DNA of 64,000 nt from Cupriavidus sp. EM10. GTDB taxonomy: Bacteria; Pseudomonadota; Gammaproteobacteria; Burkholderiales; Burkholderiaceae. This document shows, piece after piece, positions 1 through 64,000 of this stretch (the stretch's first letter is position 1; each line of letters opens with the position of its first letter). The DNA lies in contig NZ_CP076060.1 in NCBI RefSeq assembly GCF_018729255.1, positions 3,508,501 through 3,572,500 on the forward strand. The letters run 5' to 3'. The notes beneath the pieces are model-generated. The model was not told where the DNA came from. It did no database searches and saw only the letters and a list, made by a program, of their open reading frames with translations. The position numbers were made by a program, and so were the translations under genes.

Positions 1-238
1 CCAGGCTGAAGTAGAACGTGTGGTTCGGGTCCGACGGATCGTGCGGATGCCGCTTGAGCGCTTCCTTCCAGGAAATGTGCTCGCCCTTGTATTCGATGAC
101 GCGTTCGCCCTCGGCAATGGCGCCAATCGCGTACACACCCCTGCCATGCACGCCGGACTGGCGCACCTCGATGCGATCGCTGGCGGTCTTCTTCTTGCCT
201 GGCTTCAGTTCCCTGGCGTCGTTGGCCTTGTCCGACAT
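1..238 (-). CDS. SET-domain protein, N-terminal part (runs off left edge)
   Basis: Reading leftward from an ATG at 238, the frame stays open to the window edge and gives 79 residues. After a lysine-rich start of about 20 residues (GKKKTASDRIEVRQS) comes GVHGRGVYAIGAIAEGERVI followed by EYKGE. That is the opening of a SET domain (G-x-G-x-a/G-V-x-A with downstream E-Y-x-G-E). Known SET proteins are S-adenosylmethionine-dependent lysine methyltransferases; bacterial members are mostly uncharacterised. The catalytic NHxC and tyrosine motifs would lie outside the window, so activity cannot be judged. Its 5' end faces the repeat-rich non-coding region next to hupB. Confidence 0.85.
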   Translation of the reverse strand, partial: MSDKANDARELKPGKKKTASDRIEVRQSGVHGRGVYAIGAIAEGERVIEYKGEHISWKEALKRHPHDPSDPNHTFYFSL

Positions 239-359
239 TCTGATGTTCCTGCGGTGGTGGTGCCGGTCCAGTCCGGCGCGAACCGGATGATACCCGCGCG
301 GCTGTGTCAGGTATACGCATCATCCCCGCCTCCGGCATCGGAGCCGCCACGTATACCGA

Positions 360-390
360 TGTGGATAACCGGGCCCGTTTTTGTGGATAA
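360..390 (-). promoter_or_regulatory. Two perfect DnaA boxes, same orientation, 22 bp apart
   Basis: TGTGGATAA at 360-368 and again at 382-390 is the reverse complement of the DnaA-box consensus TTATCCACA, with no mismatch in either copy. Start-to-start distance is 22 bp, about two helical turns. DnaA binding is inferred from the consensus. Confidence 0.75.
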
Positions 391-563
391 GCGCATGGGT
401 TTGGTGTGGGCTGCCTGGGGCTGGCATGGGGACCGTATACGAACAACTTGGGCGGTATACGTCCCTCATCCCATCCAGAGGGATGAGTCATCCACGCGGT
501 CCAACACTTCATCCCTGTGCTTTCGGTATACGTAAACGCCTGAGCCGATTGAGGTATACCGGG

Positions 564-572
564 TTATCCACA
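564..572 (+). promoter_or_regulatory. Perfect DnaA box
   Basis: TTATCCACA on the plus strand, facing the pair at 360-390 and directly followed by a GC-rich spacer and an AT-rich run. Confidence 0.75.
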
Positions 573-640
573 GAAACCGGGGTGGTTTACCTATCACTAC
601 TATCTGTATACATGAAAGAAAGATGTAAACCATACGCAGG
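573..640. other. AT-rich segment with DnaA-trio-like triplets (candidate unwinding element)
   Basis: After the DnaA box comes a GC-rich spacer (573-585), then an AT-rich stretch containing CTATCACTACTATC (591-604). On the complementary strand this reads 3'-GAT-AGT-GAT-GAT-AG, resembling the DnaA-trio repeats (3'-GAT-5' type) of the basal unwinding system described for bacterial origins. About two thirds of 583-636 is A/T in an otherwise strongly GC-rich region. GTTTAC (585), GTATAC (606) and GTAAAC (625) lie inside it. The order box, GC spacer, trios is as expected; the role is inferred. Confidence 0.4.
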
Positions 641-665
641 AGGATCGCGCCGGGGCCGTATACCT

Positions 666-714
666 GCCGGAGGCAAGACGCGCAGAGGTGGCCTCCGGCC
701 TGACGGCCTTTTTT
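666..714 (+). terminator. Possible rho-independent terminator, plus strand
   Basis: GCCGGAGGC (666-674) pairs perfectly with GCCTCCGGC (691-699); a second short GGCC stem (697-708) leads into six T (709-714). The T-run is not directly adjacent to the longer stem, so efficiency is uncertain. No upstream protein gene explains it; a short transcript from the origin-like region would. Confidence 0.4.
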
Positions 715-723
715 GTGGTGATG

Positions 724-750
724 AAAAAACAGGCACTTCGTGGAAGTGCC
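724..750 (-). terminator. Rho-independent terminator, minus strand
   Basis: Read on the minus strand, GGCACTTC, loop CAC and GAAGTGCC (750-732) form a perfect 8-bp stem, followed after three bases by six T (729-724). It would end a leftward transcript starting to the right of 750. No leftward gene is recognisable there. Confidence 0.6.
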
Positions 751-851
751 GCCCCAACCCCCGAATCCATGGCGACCCTACGAGAAGGCGCGGTATACGT
801 CGCCCCGTCGCCCGAGCGCCGCGTCGAGCGATCGACTGCGCCGTGAGAAGC

Positions 852-877
852 CCGTAAGGCCCGTAAGGCCCGTATAC
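852..877. repeat. 9-bp tandem repeat running into GTATAC
   Basis: CCGTAAGGC is repeated at 852-860 and 861-869, and a third partial copy becomes CCGTATACGGC, which carries the GTATAC at 872. This suggests the palindromes and short tandem repeats evolve together. Confidence 0.5.
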
Positions 878-1003
878 GGCCCTCGGCAGGCGTATACGCT
901 CCGGTGGGCTATCCGAACGCCCCAAACGCGTCCTGAGCCGTATACGCGGCGCCAGGCCCGTATACCGTTGCTCGCCCTGTCCCGGGCCACCCCCGGCGTG
1001 AAG

Positions 1004-1033
1004 GGGGCGTAAAGGGGCATAAAGGGGCGTAAG
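1004..1033 (+). repeat. 10-bp tandem repeat, three copies
   Basis: GGGGCGTAAA (1004-1013), GGGGCATAAA (1014-1023) and GGGGCGTAAG (1024-1033) are exact 10-bp tandem units between the GTATAC cluster and hupB. Function unknown; the helical period would place any bound protein on one DNA face. Confidence 0.6.
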
Positions 1034-1242
1034 AGGCCGTTTCTCCCGCTCGCCTTTTCCGCAAAAAACCCGCCAACCTTGACCTGACGCGGCCTGCGCG
1101 GCATGGGCCGGTAACAAACTGTTCCCGGTGCGGCGTGTCCGACACGGTATGATGTGGCCCGCGGCGTCTTTGCCGGGGCGGCTTGCAGCCAAGCCCCCCG
1201 GTCAGGACGTCAGTGTTTTTTCAACTCGATACGGAGTGAAGC

Positions 1243-1521
1243 ATGACGAAAACCGAACTGATCGACGCGATCGCAGCTGGCGTGGACGGTCTGACCAAGG
1301 CCAAGGCCGAGCAAGCCCTGAACGTGACCCTGAACGCCATCATGGATGCCGTGGCCAAGGGCGAGACCCTGAGCCTGATCGGCTTTGGTACCTTCAGCAA
1401 GGGCGAACGTGGCGAGCGCATGGCCCGCAACCCGCGCACCGGCGAAGAAATCAAGGTGGAAGCTGCGAAGACCGTGAAGTTCAAGGCAGGTCAGAAGTTC
1501 AAGGACGCCGTCAACCAGTAA
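1243..1521 (+). CDS. hupB: HU-type DNA-binding protein
   Basis: A 92-residue protein matching the HU/IHF family over its whole length: helical dimerisation half (residues 1-40), then GFGTF (47-51) and the DNA-contacting arm with RNPRTG (62-67). HU is a non-specific nucleoid protein that bends DNA, and it assists DnaA-dependent unwinding in E. coli. The arm sequence and lack of a long C-terminal tail point to HU rather than IHF. The ATG follows a GGAG about 8 bases upstream. A TATGAT at 1148-1153 is a possible -10 with no good -35. It sits between the DnaA-box/GTATAC cluster and the 12-bp array, which makes a link to replication control attractive but unproven. Confidence 0.95.
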   Translation: MTKTELIDAIAAGVDGLTKAKAEQALNVTLNAIMDAVAKGETLSLIGFGTFSKGERGERMARNPRTGEEIKVEAAKTVKFKAGQKFKDAVNQ

Positions 1522-1614
1522 TGCCGACGGGCAGCTTGTCCGCCCGGTTCGCATGACCCCGCCGTGCCGCCGCCAGAGCCCGAAAGCGGCGCAGGTGCGC
1601 AGCGCGCGGGGACG

Positions 1615-1623
1615 TTATCCACA
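1615..1623 (+). promoter_or_regulatory. Perfect DnaA box downstream of hupB
   Basis: TTATCCACA with no mismatch, in the 346-bp gap between hupB and the DUF2272 lipoprotein gene. It is the fourth perfect DnaA box within 1.3 kb. Confidence 0.65.
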
Positions 1624-1786
1624 CCATTTTTCCCCCAGCTCCGCGTGGAGAATCGCACAGCTGGCCGGGCCACTTCACAGGCCCGCCGCAACCACGCGAA
1701 AATGTCATCCACGCTTGGCTGATCAAGGCCTTGCGCGAGATCAGGAATCACGAGCCTGACATGCCGTTCCGCTTGCCGCAGCGCAC

Positions 1787-1843
1787 ATTTCCACAGCCTT
1801 ATTCACAGCGCTTTCCACACAAACTTCCACAGCATTCTCCACA
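1787..1843 (+). repeat. Array of five DnaA-box-like motifs at exact 12-bp spacing
   Basis: YCACA cores start at 1791, 1803, 1815, 1827 and 1839, each exactly 12 bp after the last. The 9-mers ending in each core are ATTTCCACA, TTATTCACA, CTTTCCACA, ACTTCCACA and TTCTCCACA. The second fits TTWTNCACA fully, three differ at one base and one at two. Such regularity resembles iterons or ordered DnaA-box arrays. Twelve bases also equals four codons, so remnant coding is conceivable, but no start codon supports it. Confidence 0.55.
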
Positions 1844-1867
1844 GGCGCGCAGGCGTACCTGGCAGGG

Positions 1868-2746
1868 GTGATCGGGGTGGTGGCGCTGGCCGTGCTGTGC
1901 GGCTGCAGTAGCGCGCCGCCGCGTACCGCCCGTCCCCAGGCCGTGCCGTTGCCGGACTACGATCGCGTGGTGACGCCACCCGGCGCCACGGCGCGCGAGC
2001 GGATCGTCGACATCGCCCTGCAGGAATGGCGCAAATGGGGCAGCCAGGTGGTGCACATCGGCCGTGACGATTCGGCCTGCGTGACCCACAGCCCGCTGTC
2101 CGCCCCGGCGGCGGCGCTGCCGGCCAATGTCACGGGCGTCAACGGCGCGGCGGCGCCGCCGTCGGCCGACGTCGACATGGAAGAGGATGGCGACAGCCAA
2201 TGCCTGCGTTTTCCGGATGGCACGGGTATGGAGGCCACGCCGCAGGGATGCCGGATGGCCCAGCGCTACTGGGGCATCGTCGGCGAGGCGCCCGACTGCC
2301 GCCAGGTGACGCAGGGGGCGTGGGCGTGGTCGGCCGTGTTCATCTCGTGGGTGATGCGAAAGGCCGGGCTCGATAACAACCAGTTCCTGACGGGCCAGTC
2401 CCATTCGATGTACGTCGTCGATGCGCGCGACGGCATCCTGCCGCGTCCGGCCTTCCATGTGGAACCGGTGCCCGGGGTGCCCCGCCCCGGCGACATGATC
2501 TGCGCGGGCCGCGGACGCGACAAATATCTGTCGGATCCGTCCGAGATCGGTTTCGGCACCACGCCGATGCACTGCGACATCGTGGTCGAGGTGGATCGCG
2601 CCGCCAACGTGGTCAAGGCGATTGGCGGCAATGTCCAGCAATCGGTATCGATGGATGTGATCGACCTGAACGACGCTGGCCAGCTCGACGGCTTCACGAA
2701 TTCGCACATGCCCTGGCTGCTGATCCTGCGCAACGACCTGCAGTAA
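1868..2746 (+). CDS. DUF2272 lipoprotein
   Basis: A 292-residue protein starting at GTG. A hydrophobic run ends in a lipobox-like LCGC (about residues 10-13), suggesting an outer-membrane lipoprotein. The body matches the DUF2272 family: IVDIALQEWRKWG near residue 43, WAWSAVFISWVMRKAG in the middle, then HSMYVVDA, RPGDMICA and HCDIVVEV. The spaced WS, GD and HCDIV motifs resemble the NlpC/P60/CHAP cysteine-peptidase layout, so a cell-wall role is possible but unproven. The frame is open upstream through the 12-bp array without an ATG. The GTG start lacks the usual positive charges before the hydrophobic core, so the start is uncertain. Confidence 0.7.
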   Translation: MIGVVALAVLCGCSSAPPRTARPQAVPLPDYDRVVTPPGATARERIVDIALQEWRKWGSQVVHIGRDDSACVTHSPLSAPAAALPANVTGVNGAAAPPSADVDMEEDGDSQCLRFPDGTGMEATPQGCRMAQRYWGIVGEAPDCRQVTQGAWAWSAVFISWVMRKAGLDNNQFLTGQSHSMYVVDARDGILPRPAFHVEPVPGVPRPGDMICAGRGRDKYLSDPSEIGFGTTPMHCDIVVEVDRAANVVKAIGGNVQQSVSMDVIDLNDAGQLDGFTNSHMPWLLILRNDLQ

Positions 2747-2874
2747 ACGCAGCAATAACGACCTCAGGCAGGCCGATTCGGTACTGGGAGTCGTTTCTCA
2801 ACATCGCCCTGTTGCATTGACGGGCCCTGGCGTGCCGCGAAACACTGCGCGATCGTATTTCGACGATTTCTCGC

Positions 2875-3651
2875 ATGTCCGCTGCAGCGCCCTCCTCCTC
2901 CCCGTCTTCGTCCGTCCAGCATTCCACTCCCGATATCGCGCGCCGCCTGGTGGCCGAAGCACTGGGTACGGCCCTGCTGGTGGCCATCGTGGTCGGCTCC
3001 GGCATTCGCGCGGAACGGCTCGCCGCCGGCGATACCGCGCTGGCCCTGCTCTGCAATGCGCTGGCCACGGGCGCCGGGCTGATCGCGCTGCTGGTCTCGC
3101 TGGGGCCGGTGTCGGGCGGACATTTCAACCCGGTGGTCAGCCTGTCGAACCTGGTGCAGGGGCGACTCTCGCCGCGCGAGGCGGCCGGCTATGTGCTGGT
3201 GCAACTGGCGGGCGCCATACTGGGCGTGATGGCTGCGCATGCGATGTTCGGCCTGCCGGCGCTGTCGATGTCGACGCAGGCCCGCACCGGCTTGCCGATG
3301 TGGTGGAGCGAGTGCCTGGCGTCGTTCGGCCTGATCGGGCTGGCTATCGCCACCGGTAGGTCGCGGCCCGGGCTGGTGCCGTTTGTGGTGGCCAGCTATA
3401 TCACCGCGGGTTACTGGTTTACATCGTCGACGTCATTCGCAAACCCCGCTCTGACGCTGGCCTGCGCACTCACCAATACCTTCACGGGTATTCGTATGAT
3501 GGATGTTCCGGCTTTCCTTTTGGCTCAGATATTCGGTGCGATGAATGCCACGCTGGTATTCCACTGGCTGTGCCCGCCCCCGCCGTCCGTGCCGGAAGCG
3601 GTATTTGGAGGCCGATGGAAGGGGCGCGCCCGGCTTACCAGCGCCGATTGA
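2875..3651 (+). CDS. Aquaporin-like MIP family channel
   Basis: A 258-residue membrane protein with the two-fold MIP architecture. The first half-helix carries NPV (85-87, in SGGHFNPVVSL) and the second NPA (190-192, in SFANPALTLA). MIP channels pass water, glycerol or small neutral solutes across the inner membrane. The Arg that normally follows the second NPA, part of the selectivity filter, is Leu here. The usual first NPA is NPV, so substrate preference may differ from classical aquaporins. No arsenic-resistance genes are adjacent. The 3' end overlaps the convergent gene by 17 bp. Confidence 0.85.
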   Translation: MSAAAPSSSPSSSVQHSTPDIARRLVAEALGTALLVAIVVGSGIRAERLAAGDTALALLCNALATGAGLIALLVSLGPVSGGHFNPVVSLSNLVQGRLSPREAAGYVLVQLAGAILGVMAAHAMFGLPALSMSTQARTGLPMWWSECLASFGLIGLAIATGRSRPGLVPFVVASYITAGYWFTSSTSFANPALTLACALTNTFTGIRMMDVPAFLLAQIFGAMNATLVFHWLCPPPPSVPEAVFGGRWKGRARLTSAD

Positions 3652-5284
3652 GCTGGACGCCGAAGATCGAGCCGCTGGTCTGCGTTGCCCAGGCGTCGGC
3701 CGGCGCCGCGAAGGTGATGCCGTCCACGTCGTTGGCGCGGCTATAGGTGTAGAAGGCCCGGAGGTTCGCGTTGCCGGTCGCCTTGCCCAGCGTCATCGTC
3801 GGCGCGACGGTAACGGCGGTGCGCTGGCCGCCCACGCCAAACCCCGACGAAATCTGGTCGTGCGCCACTTCGAAGGTCAGCCTGAACTGGTCATTGGCCA
3901 CGAAAGCCGGGCGCACGCGCGTGGCGGCCCATTGCAGCGTGCCAAGGCCGGACCGATCGAGCTGCAGGCTCGATTCCACCGACCCGGCCAGGCCCGAGCG
4001 GCCCTTCCACTCCATCGATTCCGAAACGCGCACCCGCGACAGCGCGTTGCCCATGCCCGAATAGCCGGTCATGGCCGTGCGCGAGCCCTGGCCGTACTGG
4101 AAGCCCAGGCGGTTGGTACCGTACAGCACGCCCTTCTGCTCGTGCATGGCCGACGCCCACCAGGCGCTGCCGGTGTCCTCGATCTGCGACAGCGGCTCTA
4201 CCCGCGTGAAGCCGACCCGCACCGAACCCTTGTCATTGGTGTCGATCGGGGTGGAGAGCACCGAGTGATAGCTGGGAAGCTTCGCCCCATTTAGGTCATT
4301 ACGCGCGGTGTATTGATAACTCACGCCCAAATCGCCCACTTTGGCATTGTCGATGCCGAAGCGCATCGACGGGGAGTTTGGCGGCAGGAGGCCCGACGAC
4401 ATCAGGAACGGATTGCTGTCGCGGCGCCCTGCCCAGACGCTGGCGCCATCGAGCACGGACAGCCCCGACAGGCCACTGACCGATGTATAGAAATTCGGCA
4501 CCAGCGCGTATGGGTCCACGGCGGCGGCATTGCCGTTGACCGACGTGGCATTGGTGCCCTTGGCCTGCGCGACCAGCTGGACCTGTGCGCCGCCGCCGAT
4601 ATCGGCCACCGATTCGCGGATCTTGACCTCGCCCGAACTGGTGCAGGCCAGGCCCTGCCCGAACCCTGCCGACGGCGTGCCCCCGCCCGGACACGCGCGC
4701 TGCGTGCCGGCGCGGTCTTCCACGGCGGCACGGCCGCTGTAGCCAAGCCGCCAGACCGAATCGCCTGCGGGATCGTCCGCCGGAAGTTGCGAACGCAGCA
4801 CTGGCGGTGCATCGGATGGGGTGTCCGGCGTGATATCGCCGTTCTCTGGGTCGCTTGCCGGATTGCGTGCCGTCGTCTGCGCATCGCGTTGCGGCAGCGC
4901 CGGGAATTCGCCCAGCCGGTGCGGAAACAGCACCACGGGCGGGGGTGGCGGGGGCGGCGGTGCCAGCGAGTCGGGCGGACCGACGAAGTCGGGATTCTCC
5001 ACGGCCGGCGCGGCGGCCGGTGCCTCTGCGGTCTCGGCGGCATTGGCTGACTGGATCAGGTCCGCCAGCGGGTCGGTGGGTGCAGCGGTGGGTACGGCGG
5101 CAGGCGCGATGCCGGCAGCCACGGCAGAGGTCACTTGCTGGGTTGTGCTCTGCGCAATCAACGGCGGGGGTGCCACCGAAGTACCGGTCTGCGCGCATGC
5201 GGTGACGCCCCACGCGGCCATGACGGCCAGCGCCAGGCGGCGACGGCAAAACAGACGGGAGGGAGGCAGGACGGATTGCAGCAT
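3635..5284 (-). CDS. Unknown exported protein, possible lipoprotein with beta-rich C-terminus
   Basis: About 549 residues from the ATG at 5284, which places the basic CRRRLALAVMAAWG segment near the N-terminus; an upstream start at 5305 is possible. The hydrophobic run ends in VTAC, which fits a lipobox, so either lipoprotein or ordinary secretion is possible. Residues up to about 200 are rich in Ala, Pro and Thr, including a run of eight prolines. The rest alternates polar and aromatic residues (for example VSYQYTARNDLN and LRAFYTYSRAND) and ends in NRRW. A terminal aromatic residue and such strands suggest an outer-membrane beta-barrel, though barrel plus lipobox is unusual. I do not recognise the family. 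Confidence 0.6.
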   Translation of the reverse strand: MLQSVLPPSRLFCRRRLALAVMAAWGVTACAQTGTSVAPPPLIAQSTTQQVTSAVAAGIAPAAVPTAAPTDPLADLIQSANAAETAEAPAAAPAVENPDFVGPPDSLAPPPPPPPPVVLFPHRLGEFPALPQRDAQTTARNPASDPENGDITPDTPSDAPPVLRSQLPADDPAGDSVWRLGYSGRAAVEDRAGTQRACPGGGTPSAGFGQGLACTSSGEVKIRESVADIGGGAQVQLVAQAKGTNATSVNGNAAAVDPYALVPNFYTSVSGLSGLSVLDGASVWAGRRDSNPFLMSSGLLPPNSPSMRFGIDNAKVGDLGVSYQYTARNDLNGAKLPSYHSVLSTPIDTNDKGSVRVGFTRVEPLSQIEDTGSAWWASAMHEQKGVLYGTNRLGFQYGQGSRTAMTGYSGMGNALSRVRVSESMEWKGRSGLAGSVESSLQLDRSGLGTLQWAATRVRPAFVANDQFRLTFEVAHDQISSGFGVGGQRTAVTVAPTMTLGKATGNANLRAFYTYSRANDVDGITFAAPADAWATQTSGSIFGVQLNRRW

Positions 5285-5672
5285 GGGCACAACTGGGGGC
5301 ACCACGGCAGGGCCACCAACATAGGGGCCTCACAGGGGCCGGCGTGGAAGAACTCCCGAGGGAGGGCTCATTTTTAACAGGCGAACTTTTTGACCGCAAG
5401 CCGGGTTACAAAATCCCGCGCCATCGTCACAAAGCGTTGGAAATGCGTCTGGATTCCCACATTGCGAAACCCGCACCGCACCGTTTCGAAGCATGCATCG
5501 GTACCGTGGCAAAACCGTTGCGGAAGTGCTGAATTCCTAGCGAAAACCCCCATCCGGCAGGGCGTCCGTGCTGAAAAAGCCACCGCTATAATCGACCGAC
5601 CTGTCTACCGCGCAACACAATTGGCGGGTGCAAGGCAGTCACGCATACATATCTATAAAAGAGGAGATGTCC
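5285..5672. other. Intergenic region with possible promoter of the TRAP receptor gene
   Basis: Between divergent genes. TATAAT at 5587-5592 is a perfect -10 match, but no good -35 lies 16-18 bp upstream. GAGGAG at 5661-5666 is the ribosome binding site of the next gene. I see no other feature or small gene. Confidence 0.4.
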
Positions 5673-6812
5673 ATGGAACGTCGTTCCTTCCTGTTGAAGG
5701 CTTCGGCCGTAGCAGCCACGGGTGCGCTTGCCGCCTGCGGCAAGGAAGACAAGCCCGCGGCCCCGGCCGCAGCGGCCAGCGCGCCCGGCGCACCGGCCGT
5801 GGTCGGCAGCAATCCGGCGGTGGAATGGCGCCTGGCGTCCAGCTTCCCGAAGTCGCTCGACACCATCTACGGCGCGGCCGAACTGCTGAGCCAGCGCGTG
5901 AAGGAACTGACCGACGGCAAGTTCAACATCAAGGTATTCGCGGCCGGTGAAATCGTGCCGGGCCTGCAGGTGCTGGACGCCGTGCAGAACCAGACCGTGC
6001 AGATCGGTCACACGGCCGGCTACTACTACTTCGGCAAGAACCCGACGCTGTGCTTCGACACGACGATTCCGTTCGGCCTGACGGCTCGCCAGCAGAACGC
6101 CTGGATGATGCAGGGCAACGGCATGAAGCTGATGCGCGAATTCTTCAAGGAATACAACGTCGTCAACTTCATGGGCGGTAACACGAATGCCCAGATGGGC
6201 GGCTGGTTCCGCAAGGAAATCAAGACCGTGGCCGACCTGCAGGGCCTGAAGTACCGCGTGGCCGGCTTTGCCGGCGTGGTGCTGTCGCGCCTGGGCGTGG
6301 TGCCGCAGCAGATTGCCGGCGGCGACATCTATCCCGCGCTGGAAAAGGGCACGATCGACGCGGCCGAATGGGTGGGCCCGTACGACGACGAGAAGCTTGG
6401 CTTCTACAAGGTGGCACCGTACTACTACTACCCGGGCTGGTGGGAAGGCAGCGCGCAGCTGTCGTTCTACGCATCGCAACCCGAGTACGACAAGCTGCCG
6501 GCACTCTACAAGCGTGCGCTGGAGACGGCCACCATCGAGGCGCACACCAACATGATGGCCAAGTACGACACCGTCAACCCGCAGGCGCTGGCCCGCCTGC
6601 TGGAAAACGGCGTGAAGCTGCGTCCGTTCTCGAAGGAGATCATGGAGGCGTGCTTCAAGGCCACGCAGGAAGCGTACGCCGACGAAAGCGCCAAGAACCC
6701 GTCGTTCAAGAAGATCTTTGACGACTGGCGCGTGTTCCGCAACAACGAGGCGGCCTGGTTCAACGTGGCCGAGCAGGCGTTCGCGCAGTTCAGCTACGCA
6801 CGCAAGCTGTAA
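5673..6812 (+). CDS. TRAP transporter periplasmic substrate-binding protein (DctP family)
   Basis: A 379-residue protein from the ATG six bases after GAGGAG; an in-frame ATG at 5667 abuts the Shine-Dalgarno and is less likely. The N-terminus MERRSFLLKAS is a twin-arginine signal and is followed by LAAC, a lipobox. The mature part has the DctP fold, with WRLASSFPKSLDTIYGAAE, LTDGKFNIKVFAAGEIVPG, the solute-contacting region GGNTNAQMGGWFRKEI and the tyrosine-rich FYKVAPYYYYPGWWEG. It is closest in style to the subfamily annotated for mannitol, chloroaromatics or 2-oxo acids. The membrane subunits DctQ and DctM are not adjacent, so it is an orphan receptor here. Confidence 0.9.
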   Translation: MERRSFLLKASAVAATGALAACGKEDKPAAPAAAASAPGAPAVVGSNPAVEWRLASSFPKSLDTIYGAAELLSQRVKELTDGKFNIKVFAAGEIVPGLQVLDAVQNQTVQIGHTAGYYYFGKNPTLCFDTTIPFGLTARQQNAWMMQGNGMKLMREFFKEYNVVNFMGGNTNAQMGGWFRKEIKTVADLQGLKYRVAGFAGVVLSRLGVVPQQIAGGDIYPALEKGTIDAAEWVGPYDDEKLGFYKVAPYYYYPGWWEGSAQLSFYASQPEYDKLPALYKRALETATIEAHTNMMAKYDTVNPQALARLLENGVKLRPFSKEIMEACFKATQEAYADESAKNPSFKKIFDDWRVFRNNEAAWFNVAEQAFAQFSYARKL

Positions 6813-6852
6813 GACCCGACAAACGTAGCGCCTGTCGGGCGCGCGTTACCGA

Positions 6853-6892
6853 ACACCCTGACACGCCGGTCCCCGGCAGTCAGGGTGTTTTT
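6853..6892 (+). terminator. Rho-independent terminator after TRAP receptor
   Basis: ACACCCTGAC (6853-6862) pairs perfectly with GTCAGGGTGT (6879-6888), followed by a T-run to 6892. Confidence 0.85.
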
Positions 6893-7075
6893 GCTTGCGG
6901 GCCGTGCAGTGCATGCGGGAACCCCTTTCGAGCCGGCAAGCGGCGCTTTCCTTCGTTTCTGCTGTTGATCAAGTATGGCTCCCGGCATGACTCCTATCCT
7001 CTGTGGTTTCTCATTTTGTGAAATCAATTGGAGGTATGGATATGGAGCGGATACCAGAACGACGTCCGATAAGAT

Positions 7076-7543
7076 ATGCGAAAAATCGGGGCTACTAAAT
7101 TCCTTCGCTGGGCTCTCACGCTTCTGTTAGCCCTCGGTTTGGGCAGCGTCACTCTGTTGAATCATTGGTCGTCCGAGAAGACGCTCGCTGCGGCGAGCAA
7201 GATCGTGGTCGACAGGCCTTTGTCCGAGGACATTCACTTGTATGTGACGGAATGGACCGGCGGCAACGCGACAACGTCTTTTGTGTTTCGCTACTACCTC
7301 ACGAGCAAAGTCCTGGACCCGGATACGGTCAAGGTCCTCGCGCAACGGACTCCCGTTCTGACGGCCGATAACCGGGATGCCGTGATCTACGTAGCGGACC
7401 GCCGGGTTATGCTGTCGGTCAGGGGGCGCGTCCACCGATTCAGCAACGTCATCTACCTGACCGACGCAGATGGCCGATGGATTCCGAAACCACTGGAAAT
7501 CGTTGCCAGGATTGAAACGGAGGCGCCCGAAAGCATGCGGTGA
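7076..7543 (+). CDS. Unknown small membrane-anchored protein
   Basis: A 155-residue protein with a basic start (MRKIGATKFLRW) and one hydrophobic segment (about residues 12-28, ALTLLLALGLGSVTLL), then a soluble domain rich in beta-strand patterns (TSFVFRYYLTSKV, DAVIYVADRRVMLSVRGRV). It is probably an inner-membrane-anchored periplasmic protein. I recognise no family. Third codon positions look less GC-biased than in neighbouring genes (many ctt, ttg, gtt and att codons), which may mean later acquisition. A clear Shine-Dalgarno is not visible. It lies alone between the TRAP terminator and the rarD-like gene. Confidence 0.55.
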   Translation: MRKIGATKFLRWALTLLLALGLGSVTLLNHWSSEKTLAAASKIVVDRPLSEDIHLYVTEWTGGNATTSFVFRYYLTSKVLDPDTVKVLAQRTPVLTADNRDAVIYVADRRVMLSVRGRVHRFSNVIYLTDADGRWIPKPLEIVARIETEAPESMR

Positions 7544-7593
7544 TTCCCGGTAGAATCCGCCCCACAACCGGACATCTACCCGGGACAATTCCC

Positions 7594-8511
7594 ATGCAAC
7601 TCGGCATCCTCTACGCGCTCCTCGCGTACATCATCTGGGGCCTGCTGCCCCTCTACATCAAGTCGCTGCACGGCGTGGCGCCGCTGGAAATCCTGCTGCA
7701 CCGCATGGTGTGGTCGCTCGCGTTTCTGGGCGCGATCCTGCTGTGGCGCCGGCATTTTGGCTGGCTGCGCGACGTGGCGGCCAATCCGCGCCTGATCCTG
7801 AACTTCGCGGCCAGTGCCGGCCTGCTGTGCTGCAACTGGTTTCTTTATATCTGGGCGGTGTCGGCAGACCGCGTGGTCGACGCGAGCCTGGGCTACTTCA
7901 TCAATCCGCTGTTCAGCGTGCTGCTGGGCGTGCTGCTGCTGCATGAACGGCTGCGCCCCGTGCAGTGGGTGTCGATCGCGATTGCGGCCGCCGGGGTGTT
8001 CTGGCTGACCTGGTCGGCCGGACAACTGCCCTGGATCGCGCTGGGCCTGGCGGCGTCGTTCGGCGGGTATGGCCTGCTGCGCAAGACCGGGGCGCTTGGC
8101 GCGCTGGAGGGTTTGTCGCTGGAAACGCTGATCCTGTTTCCGCTGGCGGCGGCGGCGCTCGGCTTCCTCATGCTGACCGGACACGATACGACGCGCGGCG
8201 CAGCGACGGGTACGCAGATCCTGCTGCTGCTGGCCGGCCCGATCACTGCGGTACCGCTGCTGTTCTTTGCCGCCGGCGCCCGGCGCATCCCGCTGTCGTT
8301 GCTGGGCCTGCTGCAGTATGCGGGGCCGACGATCCAGCTCTTGCTTGGCATCTGGCTCTATCACGAGCCGTTCCCGGTGCAGAAGCAGATCGGCTATGCG
8401 CTGATCTGGATTTCGCTGGCCATTTACGCGGCAGAGGGTTTGCTGGTCAGCCGGTTTGCGACCAAGAGAATCATCGATGCGAAAATAAACCAGCATAACG
8501 ACTTACGGTAA
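7594..8511 (+). CDS. rarD: RarD-like EamA family permease
   Basis: A 305-residue polytopic membrane protein from the ATG at 7594; an upstream in-frame start at 7540 would overlap the preceding gene and add a non-hydrophobic extension. The start MQLGILYALLAYIIWGLLPL with LHRMVWSL following is typical of RarD, a drug/metabolite transporter family member with ten predicted helices. Two EamA repeats are visible, the second with LSLLGLLQYAGPTIQLLLGI and the final helix ALIWISLAIYAAEGL. E. coli RarD is named for a chloramphenicol-sensitivity phenotype; its physiological substrate is unsettled. The family match is sure, the substrate unknown. Confidence 0.88.
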   Translation: MQLGILYALLAYIIWGLLPLYIKSLHGVAPLEILLHRMVWSLAFLGAILLWRRHFGWLRDVAANPRLILNFAASAGLLCCNWFLYIWAVSADRVVDASLGYFINPLFSVLLGVLLLHERLRPVQWVSIAIAAAGVFWLTWSAGQLPWIALGLAASFGGYGLLRKTGALGALEGLSLETLILFPLAAAALGFLMLTGHDTTRGAATGTQILLLLAGPITAVPLLFFAAGARRIPLSLLGLLQYAGPTIQLLLGIWLYHEPFPVQKQIGYALIWISLAIYAAEGLLVSRFATKRIIDAKINQHNDLR

Positions 8512-8576
8512 TTATCTGTCGCCAGAATAGTTGGGGCGACTGCTCCCTATTCCGGAAACAAGGTCGCCACACTATA

Positions 8577-8592
8577 CTGTACGTTTATACAG
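8577..8592. promoter_or_regulatory. LexA (SOS) box upstream of dinB
   Basis: CTGTACGTTTATACAG matches the LexA consensus CTGT-N8-ACAG exactly. The symmetry extends outward as ATA on the left and TAT on the right (8574-8595). It lies 23 bp before the dinB start, the expected place for SOS repression. Confidence 0.88.
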
Positions 8593-8614
8593 TATCGATC
8601 CACCGCCCTCGCCC

Positions 8615-9787
8615 ATGCCCCCGAACGCCCCTCGGCGCATTGCCCATCTCGACATGGACGCGTTCTACGCCTCGGTGGAACTGCTGCGCTATCCGGATCT
8701 GCGCGGGCGGGCGGTGGTCATCGGCGGCGGCCGCAACGCCGTGCCGGAGGACCTGCCCGACGGCTCACGTCGCTATGCGCGGCTGCGCGACTACGTGGGA
8801 CGCGGCGTAGTCACCACTTCGACCTATGAAGCCCGCGCCCTGGGCGTGTTTTCGGCCATGGGTATGATGAAGGCCGCGAAGCTGGCGCCCGACGCCATCC
8901 TGCTGCCCACGGATTTCGACGCCTATCGCCGCTACTCGGGTTTGTTCAAGGCTGCGGTCAGGACATTCACCGGACAAATAGAAGATCGCGGTATCGATGA
9001 GATCTATATCGATCTCAGTGATATCGAGGGAGAGCCGCAAGAGGTGGCGGGCCGCATCAAGGCAGCCGTGCACGACGCCACGGGCCTGACATGCTCGATC
9101 TGCGTGGCACCGAACAAGCTGCTGGCCAAGATCGGTTCCGAGCTCGACAAGCCCAACGGGCTGACCATCCTGACACCGGCCGATATCCCCACGCGCATCT
9201 GGCCGCTGCCGGCGCGCAAGGTGAACGGCATCGGCCCCAAGGCGGCCGAAAAGCTTCAGGCCATCGGCATCGACACCGTGGGCGACCTGGCCGAAGCCGA
9301 CCTGGCGCTGCTGCAGGCCCATTTCGGCCGCAACTATGCCGGCTGGCTGGTGGAGGTGGCCCATGGCCGCGACGATCGCCAGGTGGTGGTCAGTTCCGAA
9401 CCCAAGTCGATGAGCCGCGAAACCACGTTCGAGCGCGACCTGCATCCGCGTAACGACCGTCCCATGCTTTCCGAGCAGTTCACCAAACTGTGCATGCGGG
9501 TGGCCGATGACCTGCGCCGCAAGGGCTACGTGGGCCGCACCGTGGGCATCAAGCTGCGTTTCGACGATTTCCATACCGTTACGCGCGACCTGACGATGAC
9601 TGCCCACACCGCCGATGGCGCGGCGATACGGCGCGGGGCCACCGAGTGCCTGAAGCGGATCCCGCTGGAGCGGCGCATCCGCCTGCTGGGGGTCCGCGTC
9701 AGCGCCCTGCTGCCCGCCGGCGAGCAAGGTGACGATCCGGCGCCGGTGCAGGAAGAATTCCGCTTCGACGACGAGGCCGAGGGCTAA
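8615..9787 (+). CDS. dinB: DNA polymerase IV (Y-family translesion polymerase)
   Basis: A 390-residue protein. The palm starts with HLDMDAFYASVE (D13 and D15 region), one metal-binding site, and the second acidic cluster is DRGIDEIYIDLSD, a slight variant of the usual SVDEAYLD. ARALGVFSAMGMMKA is a Y-family finger motif, and the thumb region has NGIGPKAAEKLQAIGI (helix-hairpin-helix). The little-finger domain ends the protein. Pol IV copies damaged templates and extends mismatched ends, at the cost of errors. The start at 8615 puts the catalytic Asp near the N-terminus as usual; the longer frame from 8531 would run across the LexA box. Regulation by LexA is supported by that box. Confidence 0.95.
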   Translation: MPPNAPRRIAHLDMDAFYASVELLRYPDLRGRAVVIGGGRNAVPEDLPDGSRRYARLRDYVGRGVVTTSTYEARALGVFSAMGMMKAAKLAPDAILLPTDFDAYRRYSGLFKAAVRTFTGQIEDRGIDEIYIDLSDIEGEPQEVAGRIKAAVHDATGLTCSICVAPNKLLAKIGSELDKPNGLTILTPADIPTRIWPLPARKVNGIGPKAAEKLQAIGIDTVGDLAEADLALLQAHFGRNYAGWLVEVAHGRDDRQVVVSSEPKSMSRETTFERDLHPRNDRPMLSEQFTKLCMRVADDLRRKGYVGRTVGIKLRFDDFHTVTRDLTMTAHTADGAAIRRGATECLKRIPLERRIRLLGVRVSALLPAGEQGDDPAPVQEEFRFDDEAEG

Positions 9788-9922
9788 GCGGCGCCGTCCC
9801 CCCTGGCCAAAAGCCCCCACGCCATACAGCCCTATCTATCTCCCGGTAGAATCGGCGGCTTCGACGGGTGCCTGTCGAAAGCACCTGAAAGCACCTTGCC
9901 CCCTCCGCCCAAGCGCGTCCCC

Positions 9923-11119
9923 ATGACCCCATCCGCCGCCACCGCCCAACGTACCGCCGCTCCGGCCGCCTGGATTACACCCTTGCTGGCCGTGGCCTGC
10001 GGCATGATCGTCGCCAACCTGTACTACGCGCAGCCGCTGGTGGGGCCGATTGCCCGCGCGTTGCAGTTGTCGCCGGAAATCGCCGGCCTGATCGTGACGC
10101 TGATCCAGATCGGGTACTGCGTGGGCCTGCTGCTGCTGGTGCCGCTGGGCGATATCGTAGAGAACCGCAAGCTCGTGCTGACGCTGGTGGGCGGCTGCGC
10201 TGTGGCCCTGCTGGCAGCGGCGCTGGCCAAGCATGCCAGCGTGTTCCTGGTGGCGGGCTGCGCGATCGGGCTGTGCTCGGTGGCCGTACAGGTGCTGGTG
10301 CCATTCGCGGCGCACCTGGCGCCCGAGCACGCGCGCGGACGCGCGGTTGGCAATGTCACCAGCGGGCTGCTGATGGGCATCATGCTGGCGCGTCCGGTGT
10401 CGAGCCTGGTGTCCGACCTGTTCGGCTGGCACGCGATCTTCGCCGCCTCCGCCGTGGCGATGGTGCTGCTGGGCATCGTGCTGGCGCGCAAGCTGCCGCA
10501 GCGCCGCCCGACGCCGGGCGTCAACTACATCCAGATGCTCGGCTCGATGAGCCATCTGCTGCGTACCCAGCCCGTGCTGCGTCGCCGGGCCGCGTACCAG
10601 GCCGCCATGTTCGGCGTCTTCAGCCTGTTCTGGACCACCACGCCGCTGTATCTGGCCGGCCCGGCGTTCCACATGTCGCAGACCGGCATCGCCATCTTCG
10701 CGCTGGTCGGCGTGGCCGGGGCGATTGCCGCGCCGATGGCGGGCCGCTATGCCGACCGTGGCCACAGCCGGCAGATGACCGCGCTGGCGCTGGTACTTGG
10801 CGCTGCATCGTTCCTGCTGAGCCGGGCGGGCGCGGAGGGTTCGCTACTGTCGTTGCTGTCGCTGACCGTGGCCGCCGTGCTGCTCGATTTCGCGGTGTCG
10901 ACCAACCTGGTGATCGGCCAGCGTGCAATCTTCTCGCTGTCCGACGAGCACCGCAGCCGGCTCAACGGCCTGTACATGGCGATCTTCTTCGTGGGCGGCG
11001 CCATCGGGTCGTCGGTCGGTGCCTGGGCGTATGCGCGCGCCGGATGGCCGCTGGCCAGCTGGATCGGCTTTGCCCTGCCCGCCATCGCGCTGCTGTACTT
11101 CCGCAGGGAACGTCGTTGA
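9923..11119 (+). CDS. MFS transporter
   Basis: A 398-residue polytopic protein with about 12 hydrophobic segments. The early [20 protein letters not shown] is a hallmark of one MFS subgroup related to YnfM and arabinose-polymer exporters. [14 protein letters not shown] carries the loop 2-3 MFS motif, and the second half has [16 protein letters not shown], its repeat. Substrate cannot be told; drug or sugar efflux is most often assigned. An upstream TTG at 9896 is in frame, but the ATG leaves a short cytoplasmic N-terminus and is preferred. It ends 45 bp before the convergent racemase. Confidence 0.88.
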
Positions 11120-11164
11120 TCAGCCAGATCTGACGGCCTCCAGCGACAACAAATGGAGAATCGG

Positions 11165-11857
11165 CTACGGCGCCACCGCGCGTTGCAATGCCGCCCGCGC
11201 CAGCAGGCGCGTGGAGTCGAGCGTCGGCAATGACGAATTGCCATCGCCGATGATCAGCGGAATCTCGGTGCAGCCCAGCACCACCGCGTCGCAACCGCTA
11301 TCCCGCAGGTCGTCGATCACGCGCTGGAACGTGGCCACGCCTTCCGGCGTGACGATGCCGGGCACCAGCTGGTTCATGATCACGTGGTCGATCCATGCGC
11401 GGTCCTCCACCGGCGGCCGCACCGCCTCGACCCCGCGCGCGGCCAAGGCCGCCGGATAGACCTCGCTATCCACCAGCCAGCGCGTACCGGTGATGCCCAG
11501 CCGCCGGAAACCGCGCGCCACGGCGGCGTCGGCCACCACCTCGGCGATATGCAGCCAGGGCAGCGGCGAAGTCGGCAGCACCAGGCCCAGCGCCGCGTGG
11601 ATCGTGTTGTCCGGACAGATCACGAAATCGGCGCCGGCCGCCGCCAGCTTGTTTGCCGAGCGCAGCATCAGGTTCGCCACGCCCTGCAGGTCGCCGCGCT
11701 CCAGGCACGCCACATAGGTGGCCAGGGATGGCGTATGCATCGTAATTTCCGGATGTCCGTGCGCGCCGAGATAGGCGGCCCCCTCCATGCAGATCGTGCG
11801 ATAGCACAATGCCGCCCCTTCGGCGGAACAGGCCGCGATGCCGATGTGCTGAGGCAT
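11165..11857 (-). CDS. Aspartate/glutamate racemase family protein
   Basis: A 230-residue protein of the Asp/Glu/hydantoin racemase superfamily, which inverts amino-acid stereocentres with two acid/base residues. The C-terminal one is intact: AVVLGCTEIPL with C196. The N-terminal motif, usually CNT, is ICPDNTIH here, so Asp83 lies where the cysteine normally is and Cys81 is two residues earlier. This variant seems typical of a subgroup of broad or unknown specificity. Glutamate racemase (MurI) is unlikely on sequence style. GGGAGATC lies just upstream of the ATG on the minus strand. Confidence 0.8.
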   Translation of the reverse strand: MPQHIGIAACSAEGAALCYRTICMEGAAYLGAHGHPEITMHTPSLATYVACLERGDLQGVANLMLRSANKLAAAGADFVICPDNTIHAALGLVLPTSPLPWLHIAEVVADAAVARGFRRLGITGTRWLVDSEVYPAALAARGVEAVRPPVEDRAWIDHVIMNQLVPGIVTPEGVATFQRVIDDLRDSGCDAVVLGCTEIPLIIGDGNSSLPTLDSTRLLARAALQRAVAP

Positions 11858-12025
11858 AAGAGATCTCCCTTGATGGTAGACAGGCTTTCATGATGGCATG
11901 CCCGGGGCGGCTGCACTACACTGAGCCGGCGCGCCACGCCGTGGCGTGGCCGCCGTCGATGTAGCAGGCGAAAGTCGCCGTTTCACTACCCGCCGGGCCG
12001 GCGGGCCTTGCCGGGGAGACGTTCG

Positions 12026-13851
12026 ATGTCATGGCGCAAATTGCTGCCGCGGCCGCGCTGGCTGCCGCGTGCGGCGCTCATGCACCCGCAGCGCGTGGTG
12101 ATCGCCGGCTTCAGCCTGGCGATGCTGCTGATGTTCATCGTGGGCGGGCGCGACCTGTACCTGCTGCGCGAACGCGTGCTGTCGTCGCGCCAGCACGAAC
12201 TCACGTTGCGCGCGCTGGGCGGCGAAGCGGTGTTTTCCGCCGAACGGTCCAAGCTCATCTTCGTGCGCGACTATGCGCAACAACTGATTACCCTCTACGA
12301 CACTGGCGCCGCACCGGCCGACCCCGCCGTGGAGCGCGCTTTCGCCCAGCGCAACGAGCCCGTCTGGCAGATGGAGGTGCCGCTGGGCGATGCCCCGGTG
12401 GTGGGCGCGGCGCCGGCGCTGCTGAAGGGACTGGAGGGCTTCGACCGCCGCGACGCCGACCTGCACGCGGACCTGTACGCGGCGCGGCAGCTGAGCCACG
12501 TGCTGGGCCTGAGCCTGCGGCTGCGCGATGGCGACGACCCCGCTGGGACAGTAAGCTATATCTCCAGCAACGGCCTCTATGTCACCTATCCCCGCTGGCG
12601 CCGGACAAGGCGCCGGCCCTCTTTAAGCGCTTCAGCGATATCTCGTATTACCGCGATGTGCTGCCCGAGCGCGATGCGTCCAGGGAGATTCGCTGGACGC
12701 GCGTCTACACGCAATTCGAAAGCACCCAGCTTCGCACCACGTTGAGCATTCCGGTCTACGTGGAAGACCGCTTTCGCGGCGTGGTGGCCGTCGACGTGGC
12801 CCTGTCACGCCTGCGCGACCTGATAGGCGTGCCCGACGATGCCGGCACCACGCGGTTCCTGATGGACTATCGCGGCGGCATCATCGTATCGAGCCAGCAC
12901 ACCGTACGCACCGACATGCGCTGGCCCGACGATGTGGGGCCCACCTGGCGCGGGGTAACGCCCCAGCAGATGTTCCAGGCAGGCGCCGGCATGCGGCACG
13001 TGGATGGCGAATACCTGCTCTATCAGCCAGTTGGCCAACGGGGTACGTGGCTGCTGGTGGAGACCTTCAGCGATGTCGATGTGTGGCGGGCGGTCCTGAA
13101 ACGCACCAGCGCCCCGCTGCTGTCGATCTGGCTGGCGCTGCCGTTGCTGATGTTCGTCACGCTGCGTGTGGTGACGCTGCTGTTCCGCCATTACGTGGCG
13201 GCCGGCCAGCGGTTGCAGCAGCTGGCCGAAACCGACCCCCTGACGGCCCTGGCCAATCGCCGGCACTTCGGCGAGGCGTATGGCAGGGAAGCGGCACGGC
13301 GGCGGCGCGAACACGAGTCTGCGGGGAACGATGGCGAAGCCGGTGGGGCAGATGGAGCCAGGGCGGACGCGACCCCGCCCACACCCCTGTCGATGCTGAT
13401 GATCGACATCGACTTCTTCAAACGCGTGAACGATCGCTGGGGTCACGCCAGTGGCGACCACGTGCTGGTGGCGCTGGCCGACGTGCTGCGCCAGAACCTG
13501 CGTGAGATCGACCTGCCGGCCCGGCTTGGCGGCGAGGAATTCGCGGTGCTGCTGCCGCAGACCACGCTGGCCGATGCCGAGGCAACGGCCGAGCGGCTGC
13601 GTGCCGCCGTGCAGGGCACGCCGGTGGCACCGGCACCCGATGCGCCGCCGCCCGGCGAGGGCGACGGACACATTCACTTCACTGTATCGATTGGCGTCGC
13701 AGAAGCCGTGAGCGACGATTCCCGGACACTCGATGCCATGCTGGCGACGGCCGACCGCCGTCTATATGCCGCCAAGCAGGCGGGCCGAAACCGGGTGTGC
13801 GCGGCTGATGCGCCGGCCGGCAGTACTGTGGCGCCAACTGTCCCGGGATAA
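12026..13851 (+). pseudogene. Membrane diguanylate cyclase (GGDEF), frame broken once
   Basis: Two overlapping frames make one protein. The first (ATG 12026, seven bases after GGGGAG) gives an N-terminal helix (VVIAGFSLAMLLMFIVGG) and the start of a periplasmic sensor up to YVTYP. The second continues with PLAPDKAPALFKRF, the rest of the sensor (PDC/Cache-like, FLMDYRGGIIVSS), a helix (SIWLALPLLMFVTL) and GGDEF. The active site is GGEEF, preceded by REID five residues upstream, the RxxD inhibitory site. One base is missing in the C-run 12590-12593; adding it gives about 608 residues. It should make cyclic di-GMP if intact. An Ala/Gly-rich insert lies in the GGDEF domain. Confidence 0.85.
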
Positions 13852-13893
13852 GGCAGTTCATGGACGTCTCCTCCGCTGACGTGCTTAACGTGC

Positions 13894-14406
13894 TTAATGC
13901 GCTTGACTTGCTTGACGCAACAGGAATGCGATGTCGTCGGCGGTGATGACCGACACCGGAATGCCCTTGCGGCGCTGGAACAGGATGTGCTGCTGCACGC
14001 GGCTGCGCTGCTCCGCGAACGTGGCGGGATCGATCGGCGTGCCGATGCGCGCGTAATGCTGCACCAGCAGCTTGTAGGCGCGATGCCGGATCTGCAGCGT
14101 CTCGTTGTCGGCGCGCAGCCGCTGCCATTCGGCAGGGCTCAGGTCCAGCGTGTGATTGAGTTCGTCGACGGTGCGCGCATGCAGGTCGCGATACATGTCG
14201 CGCTCGGCCTCGGCGCGATGCAGTTCGTCGCGCAGGGCCATGATCTTGTGTTGCAGCTTGAGGGTCTGCCCCACGGCTGCCTGCATGCCCTTGGCCGCTT
14301 CCAGCGCCTGGTTGGCGGCGGCGACCGTGCTCTTCCACAGGCCGCGGTCGGCCCCTGCGTCGAGTTCCGGCGGCCAGCCGTCCGACGCCTTGATCGTTGT
14401 ATCCAT
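13894..14406 (-). CDS. Unknown coiled-coil protein
   Basis: A 170-residue soluble protein from the ATG at 14406. Its middle (about residues 30-110) is a long helix with heptad character: KLQHKIMALRDELHRAEAER then DMYRDLHARTVDELNHTLDL. The C-terminal third is compact (FQRRKGIPVSVITADDIAFL). No signal peptide or membrane segment is visible. I do not recognise the family; it may be lineage-specific. A longer frame exists upstream to 14499 but its extension looks random. It is convergent with the GGDEF gene and its start faces a 464-bp gap. Confidence 0.6.
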   Translation of the reverse strand: MDTTIKASDGWPPELDAGADRGLWKSTVAAANQALEAAKGMQAAVGQTLKLQHKIMALRDELHRAEAERDMYRDLHARTVDELNHTLDLSPAEWQRLRADNETLQIRHRAYKLLVQHYARIGTPIDPATFAEQRSRVQQHILFQRRKGIPVSVITADDIAFLLRQASQAH

Positions 14407-14870
14407 GATTGACCCCAAACCTTCTTGTTTTACTGCACCCGAAAACGACTTTCCCGAAAGATCCCGAACCGGCCAGCGCCTCGTTGTGCGATGGTCCATG
14501 TCATGTATTTTTTCAACCCTTGTTGCCGTGGCACGGCGACTGCGCGGGGCCGTCGGTGCGGCAGGCCACTGAGACAGATCGTAGTGAGATGTCTGACTTG
14601 CGCCAAGTCAAAGATGTGCAGATCTGATCTGGCCGATGCAACGATGCCAAAAACGACAGGCCACGCCGTGGCAGCGACGAGAGCCCGAGGCAGACAAAGC
14701 AGACAACACCACGTAAACCCCGAGGCACAAGCAGACGTTTTGACAGGGTTTTGACAGTTTCACGAATCTAGAATTCGGGCCATGGCTATTGCTGTCTCTT
14801 CGAGCGACGATTCGAGCGACCGCAGTCAGCCGCCACAACCACAACATTCCAATAAGACAGGAGACACGCG
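14407..14870. other. Divergent intergenic region between coiled-coil gene and tctC
   Basis: No gene is convincing. It holds a perfect inverted repeat TGACTTG-CGC-CAAGTCA (14594-14610) and a direct repeat GTTTTGACAG (14737-14746 and 14748-14757, 11 bp period). Each copy of the latter contains TTGACA, a perfect -35 hexamer. TAGAAT at 14769-14774 is -10-like but sits 12 or 23 bp from them, so the promoter is not settled. Confidence 0.4.
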
Positions 14871-15839
14871 ATGCATCGCACGCTGGCCCGCTTTACCCAT
14901 GTCTTCGCCGCTTCGGCCGCGCTGGCTGCCGCCGTGGTGGCCGCGCCGGCCTACGCCGTCGACAACCTCAAGGTCATGATCGGCGCCAACCCCGGCGGCG
15001 GCTACGACCAGACCGGCCGCTCGATCGGCGCGGCCATGGTGGCGGCCGGCACGGCCAAGACGGCTTCGTATGACAACAAGGGCGGCGCGGGCGGCACCAT
15101 TGGCCTGACGCAGTTCGTGAACACCGACAAGGGCAACCCGAACGCACTGATCGTGACGGGCGCGGTGATGGTGGGTGCCATCGAAACCAACCACCCGCCG
15201 GTGACGCTGAAGAACGCCACGCCGATCGCACGGCTGTTTGCCGACACGATGGTGATCACGGTGCCGGCCAGCTCGCCGATCAAGTCCATGAAGGACCTGA
15301 CCACGCAGCTCAAGGCCAATCCGGGCAGCGTCAGCTGGGGCGGCGGTTCGAAAGGTTCGATCGACCACATCCTGGCCGGCCTGATCGCCAAGGACATCGG
15401 CGTGGATCCGAAGAAGATCAACTACGTGCCGTTCCAGGGCGGTGGCGAGGCGTCGGCATCGATCCTGGGTGGCCACGTGACCGTGGGCATCGCAGGCGTG
15501 TCGGAATTCCTGCCGTTCATCAAGACCGGCAAGATGCGCGCGCTGGCCGTGACGTCGAAGGACCGCACCGCCGATATCCCGACCCTGAAGGAACAGGGCG
15601 TGAACGTCGAGATCTACAACTGGCGCGGCGTGTACGGCGCGCCCGGCATCACCGCCGACCAGCGCAAGGCCATGATCGATGCCGTGGTGAAGGGCACCGA
15701 GAACAAGGTCTGGAAGGACGCGCTGCAGAAGAACGACTGGACGCCGTTCCTGCTGACCGGCGACGAGTTCGGCAAGTTCGTCGAAGCCGAATCGACCCGC
15801 CTGGGCGCCACGCTGCGCGAGCTGGGCGTCGCGAAGTAA
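14871..15839 (+). CDS. tctC: Tripartite tricarboxylate transporter receptor (TctC/Bug family)
   Basis: A 322-residue periplasmic protein with a cleavable signal peptide (ending AAPAYA, about residue 29). The Bug-family fold is shown by LKVMIGANPGGGYDQTGR, the residues that cradle a carboxylate, then DNKGGAGGTIG, the helix-dipole loop, and GGGEASASILGGHV. Tct systems import citrate or other polycarboxylates using an ion gradient. The membrane partners TctB and TctA follow on the same strand, so this is a complete system. The ligand cannot be read from sequence. A Shine-Dalgarno AGGAG lies just before the ATG. Confidence 0.92.
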   Translation: MHRTLARFTHVFAASAALAAAVVAAPAYAVDNLKVMIGANPGGGYDQTGRSIGAAMVAAGTAKTASYDNKGGAGGTIGLTQFVNTDKGNPNALIVTGAVMVGAIETNHPPVTLKNATPIARLFADTMVITVPASSPIKSMKDLTTQLKANPGSVSWGGGSKGSIDHILAGLIAKDIGVDPKKINYVPFQGGGEASASILGGHVTVGIAGVSEFLPFIKTGKMRALAVTSKDRTADIPTLKEQGVNVEIYNWRGVYGAPGITADQRKAMIDAVVKGTENKVWKDALQKNDWTPFLLTGDEFGKFVEAESTRLGATLRELGVAK

Positions 15840-16157
15840 CGCACGAGAAAGCACGTCGGCCAGGCAACGCTACACCAGGGGGGCTGCGCGCAACGCGGTC
15901 CCACCTTTCGCCACCCGGTGGCAACCACCACCGGCGCTGCCTGCAAGAAGTAGTAGAAATACGAGAAGTCGTTACCCGAGTCGCGGAAGTTTGCTTCACC
16001 CTGTCGTTCCCGCCCGGCTGCCGATCGATGACCGGCACGCACGGAGGACGGCACGGGGTCACGGTGCCGCCATCACCTGCGCAACACCGAAAACCAGACC
16101 AATAACGTCACCGGACCCCGTGACCGCGCGGGTGGCAGGACCATCCGAGAGCCCCAC
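15840..16157. other. Gap between tctC and tctB
   Basis: 318 bp with no gene. GGTCACGG (near 16057) and CCGTGACC (near 16115) are inverted copies that could form a long-range hairpin, possibly lowering expression of the membrane genes relative to the receptor. Otherwise I see nothing. Confidence 0.3.
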
Positions 16158-16631
16158 ATGAAACCATCCCACGTATCCATCGGCGTCGCCATCCTGGCGC
16201 TGTCCGTGTTCTTCTTCGCCGGCATACCGGGCATTTCGGGCGACGAAGGCTATGCCGGCCTGTCGCCGCGCTTCGTGCCCACGCTGGTGGCCATCGGCCT
16301 GGCCGTTTGTGGCGCGCTGCTGCTGTGGCAGGGCTTGCGCGGCGGCTTCCGCAACATGCCCGAGGAAGACGCCGAGCTGCCTTCGGCGCCGCACAACTTC
16401 AAGGGCTTCCTGTGGGTAGCGGCCGGCCTGGTGGCCAACATGGCACTGATCGGCACGCTGGGCTTCGTGTTCTCGTCGACGCTGATGATGGTGTGCGTGG
16501 CGCGCGGCTACGGCAGCCGCCGCATCGTGCGCGACGCGCTGATCGGCCTGGTGCTGACGCTGCCGATGTGGGCGCTGTTCGATTTCCTGCTTGGCATCAA
16601 CCTGCCGCTGCTGCCCGTCGCGGGCTTCTGA
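16158..16631 (+). CDS. tctB: Tripartite tricarboxylate transporter small membrane protein TctB
   Basis: A 157-residue protein with four hydrophobic segments: near residues 6-25 (SIGVAILALSVFFFAGIPGI), 40-58, 82-105 and 125-150. This is the size and layout of TctB, the small inner-membrane subunit that pairs with TctA. It sits between tctC and tctA, 27 bp before tctA. TctB sequences diverge strongly, so assignment rests on size, topology and position. Confidence 0.85.
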   Translation: MKPSHVSIGVAILALSVFFFAGIPGISGDEGYAGLSPRFVPTLVAIGLAVCGALLLWQGLRGGFRNMPEEDAELPSAPHNFKGFLWVAAGLVANMALIGTLGFVFSSTLMMVCVARGYGSRRIVRDALIGLVLTLPMWALFDFLLGINLPLLPVAGF

Positions 16632-16658
16632 CCCCAACGCCCTACGGGAGACACTGAC

Positions 16659-18173
16659 ATGGATACCCTGAACCAGTTGATGCACGGCTTTGCCGTGGCC
16701 ATCACGCCGCTGAACCTGATGTGGGCCCTGGTGGGCTGTTTCCTGGGCACCGCCATTGGCGTGCTGCCCGGTATCGGCCCGGCCCTGACCGTGGCCATGC
16801 TGCTGCCGCTGACGGCCAAGGTGGAACCCACCGCCGCGCTGATCATGTTCGCCGGCATCTACTACGGCGCCATGTACGGCGGATCGACCACGTCGATCCT
16901 GATGAACACGCCGGGCGAATCGTCGACCATGGTCACGGCGATGGAAGGCAACCTGATGGCCAAGAACGGCCGTGCCGGCCCCGCGCTGGCCACGGCGGCC
17001 ATCGGCTCGTTCGTGGCTGGCACGATTGCCACGGTGCTGCTGTCGATGTTCGCGCCGGTAGCGGCCGACGTGGCGCTGCAGTTCGGCCCGGGCGAGTACT
17101 TCATGATCATGCTGCTGGCGTTCACCACGGTGTCGGCCGTGCTGGGTTCGTCGCTGCTGCGCGGCATGACCAGCCTGTTCCTGGGCCTGGGCATCGGCCT
17201 GATCGGCATGGATTCGCTGTCGGGCCAGACGCGCTACTCGATGAACATCCAGGAGCTGTACGACGGCGTGGATATCGTCGTGGTGGCCGTGGGCCTGTTC
17301 GCGGTGGGCGAGGCGCTGTTCAATGCCTTCTTCCCGCAGCCGGAAGGCACGTTCAACAAGCTCAGCTCGGTGCACATGAACAAGTCCGACTGGAAGCGGT
17401 CGATTCCGGCCTGGATTCGCGGCACGGTCATCGGCTTCCCGTTCGGGTTGATCCCGGCCGGCGGCGCCGAGATCCCGACCTTCCTGTCGTACGCCACCGA
17501 GAAGAAGCTGTCGAACCACAAGGAAGAGTTTGGCAAGGTTGGCGCCATCGAAGGCGTGGCCGGCCCCGAGGCGGCCAACAACGCGGCGGTGACCGCCACG
17601 CTGGCCCCGCTGCTGACGCTGGGCATCCCGACGTCGAACACCACGGCCATCCTGCTGGCAGCGTTCCAGAACTACAACCTGCAGCCGGGTCCGATGCTGT
17701 TCCAGACCTCGGGCGACCTGGTGTGGGGCCTGCTGGCGTCGCTCTACATCGGCAACGTGATGCTGCTGGTGCTGAACCTGCCCGCCATCGGCCTGTGGGT
17801 GCGCATGCTGCGTGTGCCGACGCCGCTGCTGTACGGCGGCATCCTGATCTTCGCGGGCCTGGGGGCGTATGGCATCCGCCAGTCGTGGTTCGACCTGCTG
17901 CTGCTGTTCGTGATCGGCCTGCTGGGCATGGCGATGCGCCGCTTCGACTTCCCGACCGCGCCGGTGATCGTCGGCCTGATCCTGGGGCCGATGGCCGAGA
18001 AGCAGTTGCGCAATGCGCTGTCGATCGGCCAGGGCGACTGGAGCCTGTTCATCAAGCAGCCGATCTCGGCCACGATCCTGGCCATGACGGTGGCCGTGGT
18101 AGTAGTGCCGCGCCTGCTGCGCTGGCACGCCAACCGCTCTTCCGCACGCACCGAGGCGGACAACGCCGCATAA
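16659..18173 (+). CDS. tctA: Tripartite tricarboxylate transporter large membrane protein TctA
   Basis: A 504-residue polytopic protein with the conserved TctA motifs [19 protein letters not shown] near residue 30 and [20 protein letters not shown] near residue 68, repeated in the second half as [19 protein letters not shown] and [15 protein letters not shown]. TctA is the ion-coupled permease that takes substrate from TctC. Length is usual for the family. It is the last gene of tctCBA. A GC-rich hairpin follows at 18197-18235. Confidence 0.95.
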
Positions 18174-18196
18174 ACAAGACCGCCCTCGGTCTGCTC

Positions 18197-18235
18197 CCCT
18201 CTCCCGCCCCGCGGGAGAAGGGCCGGGGGAGAGGG
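18197..18235. repeat. GC-rich hairpin element, copy 1
   Basis: TCTCCCGC (18200-18207) pairs with GCGGGAGA (18211-18218). An outer pairing CCCTCTCCC (18197-18205) with GGGAGAGGG (18227-18235) competes with it. A related element is at 57203-57231, so this looks like a dispersed intergenic repeat. It lacks a T-run and is not a classical terminator. Confidence 0.5.
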
Positions 18236-18418
18236 CAAGGCAGCGCAACATGCCGCCGCCCACAAGCTCAGCTTCAAGTCCCTCCGACCTTCCCCCGCCC
18301 CCTCCACCCCGATTCTGTATCATTGGCGCAAACAACATGCCGCGCGCCAAGGAGACCGGGACGTGCCTGCCATTTTCACCATCGCGACCAGCGCGCTGCT
18401 TTGAAATCGTTGAACACC

Positions 18419-19312
18419 ATGTCGGCTTCCGATTCCCAACCGTTCGACCAGATCGTCTTCGCCGGCGGCGGCAACCGCTGCTGGTGGCAGGCCGGATGGT
18501 GGGATACCGTCGCGCCCGAACTGCACCTGCGGCCGCGCATCATCGCCGGCATCTCGGCGGGCGCCGCCACGGCGTGCATGGTCTACGCGCACGATTCGCA
18601 CCAGACCATGGCCTATTACCGCGACGTGCTGGCCAACAATTCGCGTAACGCGTACTGGGGCAACCTGCTGCGGCGCGAACGCGTGTTTCCGCACTACGGC
18701 ATCTATCGCAACGCGCTGCTCTCGCTGTTTGGCGATAACCGCCTGCACCGGCTGCAGCAGGCGCCGGAGATCCGTATCGGCGTGGCCCATATCCCGCGCT
18801 GGACCGGCCCGCGCCTGGCCGTGGCCGCCGGGCTGCTGGCGTACAACATCGACAAGCACCTGCTGAAGACGCTGCATCCACGGCTGGGCCGCAAGCTGGG
18901 CTTCCATCCCGAATTCGTGCTGGCGCAGGACTGCGGATCACCCGAGGATCTGGCCGATTTGCTATTGCAATCGGCATCGACACCGCCCTTTACGCCGGTG
19001 CTGCGCCGCAATGGCCACGCGGTGCTTGATGGCGGCCTGGTCGACAACGTGCCGGTCGATGCGCTCGATGCCACGCCGGGCAATGTACTGGTGCTGGTCA
19101 CGCGGCTGTATCCGCGGCCGCGCCGCTTCATCATCGAAACGGGCGGCCAGCGCCGCCTGTACCTGCAACCGTCACAACGCGTGCCGATTTCGAGCTGGGA
19201 CTACACCAGGCCCGAAGCGATGACGCATGCGTATGACCTGGGCCGGCGCGACGCGGAATCGTTCCTGCGCGACTGGCCGGCGATCCAGCAGGAACTGTTG
19301 CCGGCGCCATAG
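18419..19312 (+). CDS. Patatin-like phospholipase
   Basis: A 297-residue protein with the patatin Ser-Asp dyad: oxyanion loop FAGGGNRCWWQAG (residues 14-26), nucleophile elbow GISAG with Ser46, and DGG with Asp204. Patatin-like enzymes hydrolyse acyl esters of phospholipids or related lipids. No signal peptide is visible, so it is probably cytoplasmic or membrane-peripheral. The tryptophans after the oxyanion loop are unusual. The long open frame upstream is an antiphase reading of tctA; the ATG at 18419 begins just before conserved sequence. Confidence 0.85.
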   Translation: MSASDSQPFDQIVFAGGGNRCWWQAGWWDTVAPELHLRPRIIAGISAGAATACMVYAHDSHQTMAYYRDVLANNSRNAYWGNLLRRERVFPHYGIYRNALLSLFGDNRLHRLQQAPEIRIGVAHIPRWTGPRLAVAAGLLAYNIDKHLLKTLHPRLGRKLGFHPEFVLAQDCGSPEDLADLLLQSASTPPFTPVLRRNGHAVLDGGLVDNVPVDALDATPGNVLVLVTRLYPRPRRFIIETGGQRRLYLQPSQRVPISSWDYTRPEAMTHAYDLGRRDAESFLRDWPAIQQELLPAP

Positions 19313-19385
19313 CAAAAGCGCCAGATGGCGCCGGTCGAATGTTTGGCATATGCGGCGATGTCGCCGCGCAGGCAAGGAGGACTGA

Positions 19386-20867
19386 ATGACAAAGCGTCAG
19401 GCATCAACCGAAACCGCAACCCAGGCAAGGACCGTGAAGCCACGGCGGCGCGCCAGCGAGGCCAGCGCCGAACCCGTGGTCGAACGCGTGCCACGCAAGC
19501 GCGACGTGCGACCCAAGGCGCGCGAGGCGGACTTCGTGGTGATCGGCGCGGGCTCGGGTGGCGTGGCCGCAGCGCGTCGCGCCGCGTCGCATGGCGCCCG
19601 CGTGATCCTGGTGGAGCGCGATGCCATCGGCGGTACCTGCGTCAATCGCGGCTGCGTGCCGAAGAAGATGTTGTCGTACGGCGCGGGATGGGCGTCCATC
19701 CTTTCCACGTGCCTGTCGCACACGGGTGGCAAGGAAGACTGGCGCGATGCCATCGTGCGCGTGAATGCCGAGGTGGCGCGGCTCAATGCGTCGTACAAGC
19801 AGCGGCTCAACGAGGCCCGTGTGGAGGTCTGGCACGGCGACGCGAGCTTCAACGAACGCGGCGATGTCGTGGTCGGCAATGAAGTGATTCGCGCCGGCAA
19901 GACGCTGATCGCAACGGGCGCCAGCCCCATCGACCTGCCGGTGCCGGGCGGCGAGCTGGTCAGTACGTCGGACGACGTGTTCACGTGGCAGACCGTACCC
20001 GCGTCGATTGTGGTGGTCGGCGGCGGCTATATCGCCGTGGAGATGGCGTCGATCCTGTCGCGCTATGGCGTGAAGGTCGATCTGCTGGTGCGCGAAGACC
20101 GGCTGCTGCCGAAGTTCGATCACGACATCGCTGACGCGCTGGCAGAAGCACTGATCGCCAAGGGCATACGGATACATTTCCGCACAGAGGTCACGATGGT
20201 GTCGCAGTCGAACGGCGCTTTCGACGTTTGCTACACGCAGGAAGACAATCGCGGCCGCACGCAGACCGTGCGCACGCAGGCGGTGCTGGCTGCCATCGGC
20301 CGCAAGCCGAATGTCGACGGACTTGGCCTGGATGAACTCGGCGTAAAGCGCGACAACAAGGGTGGCATCAAGGTGGACCGGCAGTTCCGCAGCAGCGTGC
20401 GGTCGATCCACGCGATTGGCGATTGCATGGCCGACAACGTCCATCTGACGCCCGTTGCCGTCGCGCAAGGCCGCTGGCTGGCCGATCGGCTATTCGACAG
20501 ACGCGGTGACATGACCGATTTCGAATTCCTGCCCACCGCCGTGTTCTGCGAGCCTGCGATAGGTGCCGTGGGGCTGACCGAGGCCCAGGCCATCGAGGAA
20601 GCGGGCGGCAAGGCCGATCGTGTGCGCACCGAGATCAAGCGCTTTGTCTCGCTTGAAAACCGCTTCGGCGGCGTGCCGCTGCAGTCGGTGTTCAAGCTCG
20701 TGTTCAATGCGCGCAGTGGCCGCGTTCTGGGCGTCCACCTGATGGACGGCGCCGCGCCGGAAATCATCCAGACGATGGCACTGGCGCTGCGGCTAGGCGT
20801 GAAGGCATCTCACCTGAAGACGACCATGCCGCTGCATCCAACCGTGGCCGAGGAACTGTTCGGCTAG
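19386..20867 (+). CDS. gor: Glutathione-disulfide reductase-like flavoprotein
   Basis: A 493-residue pyridine-nucleotide-disulfide oxidoreductase. Residues 1-47 are a basic, Ala/Arg/Lys-rich extension not needed for the fold. The FAD-binding GAGSGG is at 54-59, and the redox pair is in GGTCVNRGCVPKK (Cys85, Cys90), four residues apart as in glutathione reductase. NAD(P)H binding GGGYIAVEMASIL is mid-protein, the second FAD motif is IHAIGD, and the dimer-interface catalytic HPTVAEE is at the C-terminus. It would reduce glutathione disulfide with NADPH. A strong AGGAGG precedes the ATG. Trypanothione- or mycothione-type specificity is less likely in this lineage. Confidence 0.9.
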   Translation: MTKRQASTETATQARTVKPRRRASEASAEPVVERVPRKRDVRPKAREADFVVIGAGSGGVAAARRAASHGARVILVERDAIGGTCVNRGCVPKKMLSYGAGWASILSTCLSHTGGKEDWRDAIVRVNAEVARLNASYKQRLNEARVEVWHGDASFNERGDVVVGNEVIRAGKTLIATGASPIDLPVPGGELVSTSDDVFTWQTVPASIVVVGGGYIAVEMASILSRYGVKVDLLVREDRLLPKFDHDIADALAEALIAKGIRIHFRTEVTMVSQSNGAFDVCYTQEDNRGRTQTVRTQAVLAAIGRKPNVDGLGLDELGVKRDNKGGIKVDRQFRSSVRSIHAIGDCMADNVHLTPVAVAQGRWLADRLFDRRGDMTDFEFLPTAVFCEPAIGAVGLTEAQAIEEAGGKADRVRTEIKRFVSLENRFGGVPLQSVFKLVFNARSGRVLGVHLMDGAAPEIIQTMALALRLGVKASHLKTTMPLHPTVAEELFG

Positions 20868-20888
20868 ACGCAGCGGCCGGGGTCGGCG

Positions 20889-22298
20889 CTACTGCACGCG
20901 CTCCACGTCCGGCAGCTTCCACGCCTTGTCGAAGAAGGGCTTTTCCGGCCCGTACAGGCGGAACAGCAACTCGAACTGGCGTTTGGGATCGGTCGGCACC
21001 CAGTTGGCCTCCTTGCCGCGCGGCGCCTTGGGGCCGAAGTAGACCTCGACGGCGCCATCGGCATTCTTCTGGATACCCGTGGTGGTCGATGCCAGGCTGG
21101 CGCGCGGCATGTTGCGGATCAGCGCGTGCGTGTCGCGGTCATAGGCCGTGGCCGACCAGTACTGCTTGACGGGCACATTGGGCGGCACCACCAGGCGATA
21201 GGTCCGGGCGCCGTCCAAGGGCTTGCCTTCGCGGTCCTTGTTCACCATCAGGTAGAACTGCGCGGTGCCCAGGCGCTTGATGCCGGTGAAGCCGAGCGTG
21301 TAGGTCACGCCACGGGCATCGACCGGATATTCGTCCACGTTGGCATAGCCCGTCGATACGGCGCGTATGACCTCCGGCATCGCCGCCGGGAACCAGCGGT
21401 ACTCCGGCACCATGCGATAGAAGCCCGCGTCATAGCGCGCCGACATTTCCGCGTGCGCCTCGCGGGCCGCGGCGTTCAGCGTCTTCGCCATCCGCGGATC
21501 GGGCTGGTACGGCTTGCCCTTCTCGATGCCGAGCGACTTGAGCTGGTCGATCATCACCCGGTCGCGCTGGATCCACGGCTCCTTCTGCACCACATCGTTC
21601 AGCGTGCTGAAGAAGCTGGCGTCGTAGCGGATGGTCGAGTCGAACAGGATGTCATAGGCATCGGTGAAACGCGTCGGGGGCGGTGCACTGGCTTGCGACA
21701 GCGGATAGACCTGGATGCGCTTGCCGTACTCGACCGATTTTGCGATATCCGCGTCGCCATGGCTGGCCAGGTTGGAACGCATCAGCGCGAAACCGCCATA
21801 GGTATCGGAGCGCAGGACGATATAACCTTCCGGCGGCGTGTCCTTGTAGTCGGGCGGCAGGATCAGGTACTTGCCGCCCTTGCCCTTGTCGGCGCCTTCG
21901 GGGCCGGCATCCTCCAGCGGCATCTGCCAGGTCGTGACGATGTTGACGGCCAGCGAGCCGTTGTCCGCCGGCGGAATGTCGATGACCAGCGGACCCGATT
22001 CCTTTGTATTGACGAACGTCATGAAGTAGATCGAATCGGGATTCGGCGTCAGCGTCTGGTTCTTCCAGTTCACTGGCTTCGACCAGTAGACCACTTCGTT
22101 CTCTTTGGCCGAAGTACTACGCAGCATCGCCTGCCGCATCAGCTCCGTATTGACGGCGGGCATGCCCCAGATAACGGCTTCCGTAGCGCGGCGTGCAACC
22201 ACGCGGTCGCTGGCATTGCCTGTGGATGGGGATTGCGCATGCGCCGCCATGCATCCAGCAAACAGCGCAACGGAGGTCAGCAGTCTTGGCGAGATCAT
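20889..22298 (-). CDS. DUF1254/DUF1214 periplasmic protein
   Basis: A 469-residue protein from the ATG at 22298 with a signal peptide (MISPRLLTSVALFAGCMAAH, cleavage near AHA). The N-terminal DUF1254 part contains AVIWGMPAVNTELM and NPDSIYFMTFVNTKE; the C-terminal DUF1214 part contains TYRLVVPPNVPVKQYWSATA and FELLFRLYGPEKPFFDKAW. Such proteins are common secreted proteins of Proteobacteria with no settled function. The frame stays open upstream to 22607 across the tRNA gene, which is an artefact. It is convergent with gor, 21 bp apart. Confidence 0.85.
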   Translation of the reverse strand: MISPRLLTSVALFAGCMAAHAQSPSTGNASDRVVARRATEAVIWGMPAVNTELMRQAMLRSTSAKENEVVYWSKPVNWKNQTLTPNPDSIYFMTFVNTKESGPLVIDIPPADNGSLAVNIVTTWQMPLEDAGPEGADKGKGGKYLILPPDYKDTPPEGYIVLRSDTYGGFALMRSNLASHGDADIAKSVEYGKRIQVYPLSQASAPPPTRFTDAYDILFDSTIRYDASFFSTLNDVVQKEPWIQRDRVMIDQLKSLGIEKGKPYQPDPRMAKTLNAAAREAHAEMSARYDAGFYRMVPEYRWFPAAMPEVIRAVSTGYANVDEYPVDARGVTYTLGFTGIKRLGTAQFYLMVNKDREGKPLDGARTYRLVVPPNVPVKQYWSATAYDRDTHALIRNMPRASLASTTTGIQKNADGAVEVYFGPKAPRGKEANWVPTDPKRQFELLFRLYGPEKPFFDKAWKLPDVERVQ

Positions 22299-22527
22299 TC
22301 GGCTCTGGGCGGCCCTGAACGGGCGCGCGGTGATGGTGGATCGACCCAGCATATCGCGCGCCGCGCCCACGGCGTCATGCCGCAGCGCTGAATGTTTTCG
22401 CGGGGTGATGTAAATGAACTTGAGGCTTTGGGTTGACGCGATGGGGCGTCGGCCGGCCAGGCGGGGTGTCGGGCACGCCGCAGGAGCGGGGCCGAAAAGT
22501 TGTGGCCCAACATCGCGGCCCCAAACG

Positions 22528-22554
22528 AAAAACGGACGCCGAAGCGTCCGTTTT
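22528..22554 (-). terminator. Terminator of the tRNA-Phe transcript
   Basis: On the minus strand AAAACGGACGC (22554-22544), loop TTCG and GCGTCCGTTTT form an 11-bp stem followed by T (to 22528). It lies 9 bp after the tRNA 3' end. Confidence 0.85.
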
Positions 22555-22562
22555 CTTGAATC

Positions 22563-22638
22563 TGGTGGCCTGGGACGGAATCGAACCGCCGACACAAGGA
22601 TTTTCAATCCTCTGCTCTACCGACTGAGCTACCGGGCC
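22563..22638 (-). tRNA. tRNA-Phe (anticodon GAA)
   Basis: 76 nt including an encoded 3' CCA. The acceptor stem pairs GGCCCGG with CCAGGCC (one mismatched or wobble pair), the D-loop is GCTCAGTCGGTAGAGC, the anticodon arm is AGGATTGAAAATCCT with GAA, and the T-arm is GGCGGTTCGATTCCGTC. GAA reads both Phe codons. It stands alone with its own terminator. Confidence 0.97.
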
Positions 22639-22697
22639 AAAGAAGCGAAACTATAACCGGGTGATTGGCCCTCGTCAAGCGATTTCTGAGGCCCCGC

Positions 22698-23414
22698 TTA
22701 CTGCTCGGTCGGTTCCGGTTTGTTGCGGCCCAGTTCCACGCCCAGCTGCTTGAGCTTGCGATACAGGTGGGTACGCTCCAGACCGGTCTTTTCGGCCACG
22801 CGCGTCATGCTGCCGTGCTCGCGCACCAGGTGGTACTCGAAATACGCGCGTTCGAACAGGTCGCGGGCCTCGCGCAGCGGCATGTCGAACGAGAACTGCA
22901 TTTCGCCCTCGGGCACGCCGCGCGACGGGTTGCCGTTGGGGGCAGTCTCGACGGGTGCTTCTGCGGGTGCGACGGTCGCGGTGGCCGCATCTGGCATGCC
23001 GGCGGCCGACGTGGGCGCCGCTGCGGCGGGCGCCGTGCGCGGGCGCTCGACGCCGCGGGCCAGCCCGGCTTCCACGGCGGACAGCAGCTTCTGCAACGCG
23101 ATGGGCTTCTCAAGGAAATTGAGCGCGCCGATCTTCGTGGCTTCCACGGCGGTATCGATCGTGGCGTGGCCCGACATCATGATGACAGGCATCGTCAGAT
23201 AGCCCTGCGCCGACCACTCCTTGAGCAGCGTCACGCCATCGGTATCCGGCATCCAGATATCGAGCAGCACCAGGTCGGGCGTGGCGTTCGCGCGGAATTC
23301 ACGCGCCTTCTGGGCGTTTTCCGCAAGCTCGACCACATGCCCTTCGTCACTGAGAATTTCCGAGAGCAGTTCCCGGATTCCCATTTCGTCATCGACTACG
23401 AGGATCGTTGCCAT
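22698..23414 (-). CDS. NtrX-like response regulator lacking the AAA+ domain
   Basis: A 238-residue protein. The receiver (1-120) has the acidic pair DDE (8-10), the phospho-acceptor Asp in DLVLLDIWMPDTDG, and the Thr/Lys switch residues MSGHAT and EKP. A linker of about 60 residues is Ala/Pro-rich. The C-terminus (about 180-230) is a Fis-type helix-turn-helix (RVAEKTGLERTHLYRKLKQL). The sequence resembles NtrX, but the sigma54-interacting AAA+ ATPase between receiver and HTH is absent, so it should act as a simple DNA binder, like RegA/ActR. It follows its partner kinase by 54 bp. Confidence 0.88.
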   Translation of the reverse strand: MATILVVDDEMGIRELLSEILSDEGHVVELAENAQKAREFRANATPDLVLLDIWMPDTDGVTLLKEWSAQGYLTMPVIMMSGHATIDTAVEATKIGALNFLEKPIALQKLLSAVEAGLARGVERPRTAPAAAAPTSAAGMPDAATATVAPAEAPVETAPNGNPSRGVPEGEMQFSFDMPLREARDLFERAYFEYHLVREHGSMTRVAEKTGLERTHLYRKLKQLGVELGRNKPEPTEQ

Positions 23415-23468
23415 ACTTCCCCTCTTAACCCCACCGCAGCGCTAACCGGAGGCGCCGGCGCGCAAGAT

Positions 23469-25946
23469 TTAAGCCAGTTTAACGAACAGGATCGAGATCT
23501 GGGCTCCCGCGATCTCGGTACCGTTCATGCGATTACGCAGTTCAATGCGTGCGCCATGTTCGTCAATGATCTTCTTCACCATCGCAAGCCCGAGACCCGT
23601 ACCCTTGGCTTTCGTGGTCACATACGGTTCGAACGCACGACTCAGGATGCGTGGTGCGAATCCAGGACCATTGTCCGTAATGGACAACTTGACGGCTTGC
23701 CGGTCTTCGCCGGCGGAATCTTTGTATTCTACAGTCTCGGTGTGCAGAGTGATATGGGGCGCCGCCCTACCGGCCGCCACGTTGTCCGCCGCCGCATCCT
23801 GCGCATTCTGCAGGAGGTTGTGGATCACCTGCCGCAGCTGCGTCGGATCACCCTTGATCTCGGGCAAGTTCGCGCCCAGCGCCGCATGAATCACCGGGTG
23901 TTCATGCACGCCCGGATCGTCGATGCCGTACAGGTGCAGGACTTCGGCCGCCAGGCTGTTGAGTGCCAGCGACTGCATCACCGCCGGCGGCGTGCGTGCA
24001 TAGTCGCGGAAGTCGTCCACCATGCGTTTCATTGCCGCTACCTGGTTAACGATCGTGGTGGCCCCGCGCTTTAGCACTTCGGCGTCGGCGTGCTCCAGCT
24101 TGGGCGACAGTTTCATCTGCAGCCGCTCGGCCGACAGCTGGATCGGCGTCAGCGGATTCTTGATTTCGTGCGCCAGCCGGCGCGCCACCTCGCCCCACGC
24201 CACAGAGCGCTGAGCCGAGATCACGTCGGAAATATCGTCGAACACCACCACGTAGCCGGGCTCGTCGCGGTTGCCGCCCGGCAGGTGGGCGCCACGCACC
24301 AGCAAGGTGAGCGGCTGTTCCTCGTCGCCCTGCGGCAGTTCGATCTGCTTCTGCCAGTGCTGCGAGCCGCCCAGCACTTCGCGCGTGGTCTGCTCGGAAA
24401 ACGCCTGCCGCACGATGTCGGCGAAGTCGCCCATGCCCGGAATCTGCTCCACGGGCTGACCCAGCACGCCCGCGAACGGCTGGCGGAAGATGCGCTCGGC
24501 GCCGGGGTTGGCGGTGATCAGCGTGAAGCGGCGGTCGAACACCAGCACGCCGGCCGTCAGATTCTGCAGCACGCTTTCCAGGTAGGCCTTCGACTGCTCC
24601 AGCGCCACGCGGTTGTCTTCCACCGCGATGCGCGCTTCGGACAGCTGGCGCGTCATCTGGTTGAACTGCTGCGTGAGCTGGCCCAGTTCGTCGCGGCTCT
24701 TCAGTTCGCGCTTGGGCGACAGGTCGCCCTCGGCCACTTCCTTCGTGCCCTGCAGCAGCATCAGCAGCGGCCGGGCCAGTTGCCCGCCCAGCAGCAGGGC
24801 CAGCATCACGGCGATGAACACGGCCAGGAACAGCGTCAGCGTCAGTGTGCCGATGTACATCTTGCGCAGGCCGGTGCGGCCGAGTGCCTTTTCCTGGTAC
24901 TCCTGGTATGCGCGCTGGACTTCGTCGGCATTGCGCGCCAGCACTGCCGGCACCGGATGCAGCACCTGCAGGTAGCGTTCCTCGCGCACGGTGTCGCCGA
25001 CCAGCCCGAAACCGGTGGCCGGGCCATCCTCGGGGCGACGCTCGATGGATAGCCCCGATCCGGCCCAGCGGCCGCCCGGGGGCGCCAGGCGCGTGCGGGC
25101 GCGTGCCGCCGCGGCGGCGGCCGCCGCGCTGGCGCTGACCGGCCCCTGGGCCGCCTCGTCGGACGACCCCTGGGCTGGGGCGGGGCCCAGCGGAATGATC
25201 ACGCGGATCCGGTACAGATGGCTGCTGTCGAGATTGACCGGCGCCTTGTCGCCGCCCGTGGGATCGGACCCTCCCTCCACGGCCGCATAGCCGCCGGCCA
25301 TGCGGGCCTGCTCGGCGAGCACACCCGACGGAATGTCGGGCACCAGCGTGGCATAGCTGCTCGACGCCGTGGCCAGCACGCGGCCGCTGCCGGTGAAGAT
25401 CGCCGCTTCCTGGATGCCGTATTGCTCGCGCAGCCGGTTCAGCTGCAGCGACGTGGCCATGCTGGACCCGCCGGCGAGCTGGTCGGCCATCAGCCGCGCC
25501 TTGCCCTGCAGATCGGCCAGCTGGCTGTCGATGGTGGAGCGGCCCAGGTTCAGTCCCGCCTCCAGCGCGTTTTCCACGCGCACGTCGAACCAGGATTCGA
25601 TGCTGCGCGACACGAACTGCAGCGACACCAGGTAGATCAGCACGCCCGGCAACACGCCCACCACGCCGAAGAACACGGCCAGCTTGCTCATCAACCGTGT
25701 CCCGAACTTGCCGCGTCGGTAGCGTACCCACAGCGTGAACGCGAGCGCGCCGACCGTCAGTACCAGCAGTACCCCGACGACCAGGTTGATCTTGAACAGC
25801 AGCGTGAAGTATCGATCGAAGAATTCGGTGTTTGCCGATGCCCCGGCCAGCAGCCCCACCAGCACCAGCGCCAGGAAGACGATGATGCCGACCACCACGC
25901 GATAAAGCACGCGGCGGAATCGGCTATCCCACGGATTGCCGTTCAT
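23469..25946 (-). CDS. ntrY: NtrY-type membrane sensor histidine kinase
   Basis: An 825-residue kinase from the ATG at 25946, which overlaps the stop of the DUF4390 gene (ATGA); upstream frame is shadow. Order: three hydrophobic segments near the N-terminus, a large periplasmic region with an Ala-rich patch, another helix (LTLFLAVFIAVMLALLLGGQL), HAMP, a PAS domain (DRRFTLITANPGAERIF), HisKA with AHEIKNPLTPIQLSAERLQ (phospho-His) and HATPase_c (NLLQNAQDA, DNGPGF, GTGLGLAMVKKI). NtrY kinases relate to nitrogen and redox responses in alphaproteobacteria; the signal here is unknown. Partner: the response regulator downstream. Confidence 0.92.
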   Translation of the reverse strand: MNGNPWDSRFRRVLYRVVVGIIVFLALVLVGLLAGASANTEFFDRYFTLLFKINLVVGVLLVLTVGALAFTLWVRYRRGKFGTRLMSKLAVFFGVVGVLPGVLIYLVSLQFVSRSIESWFDVRVENALEAGLNLGRSTIDSQLADLQGKARLMADQLAGGSSMATSLQLNRLREQYGIQEAAIFTGSGRVLATASSSYATLVPDIPSGVLAEQARMAGGYAAVEGGSDPTGGDKAPVNLDSSHLYRIRVIIPLGPAPAQGSSDEAAQGPVSASAAAAAAAARARTRLAPPGGRWAGSGLSIERRPEDGPATGFGLVGDTVREERYLQVLHPVPAVLARNADEVQRAYQEYQEKALGRTGLRKMYIGTLTLTLFLAVFIAVMLALLLGGQLARPLLMLLQGTKEVAEGDLSPKRELKSRDELGQLTQQFNQMTRQLSEARIAVEDNRVALEQSKAYLESVLQNLTAGVLVFDRRFTLITANPGAERIFRQPFAGVLGQPVEQIPGMGDFADIVRQAFSEQTTREVLGGSQHWQKQIELPQGDEEQPLTLLVRGAHLPGGNRDEPGYVVVFDDISDVISAQRSVAWGEVARRLAHEIKNPLTPIQLSAERLQMKLSPKLEHADAEVLKRGATTIVNQVAAMKRMVDDFRDYARTPPAVMQSLALNSLAAEVLHLYGIDDPGVHEHPVIHAALGANLPEIKGDPTQLRQVIHNLLQNAQDAAADNVAAGRAAPHITLHTETVEYKDSAGEDRQAVKLSITDNGPGFAPRILSRAFEPYVTTKAKGTGLGLAMVKKIIDEHGARIELRNRMNGTEIAGAQISILFVKLA

Positions 25947-26794
25947 GGCTGGCTGGCCGGCTGGACCAGTTGGGTCGGCGACAGCACGCTCGACACCGTT
26001 TGCGCGAACGGTGCGCGCAGTTCGGCGGAGGCGCCCGACGCGGCGGACGGCGCGGACGGCGCGGACGGCGCGGACCCCGGCATGGCCGGCGGCGCGGCCG
26101 GGGCCACCGGGGGTGGCGGAGGCGGCGGAGGTGGCGGCGGCGGTGCGTCGAGGTTGGTGGGCACCGTGTAGTTGAAGCGCTTCCACTCCGACGACAGGTT
26201 CCACTCGCGCGTATTCACCGCGTTGATCTGAAATGGTTTGGGCAGTTGCGACAGGTCAAGCCGCATGCGTGTCTCGGCGTGATAGGTCTCGCCGGGCTTT
26301 ACGTCCCGGCGTTCGAAGACACGCCAGCCGCGCACCTGCTGGATGAACTGGAGCGCGCCCTTGAGCCGATTGAACGGCAGCTGCAGGCCGCCGGTCGATA
26401 CCCGGTACTGCCGGGTCAAGGGCTGGTACGACAGGCGTACCGAACGCATGGTGTTGACGGGCTTTTCGTCGAACCAGTACCAGCGCGCGCGCGACAGCTG
26501 GAAGTCGACGACGAAATACAGCGAGATGCCCTTGTGCAGCGCGTCTTCCAGCGCGGGCGGCAGGTCGAAATCGAACGACGCGCCAAGCTCGAAGCCACCG
26601 TCCTGGTACTCGATGCGCGCCTCGTTGGTTTCGATCAGCTGTGCCCCGGCATGGGGCATGACCACCAGCAGCGCCAGCAGCAGCAACGCGGTGGCGTGCC
26701 ACGTGCGCAGGATGCCGGCCAGCGTAGCCGCCGGCCATTCGCGCACCGCGCGGCCGGGGGCACGTAGGACGAACAGGCGCTGCAGGTTCGGCAT
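25943..26794 (-). CDS. DUF4390 exported protein
   Basis: A 283-residue protein with a hydrophobic N-terminal segment (HATALLLLALLVVMPHAGA) ending in a signal-peptidase-like AGA. The DUF4390 body includes LIETNEARIEYQDGGFELGA, ISLYFVVDFQLSRARWYWFD and NRLKGALQFIQQVRGWRVF. The last 65 residues are low-complexity: 12 consecutive prolines then a Ser/Ala/Pro linker. The family is found next to ntrY in many betaproteobacteria; its role is unknown, possibly periplasmic modulation of the kinase, with which it is translationally coupled by an ATGA overlap. Confidence 0.88.
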   Translation of the reverse strand: MPNLQRLFVLRAPGRAVREWPAATLAGILRTWHATALLLLALLVVMPHAGAQLIETNEARIEYQDGGFELGASFDFDLPPALEDALHKGISLYFVVDFQLSRARWYWFDEKPVNTMRSVRLSYQPLTRQYRVSTGGLQLPFNRLKGALQFIQQVRGWRVFERRDVKPGETYHAETRMRLDLSQLPKPFQINAVNTREWNLSSEWKRFNYTVPTNLDAPPPPPPPPPPPPVAPAAPPAMPGSAPSAPSAPSAASGASAELRAPFAQTVSSVLSPTQLVQPASQP

Positions 26795-26805
26795 TGGAGG
26801 AAATA

Positions 26806-28179
26806 TCAGGCGCGTTTCTGGAAGCGGGCGTAGTAGAAGCCATCATGATCCGATGGCAGGCTTGCCTTGCCGGCGGTCCCGCTGCCGGTTGTTTCAGGCG
26901 CCTTGATGCCGGGCAGCAGTTGCCCCGGCGCCTGCAATCGTATCGCATCTGGAAGCTGCGCACCAAACCAGAGCGCCTGCTCCTCGCCTTCCGTTGGGAA
27001 AATAGAACAGGTCACGTAGACCAGGATGCCGCCCGGCTTCAGCAACGGCCACAACTGCGAAACGATACGACGCTGCTCGGTCATCAGCCTGGCCACGTCG
27101 GTCTCGCGCCGCAGCCAGCGGATATCGGGATGGCGACGCACGATGCCCGATGCGGAACATGGCACATCGGCCAGAATGCGGTCGAATGGCTGGCCGTCCC
27201 ACCAGTCCTTGGGACGGCTGGCGTCGCCCACGATCACCTCGGCACGCTGGCCCAGGCGCGCCAGATTGTCGTGGATGCGGGCGGCGCGTTGCGCGTCGCT
27301 TTCCACGGCGGTCACATGGATGTCGGCAAGTTCCAGCAGATGGCCGGTCTTGCCGCCGGGGGCGGCGCAGGCGTCCAGCACGCGCATGCCGTCGGCCACT
27401 TCGCACAGCGGCGCGGCCAGTTGCGCGCCGGCGTCCTGCACCGATACGTCGCCGTCGGAAAAACCAGGAATCTGCGATACCGGAAAGGCCCGCGCCAGGC
27501 GCACGGCCTGGTCGCCGACGGCGGTGCCGGCCAGGCCGGCATTGGCCAGGTCCTGCAGGTACTGCTGTACCGAAATGCGCTTGGGATTGATGCGCAAGGT
27601 CATCGGCGGCCGCTCGTTGACGCTTTCGGCCAGCGCCATCCATTGGTCCGGATAGGCGCGGCGCAGTTGCGCGAGCCACCACGACGGCAGGTTCCAGCGC
27701 GCTTCCTCGTCCTGCATGATTTTCGGCATCAGCGCCTTGCGCTCGCGCAGGAACCGGCGCAGCACGGCATTCACCAGCCCGCGCGCGTGGGCGGTCTTGG
27801 GTTCGGACGCCGCCGCACTGACCGCCTGGTCGACCACGGTGAAATCGGAATAGCCACCACGCCCCACCTTGCTGCCATCGCCTTCCTCGCCCTCGATCAG
27901 CAGGGCCAGCGCCACGGCCAGCAGGGAGTCGACCAGCGCGCCGGGCGGACGCGTCACCAGCTGCGTGACCAGCGCGCGCGTGGTGCCGAACAGGCGGACC
28001 GAGCGATAGGCCAGGTCCTGGATGGCGCCGCGCGTGGCGGCGTCGCGCACGCGGTCCAGCCGAAGATGGGTGGCAACGTCTTCGATGGCCTGTGGCAGGG
28101 CCGCGCCTTCGTGCACGCCGCGAACAGCCGCGGCGGCACCGAGCATCTGGAAGGCAAGGGATTCGTGAGGCAGGCGCAT
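26806..28179 (-). CDS. rsmB: 16S rRNA (cytosine-967 C5) methyltransferase
   Basis: A 457-residue protein. Residues 1-150 are a NusB-like RNA-binding domain (RGLVNAVLRRFLRER); the rest is a Rossmann methyltransferase with the SAM motif ACAAPGGKTGHLLEL, then LADVPCSASGIVRRHPD (motif IV, catalytic-release Cys) and YVTCSIFPTEGEEQ (motif VI, nucleophilic Cys). The two cysteines are diagnostic of RNA m5C methyltransferases. It modifies C967 of 16S rRNA. It is 12 bp upstream of the DUF4390 gene and 174 bp downstream of htpX. Confidence 0.95.
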   Translation of the reverse strand: MRLPHESLAFQMLGAAAAVRGVHEGAALPQAIEDVATHLRLDRVRDAATRGAIQDLAYRSVRLFGTTRALVTQLVTRPPGALVDSLLAVALALLIEGEEGDGSKVGRGGYSDFTVVDQAVSAAASEPKTAHARGLVNAVLRRFLRERKALMPKIMQDEEARWNLPSWWLAQLRRAYPDQWMALAESVNERPPMTLRINPKRISVQQYLQDLANAGLAGTAVGDQAVRLARAFPVSQIPGFSDGDVSVQDAGAQLAAPLCEVADGMRVLDACAAPGGKTGHLLELADIHVTAVESDAQRAARIHDNLARLGQRAEVIVGDASRPKDWWDGQPFDRILADVPCSASGIVRRHPDIRWLRRETDVARLMTEQRRIVSQLWPLLKPGGILVYVTCSIFPTEGEEQALWFGAQLPDAIRLQAPGQLLPGIKAPETTGSGTAGKASLPSDHDGFYYARFQKRA

Positions 28180-28353
28180 ACGGAAAATCAGACTGACGTG
28201 AAAAAAGAGTGACGCAATGGGCGTCGGGACGTGGCGGATACAAGAATGCCCGCCGGCCCCGGGAGGGACACAGCGGGCAGTTTACCCGTTGTGGTGGACT
28301 GGCCGGTCAAACTGGCCAAAACGCCACGGCAGGCGCCGGCATCGGCATCGGCA

Positions 28354-29214
28354 TCAGGCCGGATAGCTGCCGGTCTGCGCCATGTGCATCAGTCGCGCAA
28401 TGCGCTCCTCGGTGGCCGGGTGCGTCGAGAACAGGTTGGCAATGCCGCCGCCCGACAGCGGGTTCATGATCATCATCTGGGCCGTGGCCGGGTGCTGCTC
28501 GGCGGCCTGGAACGGGATGCCCTGCGCGTAGCGATGGATCTTGTCCAGCGCGCTGGCCAGTGCCTGCGGGTCGCCGCTGATCTCGGCGCCGCCCCGGTCC
28601 GCTTCGAATTCGCGCGCCCGCGAGATCGCCATCTGGATCAGCGACGCGGCCAGCGGGGCCAGGATGGCCACGGCAATCGCGGCAATCGGGTTGGTACGGT
28701 TGCCGTTCTCGTCGCGGCCGCCGAAGAACATCGCCATGTTGGCCAGGGCCGAAATGGCGCCGGCCATGGTGGCGGCGATGGTCGACGTCAGGATGTCGCG
28801 GTGCTTCACGTGCGCCAGTTCGTGGGCCATCACGCCGCGCAGTTCACGGTCGGACAGCACGCGCAGGATGCCGGTGGTGGCGGCCACGGCCGCGTGCTCG
28901 GGATTGCGGCCCGTGGCAAAGGCGTTCGGTGCGTCCTCGTTGATCAGGTACACGCGCGGCATGGGCAGGCCGGCGCGCTGGGACAGCTCCTGCACCATGT
29001 TGTAGAACTGCGGCGCGGTGCTGGCATCCACTTCCTGCGCGTTGTACATGCGCAGGACCATCTTGTCCGAGAACCAGTAGGAAAAGAAGTTCATGCCCAG
29101 CGCGATCAGCAGGGCGAACATCATGCCGCTACGGCCGCCGATCATGCCGCCGATGACGATGAACAGCGCCGTGATGGCGGCCATCAGCATGAAGGTCTTG
29201 ACCCAGTTGAACAT
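28354..29214 (-). CDS. htpX: Membrane zinc metalloprotease HtpX
   Basis: A 286-residue M48-family protease. Two N-terminal helices (about 7-22 and 31-48) precede the active-site [10 protein letters not shown] (HExxH at 131-135); a further hydrophobic pair follows ([10 protein letters not shown] and [17 protein letters not shown]), and FEADRGGAE supplies the third zinc ligand. The C-terminal [15 protein letters not shown] is characteristic. HtpX degrades damaged inner-membrane proteins in cooperation with FtsH. It lies 135 bp downstream of fmt. Confidence 0.96.
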
Positions 29215-29349
29215 GGTTTGGTCTCCAGAGAGATCGATCAGGGCGCGTACCCGCCCCTGCGGGACGCGATGTTCGTTAGATAGGGCCAGGACCGCAGGAA
29301 TTCAATGCGGATGACGGGGTTTTACGATGCCAGGTGCTTGATTGGCCGC

Positions 29350-30351
29350 TCAGGCCGCGCCGCCAACCATGCATCTCGTCCCCGGCGGCAGCGGCATGGC
29401 CTGCAGGAACTGCTGCGCGGGCTGGCGACGGCCGCCGGCCTTCTGCAGTTCGGTCACCTGCAGCGCGCTGCCGTCGCCACAGGCGATGATCACGCCGGCG
29501 GCGTCGGCCGCCAGCACGGTGCCAGGCGGATGCGGAAGGCTCGTGGCCGCCGCCAGCGGCAGCGCCTGCCAGCACTTGATGACGGTGTCGCCCACCTGGA
29601 TCGTGGCGCCCGGGAACGGGTCGAAGGCGCGCACCTGGTTGGCCAGCGCGGCGGCCGGCCGGGTCAGGTCGAGCGGCGCTTCGTCCTTGGCGATCTTTTC
29701 CGCGTAGGTGATGCCGGCCTCGGGCTGGGGCGTGGCCGCCAGTGCCTGGCCGGCGGCCAGCTGGCGCAGGGCATCGACGATCATGCGCCCGCCCAGCGCG
29801 GCCAGCGTGTCGTGCAGGCTGGCGGTGCTGTCCTGCGGCCCGATCGGCACCGACTCGCGCGACAGCATCGCGCCGGTATCCAGCCCTTCGTCCATCTGCA
29901 TCAGCGTGATGCCCGTTTCGGCGTCGCCGGCCTCGATGGCGCGATGGATGGGCGCCGCACCGCGCCAGCGCGGCAGCAGCGACGCATGGATGTTCAGGCA
30001 CCCATGGCGCGGCAGATCGAGCACCTCGGCCGGCAGGATCAGCCCGTAGGCTGCCACCACCATGACATCGGGGGCGATCTGCGCCAGCGTGTCCACGGCG
30101 GCGCCAGCTTCCTCGGGATACTTGCCGTGGCGGCGCAGCGAGCGCGGCTGCAGCACCGGGCCCAGCCCGGCTTCCAGCGCGAACTGCTTGACCGGGCTGG
30201 CCTGCAGTTGCATGCCCCGGCCGGCGGGCCGGTCAGGCTGGGTCAGGACGGCCACCACCGGAAAGCCGGCGGCGTGGATGGCCTCAAGGGCAACGCGCGC
30301 AAATTCGGGAGTGCCGGCAAACGCGACGCGCAGTGGCTGGGCTTGAGTCAT
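29350..30351 (-). CDS. fmt: Methionyl-tRNA formyltransferase
   Basis: A 333-residue enzyme: N-terminal formyltransferase domain with [37 protein letters not shown] (the flexible loop that contacts tRNA) and the catalytic [18 protein letters not shown] with Asn/His/Asp residues; then a C-terminal OB-fold-like domain ([14 protein letters not shown]). It formylates initiator Met-tRNA. It is 115 bp downstream of def, its functional partner, which removes the formyl group. Confidence 0.97.
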
Positions 30352-30466
30352 GACAGGAATCCGCGGGTAGAAACGACACCGGCCGCATAGCGGCCGGTAC
30401 GTGATGTGTCTTCAGGAGATGTAACGATAGCAGACGCTATCGGCGTGGCACGCCACTGTTACATCC

Positions 30467-30973
30467 TTACATGCGCGAGCGGACGCGCTTCTGGAGCTTG
30501 CTCTTGATGCGGTTCAGCTTGAGTGGCGACAGGTATTCGACGAACACCTTGCCGTTCAGGTGGTCGATCTCGTGCTGTATACATACAGCCAGCAGGTCGT
30601 CGGCATCGAGTTCGAACGTCTCGCCCTTTTCGTTGAGGGCCCGCACCTTGACGCGGTCGGGGCGCTCCACGCGGTCGTAGACTTCCGGCACCGACAGGCA
30701 GCCCTCTTCCCAGACCTTGCGGTTGTCGCTGGCCCAGACGATTTCCGGGTTGATGAACACCATCAGCTCGTCGCGCGTTTCCGAGACGTCGATCGTGATC
30801 ACGCGCTCGTGCACGTCCACCTGCGTGGCGGCCAGGCCGATGCCGGGCGCGTCGTACATGGTTTCGGCCATGTCCTTGACCAGCTGGCGGATGCGGTCGT
30901 CCACCACCGCCACGGGCTTGGCCACGGTATGGAGGCGAGGATCGGGGTAGGTGAGGATGTCGAGTTTGGCCAT
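30467..30973 (-). CDS. def: Peptide deformylase
   Basis: A 168-residue metal hydrolase with all three signature motifs: [15 protein letters not shown] (metal-binding Cys) and QHEIDHLNG (HExxH). It removes the N-formyl group from nascent proteins. The start at 30973 ([14 protein letters not shown]) is typical; an upstream in-frame ATG at 30988 adds five residues without support. The gene is the first of the leftward cluster and is divergent from the LysM gene, with 163 bp between them. Confidence 0.97.
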
Positions 30974-31136
30974 GATGCTCGGGCGCAACGCCGGGTGCTG
31001 TCCACTGCCCGACCGCCGTTGCGGCGTGCGGGGTTTCCATGCAGAATCGGGGCGCTAGTACAAAATTCAAGGCGCGCCGCAGCAGGCACGCTCTACCTAG
31101 GGTCAATCCGGTCGTTCTCCCGACCGGTTCAGGAAA

Positions 31137-32312
31137 ATGCGCGATCTTACCAAAGAACAGGCGGCGTCGGGCCGCAAGCTGCACGCGTTCACCCTCGCCA
31201 TGCTATGTGTCGCCGGCGTCACAGCCGGAGCCGGCATGGCCGTCCAGGCGGCCGATCTGAACGTCTCGGCGGCACAGCTCGCCCAGGCCGATGCAACCGC
31301 CCAGCAGGGCATCCCCGTTTCCGAACTGGCGCCAAACGCGCCGAGCCAGTACACCGTGCGCTCGGGCGACACGCTGTGGGGCATCTCGGGCCAGTACCTG
31401 CGCCAGCCGTGGCGCTGGCCGGCGCTGTGGGGGATGAACCGCCAGCAGGTTCGCAATCCGCACCTGATCTACCCGGGCCAGATCCTCTACCTGGTGCAGC
31501 GCGACGGCCGGGCGTACCTGTCGACCACGGCGCCGGGGGGCGCTCACGGCGACACCCGCCTGTCACCGCGCGTGCGCGGCGACGGCCCAGACGGCGAAGC
31601 CATCCTGAGCATCCCGGCGTCCGATATCGAGCCGTTCCTGACGCGTCCGCTGGTCGTGGAAAAGGATGCGGTCGATACCTCGGCGCGCATCGTCGCGTTG
31701 TCCGACGCGCGCGTCTACATGGGCCGGGGCGACACCGGCTTCGTGCGTGGCATTGCAACGACCGAGGCGGCGATCGGCAGCGACTGGCAGGCGTTCAAGC
31801 CGGCCCAGCCGGTGCGCGATCCGGTCAGCAACAACGTCATCGGCTTTGAAGCCCAGTACCAGGGCAGCGTGCGCGTGACGCGCGGCCCGGAAGGCCCGGA
31901 CGCGGTCACCACGGTCCAGGCCACCCAGTCGCCGCAGGAAATGGGCACGGGCACGCTGCTGCTGCCTCAGCCCACGCGCGAGCTGGTGCGCTACGTGCCG
32001 CATGCCCCTGACAACAATGTCCAGGCCCGTATCGCGGCCGTGTATGGCGGCGTGCAATACGGCGGCGCCAAGCAGGTGGTGGTGCTGAACCTGGGGTCGA
32101 ATGCCGGCCTGGAGCCTGGCCATGTGCTGGCGCTGTCGCGCGTGGGCGGCGTGGTGCCGGATCCGACCGACGGCAACCGCAGCATCACGCTGCCGGATGA
32201 CCGCTATGGCCTGGCCTACGTCTATCGCGTCTTTCCGGGTATCGCGTACGCGCTGGTCACCGATGCCAGCAACGTGATGAAGGTGGGCGATCTCGCCGCC
32301 ACCCCGCAGTAA
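31137..32312 (+). CDS. LysM peptidoglycan-binding exported protein
   Basis: A 391-residue protein with a signal peptide (hydrophobic FTLAMLCVAGVTAGAGMAV, cleavage near VQAA) and one LysM domain at about residues 70-122: YTVRSGDTLWGISGQYL, then NRQQVRNPHLIYPGQILYL. The rest has no recognised domain but is regular, with a conserved-looking VLNLGSNAGLEPGHVLALSR. Such proteins sit next to def and dprA in Burkholderiales and are probably periplasmic cell-wall factors. It is divergent from def. Confidence 0.88.
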   Translation: MRDLTKEQAASGRKLHAFTLAMLCVAGVTAGAGMAVQAADLNVSAAQLAQADATAQQGIPVSELAPNAPSQYTVRSGDTLWGISGQYLRQPWRWPALWGMNRQQVRNPHLIYPGQILYLVQRDGRAYLSTTAPGGAHGDTRLSPRVRGDGPDGEAILSIPASDIEPFLTRPLVVEKDAVDTSARIVALSDARVYMGRGDTGFVRGIATTEAAIGSDWQAFKPAQPVRDPVSNNVIGFEAQYQGSVRVTRGPEGPDAVTTVQATQSPQEMGTGTLLLPQPTRELVRYVPHAPDNNVQARIAAVYGGVQYGGAKQVVVLNLGSNAGLEPGHVLALSRVGGVVPDPTDGNRSITLPDDRYGLAYVYRVFPGIAYALVTDASNVMKVGDLAATPQ

Positions 32313-32354
32313 CCGGCGGGCGCGTGCGCAAGCACGCGCTGCCGCGATGTTTCG

Positions 32355-33478
32355 ATGACCGATTCGACTCGCGACCCAGCCGAAGTGGCTGCCTGGGTGC
32401 GCCTGACGGCAACACCCAATGTTTCCGCACAGGCCGGACGCCGTCTGCTGGCGGCTTTCGGGCTGCCGCAGGCCGTGCTGGTCCTTGATCCTGCCAGGCT
32501 GCGCGATGCCGCGGAGCCCGCGGTGGCGCGCGTACTCGCCGCGCCGCCCGATGCCGAGGTGTCCGCGCGCATCGACCGCACCCTGCAGTGGCTCGACGCG
32601 CCCTGCCATCATCTGGTGACGATGGCGGATGCCGCCTATCCCGCGCGGCTGCTCGACCTTGCCGATCCGCCGCTGGTGCTCTACGTCAACGGAGATGCCA
32701 GCCGCCTGTCTGGCCCGTCACTGGGCATCGTCGGCGCGCGCCACGCCACGGCACAGGGGTGCGCAATGCGGAAACCTTTGCTTCAGCGTTTTCCGATGCG
32801 GGGTTGACGGTGGTGTCGGGGCTGGCGCTGGGCATCGATGCGGCCGCCCATGCTGCCGCGCTGGCTGGGCCCGGCGGCACGGTGGCCGTCGTGGGCACCG
32901 GCGTCGACATCGTTTATCCGGCGCGCCACCACAAGCTGGCGCACCAGATTGTGGATACCGGCGGGGCCATCGTCAGCGAATTCCCACTGGGTACGCCGGG
33001 GCTGCCGAACCATTTTCCGCGTCGCAACCGCATCATCGCGGCGCTGGCGCGAGGCGTGCTGGTGGTGGAGGCGGCCGAGCGGTCGGGTTCGCTGATCACC
33101 GCCCGGCTGGCGTCGGAGATCGGGCGCGAGGTGTTCGCGATCCCCGGATCGATCCACGCCGAGCTTTCGCGCGGCTGCCACAAGCTGATCCGCCAGGGCG
33201 CCAAGCTGGTGGAATCGGCGGCGGACGTGTTCGAGGAGTTTGGCGATCTGGGCGACCTGACTGCGGCGCCAGCCTCAACGCAGGCCAGGCCGACCGCCGG
33301 GGCACCGTCTGCGGCGGACGCGCTGGGGGCGGCGCTCGCCTATGATCCTGTCACGCTCGACGCGTTGTGCGACGGCACCGGGATGACGGCGGAGGCGGTG
33401 TCGGCCGCGCTGCTGCAGCTGGAACTGGCCGGCGCCGCCGAGCGCCTGCCGGGCAACCGTTTCCGGCGTCTGGCATGA
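32355..33478 (+). pseudogene. dprA: DNA processing protein DprA, frame broken once
   Basis: The first frame encodes the N-terminal SAM-like domain and the start of the Rossmann fold up to LGIVGARHATAQG. The second frame continues VRNAETFASAFSDAG, then GLALGIDAAAHAAAL, the nucleotide-contacting FPLGTPGLPNHFPRRNRIIA, EAAERSGSLITARLA and a C-terminal winged helix. DprA loads RecA on incoming single-stranded DNA during natural transformation. One G is missing in the run 32756-32759; restoring it gives about 374 residues, normal for DprA. Confidence 0.9.
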
Positions 33479-33514
33479 TCCGCGGTACCGCCTTTGCCTT
33501 ACTTTTCGATTTCA

Positions 33515-33922
33515 ATGGCCGTTTACTTTCCCGAGCAGGACGCCGCTGCCCTGCGCCAGGCGCTCCATGCACGTCCGCAGGGACGCCTGGTGGCATGCCT
33601 TTGCGCCGCGTGGTGCGGCACCTGCAAGGACTATCTGCCCGGATTTGCGGCGTTGGCTGCACGTTATCCGGGCGACTGTTTCGTCTGGATCGACGTCGAA
33701 ACCCACTCTGACTATCTGGGCGAGGACATCGACATCGAAAACTTTCCTACTGTATTGATTCAGCCCATCGCGGGCGGCGCACCGCAGTTCTACGGCACGG
33801 TGCTGCCCCGCCTCGATGTGCTGGACCGGATGCTGGGGCGCGCTGGCACGATGGCCGGCGCGGCGCCAGACATTCCCGAAGTGCTGCCCTGGTTGCTTGC
33901 CGGGGGCGCCGGTAAGGGTTGA
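33515..33922 (+). CDS. Thioredoxin-like protein
   Basis: A 135-residue protein with the active site AAWCGTCKDY (Cys34, Cys37) in a thioredoxin fold and a cis-Pro-type IENFPTVLIQ. CGTC differs from the CGPC of housekeeping thioredoxin, suggesting a different redox potential or partner. No signal peptide from the ATG at 33515; an upstream TTG at 33494 is possible. It may be co-transcribed with dprA, 36 bp upstream. The C-terminus lengthens into a helical tail. Confidence 0.82.
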   Translation: MAVYFPEQDAAALRQALHARPQGRLVACLCAAWCGTCKDYLPGFAALAARYPGDCFVWIDVETHSDYLGEDIDIENFPTVLIQPIAGGAPQFYGTVLPRLDVLDRMLGRAGTMAGAAPDIPEVLPWLLAGGAGKG

Positions 33923-34081
33923 GCGCGGTCAGGGTGGTCGATGGCGTTTGCTTGCACGCCCGTCGGAACCGCGCTTATTATTGGCGCCTCAAAGCCCAGG
34001 CGTGCTGTTTACATAGTTTGCCGTGAATTTCAAGAGGCGTGCACTGCCCTTTCAGGCGGTGGCGCCACAAGGACCCGTTGA

Positions 34082-36798
34082 ATGTCTAAAGCCCTCATCA
34101 TCGCGGAAAAGCCATCGGTCGCCGCCGATATTGCGCGCGCCCTCGGGGCTTTGCCAAGCACGACGAGTACTACGAGAGCGACGACTACGTGCTGTCCTCG
34201 GCCGTGGGCCATCTGGTGGAAATCGCCGCCCCCGACGACTACGAGGTCAAGCGGGGCAAGTGGAGCTTCACCAATCTGCCGGTGATCCCCCCGCATTTCG
34301 ACCTGCGCCCGATTCCCAAGACGGAATCGCGCCTGAAAGTGCTCAATCGCCTCATCAAGCGCAAGGACGTGACCGCGCTGATCAATGCCTGCGACGCGGG
34401 GCGTGAAGGCGAACTGATTTTCCGGCTGATCGCCCAGCAGGCCAAGGCCAAGCAGCCGGTGCGCCGGCTGTGGCTGCAGTCGATGACGCCGCAAGCCATC
34501 CGCGACGGGTTTGTCGCGCTGCGCGAAGACGAGGAAATGATGCCGCTGGCCGATGCGGCCCGCTGCCGGTCCGAAGCAGACTGGCTGGTCGGCATCAACG
34601 GCACGCGCGCCATGACGGCCTTCAACAGCAAGGGCGGCGGCTTCTTCCTGACCACCGTGGGCCGCGTGCAGACCCCGACGCTGTCGATCGTGGTGGAGCG
34701 CGAGGAGAAGATCAAACACTTCGTGCCGCGCGATTACTGGGAAGTGCGCGCCGAATTCATCGCCGCCGCCGGCCTGTACGAGGGCCGCTGGTTCGATCCG
34801 AAGTTCAAGAAGAACGAGTTCGACCCCGAGGCGCGCGAATCGCGCCTGTGGAGCGAGGCCGAGGCCAAGAGCATCGTGGCGGCCTGCCGCGACAAGCCGG
34901 GCACGGTCAGGGAGGAATCGAAGCCGTCCACGCAGCAGTCCCCTGCCCTGTTCGACCTGACCACGCTGCAGCGCGAGGCCAACTCGCGTTTTGGCTTTTC
35001 GGCCAAGAACACGCTGGGCCTGGCGCAGGCGCTGTATGAAAAGCACAAGGTGCTGACGTACCCGCGTACCGACGCCCGCGCGCTGCCCGAGGACTACCTG
35101 GACACGGTCAAGCAGACCATGGACATGCTGGCCGACAGCTCGCCGAACTACCTGCCGCACGCCAGGAAGATCCTGTCGCAAGGCTGGGTGAAGCCGAACA
35201 AGAAGATCTTCGACAACAGCAAGATCAGCGATCACTTCGCCATCATCCCGACGCTGCAGGCGCCGAAGAACCTGTCCGAGCCGGAGCAGAAGCTGTACGA
35301 CCTGGTCGTGCGCCGCTTCCTGGCCGTGTTCTTCCCGGCGGCCGAATTCCAGGTGACCACGCGGATCACCGAGGTAGCGGGCCATCACTTCAAGACCGAA
35401 GGCAAGGTGCTGGTCAATCCGGGCTGGCTGGTGATCTACGGCCGCGAAGCCCAGGGCAAGGACGACAAGGACGCCAACCTGGTGCCGGTGCAGAAGGACG
35501 AAAAGGTGAAGACCGACAAGGTCGAGTCCGTCGGCCTGAGCACGCGCCCGCCCGCCCGCTACAACGAAGCCACGCTGCTGTCGGCCATGGAAGGCGCCGG
35601 CAAGCTGGTGGACGACGACGCGCTGCGCGAGGCAATGGCCGGCAAGGGCCTGGGCACGCCGGCCACGCGGGCGGCCATCATCGAAGGCCTGCTGACCGAA
35701 AAGTACCTGGTGCGCGAAGGCCGCGAGCTGATTCCGACCGCCAAGGCGTTCCAGCTGATGACGCTGCTGCGCGGCCTGGGCGTGCAGGAACTGACGCAGG
35801 CCGAGTTGACGGGCGAATGGGAACACAAACTGTCCCAGATCGAACGCGGTCGTCTCAAGCGTGATGAATTCATGCGCGAAATCGCGCAGATGACACAGCA
35901 GATCGTCAAGCGTGCCAAGGAGTACGACAGCGACACGATTCCGGGCGACTACGCCACGCTGGACACGCCGTGCCCGCAGTGCGGCGGGCAGGTCAAGGAA
36001 AACTACCGCCGCTTTGCCTGCACGGCGTGCGACTTCTCGATCAGCAAGATCCCGGGCGGACGCCAGTTCGAGATCGACGAAGTGGAAGAGCTGCTGCTGA
36101 AGAAGGAAATTGGTCCGTTGCAGGGCTTCCGCAGCAAGATGGGTCGTCCGTTCGCGGCCATCCTGAAGCTCGCCAAGGACGACGAAGGCCACTGGAAGAT
36201 GGAGTTCGACTTCGGTCAGAACGACGAGGAAGACGACGAGCCGGTGGACTTCAGTGGGCAGACGCCGGTGGGCCACTGCCCGAAATGCAATGGCTCGGTG
36301 TACGAGCACGGCATGAAGTACGTGTGCGAGAACGCGGTGGGAAGCGAGAAGACCTGCGATTTCACGACCGGCAAGATCATCCTGCAGCAGGAAATCTCGC
36401 GCGAGCAGATCGGCAAGCTGCTGACCAACGGCAAGACGGACCTGTTGACCGGCTTCAAGTCATCGCGTACGGGCCGCAACTTCAAGGCATTCCTGGTCAA
36501 GCAGCCGGACGGCAAGATCGGCTTCGAGTTCGAGGCACGCGAGCCGAAGGCGGGCGCCAAGCCGGCAGCCAGGTCGGCGGCGGCGAAGTCGGCCGCCAAG
36601 GGCGAGGAAGCGGAAGCCGCGCCGGCCAGGACGGCCGCCAAGACCGCGACCAAGACCGCTGCGAAGACCGCCGCCAAGAAAGCGCCGGCCAAAAAGGCGG
36701 CCGCCAAGTCGGCTCCGGCCAAGAAAGTGGCGACCAAGACTGCCGCCAAGACCGCCGCAGCCAAGAAGCCGAAGCAGACCGCGGAAGCCGAAGAGTAA
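34082..36798 (+). pseudogene. topB: DNA topoisomerase III, frame broken once near start
   Basis: The ATG at 34082 gives MSKALIIAEKPSVAADIARA; the frame is lost in the G-run 34145-34148, one base short, and resumes as FAKHDEYYES then DDYVLSSAVGHLVEI. The frame from 34189 alone looks like a shorter protein but lacks the TOPRIM start. Corrected length is about 905 residues. Domains: TOPRIM (NACDAGREGELIFR), the type IA core with active-site YPRTDARALPEDY, two C-terminal zinc-ribbon-like repeats (CPQCGG..., CPKCNG...), and a Lys/Ala/Thr-rich tail of about 85 residues. It unlinks DNA catenanes by single-strand passage. Confidence 0.92.
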
Positions 36799-36845
36799 GT
36801 CGAAGAGTAAGCGAGCCGGGGCCGGCAAGAGGGCCCGGCGGGGAG

Positions 36846-36873
36846 ATGGCGAGGCAAATGCCTCGCCATTTTT
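36846..36873 (+). terminator. Rho-independent terminator of topB
   Basis: ATGGCGAGGCA (36846-36856) pairs with TGCCTCGCCAT (36859-36869), followed by a T-run to 36873. It touches the stop codon of the convergent LysR gene. Confidence 0.85.
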
Positions 36874-37795
36874 ATTGGCTGGCCATCTTGACCAGGTTTT
36901 CGCCGGCGCGCTGCTTGCCTTCGTCGAGCAGGAAGTCGATAAAGGCGCGCACCTTGGTAGGCAGGAACTTGCGGCTGGGGTAGACCACGCTGACGTCGCG
37001 GCGCGGCAGCTGGTACTGCGGCAGGATGTGCATCAGGCGGCCGGCCTCGATATTGGGCCGGGCCAGGTACGACGACAGCATGGCGATGCCCATGTCGGCC
37101 AGCGCCGCCTGGTGCGCCAGCTCGGCATTGCTGCAGAGCAGGCCCGGGCGAATCGGCACGGTCACCTCGCCCTCGGGGCCGGACAGCGTCCATTCGTGCT
37201 CGGCCGTGGGCAGTCGCATGGCGATGGCGCGATGGTTGGACAGGTCATGGGCGGTGCGCAGCGGCGGATGCGCGCGCAGATAGCCCGGCGAGGCGCACAG
37301 GATGATTTCGGCGGAAATCAGCGGCCGGGCCACCAGGTGCGAGCCCAGCCCCAGGTCGGACAGCATCACGCCGACGTCGCGCCCTTCCTCGACGATATCG
37401 ATCATGCGGTCGGACAACTGCACGTCGAATACCACGTCCGGGTAGAGTTGGTGAAAGCGCTCCAGGGTCTTGGGCAGCAGGTGCAGGCCAAACATGACCG
37501 GCGCCACGAGCCGCAGCGTGCCGGACAGCGACTGGCTGCGGGCGGTGACGATCGACTCCGCCTCTTCCACGTCTTCAAGGATCTGCGCGCAGCGCTGCAG
37601 GTAGGTTTCGCCCGCGTCGGTCAGCGACAGGCTGCGCGTGGTGCGGTTCAGCAGCCGCGTGCCGAGATGGCTTTCCAGATCGGCCACATACCGCGTGACC
37701 ACGGCGTTGGACATTTCCAGTTGCTGCGCCGCACGGGCGAAGCTGCCAAGTTCGACCACCTTGGCGAAAACGCGCATCGATTGCAGCCGATCCAT
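36872..37795 (-). CDS. LysR-family transcriptional regulator
   Basis: A 307-residue protein with an N-terminal winged helix (residues 1-60: MRVFAKVVELGSFARAAQQ, NAVVTRYVADLESHLGTRLL) and the LysR effector-binding domain (RLVAPVMFGLHLLPKTLERF onwards). The pattern resembles the CrgA/YhjC-type subgroup common in Burkholderiaceae. It is likely autoregulated from an inverted repeat just upstream. The divergent target across the 190-bp gap is the small secreted-protein gene, a plausible but untested target. Confidence 0.92.
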   Translation of the reverse strand: MDRLQSMRVFAKVVELGSFARAAQQLEMSNAVVTRYVADLESHLGTRLLNRTTRSLSLTDAGETYLQRCAQILEDVEEAESIVTARSQSLSGTLRLVAPVMFGLHLLPKTLERFHQLYPDVVFDVQLSDRMIDIVEEGRDVGVMLSDLGLGSHLVARPLISAEIILCASPGYLRAHPPLRTAHDLSNHRAIAMRLPTAEHEWTLSGPEGEVTVPIRPGLLCSNAELAHQAALADMGIAMLSSYLARPNIEAGRLMHILPQYQLPRRDVSVVYPSRKFLPTKVRAFIDFLLDEGKQRAGENLVKMASQ

Positions 37796-37855
37796 GACAT
37801 AGTCTCCCGCTTCCGCCGTGAACTTTTACACGGTACGGGTAGTTTATTGTTGAAA

Positions 37856-37874
37856 CCACAATCAATCATTGTGG
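37856..37874. promoter_or_regulatory. Inverted repeat, candidate LysR operator
   Basis: CCACAAT (37856-37862) and ATTGTGG (37868-37874) are a perfect inverted repeat with a 5-bp centre. The T-N-A geometry and position 60 bp upstream of the LysR start fit a LysR-type site. Confidence 0.5.
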
Positions 37875-37985
37875 AGGCGGATATTTATTCATATCAGGGG
37901 AATGCCTAATATCCCACCTAATCGATGCCGCAACGCAGCAATATCCCGAAACGCCGGCATCCTCCAATAAAGTGAAGGATCCGCC

Positions 37986-38198
37986 ATGAAGCGCCAAATC
38001 GCCCTGATCGCTGCAGCCGTTGTTGCCCTGTCCGCCGCGCCCGCCTTTGCCAAGGCCAGCAAGTTCGACCCGTACACCGACGGCGCCAAGGCCGGCAAGT
38101 TCGACACCTTCACGGATGGCGCCAAGATCGGCAAGTTCGATTCGTTCACCGACGGCGCCAAGTCGTTCGACGTGTACTCGGACGGCGCCAAGATCTGA
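37986..38198 (+). CDS. Tiny secreted protein with K-F-D-x-x-T-D-G-A-K repeats
   Basis: A 70-residue protein with a signal peptide (MKRQIALIAAAVVALSAAPA, cleavage near AFA). The mature part of about 47 residues is four tandem units: SKFDPYTDGAKA, GKFDTFTDGAKI, GKFDSFTDGAK and SFDVYSDGAKI. Alternation of aromatic, acidic, glycine and lysine residues at a 12-residue period suggests a small regular or calcium-like-binding structure, but no known motif fits. A terminator follows at once. I know no function; it is divergent from a LysR regulator. Confidence 0.72.
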   Translation: MKRQIALIAAAVVALSAAPAFAKASKFDPYTDGAKAGKFDTFTDGAKIGKFDSFTDGAKSFDVYSDGAKI

Positions 38199-38222
38199 TC
38201 GGCAAGCCCCGCAGTCTGCGCA

Positions 38223-38253
38223 AAGCCCGTACCAGCCAGGTACGGGCTTTTTT
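38223..38253 (+). terminator. Rho-independent terminator of the repeat-protein gene
   Basis: AAGCCCGTACC (38223-38233) pairs with GGTACGGGCTT (38239-38249); T-run to 38253. Confidence 0.88.
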
Positions 38254-38298
38254 CATGGGCGTCCGACAGGGGGTATCCGCCCCGCCTTTCGATAATCC

Positions 38299-38326
38299 AA
38301 AAGAAAACGGGCCAGAAGGCCCGTTT
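38299..38326 (-). terminator. Terminator of the glycine-zipper gene
   Basis: On the minus strand AAACGGGCC (38326-38318), loop TTCT, GGCCCGTTT, then a T-rich tail TCTTTTGG. It lies just past the stop of the leftward gene. Confidence 0.7.
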
Positions 38327-38343
38327 CCTTTTGCCGCCGCGAC

Positions 38344-38778
38344 TTAGTCGTGGTGGTGATGACGATGCTTGCTGCGCTTGTAGTAGCGGCGATCGTCATC
38401 GTACGAGTTGCTGCGCGACACGTTGCCGCCCAGCGCGGCGCCTGCCGCACCACCCAGGCCGGCGCCTACCAGGCCGCCCGTACGGCCGCCCATGGCGTTG
38501 CCGGCTGCAGTACCAGCGCCGCCGCCCAGCGCGCCGCCGATAATGGCGCCCGTGCGTTCGCGGCGATTCGAGGTGAGCGCACCGCCGGCACCGCCGCCGA
38601 CTGCACCGCCGATGATCGAGCCGGTGCTGCCGCCCAGTGCACCACCCACAGCGGCACCTGCCACGCCACCCAGGCCACCGCCGAGTGCGTTGTTCAGATC
38701 ACCTCCTGCAAACGCCGGCAGCGTAGACGCCGAGAGGGCAAGAGCCAGAGTCAGATTGCGGAGAGGATGGCGAGACAT
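38344..38778 (-). CDS. Glycine-zipper exported protein with His-rich tail
   Basis: A 144-residue protein from the ATG at 38778, with a signal peptide (LRNLTLALALSASTLPAFA). The mature part is an almost continuous set of small-residue helices with Gly every fourth residue (GGLGGVAGAAVGGALGG, GAIIGGALGGGAGTAAGNAM), the glycine-zipper (2TM) pattern of surface or pore-forming lipoprotein-like proteins. It ends with RYYKRSKHRHHHHD, a basic His-rich tail that may bind metal. Function unknown. Upstream extension to 38925 is not supported. Confidence 0.78.
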   Translation of the reverse strand: MSRHPLRNLTLALALSASTLPAFAGGDLNNALGGGLGGVAGAAVGGALGGSTGSIIGGAVGGGAGGALTSNRRERTGAIIGGALGGGAGTAAGNAMGGRTGGLVGAGLGGAAGAALGGNVSRSNSYDDDRRYYKRSKHRHHHHD

Positions 38779-38960
38779 CGTATTTTCCTTATGTGGTGTG
38801 TATCTGGAAGCGGAGTGTAGAGAAGCATCCCTGCCCTTGCTGTAACCAGTTGTGAGGTGCTGTAACCCGCTGCAGAAACAGTATCGAACCGTTAAAAAGC
38901 GATGTTCCGGCGCAACAGCGCGCAATCATACGTCACAAGAATGGCCAGCGGCCGGCCATG

Positions 38961-38986
38961 AAAAAAGCGGCCCCAGGGGCCGCTTT
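38961..38986 (-). terminator. Terminator of the cstA-ybdD operon
   Basis: On the minus strand AAAGCGGCCCC (38986-38976), one-base loop and GGGGCCGCTTT with six T to 38961. It lies 27 bp after the ybdD-like stop. Confidence 0.85.
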
Positions 38987-39012
38987 CCACTTTCAACCGG
39001 GCAACGCCGCCG

Positions 39013-39207
39013 TCAGCAGCACTTGCCCTGCCCGCCTCCGTACCGGGCCTCCTGGCGTTCGCGGAAGAATTCCTCGTACGTCATGGGCGCGCGGTCCGGA
39101 TGGGTGTTTTCCATGTGGGCCACGTAGGTCTGGTAGTCGGGCAGGCCCACCATCAGCCGCAGCGACTGGCCCAGGTAACGTCCCATGTTTCCGATCTGAT
39201 CCAGCAT
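39013..39207 (-). CDS. YbdD/YjiX family small protein
   Basis: A 64-residue protein: MLDQIGNMGRYLGQSLRLMV then GLPDYQTYVAHMENTHPDRA, ending GQGKCC. This is the YbdD/YjiX (DUF466) family, typically encoded directly downstream of cstA-type carriers, as here (16 bp after the cstA stop). In E. coli the pair BtsT-YjiX or CstA-YbdD takes part in pyruvate or peptide uptake. The PDYxxYVxHMxxxHPD core is complete. The two terminal cysteines may bind metal. Confidence 0.92.
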   Translation of the reverse strand: MLDQIGNMGRYLGQSLRLMVGLPDYQTYVAHMENTHPDRAPMTYEEFFRERQEARYGGGQGKCC

Positions 39208-39223
39208 GTGTGGCTCCTTGAGG

Positions 39224-41299
39224 TCAGTGCGACGCTGCCGAGGCCTGCGCCGGCAGCGGTTCGAACGGCGTTTCGCTGTCGGTGCGCTTGCCCTGGTTGC
39301 GGGCCGACATCGCGGTCTTGAAACCGTAGAACACGATCGACAGCACCACGAACATGAACAGCGCGCACAGGCCGGCATCCAGGTAGTCGTTGAAGACGAT
39401 GCGATGCATCTGCTCCATCGTCTTGGCCGGGGCCAGCACCTTGCCTTCGGCAATCGCGGCGCTGAACTTCGACGCGTGCGTCAGGAAGCTCACCTTGGGG
39501 TCGGCGTCGAACAGTTTCTGCCAGCCGGCGGTCAGCGTGCAGATCAGCAGCCAGCAGGTCGGCAGCAGCGTCACCCACGCGTATTGGCCGCGCTTCATCT
39601 TGACCAGCACGCAGGTGCCCAGCACCAGGGCCACGGCGGCCAGCATCTGGTTCGAGATGCCGAACAGCGGCCACAGCGTGTTGATGCCGCCCAGCGGATC
39701 GACCACGCCCTGGTACAGGAAGTAGCCCCAGGCCGCCACGGTCAGCGCGGTGGCGATCAGGTTGGCCGGCAGCGATTCGGTGCGCTTCAGCGACGGCACG
39801 AAGCTGCCCAGCAGATCCTGCAGCATGAAGCGGCCGGCACGCGTGCCAGCGTCGACGGCGGTCAGGATGAACAGGGCCTCGAACAGGATCGCGAAGTGAT
39901 ACCAGAACGCCATCATGGCCTGGCCACCCACCACCTGATGCAGGATGTGCGCGATACCCACGGCCAGCGTCGGCGCGCCACCGGCACGCGAGATGATCGT
40001 ATTTTCGCCAACATCCTTGGCGGTCTGGATCAGCACGTCCGGTGTGATCACGAAGCCCCATGTCGACACCGCCTGCGCCACCGCTTCCGGCGTGGTGCCG
40101 ATCACGGCGGCCGGGCTGTTCATCGCGAAGTACACGCCCGGTTCGATCACCGATGCGGCCACCAGGGCCATGATGGCGACGAACGACTCGGCCAGCATCG
40201 CGCCGTAGCCGATGAAGCGCGCATGCGATTCATTTTCCAGCAGCTTGGGCGTGGTGCCCGACGAGATCAGCGCGTGGAAGCCCGACACCGCGCCGCAGGC
40301 GATGGTGATGAACAGGAACGGGAACAGGTTGCCCGACCACACCGGGCCGCCGCCCTGCGCGAACTGCGTGAAGGCCGGCATCTTCAGTTCCGGCGCCACG
40401 ATCACGATGCCGATTGCCAGCGCGATGATGGTGCCGATCTTCAGGAACGTCGACAGGTAATCGCGCGGCGCCAGCAGCAGCCACACGGGCAGCACGGCGG
40501 CGATAAAGCCGTAGATGATCAGCATCCAGGTCAGCGCCTTGCCGTCGTACGTGAACAGCGGCGCCAGCACGGCGCTTTCATGCACGTACTGGCCGCCGAT
40601 GATGGCCAGCATCAGCAGCACGAAGCCGATCACCGACACCTCGCCGATACGGCCGGGACGGATGTATCGCGTGTAGATGCCCATGAAGATGGCAATGGGG
40701 ATGGTCACCGCCACGGTGAACGTGCCCCACGGGGAGCCGGCCAGCGCCTTGACCACGATCAGCGCCAGCACCGCCAGGATGATGATCATGATCATGAAGC
40801 AGCCGAACAGCGCGATCAGGCCGGGCACGGTGCCCATTTCGGACTTCACCAGGTCGCCCAGCGAACGGCCGTCGCGGCGCGTGGAGATGAACAGGATCAT
40901 GAAGTCCTGCACCGCGCCGGCAAACACCACGCCGGCCAGGATCCACAGCATGCCGGGCATGTAGCCCATCTGCGCGGCCAGCACGGGTCCCACCAGCGGC
41001 CCGGCACCGGCAATGGCGGCGAAGTGGTGGCCGAACAGCACGGCCTTGTTGGTCGGCACGTAGTCCAGGCCGTCGTTGTGGCGCCACGCGGGCGTCATGC
41101 GCTTGGGGTCGAGCTGCATCACCTTGTCGGCGATGAAGCGGCTGTAGTAGCGGTAGGCAATCAGGTAGATGCAGAGCGCGGCAACCACGATCCACAATGC
41201 GCTGACGGCTTCACCGCGCGACAGCGCGACAGTGGCGAAAGCAAACGCGCCGAGCACGGCGACGGCCAGCCACAACAGGTGTTGTCCGATGCGATTCAT
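39224..41299 (-). CDS. cstA: Carbon starvation protein CstA family transporter
   Basis: A 691-residue polytopic protein from the ATG at 41299, preceded by GGAG; an upstream frame to 41509 is shadow. Motifs: YYSRFIADKVMQLDPKRMTP, HHFAAIAGAGPLVGPVLAAQ, GYMPGMLWILAGVVFAGAVQ, DFMILFISTRRDGRSLGDLV and, further on, GVAHILHQVVGGQAMMAFWY. CstA/BtsT carriers take up pyruvate or peptides when carbon is scarce. About 16-18 helices are visible. It is divergent from a two-component system that probably controls it. Confidence 0.95.
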   Translation of the reverse strand: MNRIGQHLLWLAVAVLGAFAFATVALSRGEAVSALWIVVAALCIYLIAYRYYSRFIADKVMQLDPKRMTPAWRHNDGLDYVPTNKAVLFGHHFAAIAGAGPLVGPVLAAQMGYMPGMLWILAGVVFAGAVQDFMILFISTRRDGRSLGDLVKSEMGTVPGLIALFGCFMIMIIILAVLALIVVKALAGSPWGTFTVAVTIPIAIFMGIYTRYIRPGRIGEVSVIGFVLLMLAIIGGQYVHESAVLAPLFTYDGKALTWMLIIYGFIAAVLPVWLLLAPRDYLSTFLKIGTIIALAIGIVIVAPELKMPAFTQFAQGGGPVWSGNLFPFLFITIACGAVSGFHALISSGTTPKLLENESHARFIGYGAMLAESFVAIMALVAASVIEPGVYFAMNSPAAVIGTTPEAVAQAVSTWGFVITPDVLIQTAKDVGENTIISRAGGAPTLAVGIAHILHQVVGGQAMMAFWYHFAILFEALFILTAVDAGTRAGRFMLQDLLGSFVPSLKRTESLPANLIATALTVAAWGYFLYQGVVDPLGGINTLWPLFGISNQMLAAVALVLGTCVLVKMKRGQYAWVTLLPTCWLLICTLTAGWQKLFDADPKVSFLTHASKFSAAIAEGKVLAPAKTMEQMHRIVFNDYLDAGLCALFMFVVLSIVFYGFKTAMSARNQGKRTDSETPFEPLPAQASAASH

Positions 41300-41680
41300 T
41301 TGAAGGGTCTCCTCAGACCGGCTGAAAGAACCTGCGGCGACAGGGAGCCCGGGCAGCGGGGGCGGTGCCGGAATGGCGCCGCCGACGATCGCGTGGAAAG
41401 GGTGTCTCCTGGATGTCTGCGGCGTCCGGTCTGTTCTCGTCTGGAACCGGATCTTGTCGTGCAGGCAGGCAGTGCTTCCGGGGGCGGGATCGCCGGGGCC
41501 GGCAAGCACCTACTGCGTCGGATTTTGCGCGCAGGTGGGGCCCGTTCGCAATCCGGCGTGTAGTATTGACACCCGCCCAAGGCGGCACAAGCGCGAAACT
41601 ACGCAAACCCCCTGCGTAGTACTACGTAGACTCACGAAGTCACGCGGCCTTGCCGGCATCGGTGTTTACCCCCGGTTCAG
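41300..41680. other. Control region between cstA and the divergent kinase
   Basis: 381 bp with no gene. Apart from the repeats at 41598-41629, I see GC-rich unremarkable sequence. No clear -35/-10 pair stands out for either gene. Confidence 0.35.
41598..41629. promoter_or_regulatory. ACTACG repeat cluster, candidate response-regulator site
   Basis: ACTACGCA (41598-41605) and TGCGTAGT (41613-41620) are a perfect inverted repeat; ACTACGTAG (41621-41629) follows at once as a third, palindromic copy. Three half-sites just before the kinase start fit binding by the LuxR-type regulator encoded downstream. Confidence 0.55.
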
Positions 41681-43063
41681 ATGAAACTCCGCCAAAAGAT
41701 ACTTTTGCTCGCCGTGGCGCCCCTGGCCGTCGCGATGCTGGGCATTGCGCTGGCCGTGCGCTACCAGGCCACGGCGCTGGCGCGCCACGAGCGCGCGCTG
41801 GTCGAAGCCGCCTACCTGCAAAGCAAGGAAACCGAGCTGCGGCACTACGTCGACCTGGCCCAGAGCGCCATCGCGCCGATGGTGCAGTCCGGCAGCACCG
41901 ACGCCGCCACGCGGCAGGCCGCCATGGAGGCACTGGCCAGGCTCGACTACGGCCCGGACGGCTACTTCTTCCTGTATGACCTGCAAGGCCGCAACCTGAT
42001 GCATCCGCGCCAGCCGGAACTGGTGGGCCAGGACCTGTGGCTGATGCGTGATCCGCAAGGCGCGCTGACGATCCAGAAACTGGTGGCGGCGGCCAAGGCC
42101 GGCGGCGGTTCGGTGCGCTACATGTGGCAGAAGCCGTCGTCGAAGCAGACCGTGCCCAAGCTTGGCTACGTGGTTGCCGTGCCGGGCTGGAACTGGATGC
42201 TGGGCACCGGCATCTACCTGGACGATGTCGAGCGGACGCTGCGCCAGCTGGACGCGCGCGCCGAGACCGATATCCGCGAGACCATGGCCTGGATCGGCGT
42301 GATCGCCGCCATCAGCATCCTGCTGGTGGCCGCCAGCGGGCTCGCGCTCAATATCAGCGAACACCGCGAGGCCGACGCCAAGCTGCGCCAGCTGGCGCAA
42401 CGCGTGGTGCAGTCGCAGGAAGAAGAACGCGCCCGGCTGTCGCGCGAATTGCATGACGGCATCGGGCAGTTGCTGGTGTCGGTCAAGCTGGTGCTGGAAG
42501 CGGCTACGAACCGCATCCGCCTGGCGCCGTCCGAAGGGGCGTCGGTGGCGCCCATCCTGGGCATGGCGCTGAACCGGCTGGACTCTGCTTTCAATGAAGT
42601 ACGACGCGTGGCGCGCAACCTGCGGCCCGCCCTGCTCGACGACCTGGGCCTGTACGCGGCCCTGCAGCACCTGGCGCGAGAGATGCAGGCCGGCAGCACG
42701 CTGCAGGTGGAAGTCACCCAGACCGGGCAGCCCCGGGAACTGGTGGACGAACAGGCGACGGCGCTGTTCCGCATCGCGCAGGAAGCGCTGACCAATGTCG
42801 AACGCCACGCGCATGCCTCGCGCGTGGACGTGGAACTCGAATTTTCTCCAAGTGCGACCCGCCTGACCGTACGCGACAACGGCACCGGCTTCGACGTGGC
42901 GCGCATGCAGCACGACCCGCAGCGCGGCATCGGCCTGCGCAACCTGCGCGAGCGCATGGCCGCGCTGGGCGGCCAGTTCGACATCGTGTCGATGCCGTCG
43001 GGTACGCGGCTGGTGGCGGTGCTGCCGGCGATCACTCCTCCTTCCGATATTCCGCTGTCATGA
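41681..43063 (+). CDS. Cache-domain sensor histidine kinase (NarL/HPK7 type)
   Basis: A 460-residue membrane kinase. N-terminal helix (ILLLAVAPLAVAMLGIALAV), a periplasmic sCache domain (LDYGPDGYFFLYDLQGRNLMH, GWNWMLGTGIYLDDV), second helix (WIGVIAAISILLVAASGL), then HisKA_3 with ERARLSRELHDGIGQLLV (phospho-His) and HATPase_c (RDNGTGFD, GIGLRNLRERM). sCache domains of this type often sense small carboxylates such as pyruvate. It overlaps the next gene by ATGA and is divergent from cstA, which suggests a sensor for the carbon source that carrier takes up. Confidence 0.92.
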   Translation: MKLRQKILLLAVAPLAVAMLGIALAVRYQATALARHERALVEAAYLQSKETELRHYVDLAQSAIAPMVQSGSTDAATRQAAMEALARLDYGPDGYFFLYDLQGRNLMHPRQPELVGQDLWLMRDPQGALTIQKLVAAAKAGGGSVRYMWQKPSSKQTVPKLGYVVAVPGWNWMLGTGIYLDDVERTLRQLDARAETDIRETMAWIGVIAAISILLVAASGLALNISEHREADAKLRQLAQRVVQSQEEERARLSRELHDGIGQLLVSVKLVLEAATNRIRLAPSEGASVAPILGMALNRLDSAFNEVRRVARNLRPALLDDLGLYAALQHLAREMQAGSTLQVEVTQTGQPRELVDEQATALFRIAQEALTNVERHAHASRVDVELEFSPSATRLTVRDNGTGFDVARMQHDPQRGIGLRNLRERMAALGGQFDIVSMPSGTRLVAVLPAITPPSDIPLS

Positions 43064-43758
43064 CCAATATGACCGTTGCGCCCGACGACGACCCCGTCAT
43101 TCCGCCTTCCCACGCGCCGGCCCGGGTGCTGCTGATCGACGACCACGCGCTGGTGCGCGACGGCATGCGCATGCACCTGACGCTGCAGCCCGGGCTGGAA
43201 GTGGTGGGCGAAGCCGACGACGGCGAGGCCGCGCTGGCGTGGCTGGCCGGCGCCGGCCCGGCCAACGTGCCAGAACTGGTGATTACCGACATCGGCATGC
43301 GCGGCATGGGCGGCATCGCGCTGGCCGGGGCGCTGCACGACGCCTATCCCGAGGTGGCCGTGCTGATCGTGTCGATGCACGACAACCTTGAATACGTGCG
43401 CCAGGCCATCCGGGCCGGCGCGCGCGGCTACGTGCTCAAGGACGCGCCGGCCGACGAACTGATGGCCGCCATCCAGGCCGTGCTGGCCGGCCGCGTGTTC
43501 TACAGCACGCGCATTGCCCGCGGCATGGCCGAGCACGCCATCAGCCCGCTCGACGCCCTGACACCGCGCGAACGCGACATCCTCCATGGCATCGGCCGGG
43601 GGCAGTCCAACAAGGACATCGCATCGCGCCTGGGCGTATCGGTACGCACCGTGGAAACCCACCGCCTGAACCTGAAACGCAAGCTGGGCATCGAGGGCCG
43701 GGCCGAACTGGTCAAGTACGCGGTGCAGCAACTGGGGATCGATAGCGATCCGGGATAG
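43060..43758 (+). CDS. LuxR/NarL-family response regulator
   Basis: A 232-residue regulator: receiver with LLIDDHALVRDGM (acidic pair), phospho-acceptor Asp in ELVITDIGMRGMGG, and Lys in YVLKDAPADELM; C-terminal LuxR helix-turn-helix (LTPRERDILHGIGRGQSNKD, VRTVETHRLNLKRKLGI). It pairs with the overlapping kinase gene. Likely targets are cstA and its own operon via the ACTACG repeats. Confidence 0.94.
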   Translation: MTNMTVAPDDDPVIPPSHAPARVLLIDDHALVRDGMRMHLTLQPGLEVVGEADDGEAALAWLAGAGPANVPELVITDIGMRGMGGIALAGALHDAYPEVAVLIVSMHDNLEYVRQAIRAGARGYVLKDAPADELMAAIQAVLAGRVFYSTRIARGMAEHAISPLDALTPRERDILHGIGRGQSNKDIASRLGVSVRTVETHRLNLKRKLGIEGRAELVKYAVQQLGIDSDPG

Positions 43759-43779
43759 TTTGGTGGACCTCCGGCCAAC

Positions 43780-43810
43780 AAAAAGCCGACCGGCTGAACC
43801 GGTCGGCTTT
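43780..43810 (-). terminator. Terminator between the regulator gene and pckG
   Basis: AAAGCCGACCGG (43782-43793) pairs with CCGGTCGGCTTT (43799-43810). Five A (43780-43784) become the T-run for leftward pckG; on the plus side only three T follow, so it may act mainly on pckG. Confidence 0.85.
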
Positions 43811-43835
43811 CGATACAGCCTGGATGGCCGGGCGA

Positions 43836-45673
43836 TCAGCCCAGGCGCTTGGCCAGTGCGGACTTGGTTTCCACCAGTGCCTGCGGCAGGTTGTGCTTGA
43901 GCTGGGTGAACAGTTCGTCGTGCAGGGCCAGTTCCTTCTGCCATGCATCCTGGTCGATCGACGTGACCAGGTCGAACTGCTCGGCCGTGAACGGCAGGCC
44001 GTCCCAGTTCAGGTCGGCATAGCGCGGCGACGTGCCGAACACGTGGTCCACGCCTTCGCCACGGCCTTCCACGCGGTCGATCATCCACGACAGCACGCGC
44101 ATGTTTCACCGAAGCCCGGCCACACGAAGTTGCCGTCGGCGTCCTTGCGGAACCAGTTCACGCAGTAGAACTTCGGCAGCTTGGCGCCGGCGGCTTCCAG
44201 CTTCTGGCCCAGGGCGAGCCAGTGGCCGAAGTAGTCGCTCATGTTGTAGCCGCAGAACGGCAGCATCGCGAACGGGTCGCGGCGCACCACGCCTTGCTGG
44301 CCGGCGGCCGCGGCGGTGGTTTCCGAACCCATCGTGGCGGCCATGTACACGCCTTCGGTCCAGTTGCGGGCTTCGGTCACCAGCGGCACCGTGGTGCTGC
44401 GGCGGCCGCCGAAGATGAAGGCGTCGATGGCCACGCCAGCCGGGTTGTCCCAGTTGTCGTCGATCGATGGGCACTGCGAGGCCGGGGCCGTGAAGCGGGC
44501 GTTCGGGTGGGCGGCCTTGGCGCCGGTTTCCTTGGCGATGGCGGGCGTCCAGTCCTTGCCCTGCCAGTCGATCAGGTGCGCCGGGGCTTCCTTGGTCATG
44601 CCTTCCCACCACACGTCGCCGTCGTCGGTCAGCGCCACGTTGGTGAAGATGACGTTTTCCTTCAGGGTCGCCATCGCGTTGTAGTTGGTCTTCTCGCTCG
44701 TGCCCGGGGCCACGCCGAAGTAGCCGGCTTCGGGGTTGATCGCGTACAGGCGGCCGTCCTGGCCCGGCTTGATCCAGGCGATGTCGTCGCCGATGGTGGT
44801 GATCTTCCAGCCGTCGAAGCCCTTGGGCGGGATCAGCATGGCGAAGTTGGTCTTGCCGCAGGCCGACGGGAACGCGGCGGCCACGTGGTACTTCTTGCCC
44901 TCGGGCGAGGTCACGCCCAGGATCAGCATGTGCTCGGCCAGCCAGCCTTCGTCACGGCCCATCGTCGATGCGATGCGCAGCGCAAAGCACTTCTTGCCCA
45001 GCAGCGCGTTGCCGCCGTAGCCCGAACCGAACGACCAGATTTCACGCGATTCCGGGAAATGGACGATGTACTTGGTCGGGTTGCACGGCCAGGCCACGTC
45101 CTTCTCGCCGGCGGCCAGGGGCTTGCCCACGGTGTGGACGCACGGCACGAACTCGCCGTCGGTGCCCAGCACGTCATACACGGCCTTGCCCATGCGGGTC
45201 ATGATGCGCATGTTCACGGCGACGTACGGGGAATCGGACAGCTCCACGCCGATGTGGGCGATCGGCGAACCCAGCGGGCCCATCGAGAACGGCACCACGT
45301 ACATGGTGCGGCCACGCATGCAGCCGTCGAACAGGCCGCTCAGCGTGGTACGCATCTCGGCCGGGGCGGTCCAGTTGTTGGTCGGGCCGGCGTCTTCCTT
45401 CTTCTCGGAGCAGATGAAGGTACGGTCTTCCACGCGTGCCACATCGGACGGATCGGACAGGGCCAGGAACGAGTTCTTGCGCTTGGCCGGGTTCAGGCGC
45501 TGCATGGTGCCCGCGGCGACCATCTGCTCGCACAGGCGGTCGTATTCTTCCTGCGAGCCGTCGCACCAGTAGATCTGGTCAGGTTTGGTGAGAGAGGCGA
45601 TTTCTGCGACCCAGGCGACCAGTTTCTGGTTCTTTACCCAGGTCGGCACGTTCAGTGCCGGGGTGCCTTGCAT
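43836..45673 (-). pseudogene. pckG: GTP-dependent phosphoenolpyruvate carboxykinase, frame broken once
   Basis: Two frames: residues 1 to about 523 from the ATG at 45673, then [20 protein letters not shown] and onward to 43836. One A is missing in the run at 44104-44106 (GAAACATG should be GAAAACATG, reading WPGFGENMRVL); the corrected length is about 612 residues, normal for the GTP enzyme. Motifs: [14 protein letters not shown], the P-loop [25 protein letters not shown] (metal site) and [11 protein letters not shown]. PckG decarboxylates oxaloacetate to phosphoenolpyruvate, the first gluconeogenic step from C4 acids. Its neighbours handle pyruvate-type carbon, a sensible context. A TTG at 45700 is an alternative start. 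Confidence 0.93.
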
Positions 45674-46203
45674 GGTGGGTGGTTCATCTGACTGCTCCAA
45701 AGCAAAAGGGAAACCTTGTCATGTCCGATCGGCGCTGCCGGGTCTTTCGGGGAAAGTCGGACGTCGGCGCGGCCTGCCGCGTTGGGCATGGCGCACTCGC
45801 TGGATGACCGTCACATCCCGTTACAACTCGGCGACGACCGATTCCGCGCAAATGGTCGCGGGGTCCCTGCGGCTGCGCTACAGTTGCGCTTCGCCCGCTT
45901 TTGGCGGGCGGCAGGGTCCGGTCGGACATTGTCCGGCGGCGAACAGGGGGCGGGAGCCAGGCTCGACCGCACTGTTGCGCCGCGGAGGCGGGCAAGAATA
46001 CCACTGTACGGACACCCTGTTTTTTGCTGCGCAGCATTGTCTCCCCTGCCGGAATGCCAGAATGTGCCTGCGCAACCCGGCCGCGCGGATGGCCCGCGGG
46101 GACTGTCATCTGTCAATGTTGCGTCAGGGAAGTCAACAATACTGTCGGTCGCGCGCTGATTCTGTGGCCGCGCGCACCAAGCCCCGAGGTTAAAGAGTCA
46201 CCC
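45674..46203. other. Non-coding gap between pckG and the hydroxyacid dehydrogenase gene
   Basis: 530 bp between divergent genes. Several overlapping frames exist on both strands but none has family character. An imperfect inverted repeat (TGTCAATGTTG near 46106, CAACAATACTG near 46134) is a possible operator. I see no RNA gene. Confidence 0.35.
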
Positions 46204-47216
46204 ATGAAGATTGCCGTTCTCGACGATTACCAGGACGCCGTACGCAAGCTGCCGTGCTTCTCGCTGCTGGAAGGGCACGACGTGAAGGTCTTCAACAACA
46301 CCGTGAAGGGCGTGGGCCAGCTGGCCGCACGGCTTTCTGACGTGGAAGCGCTGGTCCTGATCCGCGAACGCACGCGTGTGACGCGTCAGTTGCTGGAAAA
46401 GCTGCCCAAGCTCAAGATCATCAGCCAGACCGGCCGGGCCGGCAGCCATGTCGACCTGGAAGCCTGTACCGACCGCGGCGTGGTGGTGCTGCAGGGCGTG
46501 GGATCGCCGGTGGCGCCGGCGGAACTGACCTGGGCGCTGATCATGGCCGCCCAGCGGCGGATTCCGCAGTACGTGGCCAGCCTCAAGCATGGCGCCTGGC
46601 AGCAGTCGGGCCTGAAATCGACCACGATGCCGCCCAATTTCGGGCTGGGCCAGGTGTTGCGCGGCCAGACGCTGGGCATCTGGGCTATGGCAAGATCGGC
46701 CGCCTGCTGGCCGGCTACGGCCGGGCTTTCGGCATGAACGTGCTGGTCTGGGGCCGCGAGGCGTCGCAGCAGGGCGCCCGCGAGGACGGCCTGAACGTGG
46801 CCGAATCGGTCGAACAGCTCTTTGCCGACAGCGATGTGCTGTCGCTGCATCTGCGCCTGACCGACGAAACGCGCGGCATCGTCAAGCTGGCCGACCTGCA
46901 GCGCATGAAGCCCACCGCCCTGTTCGTCAACACCAGCCGCGCCGAGCTGATCGAGGAAAACGCGCTGGTGGCGGCGCTGAACCGCGGGCGGCCGGGCATG
47001 GCCGCCGTGGACGTGTTCGAATCCGAGCCGATCCTGCAGGGCCACGCGCTGCTGCGCATGGAAAACTGCATCTGCACGCCGCACCTTGGCTATGTGGAAC
47101 GCGACAGCTACGAGTTGTACTTCCGCACGGCCTTCCAGAACATCCTCGACGTGCTGGGCGGCGAGCACGACAGCATCGTCAATCCGAAGGCCCTGACGCC
47201 CGCGCTCTCGCGTTGA
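46204..47216 (+). pseudogene. D-2-hydroxyacid dehydrogenase, frame broken once
   Basis: The first frame (ATG 46204) reads MKIAVLDDYQDAVRKLPCFS to GQTLGIW; the second continues at FGMNVLVWGREASQQGARED. Between them GYGKIGRLLAGYGRA, the NAD-binding glycine loop, is recovered by adding one G at 46682-46684. Corrected length is about 337 residues. Catalytic residues: NTSRAELI (Arg), the acidic VFESEP (Glu) and CTPHLGYVERD (His). It oxidises or reduces a 2-hydroxyacid with NAD(P); substrate cannot be told, and phosphoglycerate-type activity is not specifically indicated. Confidence 0.9.
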
Positions 47217-47419
47217 TGCGCTGACGTTCCGAGGCTAGCCGGGACGCCCTCCGCGGCACCGGCCACCCGGCGCACGCCGTCCTGGCGTGCGTCTGTTTCC
47301 CCACATTTCGCGTCCTCAAACGCGCGGGCGAGCCGGTACACTCGGCTCAAAACGTCAGCGCGTGGCACCCGCATCCGGGTGCATGCGCGCAGGCCCCGCA
47401 CACGCAAGGAGGGCGTCCC

Positions 47420-48052
47420 GTGGCCGAGTTTGATCCGCGTCCCAACCCAGCCGGCGCCGGTGGCACGGCCGTCGGCCGCGTGCTGGCGATCAACGTCGGC
47501 GTGGCCCTGCCGCTGGTGGTGGCGGGGGCCGGCACCGAGGCCGTGGTCATGTCGGCCATCCGCAAGCATCCGCTGAGCACCCTGCATCATCCGATCGCCG
47601 TTGGCGTGCACCGCCTGGGACTGGCGGGCGACGAGCAGATCGACCGCACCATTCACGGCGGGCCGGGCAAGGCCGTGTACGCCTATCCGATCGAACACTA
47701 CACGTGGTGGAACGCGCGCCGGCGCGAGGCCGGCGTGGAAGAGGCCGAGCGGCCGCTGGCGTTTGGCGCGCTGGGCGAAAACCTGACGATCCAGGGCCTG
47801 GTCGAGGCCTCGCTATGGGTGGGAGACCGGCTTCGCGTCGGCGAGGTCGAGCTTGTGGTGGAATCGCCACGTCGGCCCTGTTACAAGCTCAACGCGGTGA
47901 TGGGCTATGCGCATGCGGTGCGCGACATGACCCGCAGCGGGTTTTCGGGCGTGTACCTGAGCGTGGCGCGGCAGGGCGTGATCCGCGCCGGCGACGACAT
48001 GGTGCTGACGCCGGGACCGCGCGAGATCCCGGTAACCTGTCTGAACTTGTAA
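47420..48052 (+). CDS. MOSC-domain protein (YiiM-like)
   Basis: A 210-residue protein starting at GTG after a strong AGGAGGG (47407-47413). The MOSC domain has HRLGLAGDEQIDRTIHGGPG, FGALGENLTIQGL and the conserved cysteine in ESPRRPCYKL. MOSC proteins carry or transfer sulfur to molybdenum cofactor or reduce N-hydroxylated compounds; YiiM of E. coli belongs to the latter group. No molybdoenzyme gene is adjacent. Confidence 0.88.
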   Translation: MAEFDPRPNPAGAGGTAVGRVLAINVGVALPLVVAGAGTEAVVMSAIRKHPLSTLHHPIAVGVHRLGLAGDEQIDRTIHGGPGKAVYAYPIEHYTWWNARRREAGVEEAERPLAFGALGENLTIQGLVEASLWVGDRLRVGEVELVVESPRRPCYKLNAVMGYAHAVRDMTRSGFSGVYLSVARQGVIRAGDDMVLTPGPREIPVTCLNL

Positions 48053-48320
48053 ACGGCGCACGTTGCCGGAGCCAGCGTTAGTCCCAAGTTGAGTCGTCAC
48101 GTATTTCTGCTAATGTTTTGCTTTCGATACAAGCAATTCGACCGCCCCCTCCTCACTGGGCCAGACATCCTTCGCCGACGATGCTGTAATGGCTTGTAAT
48201 ACATCGCACTTTGCCTAGAACGGGCGATGCGGTACTAGTAGCGATTTGCGCGGGCACGACCGGATCCAAGAAGCCGGAGCCATTTGGGGAGCGCGCCATG
48301 CGGCATTTGAGGGTCCTCAC

Positions 48321-49574
48321 ATGAAATCAGACGGGATCGACCAGCCGAAAGGCTTCGTCGATGGCAACTGGAGCGCGTCCACTTCGACGGGACGCGGCCG
48401 CACATCGCCCTGGGTGGCCATTGCAGGGCTGGTGGTACTGGCCCTGGCAGGGTGGTTTGGCTGGAAAACCTGGCTGGCACCGAAGCCAGCCGCCAAGGGC
48501 CCGGCCGTGACCACCGTGAGCACCGCCGTGGTCAGGCAATCCGACGTACCGGTGGAAGTCACCGCCAACGGCACCGTGACGGCGATGCAGACCGTGGACG
48601 TGCGTCCGCAGGTTTCCAGCACCGTGCGCACCGTGCACATCAAGGAAGGCCAGTCCGTGAAGCCGGGCGACCTGCTGTTCACGCTGGACACGCGCATGGA
48701 CGAGGCCAATCTGGCGAAGGCGCGCGCCCAGCTGATGCGCGACCAGGCCGATCTGTCCGATGCGCGCCGCACGCTGGCCCGCAGCCAGGAGCTGCTGCAG
48801 CGCAATTTCATCTCGCGCAGCGCCGTGGATACCGCCCAGGCCAAGGTCGACGGCTTCGAAGCCACGATCCGCGCCGACCAGGCCGCCATCGAGGCCAGCC
48901 AGGTGGCCATCAGCTACGGACAGATCCGCGCCACCATCGGCGGCCGTACCGGGGTGATCAACGTATTCCCCGGCTCGCTGGTGACGCCGGCCAATACCAC
49001 CACGACGCCCGCGATGGTGACGGTGGCCCAGATCGCGCCGATCACGGTCATGTTCACGCTGCCAGAGCGCCAGCTGGCGTCGCTGCGCGAAGCGCTGCAG
49101 GCAGGCCCGGTGACGGTGTCCGCGCAGCCCAACGACGGCAATCCGGCGCCGGTCAGCGGCAAGATCACGTTTGTCGACAATACCGTGGATCCGCAGTACG
49201 GCAGCATCCGCGTCAAGGCGACATTCCCCAACGACGAGCACCGGCTCTGGCCCGGCACCTACGCCAACGTGAATGCGACGGTTCAGGTGCTGAAGAATGC
49301 GCTGAGCGTGCCGCCGCAGGCCGTGGTGACGGGGCCTGAAGGCCGCTTCGTCTATACCGTGCAGCCCGACAGCAAGGTGGCGCGCGTGCCGGTCAAGGTG
49401 GTGGTGACCACTGCCGCCGCCGCCGTGGTGGAAGGCGTGCAGCCGGGCGCCCGCGTGGTGACCGAGGGCGCGCAGAACCTGCGGCCGGGCACGCTGGTAC
49501 GCGAGGCCGCCGCGCGCGGGGCTTCGGCGCCTGCCGCAGCGGCGCCAGCATCGACCAACAGCGGCGGGCACTGA
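48321..49574 (+). CDS. RND efflux periplasmic adaptor (MdtA-like)
   Basis: A 417-residue membrane-fusion protein from the ATG at 48321. One N-terminal anchor (WVAIAGLVVLALAGWFGWKT), then the lipoyl/hairpin region (NGTVTAMQTVDVRPQVSSTV; ARAQLMRDQADLSDARRTLA), beta-barrel (FTLPERQLASLREAL) and membrane-proximal part. The C-terminus is Ala-rich. It links an inner-membrane pump to an outer-membrane channel. The permease begins 4 bp after its stop; no outer-membrane factor gene is present. Confidence 0.92.
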   Translation: MKSDGIDQPKGFVDGNWSASTSTGRGRTSPWVAIAGLVVLALAGWFGWKTWLAPKPAAKGPAVTTVSTAVVRQSDVPVEVTANGTVTAMQTVDVRPQVSSTVRTVHIKEGQSVKPGDLLFTLDTRMDEANLAKARAQLMRDQADLSDARRTLARSQELLQRNFISRSAVDTAQAKVDGFEATIRADQAAIEASQVAISYGQIRATIGGRTGVINVFPGSLVTPANTTTTPAMVTVAQIAPITVMFTLPERQLASLREALQAGPVTVSAQPNDGNPAPVSGKITFVDNTVDPQYGSIRVKATFPNDEHRLWPGTYANVNATVQVLKNALSVPPQAVVTGPEGRFVYTVQPDSKVARVPVKVVVTTAAAAVVEGVQPGARVVTEGAQNLRPGTLVREAAARGASAPAAAAPASTNSGGH

Positions 49575-49578
49575 GACC

Positions 49579-52500
49579 ATGTCGCTGTCCGAGCTCTGTA
49601 TCCGCCGGCCCGTGATGACGGTGCTGCTGTGCCTGGCCGTCATCGTCACGGGCATCGTGCTGTATCCGACCATCCCGATTGCCGCCCTGCCCAGCTTCAA
49701 CTCGCCCGTGATCCAGGTCACGGCCACGCTGCCCGGCGCCAGCCCCGAGACCATGGCCGCTTCCGTGGCCACGCAGCTGGAAAAGCAGTTCGCGACGATC
49801 CCGGGCGTGACCGTGATCAGCTCGTCGAACACGCTCGGCAATTCGAGCATCACGATCGAATTCAACAGCGACCGCAATATCGACGACGCGGCCGTGGATG
49901 TGCAGGCGGCCCTGTTCCGCGCCCAGCGGTCGCTGCCGATCGAGATGACGGTGCCGCCGTCGTACCGCAAGGTGAACCCCGCCGATGCGCCGGTGATCCT
50001 GCTGGCCATCAACTCGCCGTCGATGAGCCTGGGCGAGCTGAACGCCTTTGGCGACAACCTGATCTCGCCCACGCTGGCCACGCTGCCCGGCGTGGCGCAG
50101 GTGCAGATCTTCGGGCAGAAGCGGTTCTCGGTGCGCGTGCGCGCCCACCCCGATGCGCTGGCCGCCCGTGGCATGACGCTCGACGAACTGGCCACGGCGC
50201 TGAACCGCGCCAACGCCAACACGCCCGTGGGTACGCTGGACGGCGCGCGCCAGACGCTGACCATCCAGGCCAACCGCCAGATGACGAACGCCGACGCGTT
50301 CCGCAACATCATCGTGGCCAGCCAGCCCAGCGGCGCCGTGGTGCGGCTGTCCGACGTGGCCGACGTGGAAGACAGCGTCGAGACGATCAAGACCGGCAGC
50401 TGGCTCAACAACGAGCGGTCGATCGTGCTGGCCGTGCTGCGCCAGCCGGACGCCAACACGGTGGCCGTGGTCGATGGCATCAAGGGCGCGCTGCCGCGCC
50501 TGGTGCAGCAAATGCCGCAGTCGGTCAACGTGAGCGTGGTGAACGACCGCTCGAACTCCATCCGCGAGTCGATCCACGACGTGCAGTTCACGCTGGCGCT
50601 GACCGTGGCGCTGGTGGTGATGGTGATCTTCCTGTTCCTGCGCCGCGCGGCCGCCACGCTGATTCCTACCGTGTCGCTGCCGATTTCGCTGATCGGCACC
50701 GTGGCGCTGATGAAGGCGTTCGGCTACAGCCTGGACAACGTGTCGCTGCTGGCCATCACGCTGGCCGTGGGCCTGGTGGTCGACGACGCCATCGTGATGC
50801 TCGAGAACATCGTGCGCCACATCGAGGAAGGCGTGCCGCCGCTCAAGGCCGCGCTGGTGGGATCGCGCGAGATGGGTTTCACGATCCTGTCGATCTCGAT
50901 CTCGCTGGTGGCCGTGTTCATCCCGATCTTCTTCATGCCGGGCGTGATCGGCCTGCTGTTCCACGAGTTTGCGGCGGTGGTGTCGCTGTCGATCCTGGTG
51001 TCGGCGCTGGTGTCGCTGACGCTGATCCCGATGCTGTGCGCGCGCTTCCTGTCGGCCGAGAACGTGCCGGTGGACGAATCGCAGCATACCTACGGAGATC
51101 ACGCCGCCGGTGCTGCCGCGCATCGCGTGCAGCAGAAGCAGACCATCGGCCTGCGCGCCACGCAGTGGTTCGAGGACCTCTTCGAATGGACGCTGCACAA
51201 GTACGCGCGGGGGCTGGACTGGTGCCTGGCGCACCGGCGGGTGGTGCTGGCGGCGGCGGGTTTGACGTTCGTGCTGACGGCGGTGCTGTTCGTGAAGATT
51301 CCCAAAGGCTTCTTCCCCGAAGAAGACATCGGCCAGATCCAGGTCAACGCCGAAGGCCCGCAGGACATCTCGTTCGATGCGATGTCCGAGCGCCTGCGCG
51401 ATGCCGCCGAGCGCATTCGTGCGAATCCGGCCGTGAGGAGCGTGGTGGCGTCGATTGGCGGCGGCCCGTCGCCGGCCATCAACACGGGCCGCATGTTCGT
51501 GGAACTGAAGCCGCTGGGCGAGCGCCCCAAGATGCCGCAGGTGGTCGAATCTTTGCGCCGCGACGTTTCGGGCGTGCCTGGCCTGCAGGTGTATTTCTCG
51601 CCGGTGCAGAACCTGCGCCTGGGCGGCCGCCAGAGCAAGAGCCGCTACCAGTACACGCTGCAGAGCGTGAAGCCGGGCCAGCTGCAGGAATTCAGCGACA
51701 AGCTGATGGCGAAGATGCGCGCCGAGCCGGTGTTCCGCGACGTGACCAGCGATTCGCAGCAGTCGGGCCTGGAGGCGCAGCTGACCATCGACCGCGACAA
51801 GGCCAATGCGATGGGCGTGCAGATGCAGGACGTGCGCGCCGCGCTGTACACGGCGTTCGGCGAGCGCCAGGTGTCGACGATCTACACGCCGATCGACAAC
51901 TACTACGTGATCCTGACCGCCGCCGACGTCGACCGCGTGGACGAGACGGCGTTCTCCAAGCTCTACGTGCGCAGCAAGACCGGGCAGATGGTGCCGGTGT
52001 CGGCGTTTGCCACGACCGAGCGCCGCGTGGGCCCGATTGCCGTGAACCACCAGGGCCAGCTGCCGTCGGTGACGGTGTCGTTCAACCTGGCCCCCGGCGC
52101 GGCGCTGGGCGATGCGTCGAAGCTGATCAACAGCTACAGCCGCGAGATCGAGATGCCGTCGTCGATCTTCACCAGCTGGGGTGGCGACGCGGCCGTGTTC
52201 CAGTCGTCGCAAGCCACGCAGGTGGTGCTGCTGGTGGCGGCCATCGCGGTCATCTACACGCTGCTGGGCGTGCTGTACGAAAGCTACATCCACCCGCTGA
52301 CCATCCTGGCCGGCCTGCCGTCGGCGGCCATCGGCGCGTTGCTGACGCTGTTCATCTTCAACGTCGAACTGTCGCTGATTGCAACAATCGGCGTGCTGAT
52401 GCTGATCGGCATCGTCAAGAAGAACGCGATCATGATGATCGACTTCGCGCTGGCCGCGCAGCGCGAGCAGGGCATGGCGCCGAGCAAGGCGATCCGGCAG

Positions 52501-52776
52501 GCATGCCTGCTGCGGTTCCGCCCGATCATGATGACCACCTTCGCCGCCGTGATGGGTGCCCTGCCGCTGGCGCTGGGCCTGGGCGCCGGCGCTGAACTGC
52601 GCCAGCCGCTGGGCCTGGCCGTGGTGGGTGGCCTGCTGTTCTCGCAGGTCATCACGCTGTTCATTACGCCGGTGATCTACCTGGCGCTGGACCGCTATTC
52701 GGGCACCGGCCCGCTGCAGATCGACGCCGAAGGCAACCGGCTGGACGAGAAGCAGCCCGAGGCGGTTGCTCACTGA
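49579..52776 (+). CDS. RND efflux permease (HAE1/MdtB-C-like)
   Basis: A 1065-residue pump starting MSLSELCIRRPVMTVLLCLA. It has the two-fold RND architecture: twelve transmembrane segments, periplasmic loops with the porter domain (QLEKQFATIPGVTVISS) and the proton-relay helix AITLAVGLVVDDAIVMLENI containing the paired Asp residues. The last segments carry IGIVKKNAIMMIDFAL. It exports drugs or metabolites using proton flow. Together with the upstream adaptor it is closest in style to the MdtABC-type; substrate unknown. About 120 residues (LSAENVPVDESQHTYGDH...) between halves are unusually His-rich. Confidence 0.94.
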   Translation: MSLSELCIRRPVMTVLLCLAVIVTGIVLYPTIPIAALPSFNSPVIQVTATLPGASPETMAASVATQLEKQFATIPGVTVISSSNTLGNSSITIEFNSDRNIDDAAVDVQAALFRAQRSLPIEMTVPPSYRKVNPADAPVILLAINSPSMSLGELNAFGDNLISPTLATLPGVAQVQIFGQKRFSVRVRAHPDALAARGMTLDELATALNRANANTPVGTLDGARQTLTIQANRQMTNADAFRNIIVASQPSGAVVRLSDVADVEDSVETIKTGSWLNNERSIVLAVLRQPDANTVAVVDGIKGALPRLVQQMPQSVNVSVVNDRSNSIRESIHDVQFTLALTVALVVMVIFLFLRRAAATLIPTVSLPISLIGTVALMKAFGYSLDNVSLLAITLAVGLVVDDAIVMLENIVRHIEEGVPPLKAALVGSREMGFTILSISISLVAVFIPIFFMPGVIGLLFHEFAAVVSLSILVSALVSLTLIPMLCARFLSAENVPVDESQHTYGDHAAGAAAHRVQQKQTIGLRATQWFEDLFEWTLHKYARGLDWCLAHRRVVLAAAGLTFVLTAVLFVKIPKGFFPEEDIGQIQVNAEGPQDISFDAMSERLRDAAERIRANPAVRSVVASIGGGPSPAINTGRMFVELKPLGERPKMPQVVESLRRDVSGVPGLQVYFSPVQNLRLGGRQSKSRYQYTLQSVKPGQLQEFSDKLMAKMRAEPVFRDVTSDSQQSGLEAQLTIDRDKANAMGVQMQDVRAALYTAFGERQVSTIYTPIDNYYVILTAADVDRVDETAFSKLYVRSKTGQMVPVSAFATTERRVGPIAVNHQGQLPSVTVSFNLAPGAALGDASKLINSYSREIEMPSSIFTSWGGDAAVFQSSQATQVVLLVAAIAVIYTLLGVLYESYIHPLTILAGLPSAAIGALLTLFIFNVELSLIATIGVLMLIGIVKKNAIMMIDFALAAQREQGMAPSKAIRQACLLRFRPIMMTTFAAVMGALPLALGLGAGAELRQPLGLAVVGGLLFSQVITLFITPVIYLALDRYSGTGPLQIDAEGNRLDEKQPEAVAH

Positions 52777-52901
52777 CTGACATCGAGAGCGCGTCCTCTT
52801 CCCGGGCGGAAGGGGGCGCAGCCTCCCACGCAGTTCTCCCTCCCTTAAAAACCCCAGGCCGCGACAGCCTTTCATGTCGGGTACTTGTCTTGCACCCCAC
52901 A

Positions 52902-52920
52902 AACGAGAATAATTCTCGTT
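52902..52920. promoter_or_regulatory. Perfect 19-bp palindrome, Fur box
   Basis: AACGAGAATAATTCTCGTT is a perfect palindrome around A52911 and matches the 9-1-9 Fur-box form. It lies about 140 bp before a TonB-dependent receptor gene, the expected target of iron-dependent repression. Confidence 0.88.
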
Positions 52921-53058
52921 TTCAACGGCGACGCCCGCAAAAATCATAAAAAGGCGCGCCGGTCGTACGTCAGCCAGCCCATCGCCCCTCGGTGCCCGGA
53001 CATTCGTGCCGGACGCCGCCGCCAGCCAGCGTTTCGCAGTCTTTTAAGGGGAAATCCA

Positions 53059-55320
53059 ATGAAACGCTGTTTCCGGGCGCGCTGCCGCGCCTCTGTCCGG
53101 GCCAAATTCGTTGCGGCCGCCTGCTCTACGTTCTGCACGCCGCTGTGGGCTGCCGAGGTCCGGCAACTGGGCGAGGTGGTGGTCACCGCCACGCGTACCG
53201 AGGAACGTGCCGATGCCGTGGCGTCGACCGTCACCGTCGACGATGGGCGCAGGATCGAGCAGTCGATGCCGGTGGACGAGGCAGGCCTGTATGCCGACGA
53301 GCCAGACGTCGACGTGCCGCGCGACCGGCGCCGCTACGGCGCCGGCAGCATCAACATCCGGGGTATCGAGGACAACCGCGTGCTGCAGATGGTGGACGGC
53401 GTGCGCCTGCCCGATTTCTACAACGGCGGCGGCCCGTCGAACATCTCCACATCCACGCGCGACGCGCCCGAGTTCTCGTTCCTGAAGCGGGTGGAAGTGC
53501 TGCGCGGGCCGGCATCGAGCCTGTATGGGTCCGACGCCATCGGCGGCGTGGTGTCGTACGCAACCAAGGACCCGCAGGACCTGATGCGCGGCAAGGCCGT
53601 GGGCGGCGAGGCAGGGCTGGGCTGGAACGGCATCGACAACGGCTTCGGACAGACCGTGGGCGTGGCGGGCGGCAACGCGCTGATCCAGGGCCTGTTCATG
53701 TACGCGCATCGCAAGGCGCACGAGATGAAGAACATGGGGGGCGACGGATCGGTGTCGACATCGCGCTCCGAGCCGAACCCGCAGGACGTGGAGACCAACG
53801 CCTATCTTGGCAAGATCGTGCTCGATGCCACGCCGCGCCAGCGCTTCAGGCTGACCTACGAGCATCGCGATGCCAGCAGCAGCACCGACATGCTGCGCCT
53901 GTCACCGTCGCTGCCGCGCGTGACGTCGGCCAGCGGCACCGAGGACATGGAACGCAACCGCGTATCGCTGGATTACGAGTGGCGCCCGGACAACGGCCTG
54001 CTCGACCGACTGACCGCAGCCGTCTACTACCAGAAGAACCAGACCACCACGAACACCGACCAGGTGCGCAGCCGCACCACGGCCGGCTGCTCGGGCACCA
54101 GGGCCGGCAGCAACTTGTGCAACGTCGCGCTGGGCTTCGGTTTCGAACAGCAACAGACCGGCTTCAACTTCCAGGCCGACAAGTCGTTCAACACGGGCAG
54201 CGTAGAACACCGCGTGATCGGCGGCGTCGACTTCATCCGTACCGAATCGCAGGAGTACCGCGACGTCACGGTGATGAACACCACCACCGGCACGACCTCG
54301 AAGTCGCTGGCCGGCGAGAACTTCCCGCTGCACGATTTCCCGAAGGGCGAAACGCGCCAGGTCGGCGTCTTCGCGCAGGACGAACTGCGCTTTCTGGACG
54401 GTCGTGTCACCGTGACGCCGGGCCTGCGCTTCGACCACTACTCTCTGGGGCCCGACAACGACGGGCTGTACACGAGCGTGGCCGCAAAGCCCGCCATCAG
54501 CCAGAGCGACTCGAACCTGTCGCCGAAGCTGTCGGCGCTGTGGCAGGCTACCGAGCGCGTCAACCTCTGGGCGCAGTACGTGTTTGGCTATCGCGCGCCG
54601 AACTACCGGAAGGTCAACGGTAGCTTTCGCAATCTTGTGCAGCGTTACGGAGCTGCGCCGAACGGTGACCTGAGTGCCGAGAAGAGCCGCTCTCTGGAAG
54701 TGGGCGTACGCTATGCCGACGAGAACGTGCAGACCAGCGTGGCGGTGTTCGACAACCGCTACAAGGACTTTATCGAGCAGGTGCAGTTGGCCTGTCCTTC
54801 CGACCCGTCGTGCCTGCCGGGCCTGCGCGCCACCTACCAGTATCGCAACCAGGCCAAGGTACGGATCTACGGTGCGGAATGGCGCGGCGTGTGGCGTTTC
54901 CTGCCGCAGTGGCGGGTCGATGGCGCCGTGGCCTATGCGCATGGCACCAACGAGCAGAAGGACCAGCCGCTAAACAGCGTGTCGCCGCTGCGTGCCTCGG
55001 CAGGGCTGACGTGGGAGCCGTCGGTCGGCGAAGGTCCCGGCGCCGCGTTGCGCTGGCGCGGCGCCAGGGCGGTGACGCGCTCCGACGATACGTCGTTCAC
55101 GTATTTCAAGCCTGGCGGCTATGGCGTGGTCGACCTGCAGGCGTGGTGGCGCCTCGGCAAGCGCGCCACACTGACGCTGGCCGTCAACAACCTTTTCGAC
55201 AAGAAGTATTGGCTGTGGGGCGATGTGCGCAAGACGGGCGTGTCCGCCACGGAGCCAGGCCTGGACTTCTACACCCAGCCGGGCCGTACACTCGCCGCTG
55301 CCGTGAAGGTCGCGTTCTAA
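53059..55320 (+). CDS. TonB-dependent haem/haemoglobin receptor-type outer-membrane protein
   Basis: A 753-residue protein from the ATG at 53059 with a signal peptide ending LWAAE. The TonB-box-like GEVVVTATRTEE precedes the plug domain (MPVDEAGLYADEPDVDVPRD, SINIRGIEDNRVLQMVDGVR, RVEVLRGPASSLYGSDAIGG). The beta-barrel follows with TonB-dependent repeats (FAQDELRFLDGRVTVTPGLR, WAQYVFGYRAPNYRKVNGSF) and ends in phenylalanine. The plug wording is that of the haem/haemoglobin/transferrin receptor family (HemR/HmuR-like). It sits behind a Fur box and before an ExbB-like, DUF2149 and ChaN set, consistent with haem uptake. Confidence 0.9.
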   Translation: MKRCFRARCRASVRAKFVAAACSTFCTPLWAAEVRQLGEVVVTATRTEERADAVASTVTVDDGRRIEQSMPVDEAGLYADEPDVDVPRDRRRYGAGSINIRGIEDNRVLQMVDGVRLPDFYNGGGPSNISTSTRDAPEFSFLKRVEVLRGPASSLYGSDAIGGVVSYATKDPQDLMRGKAVGGEAGLGWNGIDNGFGQTVGVAGGNALIQGLFMYAHRKAHEMKNMGGDGSVSTSRSEPNPQDVETNAYLGKIVLDATPRQRFRLTYEHRDASSSTDMLRLSPSLPRVTSASGTEDMERNRVSLDYEWRPDNGLLDRLTAAVYYQKNQTTTNTDQVRSRTTAGCSGTRAGSNLCNVALGFGFEQQQTGFNFQADKSFNTGSVEHRVIGGVDFIRTESQEYRDVTVMNTTTGTTSKSLAGENFPLHDFPKGETRQVGVFAQDELRFLDGRVTVTPGLRFDHYSLGPDNDGLYTSVAAKPAISQSDSNLSPKLSALWQATERVNLWAQYVFGYRAPNYRKVNGSFRNLVQRYGAAPNGDLSAEKSRSLEVGVRYADENVQTSVAVFDNRYKDFIEQVQLACPSDPSCLPGLRATYQYRNQAKVRIYGAEWRGVWRFLPQWRVDGAVAYAHGTNEQKDQPLNSVSPLRASAGLTWEPSVGEGPGAALRWRGARAVTRSDDTSFTYFKPGGYGVVDLQAWWRLGKRATLTLAVNNLFDKKYWLWGDVRKTGVSATEPGLDFYTQPGRTLAAAVKVAF

Positions 55321-55477
55321 CCAGCCAAGGCACGATGTCCCCACAATCGATAATGACAAGATGGCTGGCGCCCGGCGGCGGTGAGCTGTCAGGCCCGGCC
55401 AGTCAATTCGAATAAAGAATGTTAAAGCCTTTGTTTCCCTGGCAAGTATTATTCGTGTAAATATCAGTAATCGCCCC

Positions 55478-55986
55478 ATGACCCCTACCCTGCTCGAAAC
55501 CTTGATGTACGACGTCGGCCAGCTGTTCCTGTACCCGACGCTGGTGTTGATCGGCCTGCTGTTTCTCTACGCCTTCTGGGCGCTTGGCGATTTTGCGATG
55601 CAGGCATGGCTGCGCAGCCGCAACAAGATGGAATCGGGGCGCGGGTATCCGCTGGTGGCCTGGGCGCGGCGTCACAAGGTCAGCCACCCGGACGCGCTCG
55701 ACGTCACGGCGCACAGGCTGCTGGAGCGCCCGCGCATTGCCACGCGCGTGGCGCCGATGCTGGGCCTGGTGGCCACGATGATCCCGATGGGGCCGGCGCT
55801 CAAGGGCTGTCCGGCGGCAACCTGGCCAATGTGGGCGAGAACCTGACCATCGCGTTCTCGGCCGTGATCCTGGCGCTGATCGCGGCCAGCATCACGTTCT
55901 GGGTGGTCAACGTTCGCCGGCGCTGGTTGGCCGAGGAACTGGTCTGGCTGGGCCAGTCGCGTCCGCACTGGGAGCCGGAGGCATGA
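55478..55986 (+). pseudogene. MotA/TolQ/ExbB-family proton-channel protein, frame broken once
   Basis: The first frame gives MTPTLLETLMYDVGQLFLYP, a first helix (TLVLIGLLFLYAFWALGDFA) and RVAPMLGLVATMIPMGPALKG; the second continues LSGGNLANVGENLTIAFSAV with the last helix (LALIAASITFWVVNVRRR). GL(V/A)ATxIPMGPAL is the MotA/TolQ/ExbB signature. One G is missing at 55804-55806; corrected length is about 169 residues. It should pair with the next gene product, as ExbB with ExbD, to power the TonB-dependent receptor. Confidence 0.87.
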
Positions 55987-56342
55987 AGTTCCTTGAGGAA
56001 AGCGAGGCCGATGACCCGATCCTGTCGGTCGTCAACCTGATCGACGTGTTCCTGGTGGTGATTGCCGCCTTGCTGGTGACCATCGCCCAGAACCCGCTCA
56101 ACCCGTTCACCCACCAGGACGTGACGATCATCTCCAATCCGGGCAAGCCGAACATGGAAATCGTGTCGCGCCAGGGCGAGAAGATCGTGCGTTACCAGGC
56201 CAGCGGCCAGGTGGGGTCGGGCGACGGCATCAAGGCCGGCGTGGCCTATCGCATGAAGGATGGCTCGATGGTCTACGTACCTGAAACGCCCGGCGCGGCG
56301 AATGGCGCCACGCAATCGCAAACGGAGGCCGCCCGGCCATGA
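55983..56342 (+). CDS. DUF2149 protein (ExbD/MotB-like partner)
   Basis: A 119-residue protein with the family signature DDPILSVVNLIDVFLVVIAA near the start, one helix with a conserved Asp (NLIDVFLVV, Asp25 region) and a small soluble domain. That layout mirrors ExbD and MotB, where the aspartate takes part in proton flow. It overlaps the upstream gene (ATGA) and the next gene (ATGA), so the three are translationally coupled. I recall HmuU and HmuV of Porphyromonas gingivalis being annotated as this pair; the role here is inferred. Confidence 0.85.
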   Translation: MKFLEESEADDPILSVVNLIDVFLVVIAALLVTIAQNPLNPFTHQDVTIISNPGKPNMEIVSRQGEKIVRYQASGQVGSGDGIKAGVAYRMKDGSMVYVPETPGAANGATQSQTEAARP

Positions 56343-57195
56343 TGCGCACACCGCTCTACCTGATCGCCATCGCAGCCGTTGCACTTGCCGCTGGCTGCGC
56401 ATCGACCACCGCCACGCCCCCGGCGACGCCGGAGGCCATCAGCCAGAAGTTCGCCGGCAAGTCTTACGTGCTGCTGGGCGAAGTCCATGACAGCGCCGCC
56501 GCCCAGCAGCAGCGCCTGCAGGCGCTGACGCGCGCAGTGGAAGCCGGCTGGCGTCCGGCCATCGCCATGGAGCAGTTCGACCGCGAACGCCAGGCCGATA
56601 TCGACCGCGCGCGGCGCGAGCGTCCGCACGATGCCGGCTATCTGATCGAGCAGGCGGCCGGTGGCAAGAGCGGCTGGGACTGGGCGCTGTACCAGCCGGT
56701 GGTGGCGCTGGCGCTGCAGTACGACCTGCCGCTGCGCGCCGCCAACCTGTCGCGGGCCGATGCGGCGCGCATCGTGCGCGGGGCTATGGCGATGTCTTCG
56801 CCAGCGACCAGCAGGCTGCGTTGGGGCTCGATGGCGCGTTGCCGGCCGATATCGTGACCGCGCAGACAGCCGTGCTGGACGCGGGCCACTGCGGCCACTT
56901 CCCGCAGGCCATGCTGCCAGGGATGCTGAACGCCCAGGCTGCCCGCGACGCGGTGATGGCGCAGACGCTGCGCCCGTACGCCAGCCGTGGCGCGGTGCTG
57001 ATCGCCGGCAACGGCCACGTGCGCCGCGACATCGGCGTGCCGCGCTGGCTGCCCGATAGCAGCGCGCGCGTGCTCAGCGTGGGGTATATCGAAACGGATT
57101 CGCCCGACAAGGGCTTCGACGTCGTGGTGCGCGTCCCGGCCAAGGACCGCGAGGACCCGTGCAAGGGCGCGGTAATGGGCAAGCCGATGAAGTAG
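56339..57195 (+). pseudogene. chaN: ChaN-family lipoprotein, frame broken once
   Basis: The first frame gives a lipoprotein signal (LIAIAAVALAAGCASTT, Cys lipidation near residue 20), YVLLGEVHDSAAAQQQRLQA and MEQFDRERQADIDRA; the second resumes LGLDGALPADIVTAQTAVLD and ends with VLIAGNGHVRRDIGVPRWLP. One G is missing at 56780-56783; corrected length is about 285 residues. ChaN (Campylobacter) binds haem and sits on the outer membrane. Its coupling to the DUF2149 gene fits a haem-handling role. Confidence 0.88.
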
Positions 57196-57202
57196 CGTGT
57201 GT

Positions 57203-57231
57203 TTTCTCCCCTCTCCCGCAAAGCGGGAGAG
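57203..57231. repeat. GC-rich hairpin element, copy 2
   Basis: CTCTCCCGC (57211-57219) pairs perfectly with GCGGGAGAG (57223-57231) around AAA, preceded by TTTCTCCC. It shares CTCCCCTCTCCCGC and GCGGGAGA with the element at 18191-18218, and lies between chaN and the convergent tctE. Confidence 0.5.
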
Positions 57232-57236
57232 GCGAG

Positions 57237-58721
57237 CTAGGTTGGCAAGTCCGCGAGCTGAAAACTCAACTCCGCCCTTAACCCCCGCCCTTGCGTGGCA
57301 TCGTGCAACGCCACCTTGCCGCCGAACCTTGCCGCCATCTCGCGCGTGATCGCCAGGCCGAGTCCGGACCCCGGCTCGGTGCTCTCCACGCGCCGGTAGA
57401 AGCGCGCGAACACCTTCTCGCGTTCGCTTTCCGGAATGCCGGGGCCATCGTCCTCGACCGACAGCAGCGCGCGGCCGTTGCGTTGCGCGGCGGACAGCGT
57501 GATGCGGCTGCCGCGCCCCGAATACTGGATCGCGTTGTGGACCAGGTTGGCCAGCGCCTCGCGCAGCAGGGCGGCGTCCGCGCGTACCGGCAGCGTCAGC
57601 CCGGCAGGGCGTTCCCATCCGAAATCCTGCTGCTTGCCGCGTGCCAGCGGCAGGTAGTCCAGCGCGACCTGTTCGGCCACCGTGACCGCGTCGACGATGC
57701 CGGCTTCGTCATCCTGCGCGGCGCCATCGCGCCCCGGCTGGCGGACGCGGGCCAGTGCCAGCAGCTGGTTCGTCAGGCGTGCCGCCTGCTCCAGCTGCGT
57801 GACGATGCCGCCCACGGCTTCGGCGGCGGCCTCGCGGGCCGGCTCGTCACGGCGTATCTGCAGCTGGCGCTGCGCGAACTCGGCCTGCGTCTTGAGGATG
57901 GCCAGCGGCGTGCGCAGCTGGTGCGCGGCGTCGGCGATGAACTGCGTCTGCGATTGCGCCATGGCTTCCGAGCGCGACACGTGCAGGTTGACCGCATCGA
58001 CCAGCGGACGCACTTCCACGGGCACCACGTCGAACGACAGCGGCGTCAGGTCGTCGGGCGAGCGCGCGCGGACATCGTCGCGCACCCGTTGCAGCGGCTT
58101 GAGCACGTAGGTGATGCCGCCGATCAGGATCAGGGCCGACAGCGCGATCAGCGCGATATCGCGCAGCAATGCGCTGCGCCAGACGTTGCCGATCAGGGCG
58201 GCGCGCGGCTCGGCGGTTTCGGCCACCTGGATGATCACGCGCATGTTTGCGTCGGGCCGGTAGATGGGCCGCGCCATCGTGGCCACGCGCACCGGATCGC
58301 CGTGGTAGACCGCATCGGTGAAGCGCGGCACGTTGTTGACCAGCGCGCCCTTGGGCAGTGGCAGATCGTCGTAGCCGGTCACGGTCTCGATGTCGCCGCC
58401 GCGCTCCATCGACACGCGGTAGAACACGTGGGTCTGCGCGGCCGTCTCGAACATCTCCATCGCTGCGTCGGGCAGCGTCAGCTGCACGCTTTCGCCGGCC
58501 ATGCCGATGGCGTTGTCGATGGTGCGGATCGATCCATATAGCGAGCGGTCGTAGGCCGTGTTGGCCGCGTCGCGCAGGGTGCCGTAGGTGAACCAGGTAT
58601 CGACGGCCATCATCAGCGCCAGGGCCGGCACCAGCAGGATCAGCAGCTGGCGGCGCAGACTGCCGCGCAGCCACAGGCGCACCGGCAGGCGCGCGCGCTG
58701 GCGCAGGTGGCGGCGCCACAT
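57237..58721 (-). CDS. TctE-like sensor histidine kinase
   Basis: A 494-residue kinase: helix 1 (RRQLLILLVPALALMMAVDT), a periplasmic sensor, helix 2 (LIALSALILIGGITYVL), HAMP, HisKA (FIADAAHQLRTPLAILKTQA, phospho-His) and HATPase_c (NLVHNAIQYSG, EDDGPGIPE, GSGLGLAITREM). The N-terminal layout and the AHQLRTPLAILK motif are those of TctE/QseC-type sensors. A TctD-like regulator is one base upstream. Since a tctCBA cluster exists 40 kb away, a link is possible but the divergent ABC binding-protein gene is the nearer target. Confidence 0.88.
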   Translation of the reverse strand: MWRRHLRQRARLPVRLWLRGSLRRQLLILLVPALALMMAVDTWFTYGTLRDAANTAYDRSLYGSIRTIDNAIGMAGESVQLTLPDAAMEMFETAAQTHVFYRVSMERGGDIETVTGYDDLPLPKGALVNNVPRFTDAVYHGDPVRVATMARPIYRPDANMRVIIQVAETAEPRAALIGNVWRSALLRDIALIALSALILIGGITYVLKPLQRVRDDVRARSPDDLTPLSFDVVPVEVRPLVDAVNLHVSRSEAMAQSQTQFIADAAHQLRTPLAILKTQAEFAQRQLQIRRDEPAREAAAEAVGGIVTQLEQAARLTNQLLALARVRQPGRDGAAQDDEAGIVDAVTVAEQVALDYLPLARGKQQDFGWERPAGLTLPVRADAALLREALANLVHNAIQYSGRGSRITLSAAQRNGRALLSVEDDGPGIPESEREKVFARFYRRVESTEPGSGLGLAITREMAARFGGKVALHDATQGRGLRAELSFQLADLPT

Positions 58722-58722
58722 G

Positions 58723-59415
58723 TCAGGCTCCTGCCTTGGGCGGGTCGGTGGCCTCGGGTTCCAGCAGGTAGCCGAAGCCGCGCAGCGTGACGATGGTGAC
58801 GCCGTGGCCGGTCAGCTTCTTGCGCAGGCGGTAGACCAGCACTTCGATGGCGTCGGGGCTCACGTCGGCATCGAGCGAGAACACCTTGTCCAGCAGTTGC
58901 GCCTTGGTCAGCGGCTGACCGCTGCGAGCCAGCAGCGCACCCAGCAGCGTCGATTCGCGCGGTGTCAGCGACAGCGGCGCACCGCCCAGCGTGAAGCTGC
59001 GGGTTTCGCCATCGAACACCAGGGTGCCGCATTGCAGGCGCGGGTGCGCGCGGCCCCGGCTGCGGCGGATCAGGGCCAGGATGCGGGCTTCGAGTTCAGC
59101 GATGGCGAACGGCTTGGGCAGGTAGTCGTCGGCGCCCAGGTTCAGGCCGCGCACGCGCTCGTCGAGTGTGTCCTGCGCGGTCAGGATCAGCACGGGCGTG
59201 CGGTCGTCGCGGCCGCGCATGGCCTTGAGCACGGCCAGGCCGTCCTTGCCAGGCAGGCGCAGATCGAGCACCACGGCGTCGTATTCCTCGGCCATCAGCC
59301 GCGCCTCGGCCTGCAGGCCATCGGCGACGTGCTCGATGACGAAGCCGCCCTGTTCCAATGCACGTGCCACCCAGCGGGCCAGTTCCACTTCGTCTTCCAC
59401 CAGCAGGATGCGCAT
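58723..59415 (-). CDS. TctD-like OmpR-family response regulator
   Basis: A 230-residue regulator: receiver with LLVEDEVELARWVARA (acidic pair), Asp in AVVLDLRLPGKDGLAVL and Lys in YLPKPFAIAELEARI; C-terminal winged helix (LTPRESTLLGALLARSGQPL, VYRLRKKLTGHGVTIVTLRG). Divergent from the ABC binding-protein gene, with 139 bp between starts; it may regulate that gene. Confidence 0.92.
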   Translation of the reverse strand: MRILLVEDEVELARWVARALEQGGFVIEHVADGLQAEARLMAEEYDAVVLDLRLPGKDGLAVLKAMRGRDDRTPVLILTAQDTLDERVRGLNLGADDYLPKPFAIAELEARILALIRRSRGRAHPRLQCGTLVFDGETRSFTLGGAPLSLTPRESTLLGALLARSGQPLTKAQLLDKVFSLDADVSPDAIEVLVYRLRKKLTGHGVTIVTLRGFGYLLEPEATDPPKAGA

Positions 59416-59479
59416 GCCGGACCTCCTCTGCCCGCTCTTTGTCGTGTCTCGCAGGCCGCCCGTGCGGGCCGCGGGCGCC

Positions 59480-59485
59480 TATAAT
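59480..59485 (+). promoter_or_regulatory. TATAAT -10 element of the ABC binding-protein gene
   Basis: A perfect TATAAT lies 70 bp before the GTG start. No good -35 is seen 16-18 bp upstream, so it may need an activator, plausibly the divergent TctD-like regulator. Confidence 0.45.
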
Positions 59486-59554
59486 ACCCCCGCCCTGCCC
59501 GCAGGTGTCTGCCGGCGGCCATCCCAACGTCCGCACACCATCGTCCTGCCTTCC

Positions 59555-60712
59555 GTGCCCACATCCCTGCCGGAACACTCCAGCGTCACGCGTCGCCAGT
59601 TGCTGCTGGCAGGCGGCGCCATGGCCGTGGGCGTGCCGGCGCTGGCACAGCCCGCACCGCGCGCGCCCGAAGGGTATCCAGGCGACTATGCCGACGTCAT
59701 TGCAAAGGCGCAGCGCGAAGGGGGCGTGACGGTCTACGCGTCGACCGACCTGGAAGTGGTAAAGCCGCTGATCCAGGGGTTCGAAGCGCGCTATCCCGGC
59801 GTACGCGTGCAATATCAGGATCTCAATACGCTGGAACTGCACGAGCGGTTCCTGGCGGAGAGCGCGAGCATGGGACCGGGCCAGCCGGGCCGCGATGCGG
59901 CCTATGCCGACGTGCTGTGGAGCACGGCCATGGACCTGCAGATCAAGCTCGTCAACGATGGCCACGCGCAGCGCTACGAATCGCCAGAGCGCGACGGATT
60001 GCCCAGCTGGGCGGTCTGGCGCGACGAGGCCTGGGGCACCACCTTCGAGCCGGCGGTTATCGTCTACAACCGCAAGCATTTCGCGGGCTCGCATGTGCCC
60101 GGCAGCCGCAGCGGCCTGGCGCGGCTGCTGCAGGAACACGCGCCGCAGTGGCGCGGCAAGGTGGTGACATACGACGTGGAACGCTCGGGCGTGGGCTACC
60201 TGCTGGCGCAGCAGGACGCGCGCATGGGCAGTGAATTCTGGTATCTGGCGCAGGCGCTGGGGCGCGCCCGGGTGCAGCTGTCGGCGTCGACGGCCGACAT
60301 GATCGAGCGGATCGCCAGCGGCAACCTGGTGCTCGGATACAACATGCTGGGTTCGTACGCGCTGTCGCTGATGGAGCGCGGCGCCGGCATCGGAGTGATC
60401 GCGCCGCGTGACTACACGCTGGTGATGTCGCGCGTGGCATTCATCGCGCGCCGGGCGCCACGGCCCAATGCCGCGCGCCTGTGGCTGGACTATCTGCTGT
60501 CGCGTGACGGCCAGGCGCTGCTGGGCCAGTCGACGTCGCAGCTCTATACCATCCGCACCGACACCGACAGCGCGCATACGGCCAATGCGCTGGCCGAGCG
60601 GCTGGGCTACGCGCTCAAGCCGATCAGCGTGGGTCCGGGGCTGCTGGCAGCGCAGGACGCGCTGCGCAAGAAAGCGTTCCTCGCGCGCTGGCGCGAGGCG
60701 CTCAAGGGGTGA
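59555..60712 (+). CDS. ABC transporter periplasmic binding protein (iron(III)/AfuA-like)
   Basis: A 385-residue protein from GTG at 59555. The N-terminus has a twin-arginine-like signal (TRRQLLLAGGAMAVGVPALA). The mature part reads VIAKAQREGGVTVYASTDLE, IQGFEARYPGVRVQYQDLNT and LSTTA-type lobe residues LWSTAMDLQIKLV, typical of the family that binds ferric iron or 2-aminoethylphosphonate. Permease and ATPase genes are not adjacent, so it is an orphan receptor. Earlier in-frame starts exist but read into the divergent gene. Confidence 0.85.
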   Translation: MPTSLPEHSSVTRRQLLLAGGAMAVGVPALAQPAPRAPEGYPGDYADVIAKAQREGGVTVYASTDLEVVKPLIQGFEARYPGVRVQYQDLNTLELHERFLAESASMGPGQPGRDAAYADVLWSTAMDLQIKLVNDGHAQRYESPERDGLPSWAVWRDEAWGTTFEPAVIVYNRKHFAGSHVPGSRSGLARLLQEHAPQWRGKVVTYDVERSGVGYLLAQQDARMGSEFWYLAQALGRARVQLSASTADMIERIASGNLVLGYNMLGSYALSLMERGAGIGVIAPRDYTLVMSRVAFIARRAPRPNAARLWLDYLLSRDGQALLGQSTSQLYTIRTDTDSAHTANALAERLGYALKPISVGPGLLAAQDALRKKAFLARWREALKG

Positions 60713-60724
60713 GCCGGCGGAAGG

Positions 60725-61438
60725 CTATGCGGTGACGACCTGCGGCTGGCGCTCGCACAGCGCCGCCATTTCCTCGTCCAGCGGTGCCATCGGGCGGGGC
60801 ACATAGCCCACGCGCAATGCCGGGGACAGGCGCAGCGTGTCGATGAAGGTATCCGCCAGGCGCTCGGCCTCGCGGTTCAGATCGAAATCGGTGGGAGAAA
60901 ACAGCCAGTGGGCCAGCACGCCGCCGATTGCGGCGTGGAAGGCCATCACGGCCAGGTCGAGGTCCAGGTCCGCCGGCAACTGGCCGCGTTCCATCGCCAT
61001 GCGCAGGTGCTCGCGCATCTTGACCGTGCCGTCCTGGTGCGACGCGCGCTGGCGCTCGAAGATGGCACCGTTGTCCTCCACCATCTCGCACTTGTGGAAG
61101 ATGATCTCGAAGACGCGGCGCCATTGCGGATTGGTGACGGTCTGGCGGAACACGAAGGCGCAGATGTCGCGGATGCCGCCCAGCGGATCTTCCTGCAGCG
61201 CCAGCCGTTCCGGGGCGCACAGCGCTTCTACCGGCAGGTTGACGCGGTCGCACATGGCGGCAAATACGTCACTCTTGTTCTTGAAATGCCAGTAGATCGC
61301 GCCACGGGTGACGCCTGCCGCTTCGGCAATGTCCGCCAGCGACGGGCGTGCCACACCACGGGCGTGAAACACGGCTTCCGCCGCATCCAGAATCCGGTTG
61401 CGCGTTTCGAGCGCTTCTTCCTTGGTACGTCTGACCAT
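60725..61438 (-). CDS. TetR/AcrR-family repressor of the adjacent RND operon
   Basis: A 237-residue protein from the ATG at 61438. The N-terminal TetR HTH (residues 10-56) reads ETRNRILDAAEAVFHARGVA then SLADIAEAAGVTRGAIYWHF; the C-terminal ligand domain (GGIRDICAFVFRQTVTNPQW, FEIIFHKCEMVEDNGAIFER) is the AcrR/TtgR type that binds toxic compounds. It is divergent from an acrAB-like operon across a near-canonical AcrR operator, so it almost surely represses that pump. Confidence 0.94.
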   Translation of the reverse strand: MVRRTKEEALETRNRILDAAEAVFHARGVARPSLADIAEAAGVTRGAIYWHFKNKSDVFAAMCDRVNLPVEALCAPERLALQEDPLGGIRDICAFVFRQTVTNPQWRRVFEIIFHKCEMVEDNGAIFERQRASHQDGTVKMREHLRMAMERGQLPADLDLDLAVMAFHAAIGGVLAHWLFSPTDFDLNREAERLADTFIDTLRLSPALRVGYVPRPMAPLDEEMAALCERQPQVVTA

Positions 61439-61878
61439 TTCCTCTTTCCCTGCAGCCAGTGGGCGGCCGTCCGGGTCTCCTGATCCCCACGCGCATGGGC
61501 GTCGCAGGGCTCTCTTTCCAAGTTGCTCATCGCACCGGCGGCCGCATCGTACCTTGAATGGAACAATCGTGCTTATAGCGCCGAAACATTCCAATGCACA
61601 CAACAGGTGCCATGTGTTGCTAACAGCGCTAAATTCGTAACCGGGACTTACATACATGCGCGAATGTATCTATACTACTCGCCTGTCCGGACTTCGGCCA
61701 AGCCGTTTTTTTGCCCGGTTCGGGTGACCAGTCACCCTCGCGCCATCGGTCCGTCTGACTCAAGCATCATCAAGCATCACTTTTTTAGCCGCCGCGCCCC
61801 GCCCCCGGGGCGCGCCTGCGTCCAGCCCAACGTTGGGGGCGGTGCGGCAGATCTCAAATTTTCATCACGGGGTTATCG
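61439..61878. other. Control region of the RND pump operon
   Basis: 440 bp. The AcrR-like operator is at 61649-61672 and -10-like TATACT sits at 61671-61676, overlapping its right edge, which explains repression. I see no gene in the gap. Confidence 0.45.
61649..61672. promoter_or_regulatory. AcrR/TtgR-type operator
   Basis: Half-sites TACATACAT (61649-61657) and ATGTATCTA (61664-61672) flank a 6-bp centre. The E. coli acrAB operator has the same half-sites with one difference on the right, ATGTATGTA. It lies between the divergent repressor and pump genes. Confidence 0.88.
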
Positions 61879-63138
61879 ATGAGGAAGTCCCAACGTATCC
61901 GTTGCGCAGCCGTTGCTGCCGCCGTCACCGCTGCGGCACTGGCGCTGTCCGCCTGTGGCCAGAAGGCAGCCCAGGGCGGCGCGATGCCGCCGCCGGAAGT
62001 GGGTGTGGTCACCGTCACGCCGTCCGCTGTTGCCGTGGTCAATGAATTGCCGGGCCGTCTCGAAGGCGTTCGCACTGCCGAAGTGCGCGCCCGCGTCGAA
62101 GGCATCGTCCTGTCGCGCAATTACACCGAGGGCGGCGAGGTAAAGGCTGGGCAGGTGCTGTTCCGCATCGATCCGGCCCCTTACCAGGCGCAGCTGGCAT
62201 CGGCCAAGGCGCAGCTGGAGCGTGCCGAAGCCAATGCGGTGTCGGCACGCCAGAAGGCCGAGCGCTACAAGCCGCTGGTGGCCGTGAACGCGGTCAGCAA
62301 GCAGGAATATGACGAAGCCGTGGCCGCCGCCGGCCAGGCCAACGCCGACATCGCCGCCGCCAAGGCCGCCGTGACCACCGCCCAGATCAACCTGGGCTAC
62401 ACCACGGTGACGTCGCCGATCTCCGGCCGCGTGGGCCGTGCGCTGGTAACCGAAGGCGCGCTGGTCGGCAAGGGCGAAGCCACCAAGCTGACCACCGTCG
62501 AGCAGGTCGATCCGATCTGGGTGACCTTTACCCAGCCGGCCTCGGAAGTGGCGCGCCTGCGTGCCGCGATCGAATCGGGCAAGGTCAAGGGCGTGAACGG
62601 CGGTGCCAAAGTGCACCTGTATCCGGAAGCCGGCGACAAGGAATACGCCGCCACGGGCAAGCTGCTGTTCTCCGACATGACCGTGGACCCGACCACCGGC
62701 GCCATCACACTGCGGGCGGAATTCCCGAATCCGAAGCGCGAACTGCTGTCGGGCACGTTCGTGCGCGTGAAGATCGAGCAGGGCGTCGACGAAAACGCGC
62801 TGACCGTGCCGCAACGCGCGCTGATCCGCAGCGCCCAGGGTGCCAGCGTGCTGGTGGTGGGTGCCGACGGCAACGTGGCCGCGCTGCCGGTCAAGGCGCC
62901 GCAGGCCATTGGCGACCGCTGGGTCGTGACCGAAGGCCTCAAGGGCGGTGAAAAGGTGATCGTGGAAGGCCTGCAGAAGGTGCGCCCTGGCGCGCCCGCC
63001 AAGGCCGTGCCGTTCCAGGCACCGAAGACGGCCGATGCCCCGGCATCGGCGCCGGGCGCCACCGCGCAGGGCGACAAGCCCGCCGCCGCTGGCAAGGACG
63101 CCAAGGCCGACGACAAGTCGACCGCCAAGCAGGGCTGA
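61879..63138 (+). CDS. RND efflux adaptor lipoprotein (AcrA/MexA-like)
   Basis: A 419-residue protein. Lipoprotein signal (AAVTAAALALSAC, lipid Cys near residue 26), then the lipoyl/hairpin region (NELPGRLEGVRTAEVRARVE, SAKAQLERAEANAVSARQKA, RYKPLVAVNAVSKQEYDEAV), beta-barrel (DPIWVTFTQPASEVARLRAA) and an Ala/Lys/Pro-rich tail. It couples the pump to an outer-membrane channel. The permease starts 39 bp downstream; the operon continues past the window. Confidence 0.94.
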   Translation: MRKSQRIRCAAVAAAVTAAALALSACGQKAAQGGAMPPPEVGVVTVTPSAVAVVNELPGRLEGVRTAEVRARVEGIVLSRNYTEGGEVKAGQVLFRIDPAPYQAQLASAKAQLERAEANAVSARQKAERYKPLVAVNAVSKQEYDEAVAAAGQANADIAAAKAAVTTAQINLGYTTVTSPISGRVGRALVTEGALVGKGEATKLTTVEQVDPIWVTFTQPASEVARLRAAIESGKVKGVNGGAKVHLYPEAGDKEYAATGKLLFSDMTVDPTTGAITLRAEFPNPKRELLSGTFVRVKIEQGVDENALTVPQRALIRSAQGASVLVVGADGNVAALPVKAPQAIGDRWVVTEGLKGGEKVIVEGLQKVRPGAPAKAVPFQAPKTADAPASAPGATAQGDKPAAAGKDAKADDKSTAKQG

Positions 63139-63177
63139 TCGGGCCCTCGACCAAAGCCATAAAAGGGAGCCAGTTTC

Positions 63178-64000
63178 ATGGCGAAGTTTTTTATCGACCG
63201 GCCGGTGTTCGCGTGGGTGCTCGCGCTGATCATCGCGCTGGGCGGTCTGTTGTCGATCGTGCAGCTGCCGATCGCGCAGTACCCCAATATCGCCCCGCCG
63301 ATCATCACGGTGACCACCACCTACCCCGGTGCGTCGGCCAAGACGATCGAGGATTCGGTGATCACGCCGATCGAGCAGGAGCTCAACGGCGCCCCCAACC
63401 TGCTCTATTACGAATCGCAAAGCGAGTCGTCGGGGCTGGCCACCATCAACATCTCGTTCGCGCCCGGCTCGAATGCCGACCTGAACTCCGTGGAAGTGCA
63501 GAACCGCCTGAAGCGCGTGGAAGCGCGTCTGCCGGCGGAAGTGCGCCAACAGGGCGTGCGGGTCGACAAGGCCGGCAACAACTACATGATGTTCATCACG
63601 GTCTCGTCGAAGTCGGGTAAATCCGACGCGATCGAGCTGGGCAACTTCGTGTCGGCGCAGGTGGTGGACTCGGTCCGCCGCGTGCCCGGCGTGGGTGCCG
63701 CCGACCTGTTCGGCACCGAGTACGCGATGCGCATCTGGCTGGATCCGGCCAAGCTGACGGGCTACAACCTGACGCCGCTGGATGTGACCGCCGCCGTTTC
63801 GGAGCAGAACATCCAGGTGGCCGTGGGCGAACTCGGCGGCACGCCGTCGCCGCGCGGTACCGAGCTGAACGCCACGGTCAACACCGAAAGCCGGCTGACC
63901 ACGCCCGAGCAGTTCGCCAACATCCTGTTGCGCGTGAATCCGGACGGCTCGTCGGTGCGCATCAAGGACGTGGGCAGCGTGGAGCTGGGCGGCGCCGACT
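63178..64000 (+). CDS. RND efflux permease (AcrB/MexB-like), N-terminal part
   Basis: From the ATG at 63178 the frame stays open to the right edge (274 residues). MAKFFIDRPVFAWVLALIIA and QLPIAQYPNIAPPIITVTTT are the AcrB-type opening, followed by porter-domain sequence (TIEDSVITPIEQELNGAPNL, VEVQNRLKRVEARLPAEVRQ, VPGVGAADLFGTEYAMRIWL). It is the inner-membrane drug/proton antiporter of the operon. Asp residues of the proton relay lie beyond the window. Confidence 0.95.
   Translation, partial: MAKFFIDRPVFAWVLALIIALGGLLSIVQLPIAQYPNIAPPIITVTTTYPGASAKTIEDSVITPIEQELNGAPNLLYYESQSESSGLATINISFAPGSNADLNSVEVQNRLKRVEARLPAEVRQQGVRVDKAGNNYMMFITVSSKSGKSDAIELGNFVSAQVVDSVRRVPGVGAADLFGTEYAMRIWLDPAKLTGYNLTPLDVTAAVSEQNIQVAVGELGGTPSPRGTELNATVNTESRLTTPEQFANILLRVNPDGSSVRIKDVGSVELGGAD

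Follow-up and report, generated by a model that had tools for sequence, protein, structure and literature searches.

Sequence Elements and Gene Neighborhood of the hupB Locus

The window analyzed here is a 64-kb stretch of Cupriavidus sp. EM10 DNA (bases 3508501-3572500 of contig C1; G+C content, 66.2%), taken from a genome of 6.66 Mb in four contigs, of which C1 comprises 3,607,341 bases. At its left end, a SET-domain gene and hupB diverge, and the elements described below lie between these genes and downstream of hupB (Table 1). At full length (locus L040), the SET gene matches PF00856; a Pfam search with the 79-amino-acid part encoded in the window alone gave no match. An Rfam scan of the window returned one tRNA only, and parB together with three parS sites is located on the left side of the locus, at a distance of approximately 40 kb. 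The dnaA gene starts 702 bases short of the end of C1, its remainder being found at the start of the same contig; hence, C1 is taken as a circle, on which dnaA begins 98 kb from the locus, across the contig junction.

Table 1. Features at the hupB locus (window positions)
Feature	Position	Strand	Basis or remark
SET-domain gene, 5' part	2..238	-	ORF; divergent from hupB; continues beyond window
GTWWAC cluster, 16 sites (13 GTATAC)	311..965		Motif count
DnaA box 1, TTATCCACA	360..368	-	-204 from box 564
DnaA box 2, TTATCCACA	382..390	-	-182 from box 564
DnaA box 3, TTATCCACA	564..572	+	Adjoins unwinding element
GC-rich spacer, 18 bp, GTTTAC at its end (585-590)	573..590	+	Sequence
DnaA-trios, 3'-GAT AGT GAT GAT-5'	591..602	-	Sequence
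AT-rich tract with GTATAC (606-611) and GTAAAC (625-630)	605..630		Sequence
hupB, HU protein, 92 aa	1243..1521	+	ORF; PF00216
DnaA box 4, TTATCCACA	1615..1623	+	Downstream of hupB
Five DnaA-like nonamers at exact 12-bp pitch	1787..1843	+	Starts 1787, 1799, 1811, 1823, 1835

Perfect DnaA boxes occur four times in the 64-kb window, where 0.07 would be expected, and all four fall at this locus, a clustering beyond chance that was reached in none of 100 shuffled sequences. The match at position 1799 on the plus strand is the sole further occurrence of TTWTNCACA in the window (five matches were likewise reached in 0 of 100 shuffles) and represents the second member of an array of five nonamers, which the original prediction for this DNA had overlooked. 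The elements put forward in that prediction were all recovered, namely the four perfect boxes, the fifth full match, the AT-rich stretch with trio-like triplets, the clustered GTWWAC sites and the adjacent HU gene; its expectation of far less than one perfect box by chance in 1.5 kb holds even for the entire window, and its statement that dnaA is not nearby agrees with the distance given above.

Box 564 is followed by a spacer, by DnaA-trios reading CTA TCA CTA CTA on the plus strand, and by an AT-rich tract, which is likely the DNA that is opened first. This succession of DnaA box, spacer and at least three DnaA-trios, situated 3' of the box on the appropriate strand, resembles the basal unwinding system (BUS) as described in the available part of the published account (PMC8287927), the central adenine of the trio on the minus strand being present in three of the four. 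The module departs from the BUS by its 18-bp spacer, longer than the 16 bp allowed in the published search, by a box partner that is degenerate within the genus, and by methylation sites within the module (PMC8287927, as far as accessible).

Conservation of the Core Module

The same-genus sample comprised 57 genomes with hupB, of which 33 loci, including that of the window, were read and 24 were left out. In addition, 10 loci of a Ralstonia-type genus of the family, termed g23, were inspected. The core, which consists of minus-strand boxes at -204 and -182, a plus-strand box, spacer, CTA trios, GTATAC and AT-rich tract, is kept in all 33 same-genus loci read and in 10/10 g23 loci, some boxes carrying one mismatch. 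Within the genus, the box at -204 matches in 9/9 letters in 26 loci and in 8/9 in the remaining 7, the box at -182 does so in 18 and 15 loci, respectively, and the plus-strand box reads TTATCCACA in 11, TTTTCCACA in 16 and TTGTCCACA in 6 loci, whereas all three are perfect in 10/10 g23 loci. That box 564, which adjoins the unwinding element, is perfect in just 11 of 33 same-genus loci counts against reading the locus as an origin, and so do its spacer length and the lack, in g23, of the 12-bp-pitch array and of most GTWWAC sites (see below). At the trios, CTACTACTACTA is present in 19/33 same-genus and 9/10 g23 loci, and CTACTA in 44/44 oriented loci; in g23, a second box-like element, CTATCCACC, makes the spacer shorter.

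Downstream of hupB, a perfect box is found at +371 to +382 from the hupB start in 30/30 genus loci, and three further ones carry it at +372/+374 (two loci) and +384. The 12-bp-pitch array is complete in 26 of the 33 same-genus loci, retains four of five nonamers in six and two of five in one. No such array was seen in the g23 loci, and a search of both strands of 320 kb of chromosome-arm sequence gave no scanning window with a score of at least three.

Part of this arrangement is already in print. For chromosome 1 of C. metallidurans CH34, a putative origin has been reported at a skew transition that approximately 90 kb separate from dnaA, with a set of three perfect boxes within 213 nt (PMC2864759), and boxes 360-572 of the window likewise span 213 nt, as does the triplet in L082 (genome G017, hupB at 3836433); locus L118 has two perfect boxes. 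Unlike the present account, the CH34 text, in its accessible part, names no hupB, trios, GTWWAC or 12-bp array (PMC2864759).

Beyond these genera, most module loci listed from further genera of the family show a box pair at -181/0, -180/0 or -170/0 and a GTTAAC at +25 directly before the trios. Scanning of GTDB species contigs for the box-spacer-trio-GTWWAC succession yielded at least 118 stretches, 80 of which were listed and read; among these 80, 79 derive from genera placed in Burkholderiales, and a single match from Prolixibacteraceae is taken as chance. No module was found at dnaA in the five genomes scanned there (that of the window, G018, G120, G124 and G152), nor in the 320 kb of arm samples of the genome under study.

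GTWWAC Sites and a Probable Cognate Methylase

GTWWAC occurs 26 times in the window against 11.85 expected, and 16 of these sites, including 13 of the 14 GTATAC sites, are confined to 655 bp. The target sites are dense in the unwinding element, as one would look for in a control of the Dam/SeqA kind. Six offsets relative to box 564 are fixed among the 33 same-genus loci: -10 and +42 are occupied in all of them, -32 in 31, +21 in 29, and -38 and +61 in 27 each. In g23, +42 (10/10 loci) and +61 (9/10) are the sole offsets kept, with two to three sites in all, most GTWWAC sites being absent from this genus. Of the 74 module loci that were read, 73 conform to the pattern and provide 63 distinct cores, in each of which GTWWAC occurs at least once within 75 bp; the mean of 2.5 sites per core compares to 0.10 in mononucleotide shuffles, the sequences being related rather than independent. 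The locus left out, L151, possesses box and trios but lacks GTWWAC; in the genome it belongs to, G073, the methylase match is weak.

The genome of strain EM10 carries a gene for a PF01555 methylase between trpB and trpA. Among named proteins, the nearest relatives of this methylase, as well as of the Tag protein mentioned below, are Cupriavidus records. Judging from the motif published for its relatives, this gene probably encodes the GTWWAC enzyme. According to the accessible parts of the respective reports, GTWWAC is methylated by the orphan enzymes RSc1982 in R. solanacearum (PMC5390034, PMC11460718) and BCAM0992 in B. cenocepacia (PMC7364216), and for C. necator H16 an orphan GTWWAC methylase was predicted by REBASE, for which the authors assume a role other than defence (PMC12645576). 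Strong methylase matches are present in 89 of 120 family genomes. They accompany the box-trio pattern in 67 of the 68 genomes that have it, as opposed to 22 of 52 genomes lacking it; conversely, the pattern is found in 67/89 methylase genomes versus 1/31 others, an association confounded by phylogeny, as negatives often belong to small-genome genera. Two of these 67 (G079 and G095) match the pattern by a string unlike the module, and the backwards control pattern matched in 5/120 genomes.

A further accumulation of eleven GTWWAC sites within 1.06 kb is located on contig C2 among iterons upstream of repA, with genes for ParA and ParB behind it, which suggests that the chromid origin carries a GTWWAC cluster as well. 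As to helical phasing, 118 of 475 adjacent spacings measure 18-23 bp, compared to 39 by chance; since many spacings (6, 22, 31, 21 and 19 bp) are those of the inherited core, no phasing is claimed.

Two readings of these sites compete with a function in replication. According to the first, methylation at GTWWAC acts as a switch on the two divergent promoters of SET and hupB, and in this case the locus may be an origin as well. The cluster indeed sits between the two genes, and the available text on R. solanacearum describes, at the orthologous place, a SET-HU intergenic region with three conserved methylated GTWWAC sites over predicted -35 boxes, interpreted as promoter control and not as origin (PMC5390034). 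Published accounts connect the orphan GTWWAC methylase, which is conserved in Burkholderiaceae, mainly with promoters, with a hint at origins (PMC5390034 and PMC7364216, both as far as accessible). On the other hand, the six offsets are fixed with respect to the DnaA box and the trios, other genera keep GTWWAC next to the trios though their HU gene lies 2-4 kb off, and the one promoter-like site returned by a simple sigma-70 scan of positions 230-1870 (0.4 expected) falls outside the cluster. A promoter switch is regarded as rather unlikely.

The second reading accepts the core as oriC but takes the additional GTATAC sites as an incidental repeat or as an array for a GTATAC-reading protein that is indifferent to methylation. 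It draws on the sites outside the six core offsets, which shift between species, and on the g23 relatives, which manage with their few sites. Yet the count per locus stays at 9-18 throughout the 33 same-genus loci, it is GTWWAC and not GTATAC alone that is kept (GTTTAC and GTTAAC precede the trios), and the chromid origin on C2 carries its own cluster. This explanation, too, appears doubtful.

Strand Composition and the Probable Position of the Origin

For the strand-composition analysis, 511 kb of contiguous sequence were joined from C1:3196001 across the contig junction to C1:100000, thereby covering the locus as well as dnaA. Had the locus been no origin, the original prediction expected the GC-skew minimum elsewhere; the cumulative minimum of this stretch lies at C1:3510342, that is, position 1842 of the window. 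A two-segment fit placed the change point at C1:3507001 (bootstrap 95% interval, 3471001-3541001), and 0.1% of the bootstraps reached dnaA or went beyond it. Models of strand bias in 3- to 6-mers, for which 16 arm samples served as training data, have their minima at C1:3504040-3505997, which is 3-5 kb left of the core, although in cross-validation the correct side was assigned to just 21-24 of 32 test blocks. For C1 at large, 20 stretches were sampled; in these coarse samples the cumulative skew has a broad minimum, with its lowest value at 3.01 Mb and little change up to 3.40 Mb. Positive skew in the sample at 1.504-1.524 Mb gives way to negative skew in that at 1.692-1.712 Mb; this change of sign places the terminus before 1.69 Mb and therefore nearer to the antipode of hupB (~1.706 Mb) than to that of dnaA (~1.804 Mb). 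A dif candidate at C1:1655800 (three mismatches; also nearer to the hupB antipode than to that of dnaA), the only match to a dif consensus, was discarded as too weak.

The distribution of KOPS disagrees with GC skew and k-mers, as 13 of 15 KOPS between the locus and dnaA point in the left-arm direction and the switch occurs near C1:40 kb, closer to dnaA than to hupB, which speaks against an origin at hupB. In four other genomes the KOPS switch is likewise displaced from the hupB module, namely toward the dnaA side in G018, G120 and G124 and toward the opposite side in G152. Regarding skew, the two genomes from another genus of the family (g10) have their minima close to the module and remote from dnaA: in G120, whose module is at 197984, the minimum is at 201239 (95% interval, 189001-212001), a distance of 3.3 kb as compared with 66 kb to dnaA, and in G152 it is at 68829 (48976-87001), where the module is 2.6 kb and dnaA 233 kb away. 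In the same-genus G018, 9 kb separate hupB from the minimum at 199984, the interval of which is wide (137001-271026). The minimum of G124 (g23), at 1577175 (1503976-1658001), fits neither hupB nor dnaA; like the broad minimum of the coarse C1 samples, it speaks against an origin at hupB.

Of the three options left by the original prediction, an origin away from dnaA, a datA-like titration site and a DnaA-regulated locus, the first is best supported, given the skew and k-mer minima, the conserved module and the lack of a module at dnaA in the genomes scanned. An origin at or near dnaA, with the hupB locus as a DnaA-titration site or DnaA-regulated locus, could invoke the dnaA-dnaN-gyrB order, one perfect and several imperfect boxes upstream of dnaA, the KOPS switch, which stays as contrary evidence, and the 12-bp-pitch array, which would suit titration, but is highly improbable in view of the minima, of the module-bearing g10 genomes and of the full unwinding element at hupB, for which a titration site would have no need.

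A Proposed Model for Initiation at hupB

The locus is almost certainly the oriC from which the main chromosome (C1, 3.61 Mb) is replicated. The following account, which combines oriC, an opening element, downstream boxes and control by methylation, is considered very probable as a whole, its methylation step less so. DnaA would bind the three core boxes (360, 382 and 564) and, starting from box 564, extend on the minus strand over the trios, whereupon the adjacent AT-rich tract would open and two forks would leave bidirectionally. Box 1615 and the array at 1787-1843 may load, hold or titrate further DnaA. In E. coli, HU aids the opening of the origin, and the HU protein encoded next door might, as a guess, assist here as well.

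The dense packing of GTWWAC targets around the DNA-opening element suggests a replication control based on methylation. The sites in and around the unwinding element would be methylated by the putative orphan enzyme encoded between trpB and trpA, and hemimethylation after firing would probably delay re-initiation. E. coli oriC provides the precedent with GATC, Dam and SeqA, where GATC hemimethylation exerts this delay. Both systems have dense palindromic m6A target sites in and around the unwinding element in common, and the stand-alone methylase of E. coli has a putative counterpart here; they differ in motif, enzyme and gene context, which is trpB-trpA in the present case. That methylation acts on initiation at the hupB locus is judged to have about even chances.

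A close parallel is oriC1 of B. cenocepacia, as far as the accessible text allows comparison. On chromosome c1 of this organism, sequencing gradients begin at the predicted origin near nucleotide 1 (PMC4948915, PMC7364216), dnaA is BCAL0423 (PMC7364216), and hence the origin is far from dnaA by gene number; moreover, GTWWAC sites lie between the DnaA boxes. By contrast, the exact origin was left open in these reports, at least two GTWWAC sites between boxes compare to the 16-site cluster described here, and CACAG methylation occurs in addition (PMC4948915, PMC7364216). For C. necator N-1, a marker-frequency run has been published (PMC13342612). In the open-licence full-text literature, outside of which subscription papers mostly fall, no text was found that treats the linkage to hupB, the trios and the positions of GTWWAC together as parts of an origin, or that mentions trios at this locus.

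The placement of GTWWAC around the DnaA-trios offers a defined 100-bp target for the question of whether the orphan methylase has a role at origins, and it suggests that this group may possess a control of the Dam kind that relies on a different motif and enzyme. In addition, the site argues that chromosome maps and copy-number models of Cupriavidus should begin at hupB rather than at dnaA.

A Second Module on the Chromosome

Scanning of 358-511 kb around the origin revealed two modules in each of five genomes. The second module of strain EM10 is found on the minus strand at C1:3368165, 141 kb from oriC, flanked by tag (PF03352) and by a gene of LysE type (PF01810); that of G018 is also located beside tag, 147 kb from hupB, without an adjoining LysE-type gene. 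Among the 80 matches listed, 24 are linked to HU, 19 to Tag, 11 to SET only and three to an ArsR-type gene, with 23 linked to none of these. Within the first two groups, to which the count was restricted, the ninth base of the box is A in 24/24 HU-linked matches and G, C or T in 19/19 tag-linked ones.

It is conceivable, though put forward tentatively, that in this family each chromosome has a pair of opening modules of the origin type that obey a common methylation code. One would be the active oriC at hupB; the other, kept within a genus and furnished with a detuned box in Cupriavidus, may serve as a conditional origin or as a timing site, read by DnaA and through methylation, that couples firing of the chromosome to the chromid, the origin of which has a GTWWAC cluster as well. 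Either a second origin or coordination between chromosome and chromid thus has a concrete candidate in this module.

The neighborhood of the second module differs between genera. The g10 genomes G120 and G152 have a common second module in another setting, with TTATCCACT, and in 9/10 g23 genomes the box-trio pattern occurs twice. In G124, the one g23 case read closely, the second module precedes an ArsR-like gene and carries TTATCCACA.

Modules and GTWWAC clusters outside the window

The module scan around the probable origin in the Cupriavidus sp. EM10 genome yielded a second module on the main chromosome (C1), the DnaA box of which reads TTATCCACG, while eight GTWWAC sites, the target motif of a presumed orphan methylase, are located nearby and both tag and a LysE-type gene flank the module. 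Nine out of ten Ralstonia-type genomes of genus g23 were revealed by pattern matching to carry a pair of perfect box-trio modules; in eight of these nine, both members are located on one contig, with a spacing of 18-34 kb.

At the chromid origin, iterons alternate with 11 GTWWAC sites (C2:1262686-1263745), and this region is followed downstream by the RepA gene, behind which the ParA and ParB genes reside. Elsewhere on this contig, a 55 bp segment directly following a trypsin/PDZ protease gene harbors five GTATAC sites (C2:1433182-1433236, L269).

Coordinates of features in Cupriavidus sp. EM10 (C1, main chromosome; C2, chromid-origin contig; L, loci) and in G124, a g23 genome
Feature	Position	Strand	Remark
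Second box-trio-GTWWAC module	C1:3368100-3368340 (L051:12100-12340)	minus	outside window
Chromid origin	C2:1262413-1264884 (L268)
Example g23 module pair	G124:C3:1660114 and 1694557
Terminator-like stem	window 750-732	minus	8 pairs, then T-run; inside origin region
tRNA gene	window 22566-22638	minus	sole Rfam match in window

Further features of the window and main chromosome

Terminator-like sites number three within window positions 230-1870, as opposed to 1.5 expected. From the window start to C1:40 kb, the polarity switch of the KOPS motifs does not coincide with the GC-skew switch; the offset is roughly 137 kb, and such offsets are likewise present in four relatives. In the sequence used, C1:3320001-3322500 is a run of N comprising 2500 bases.
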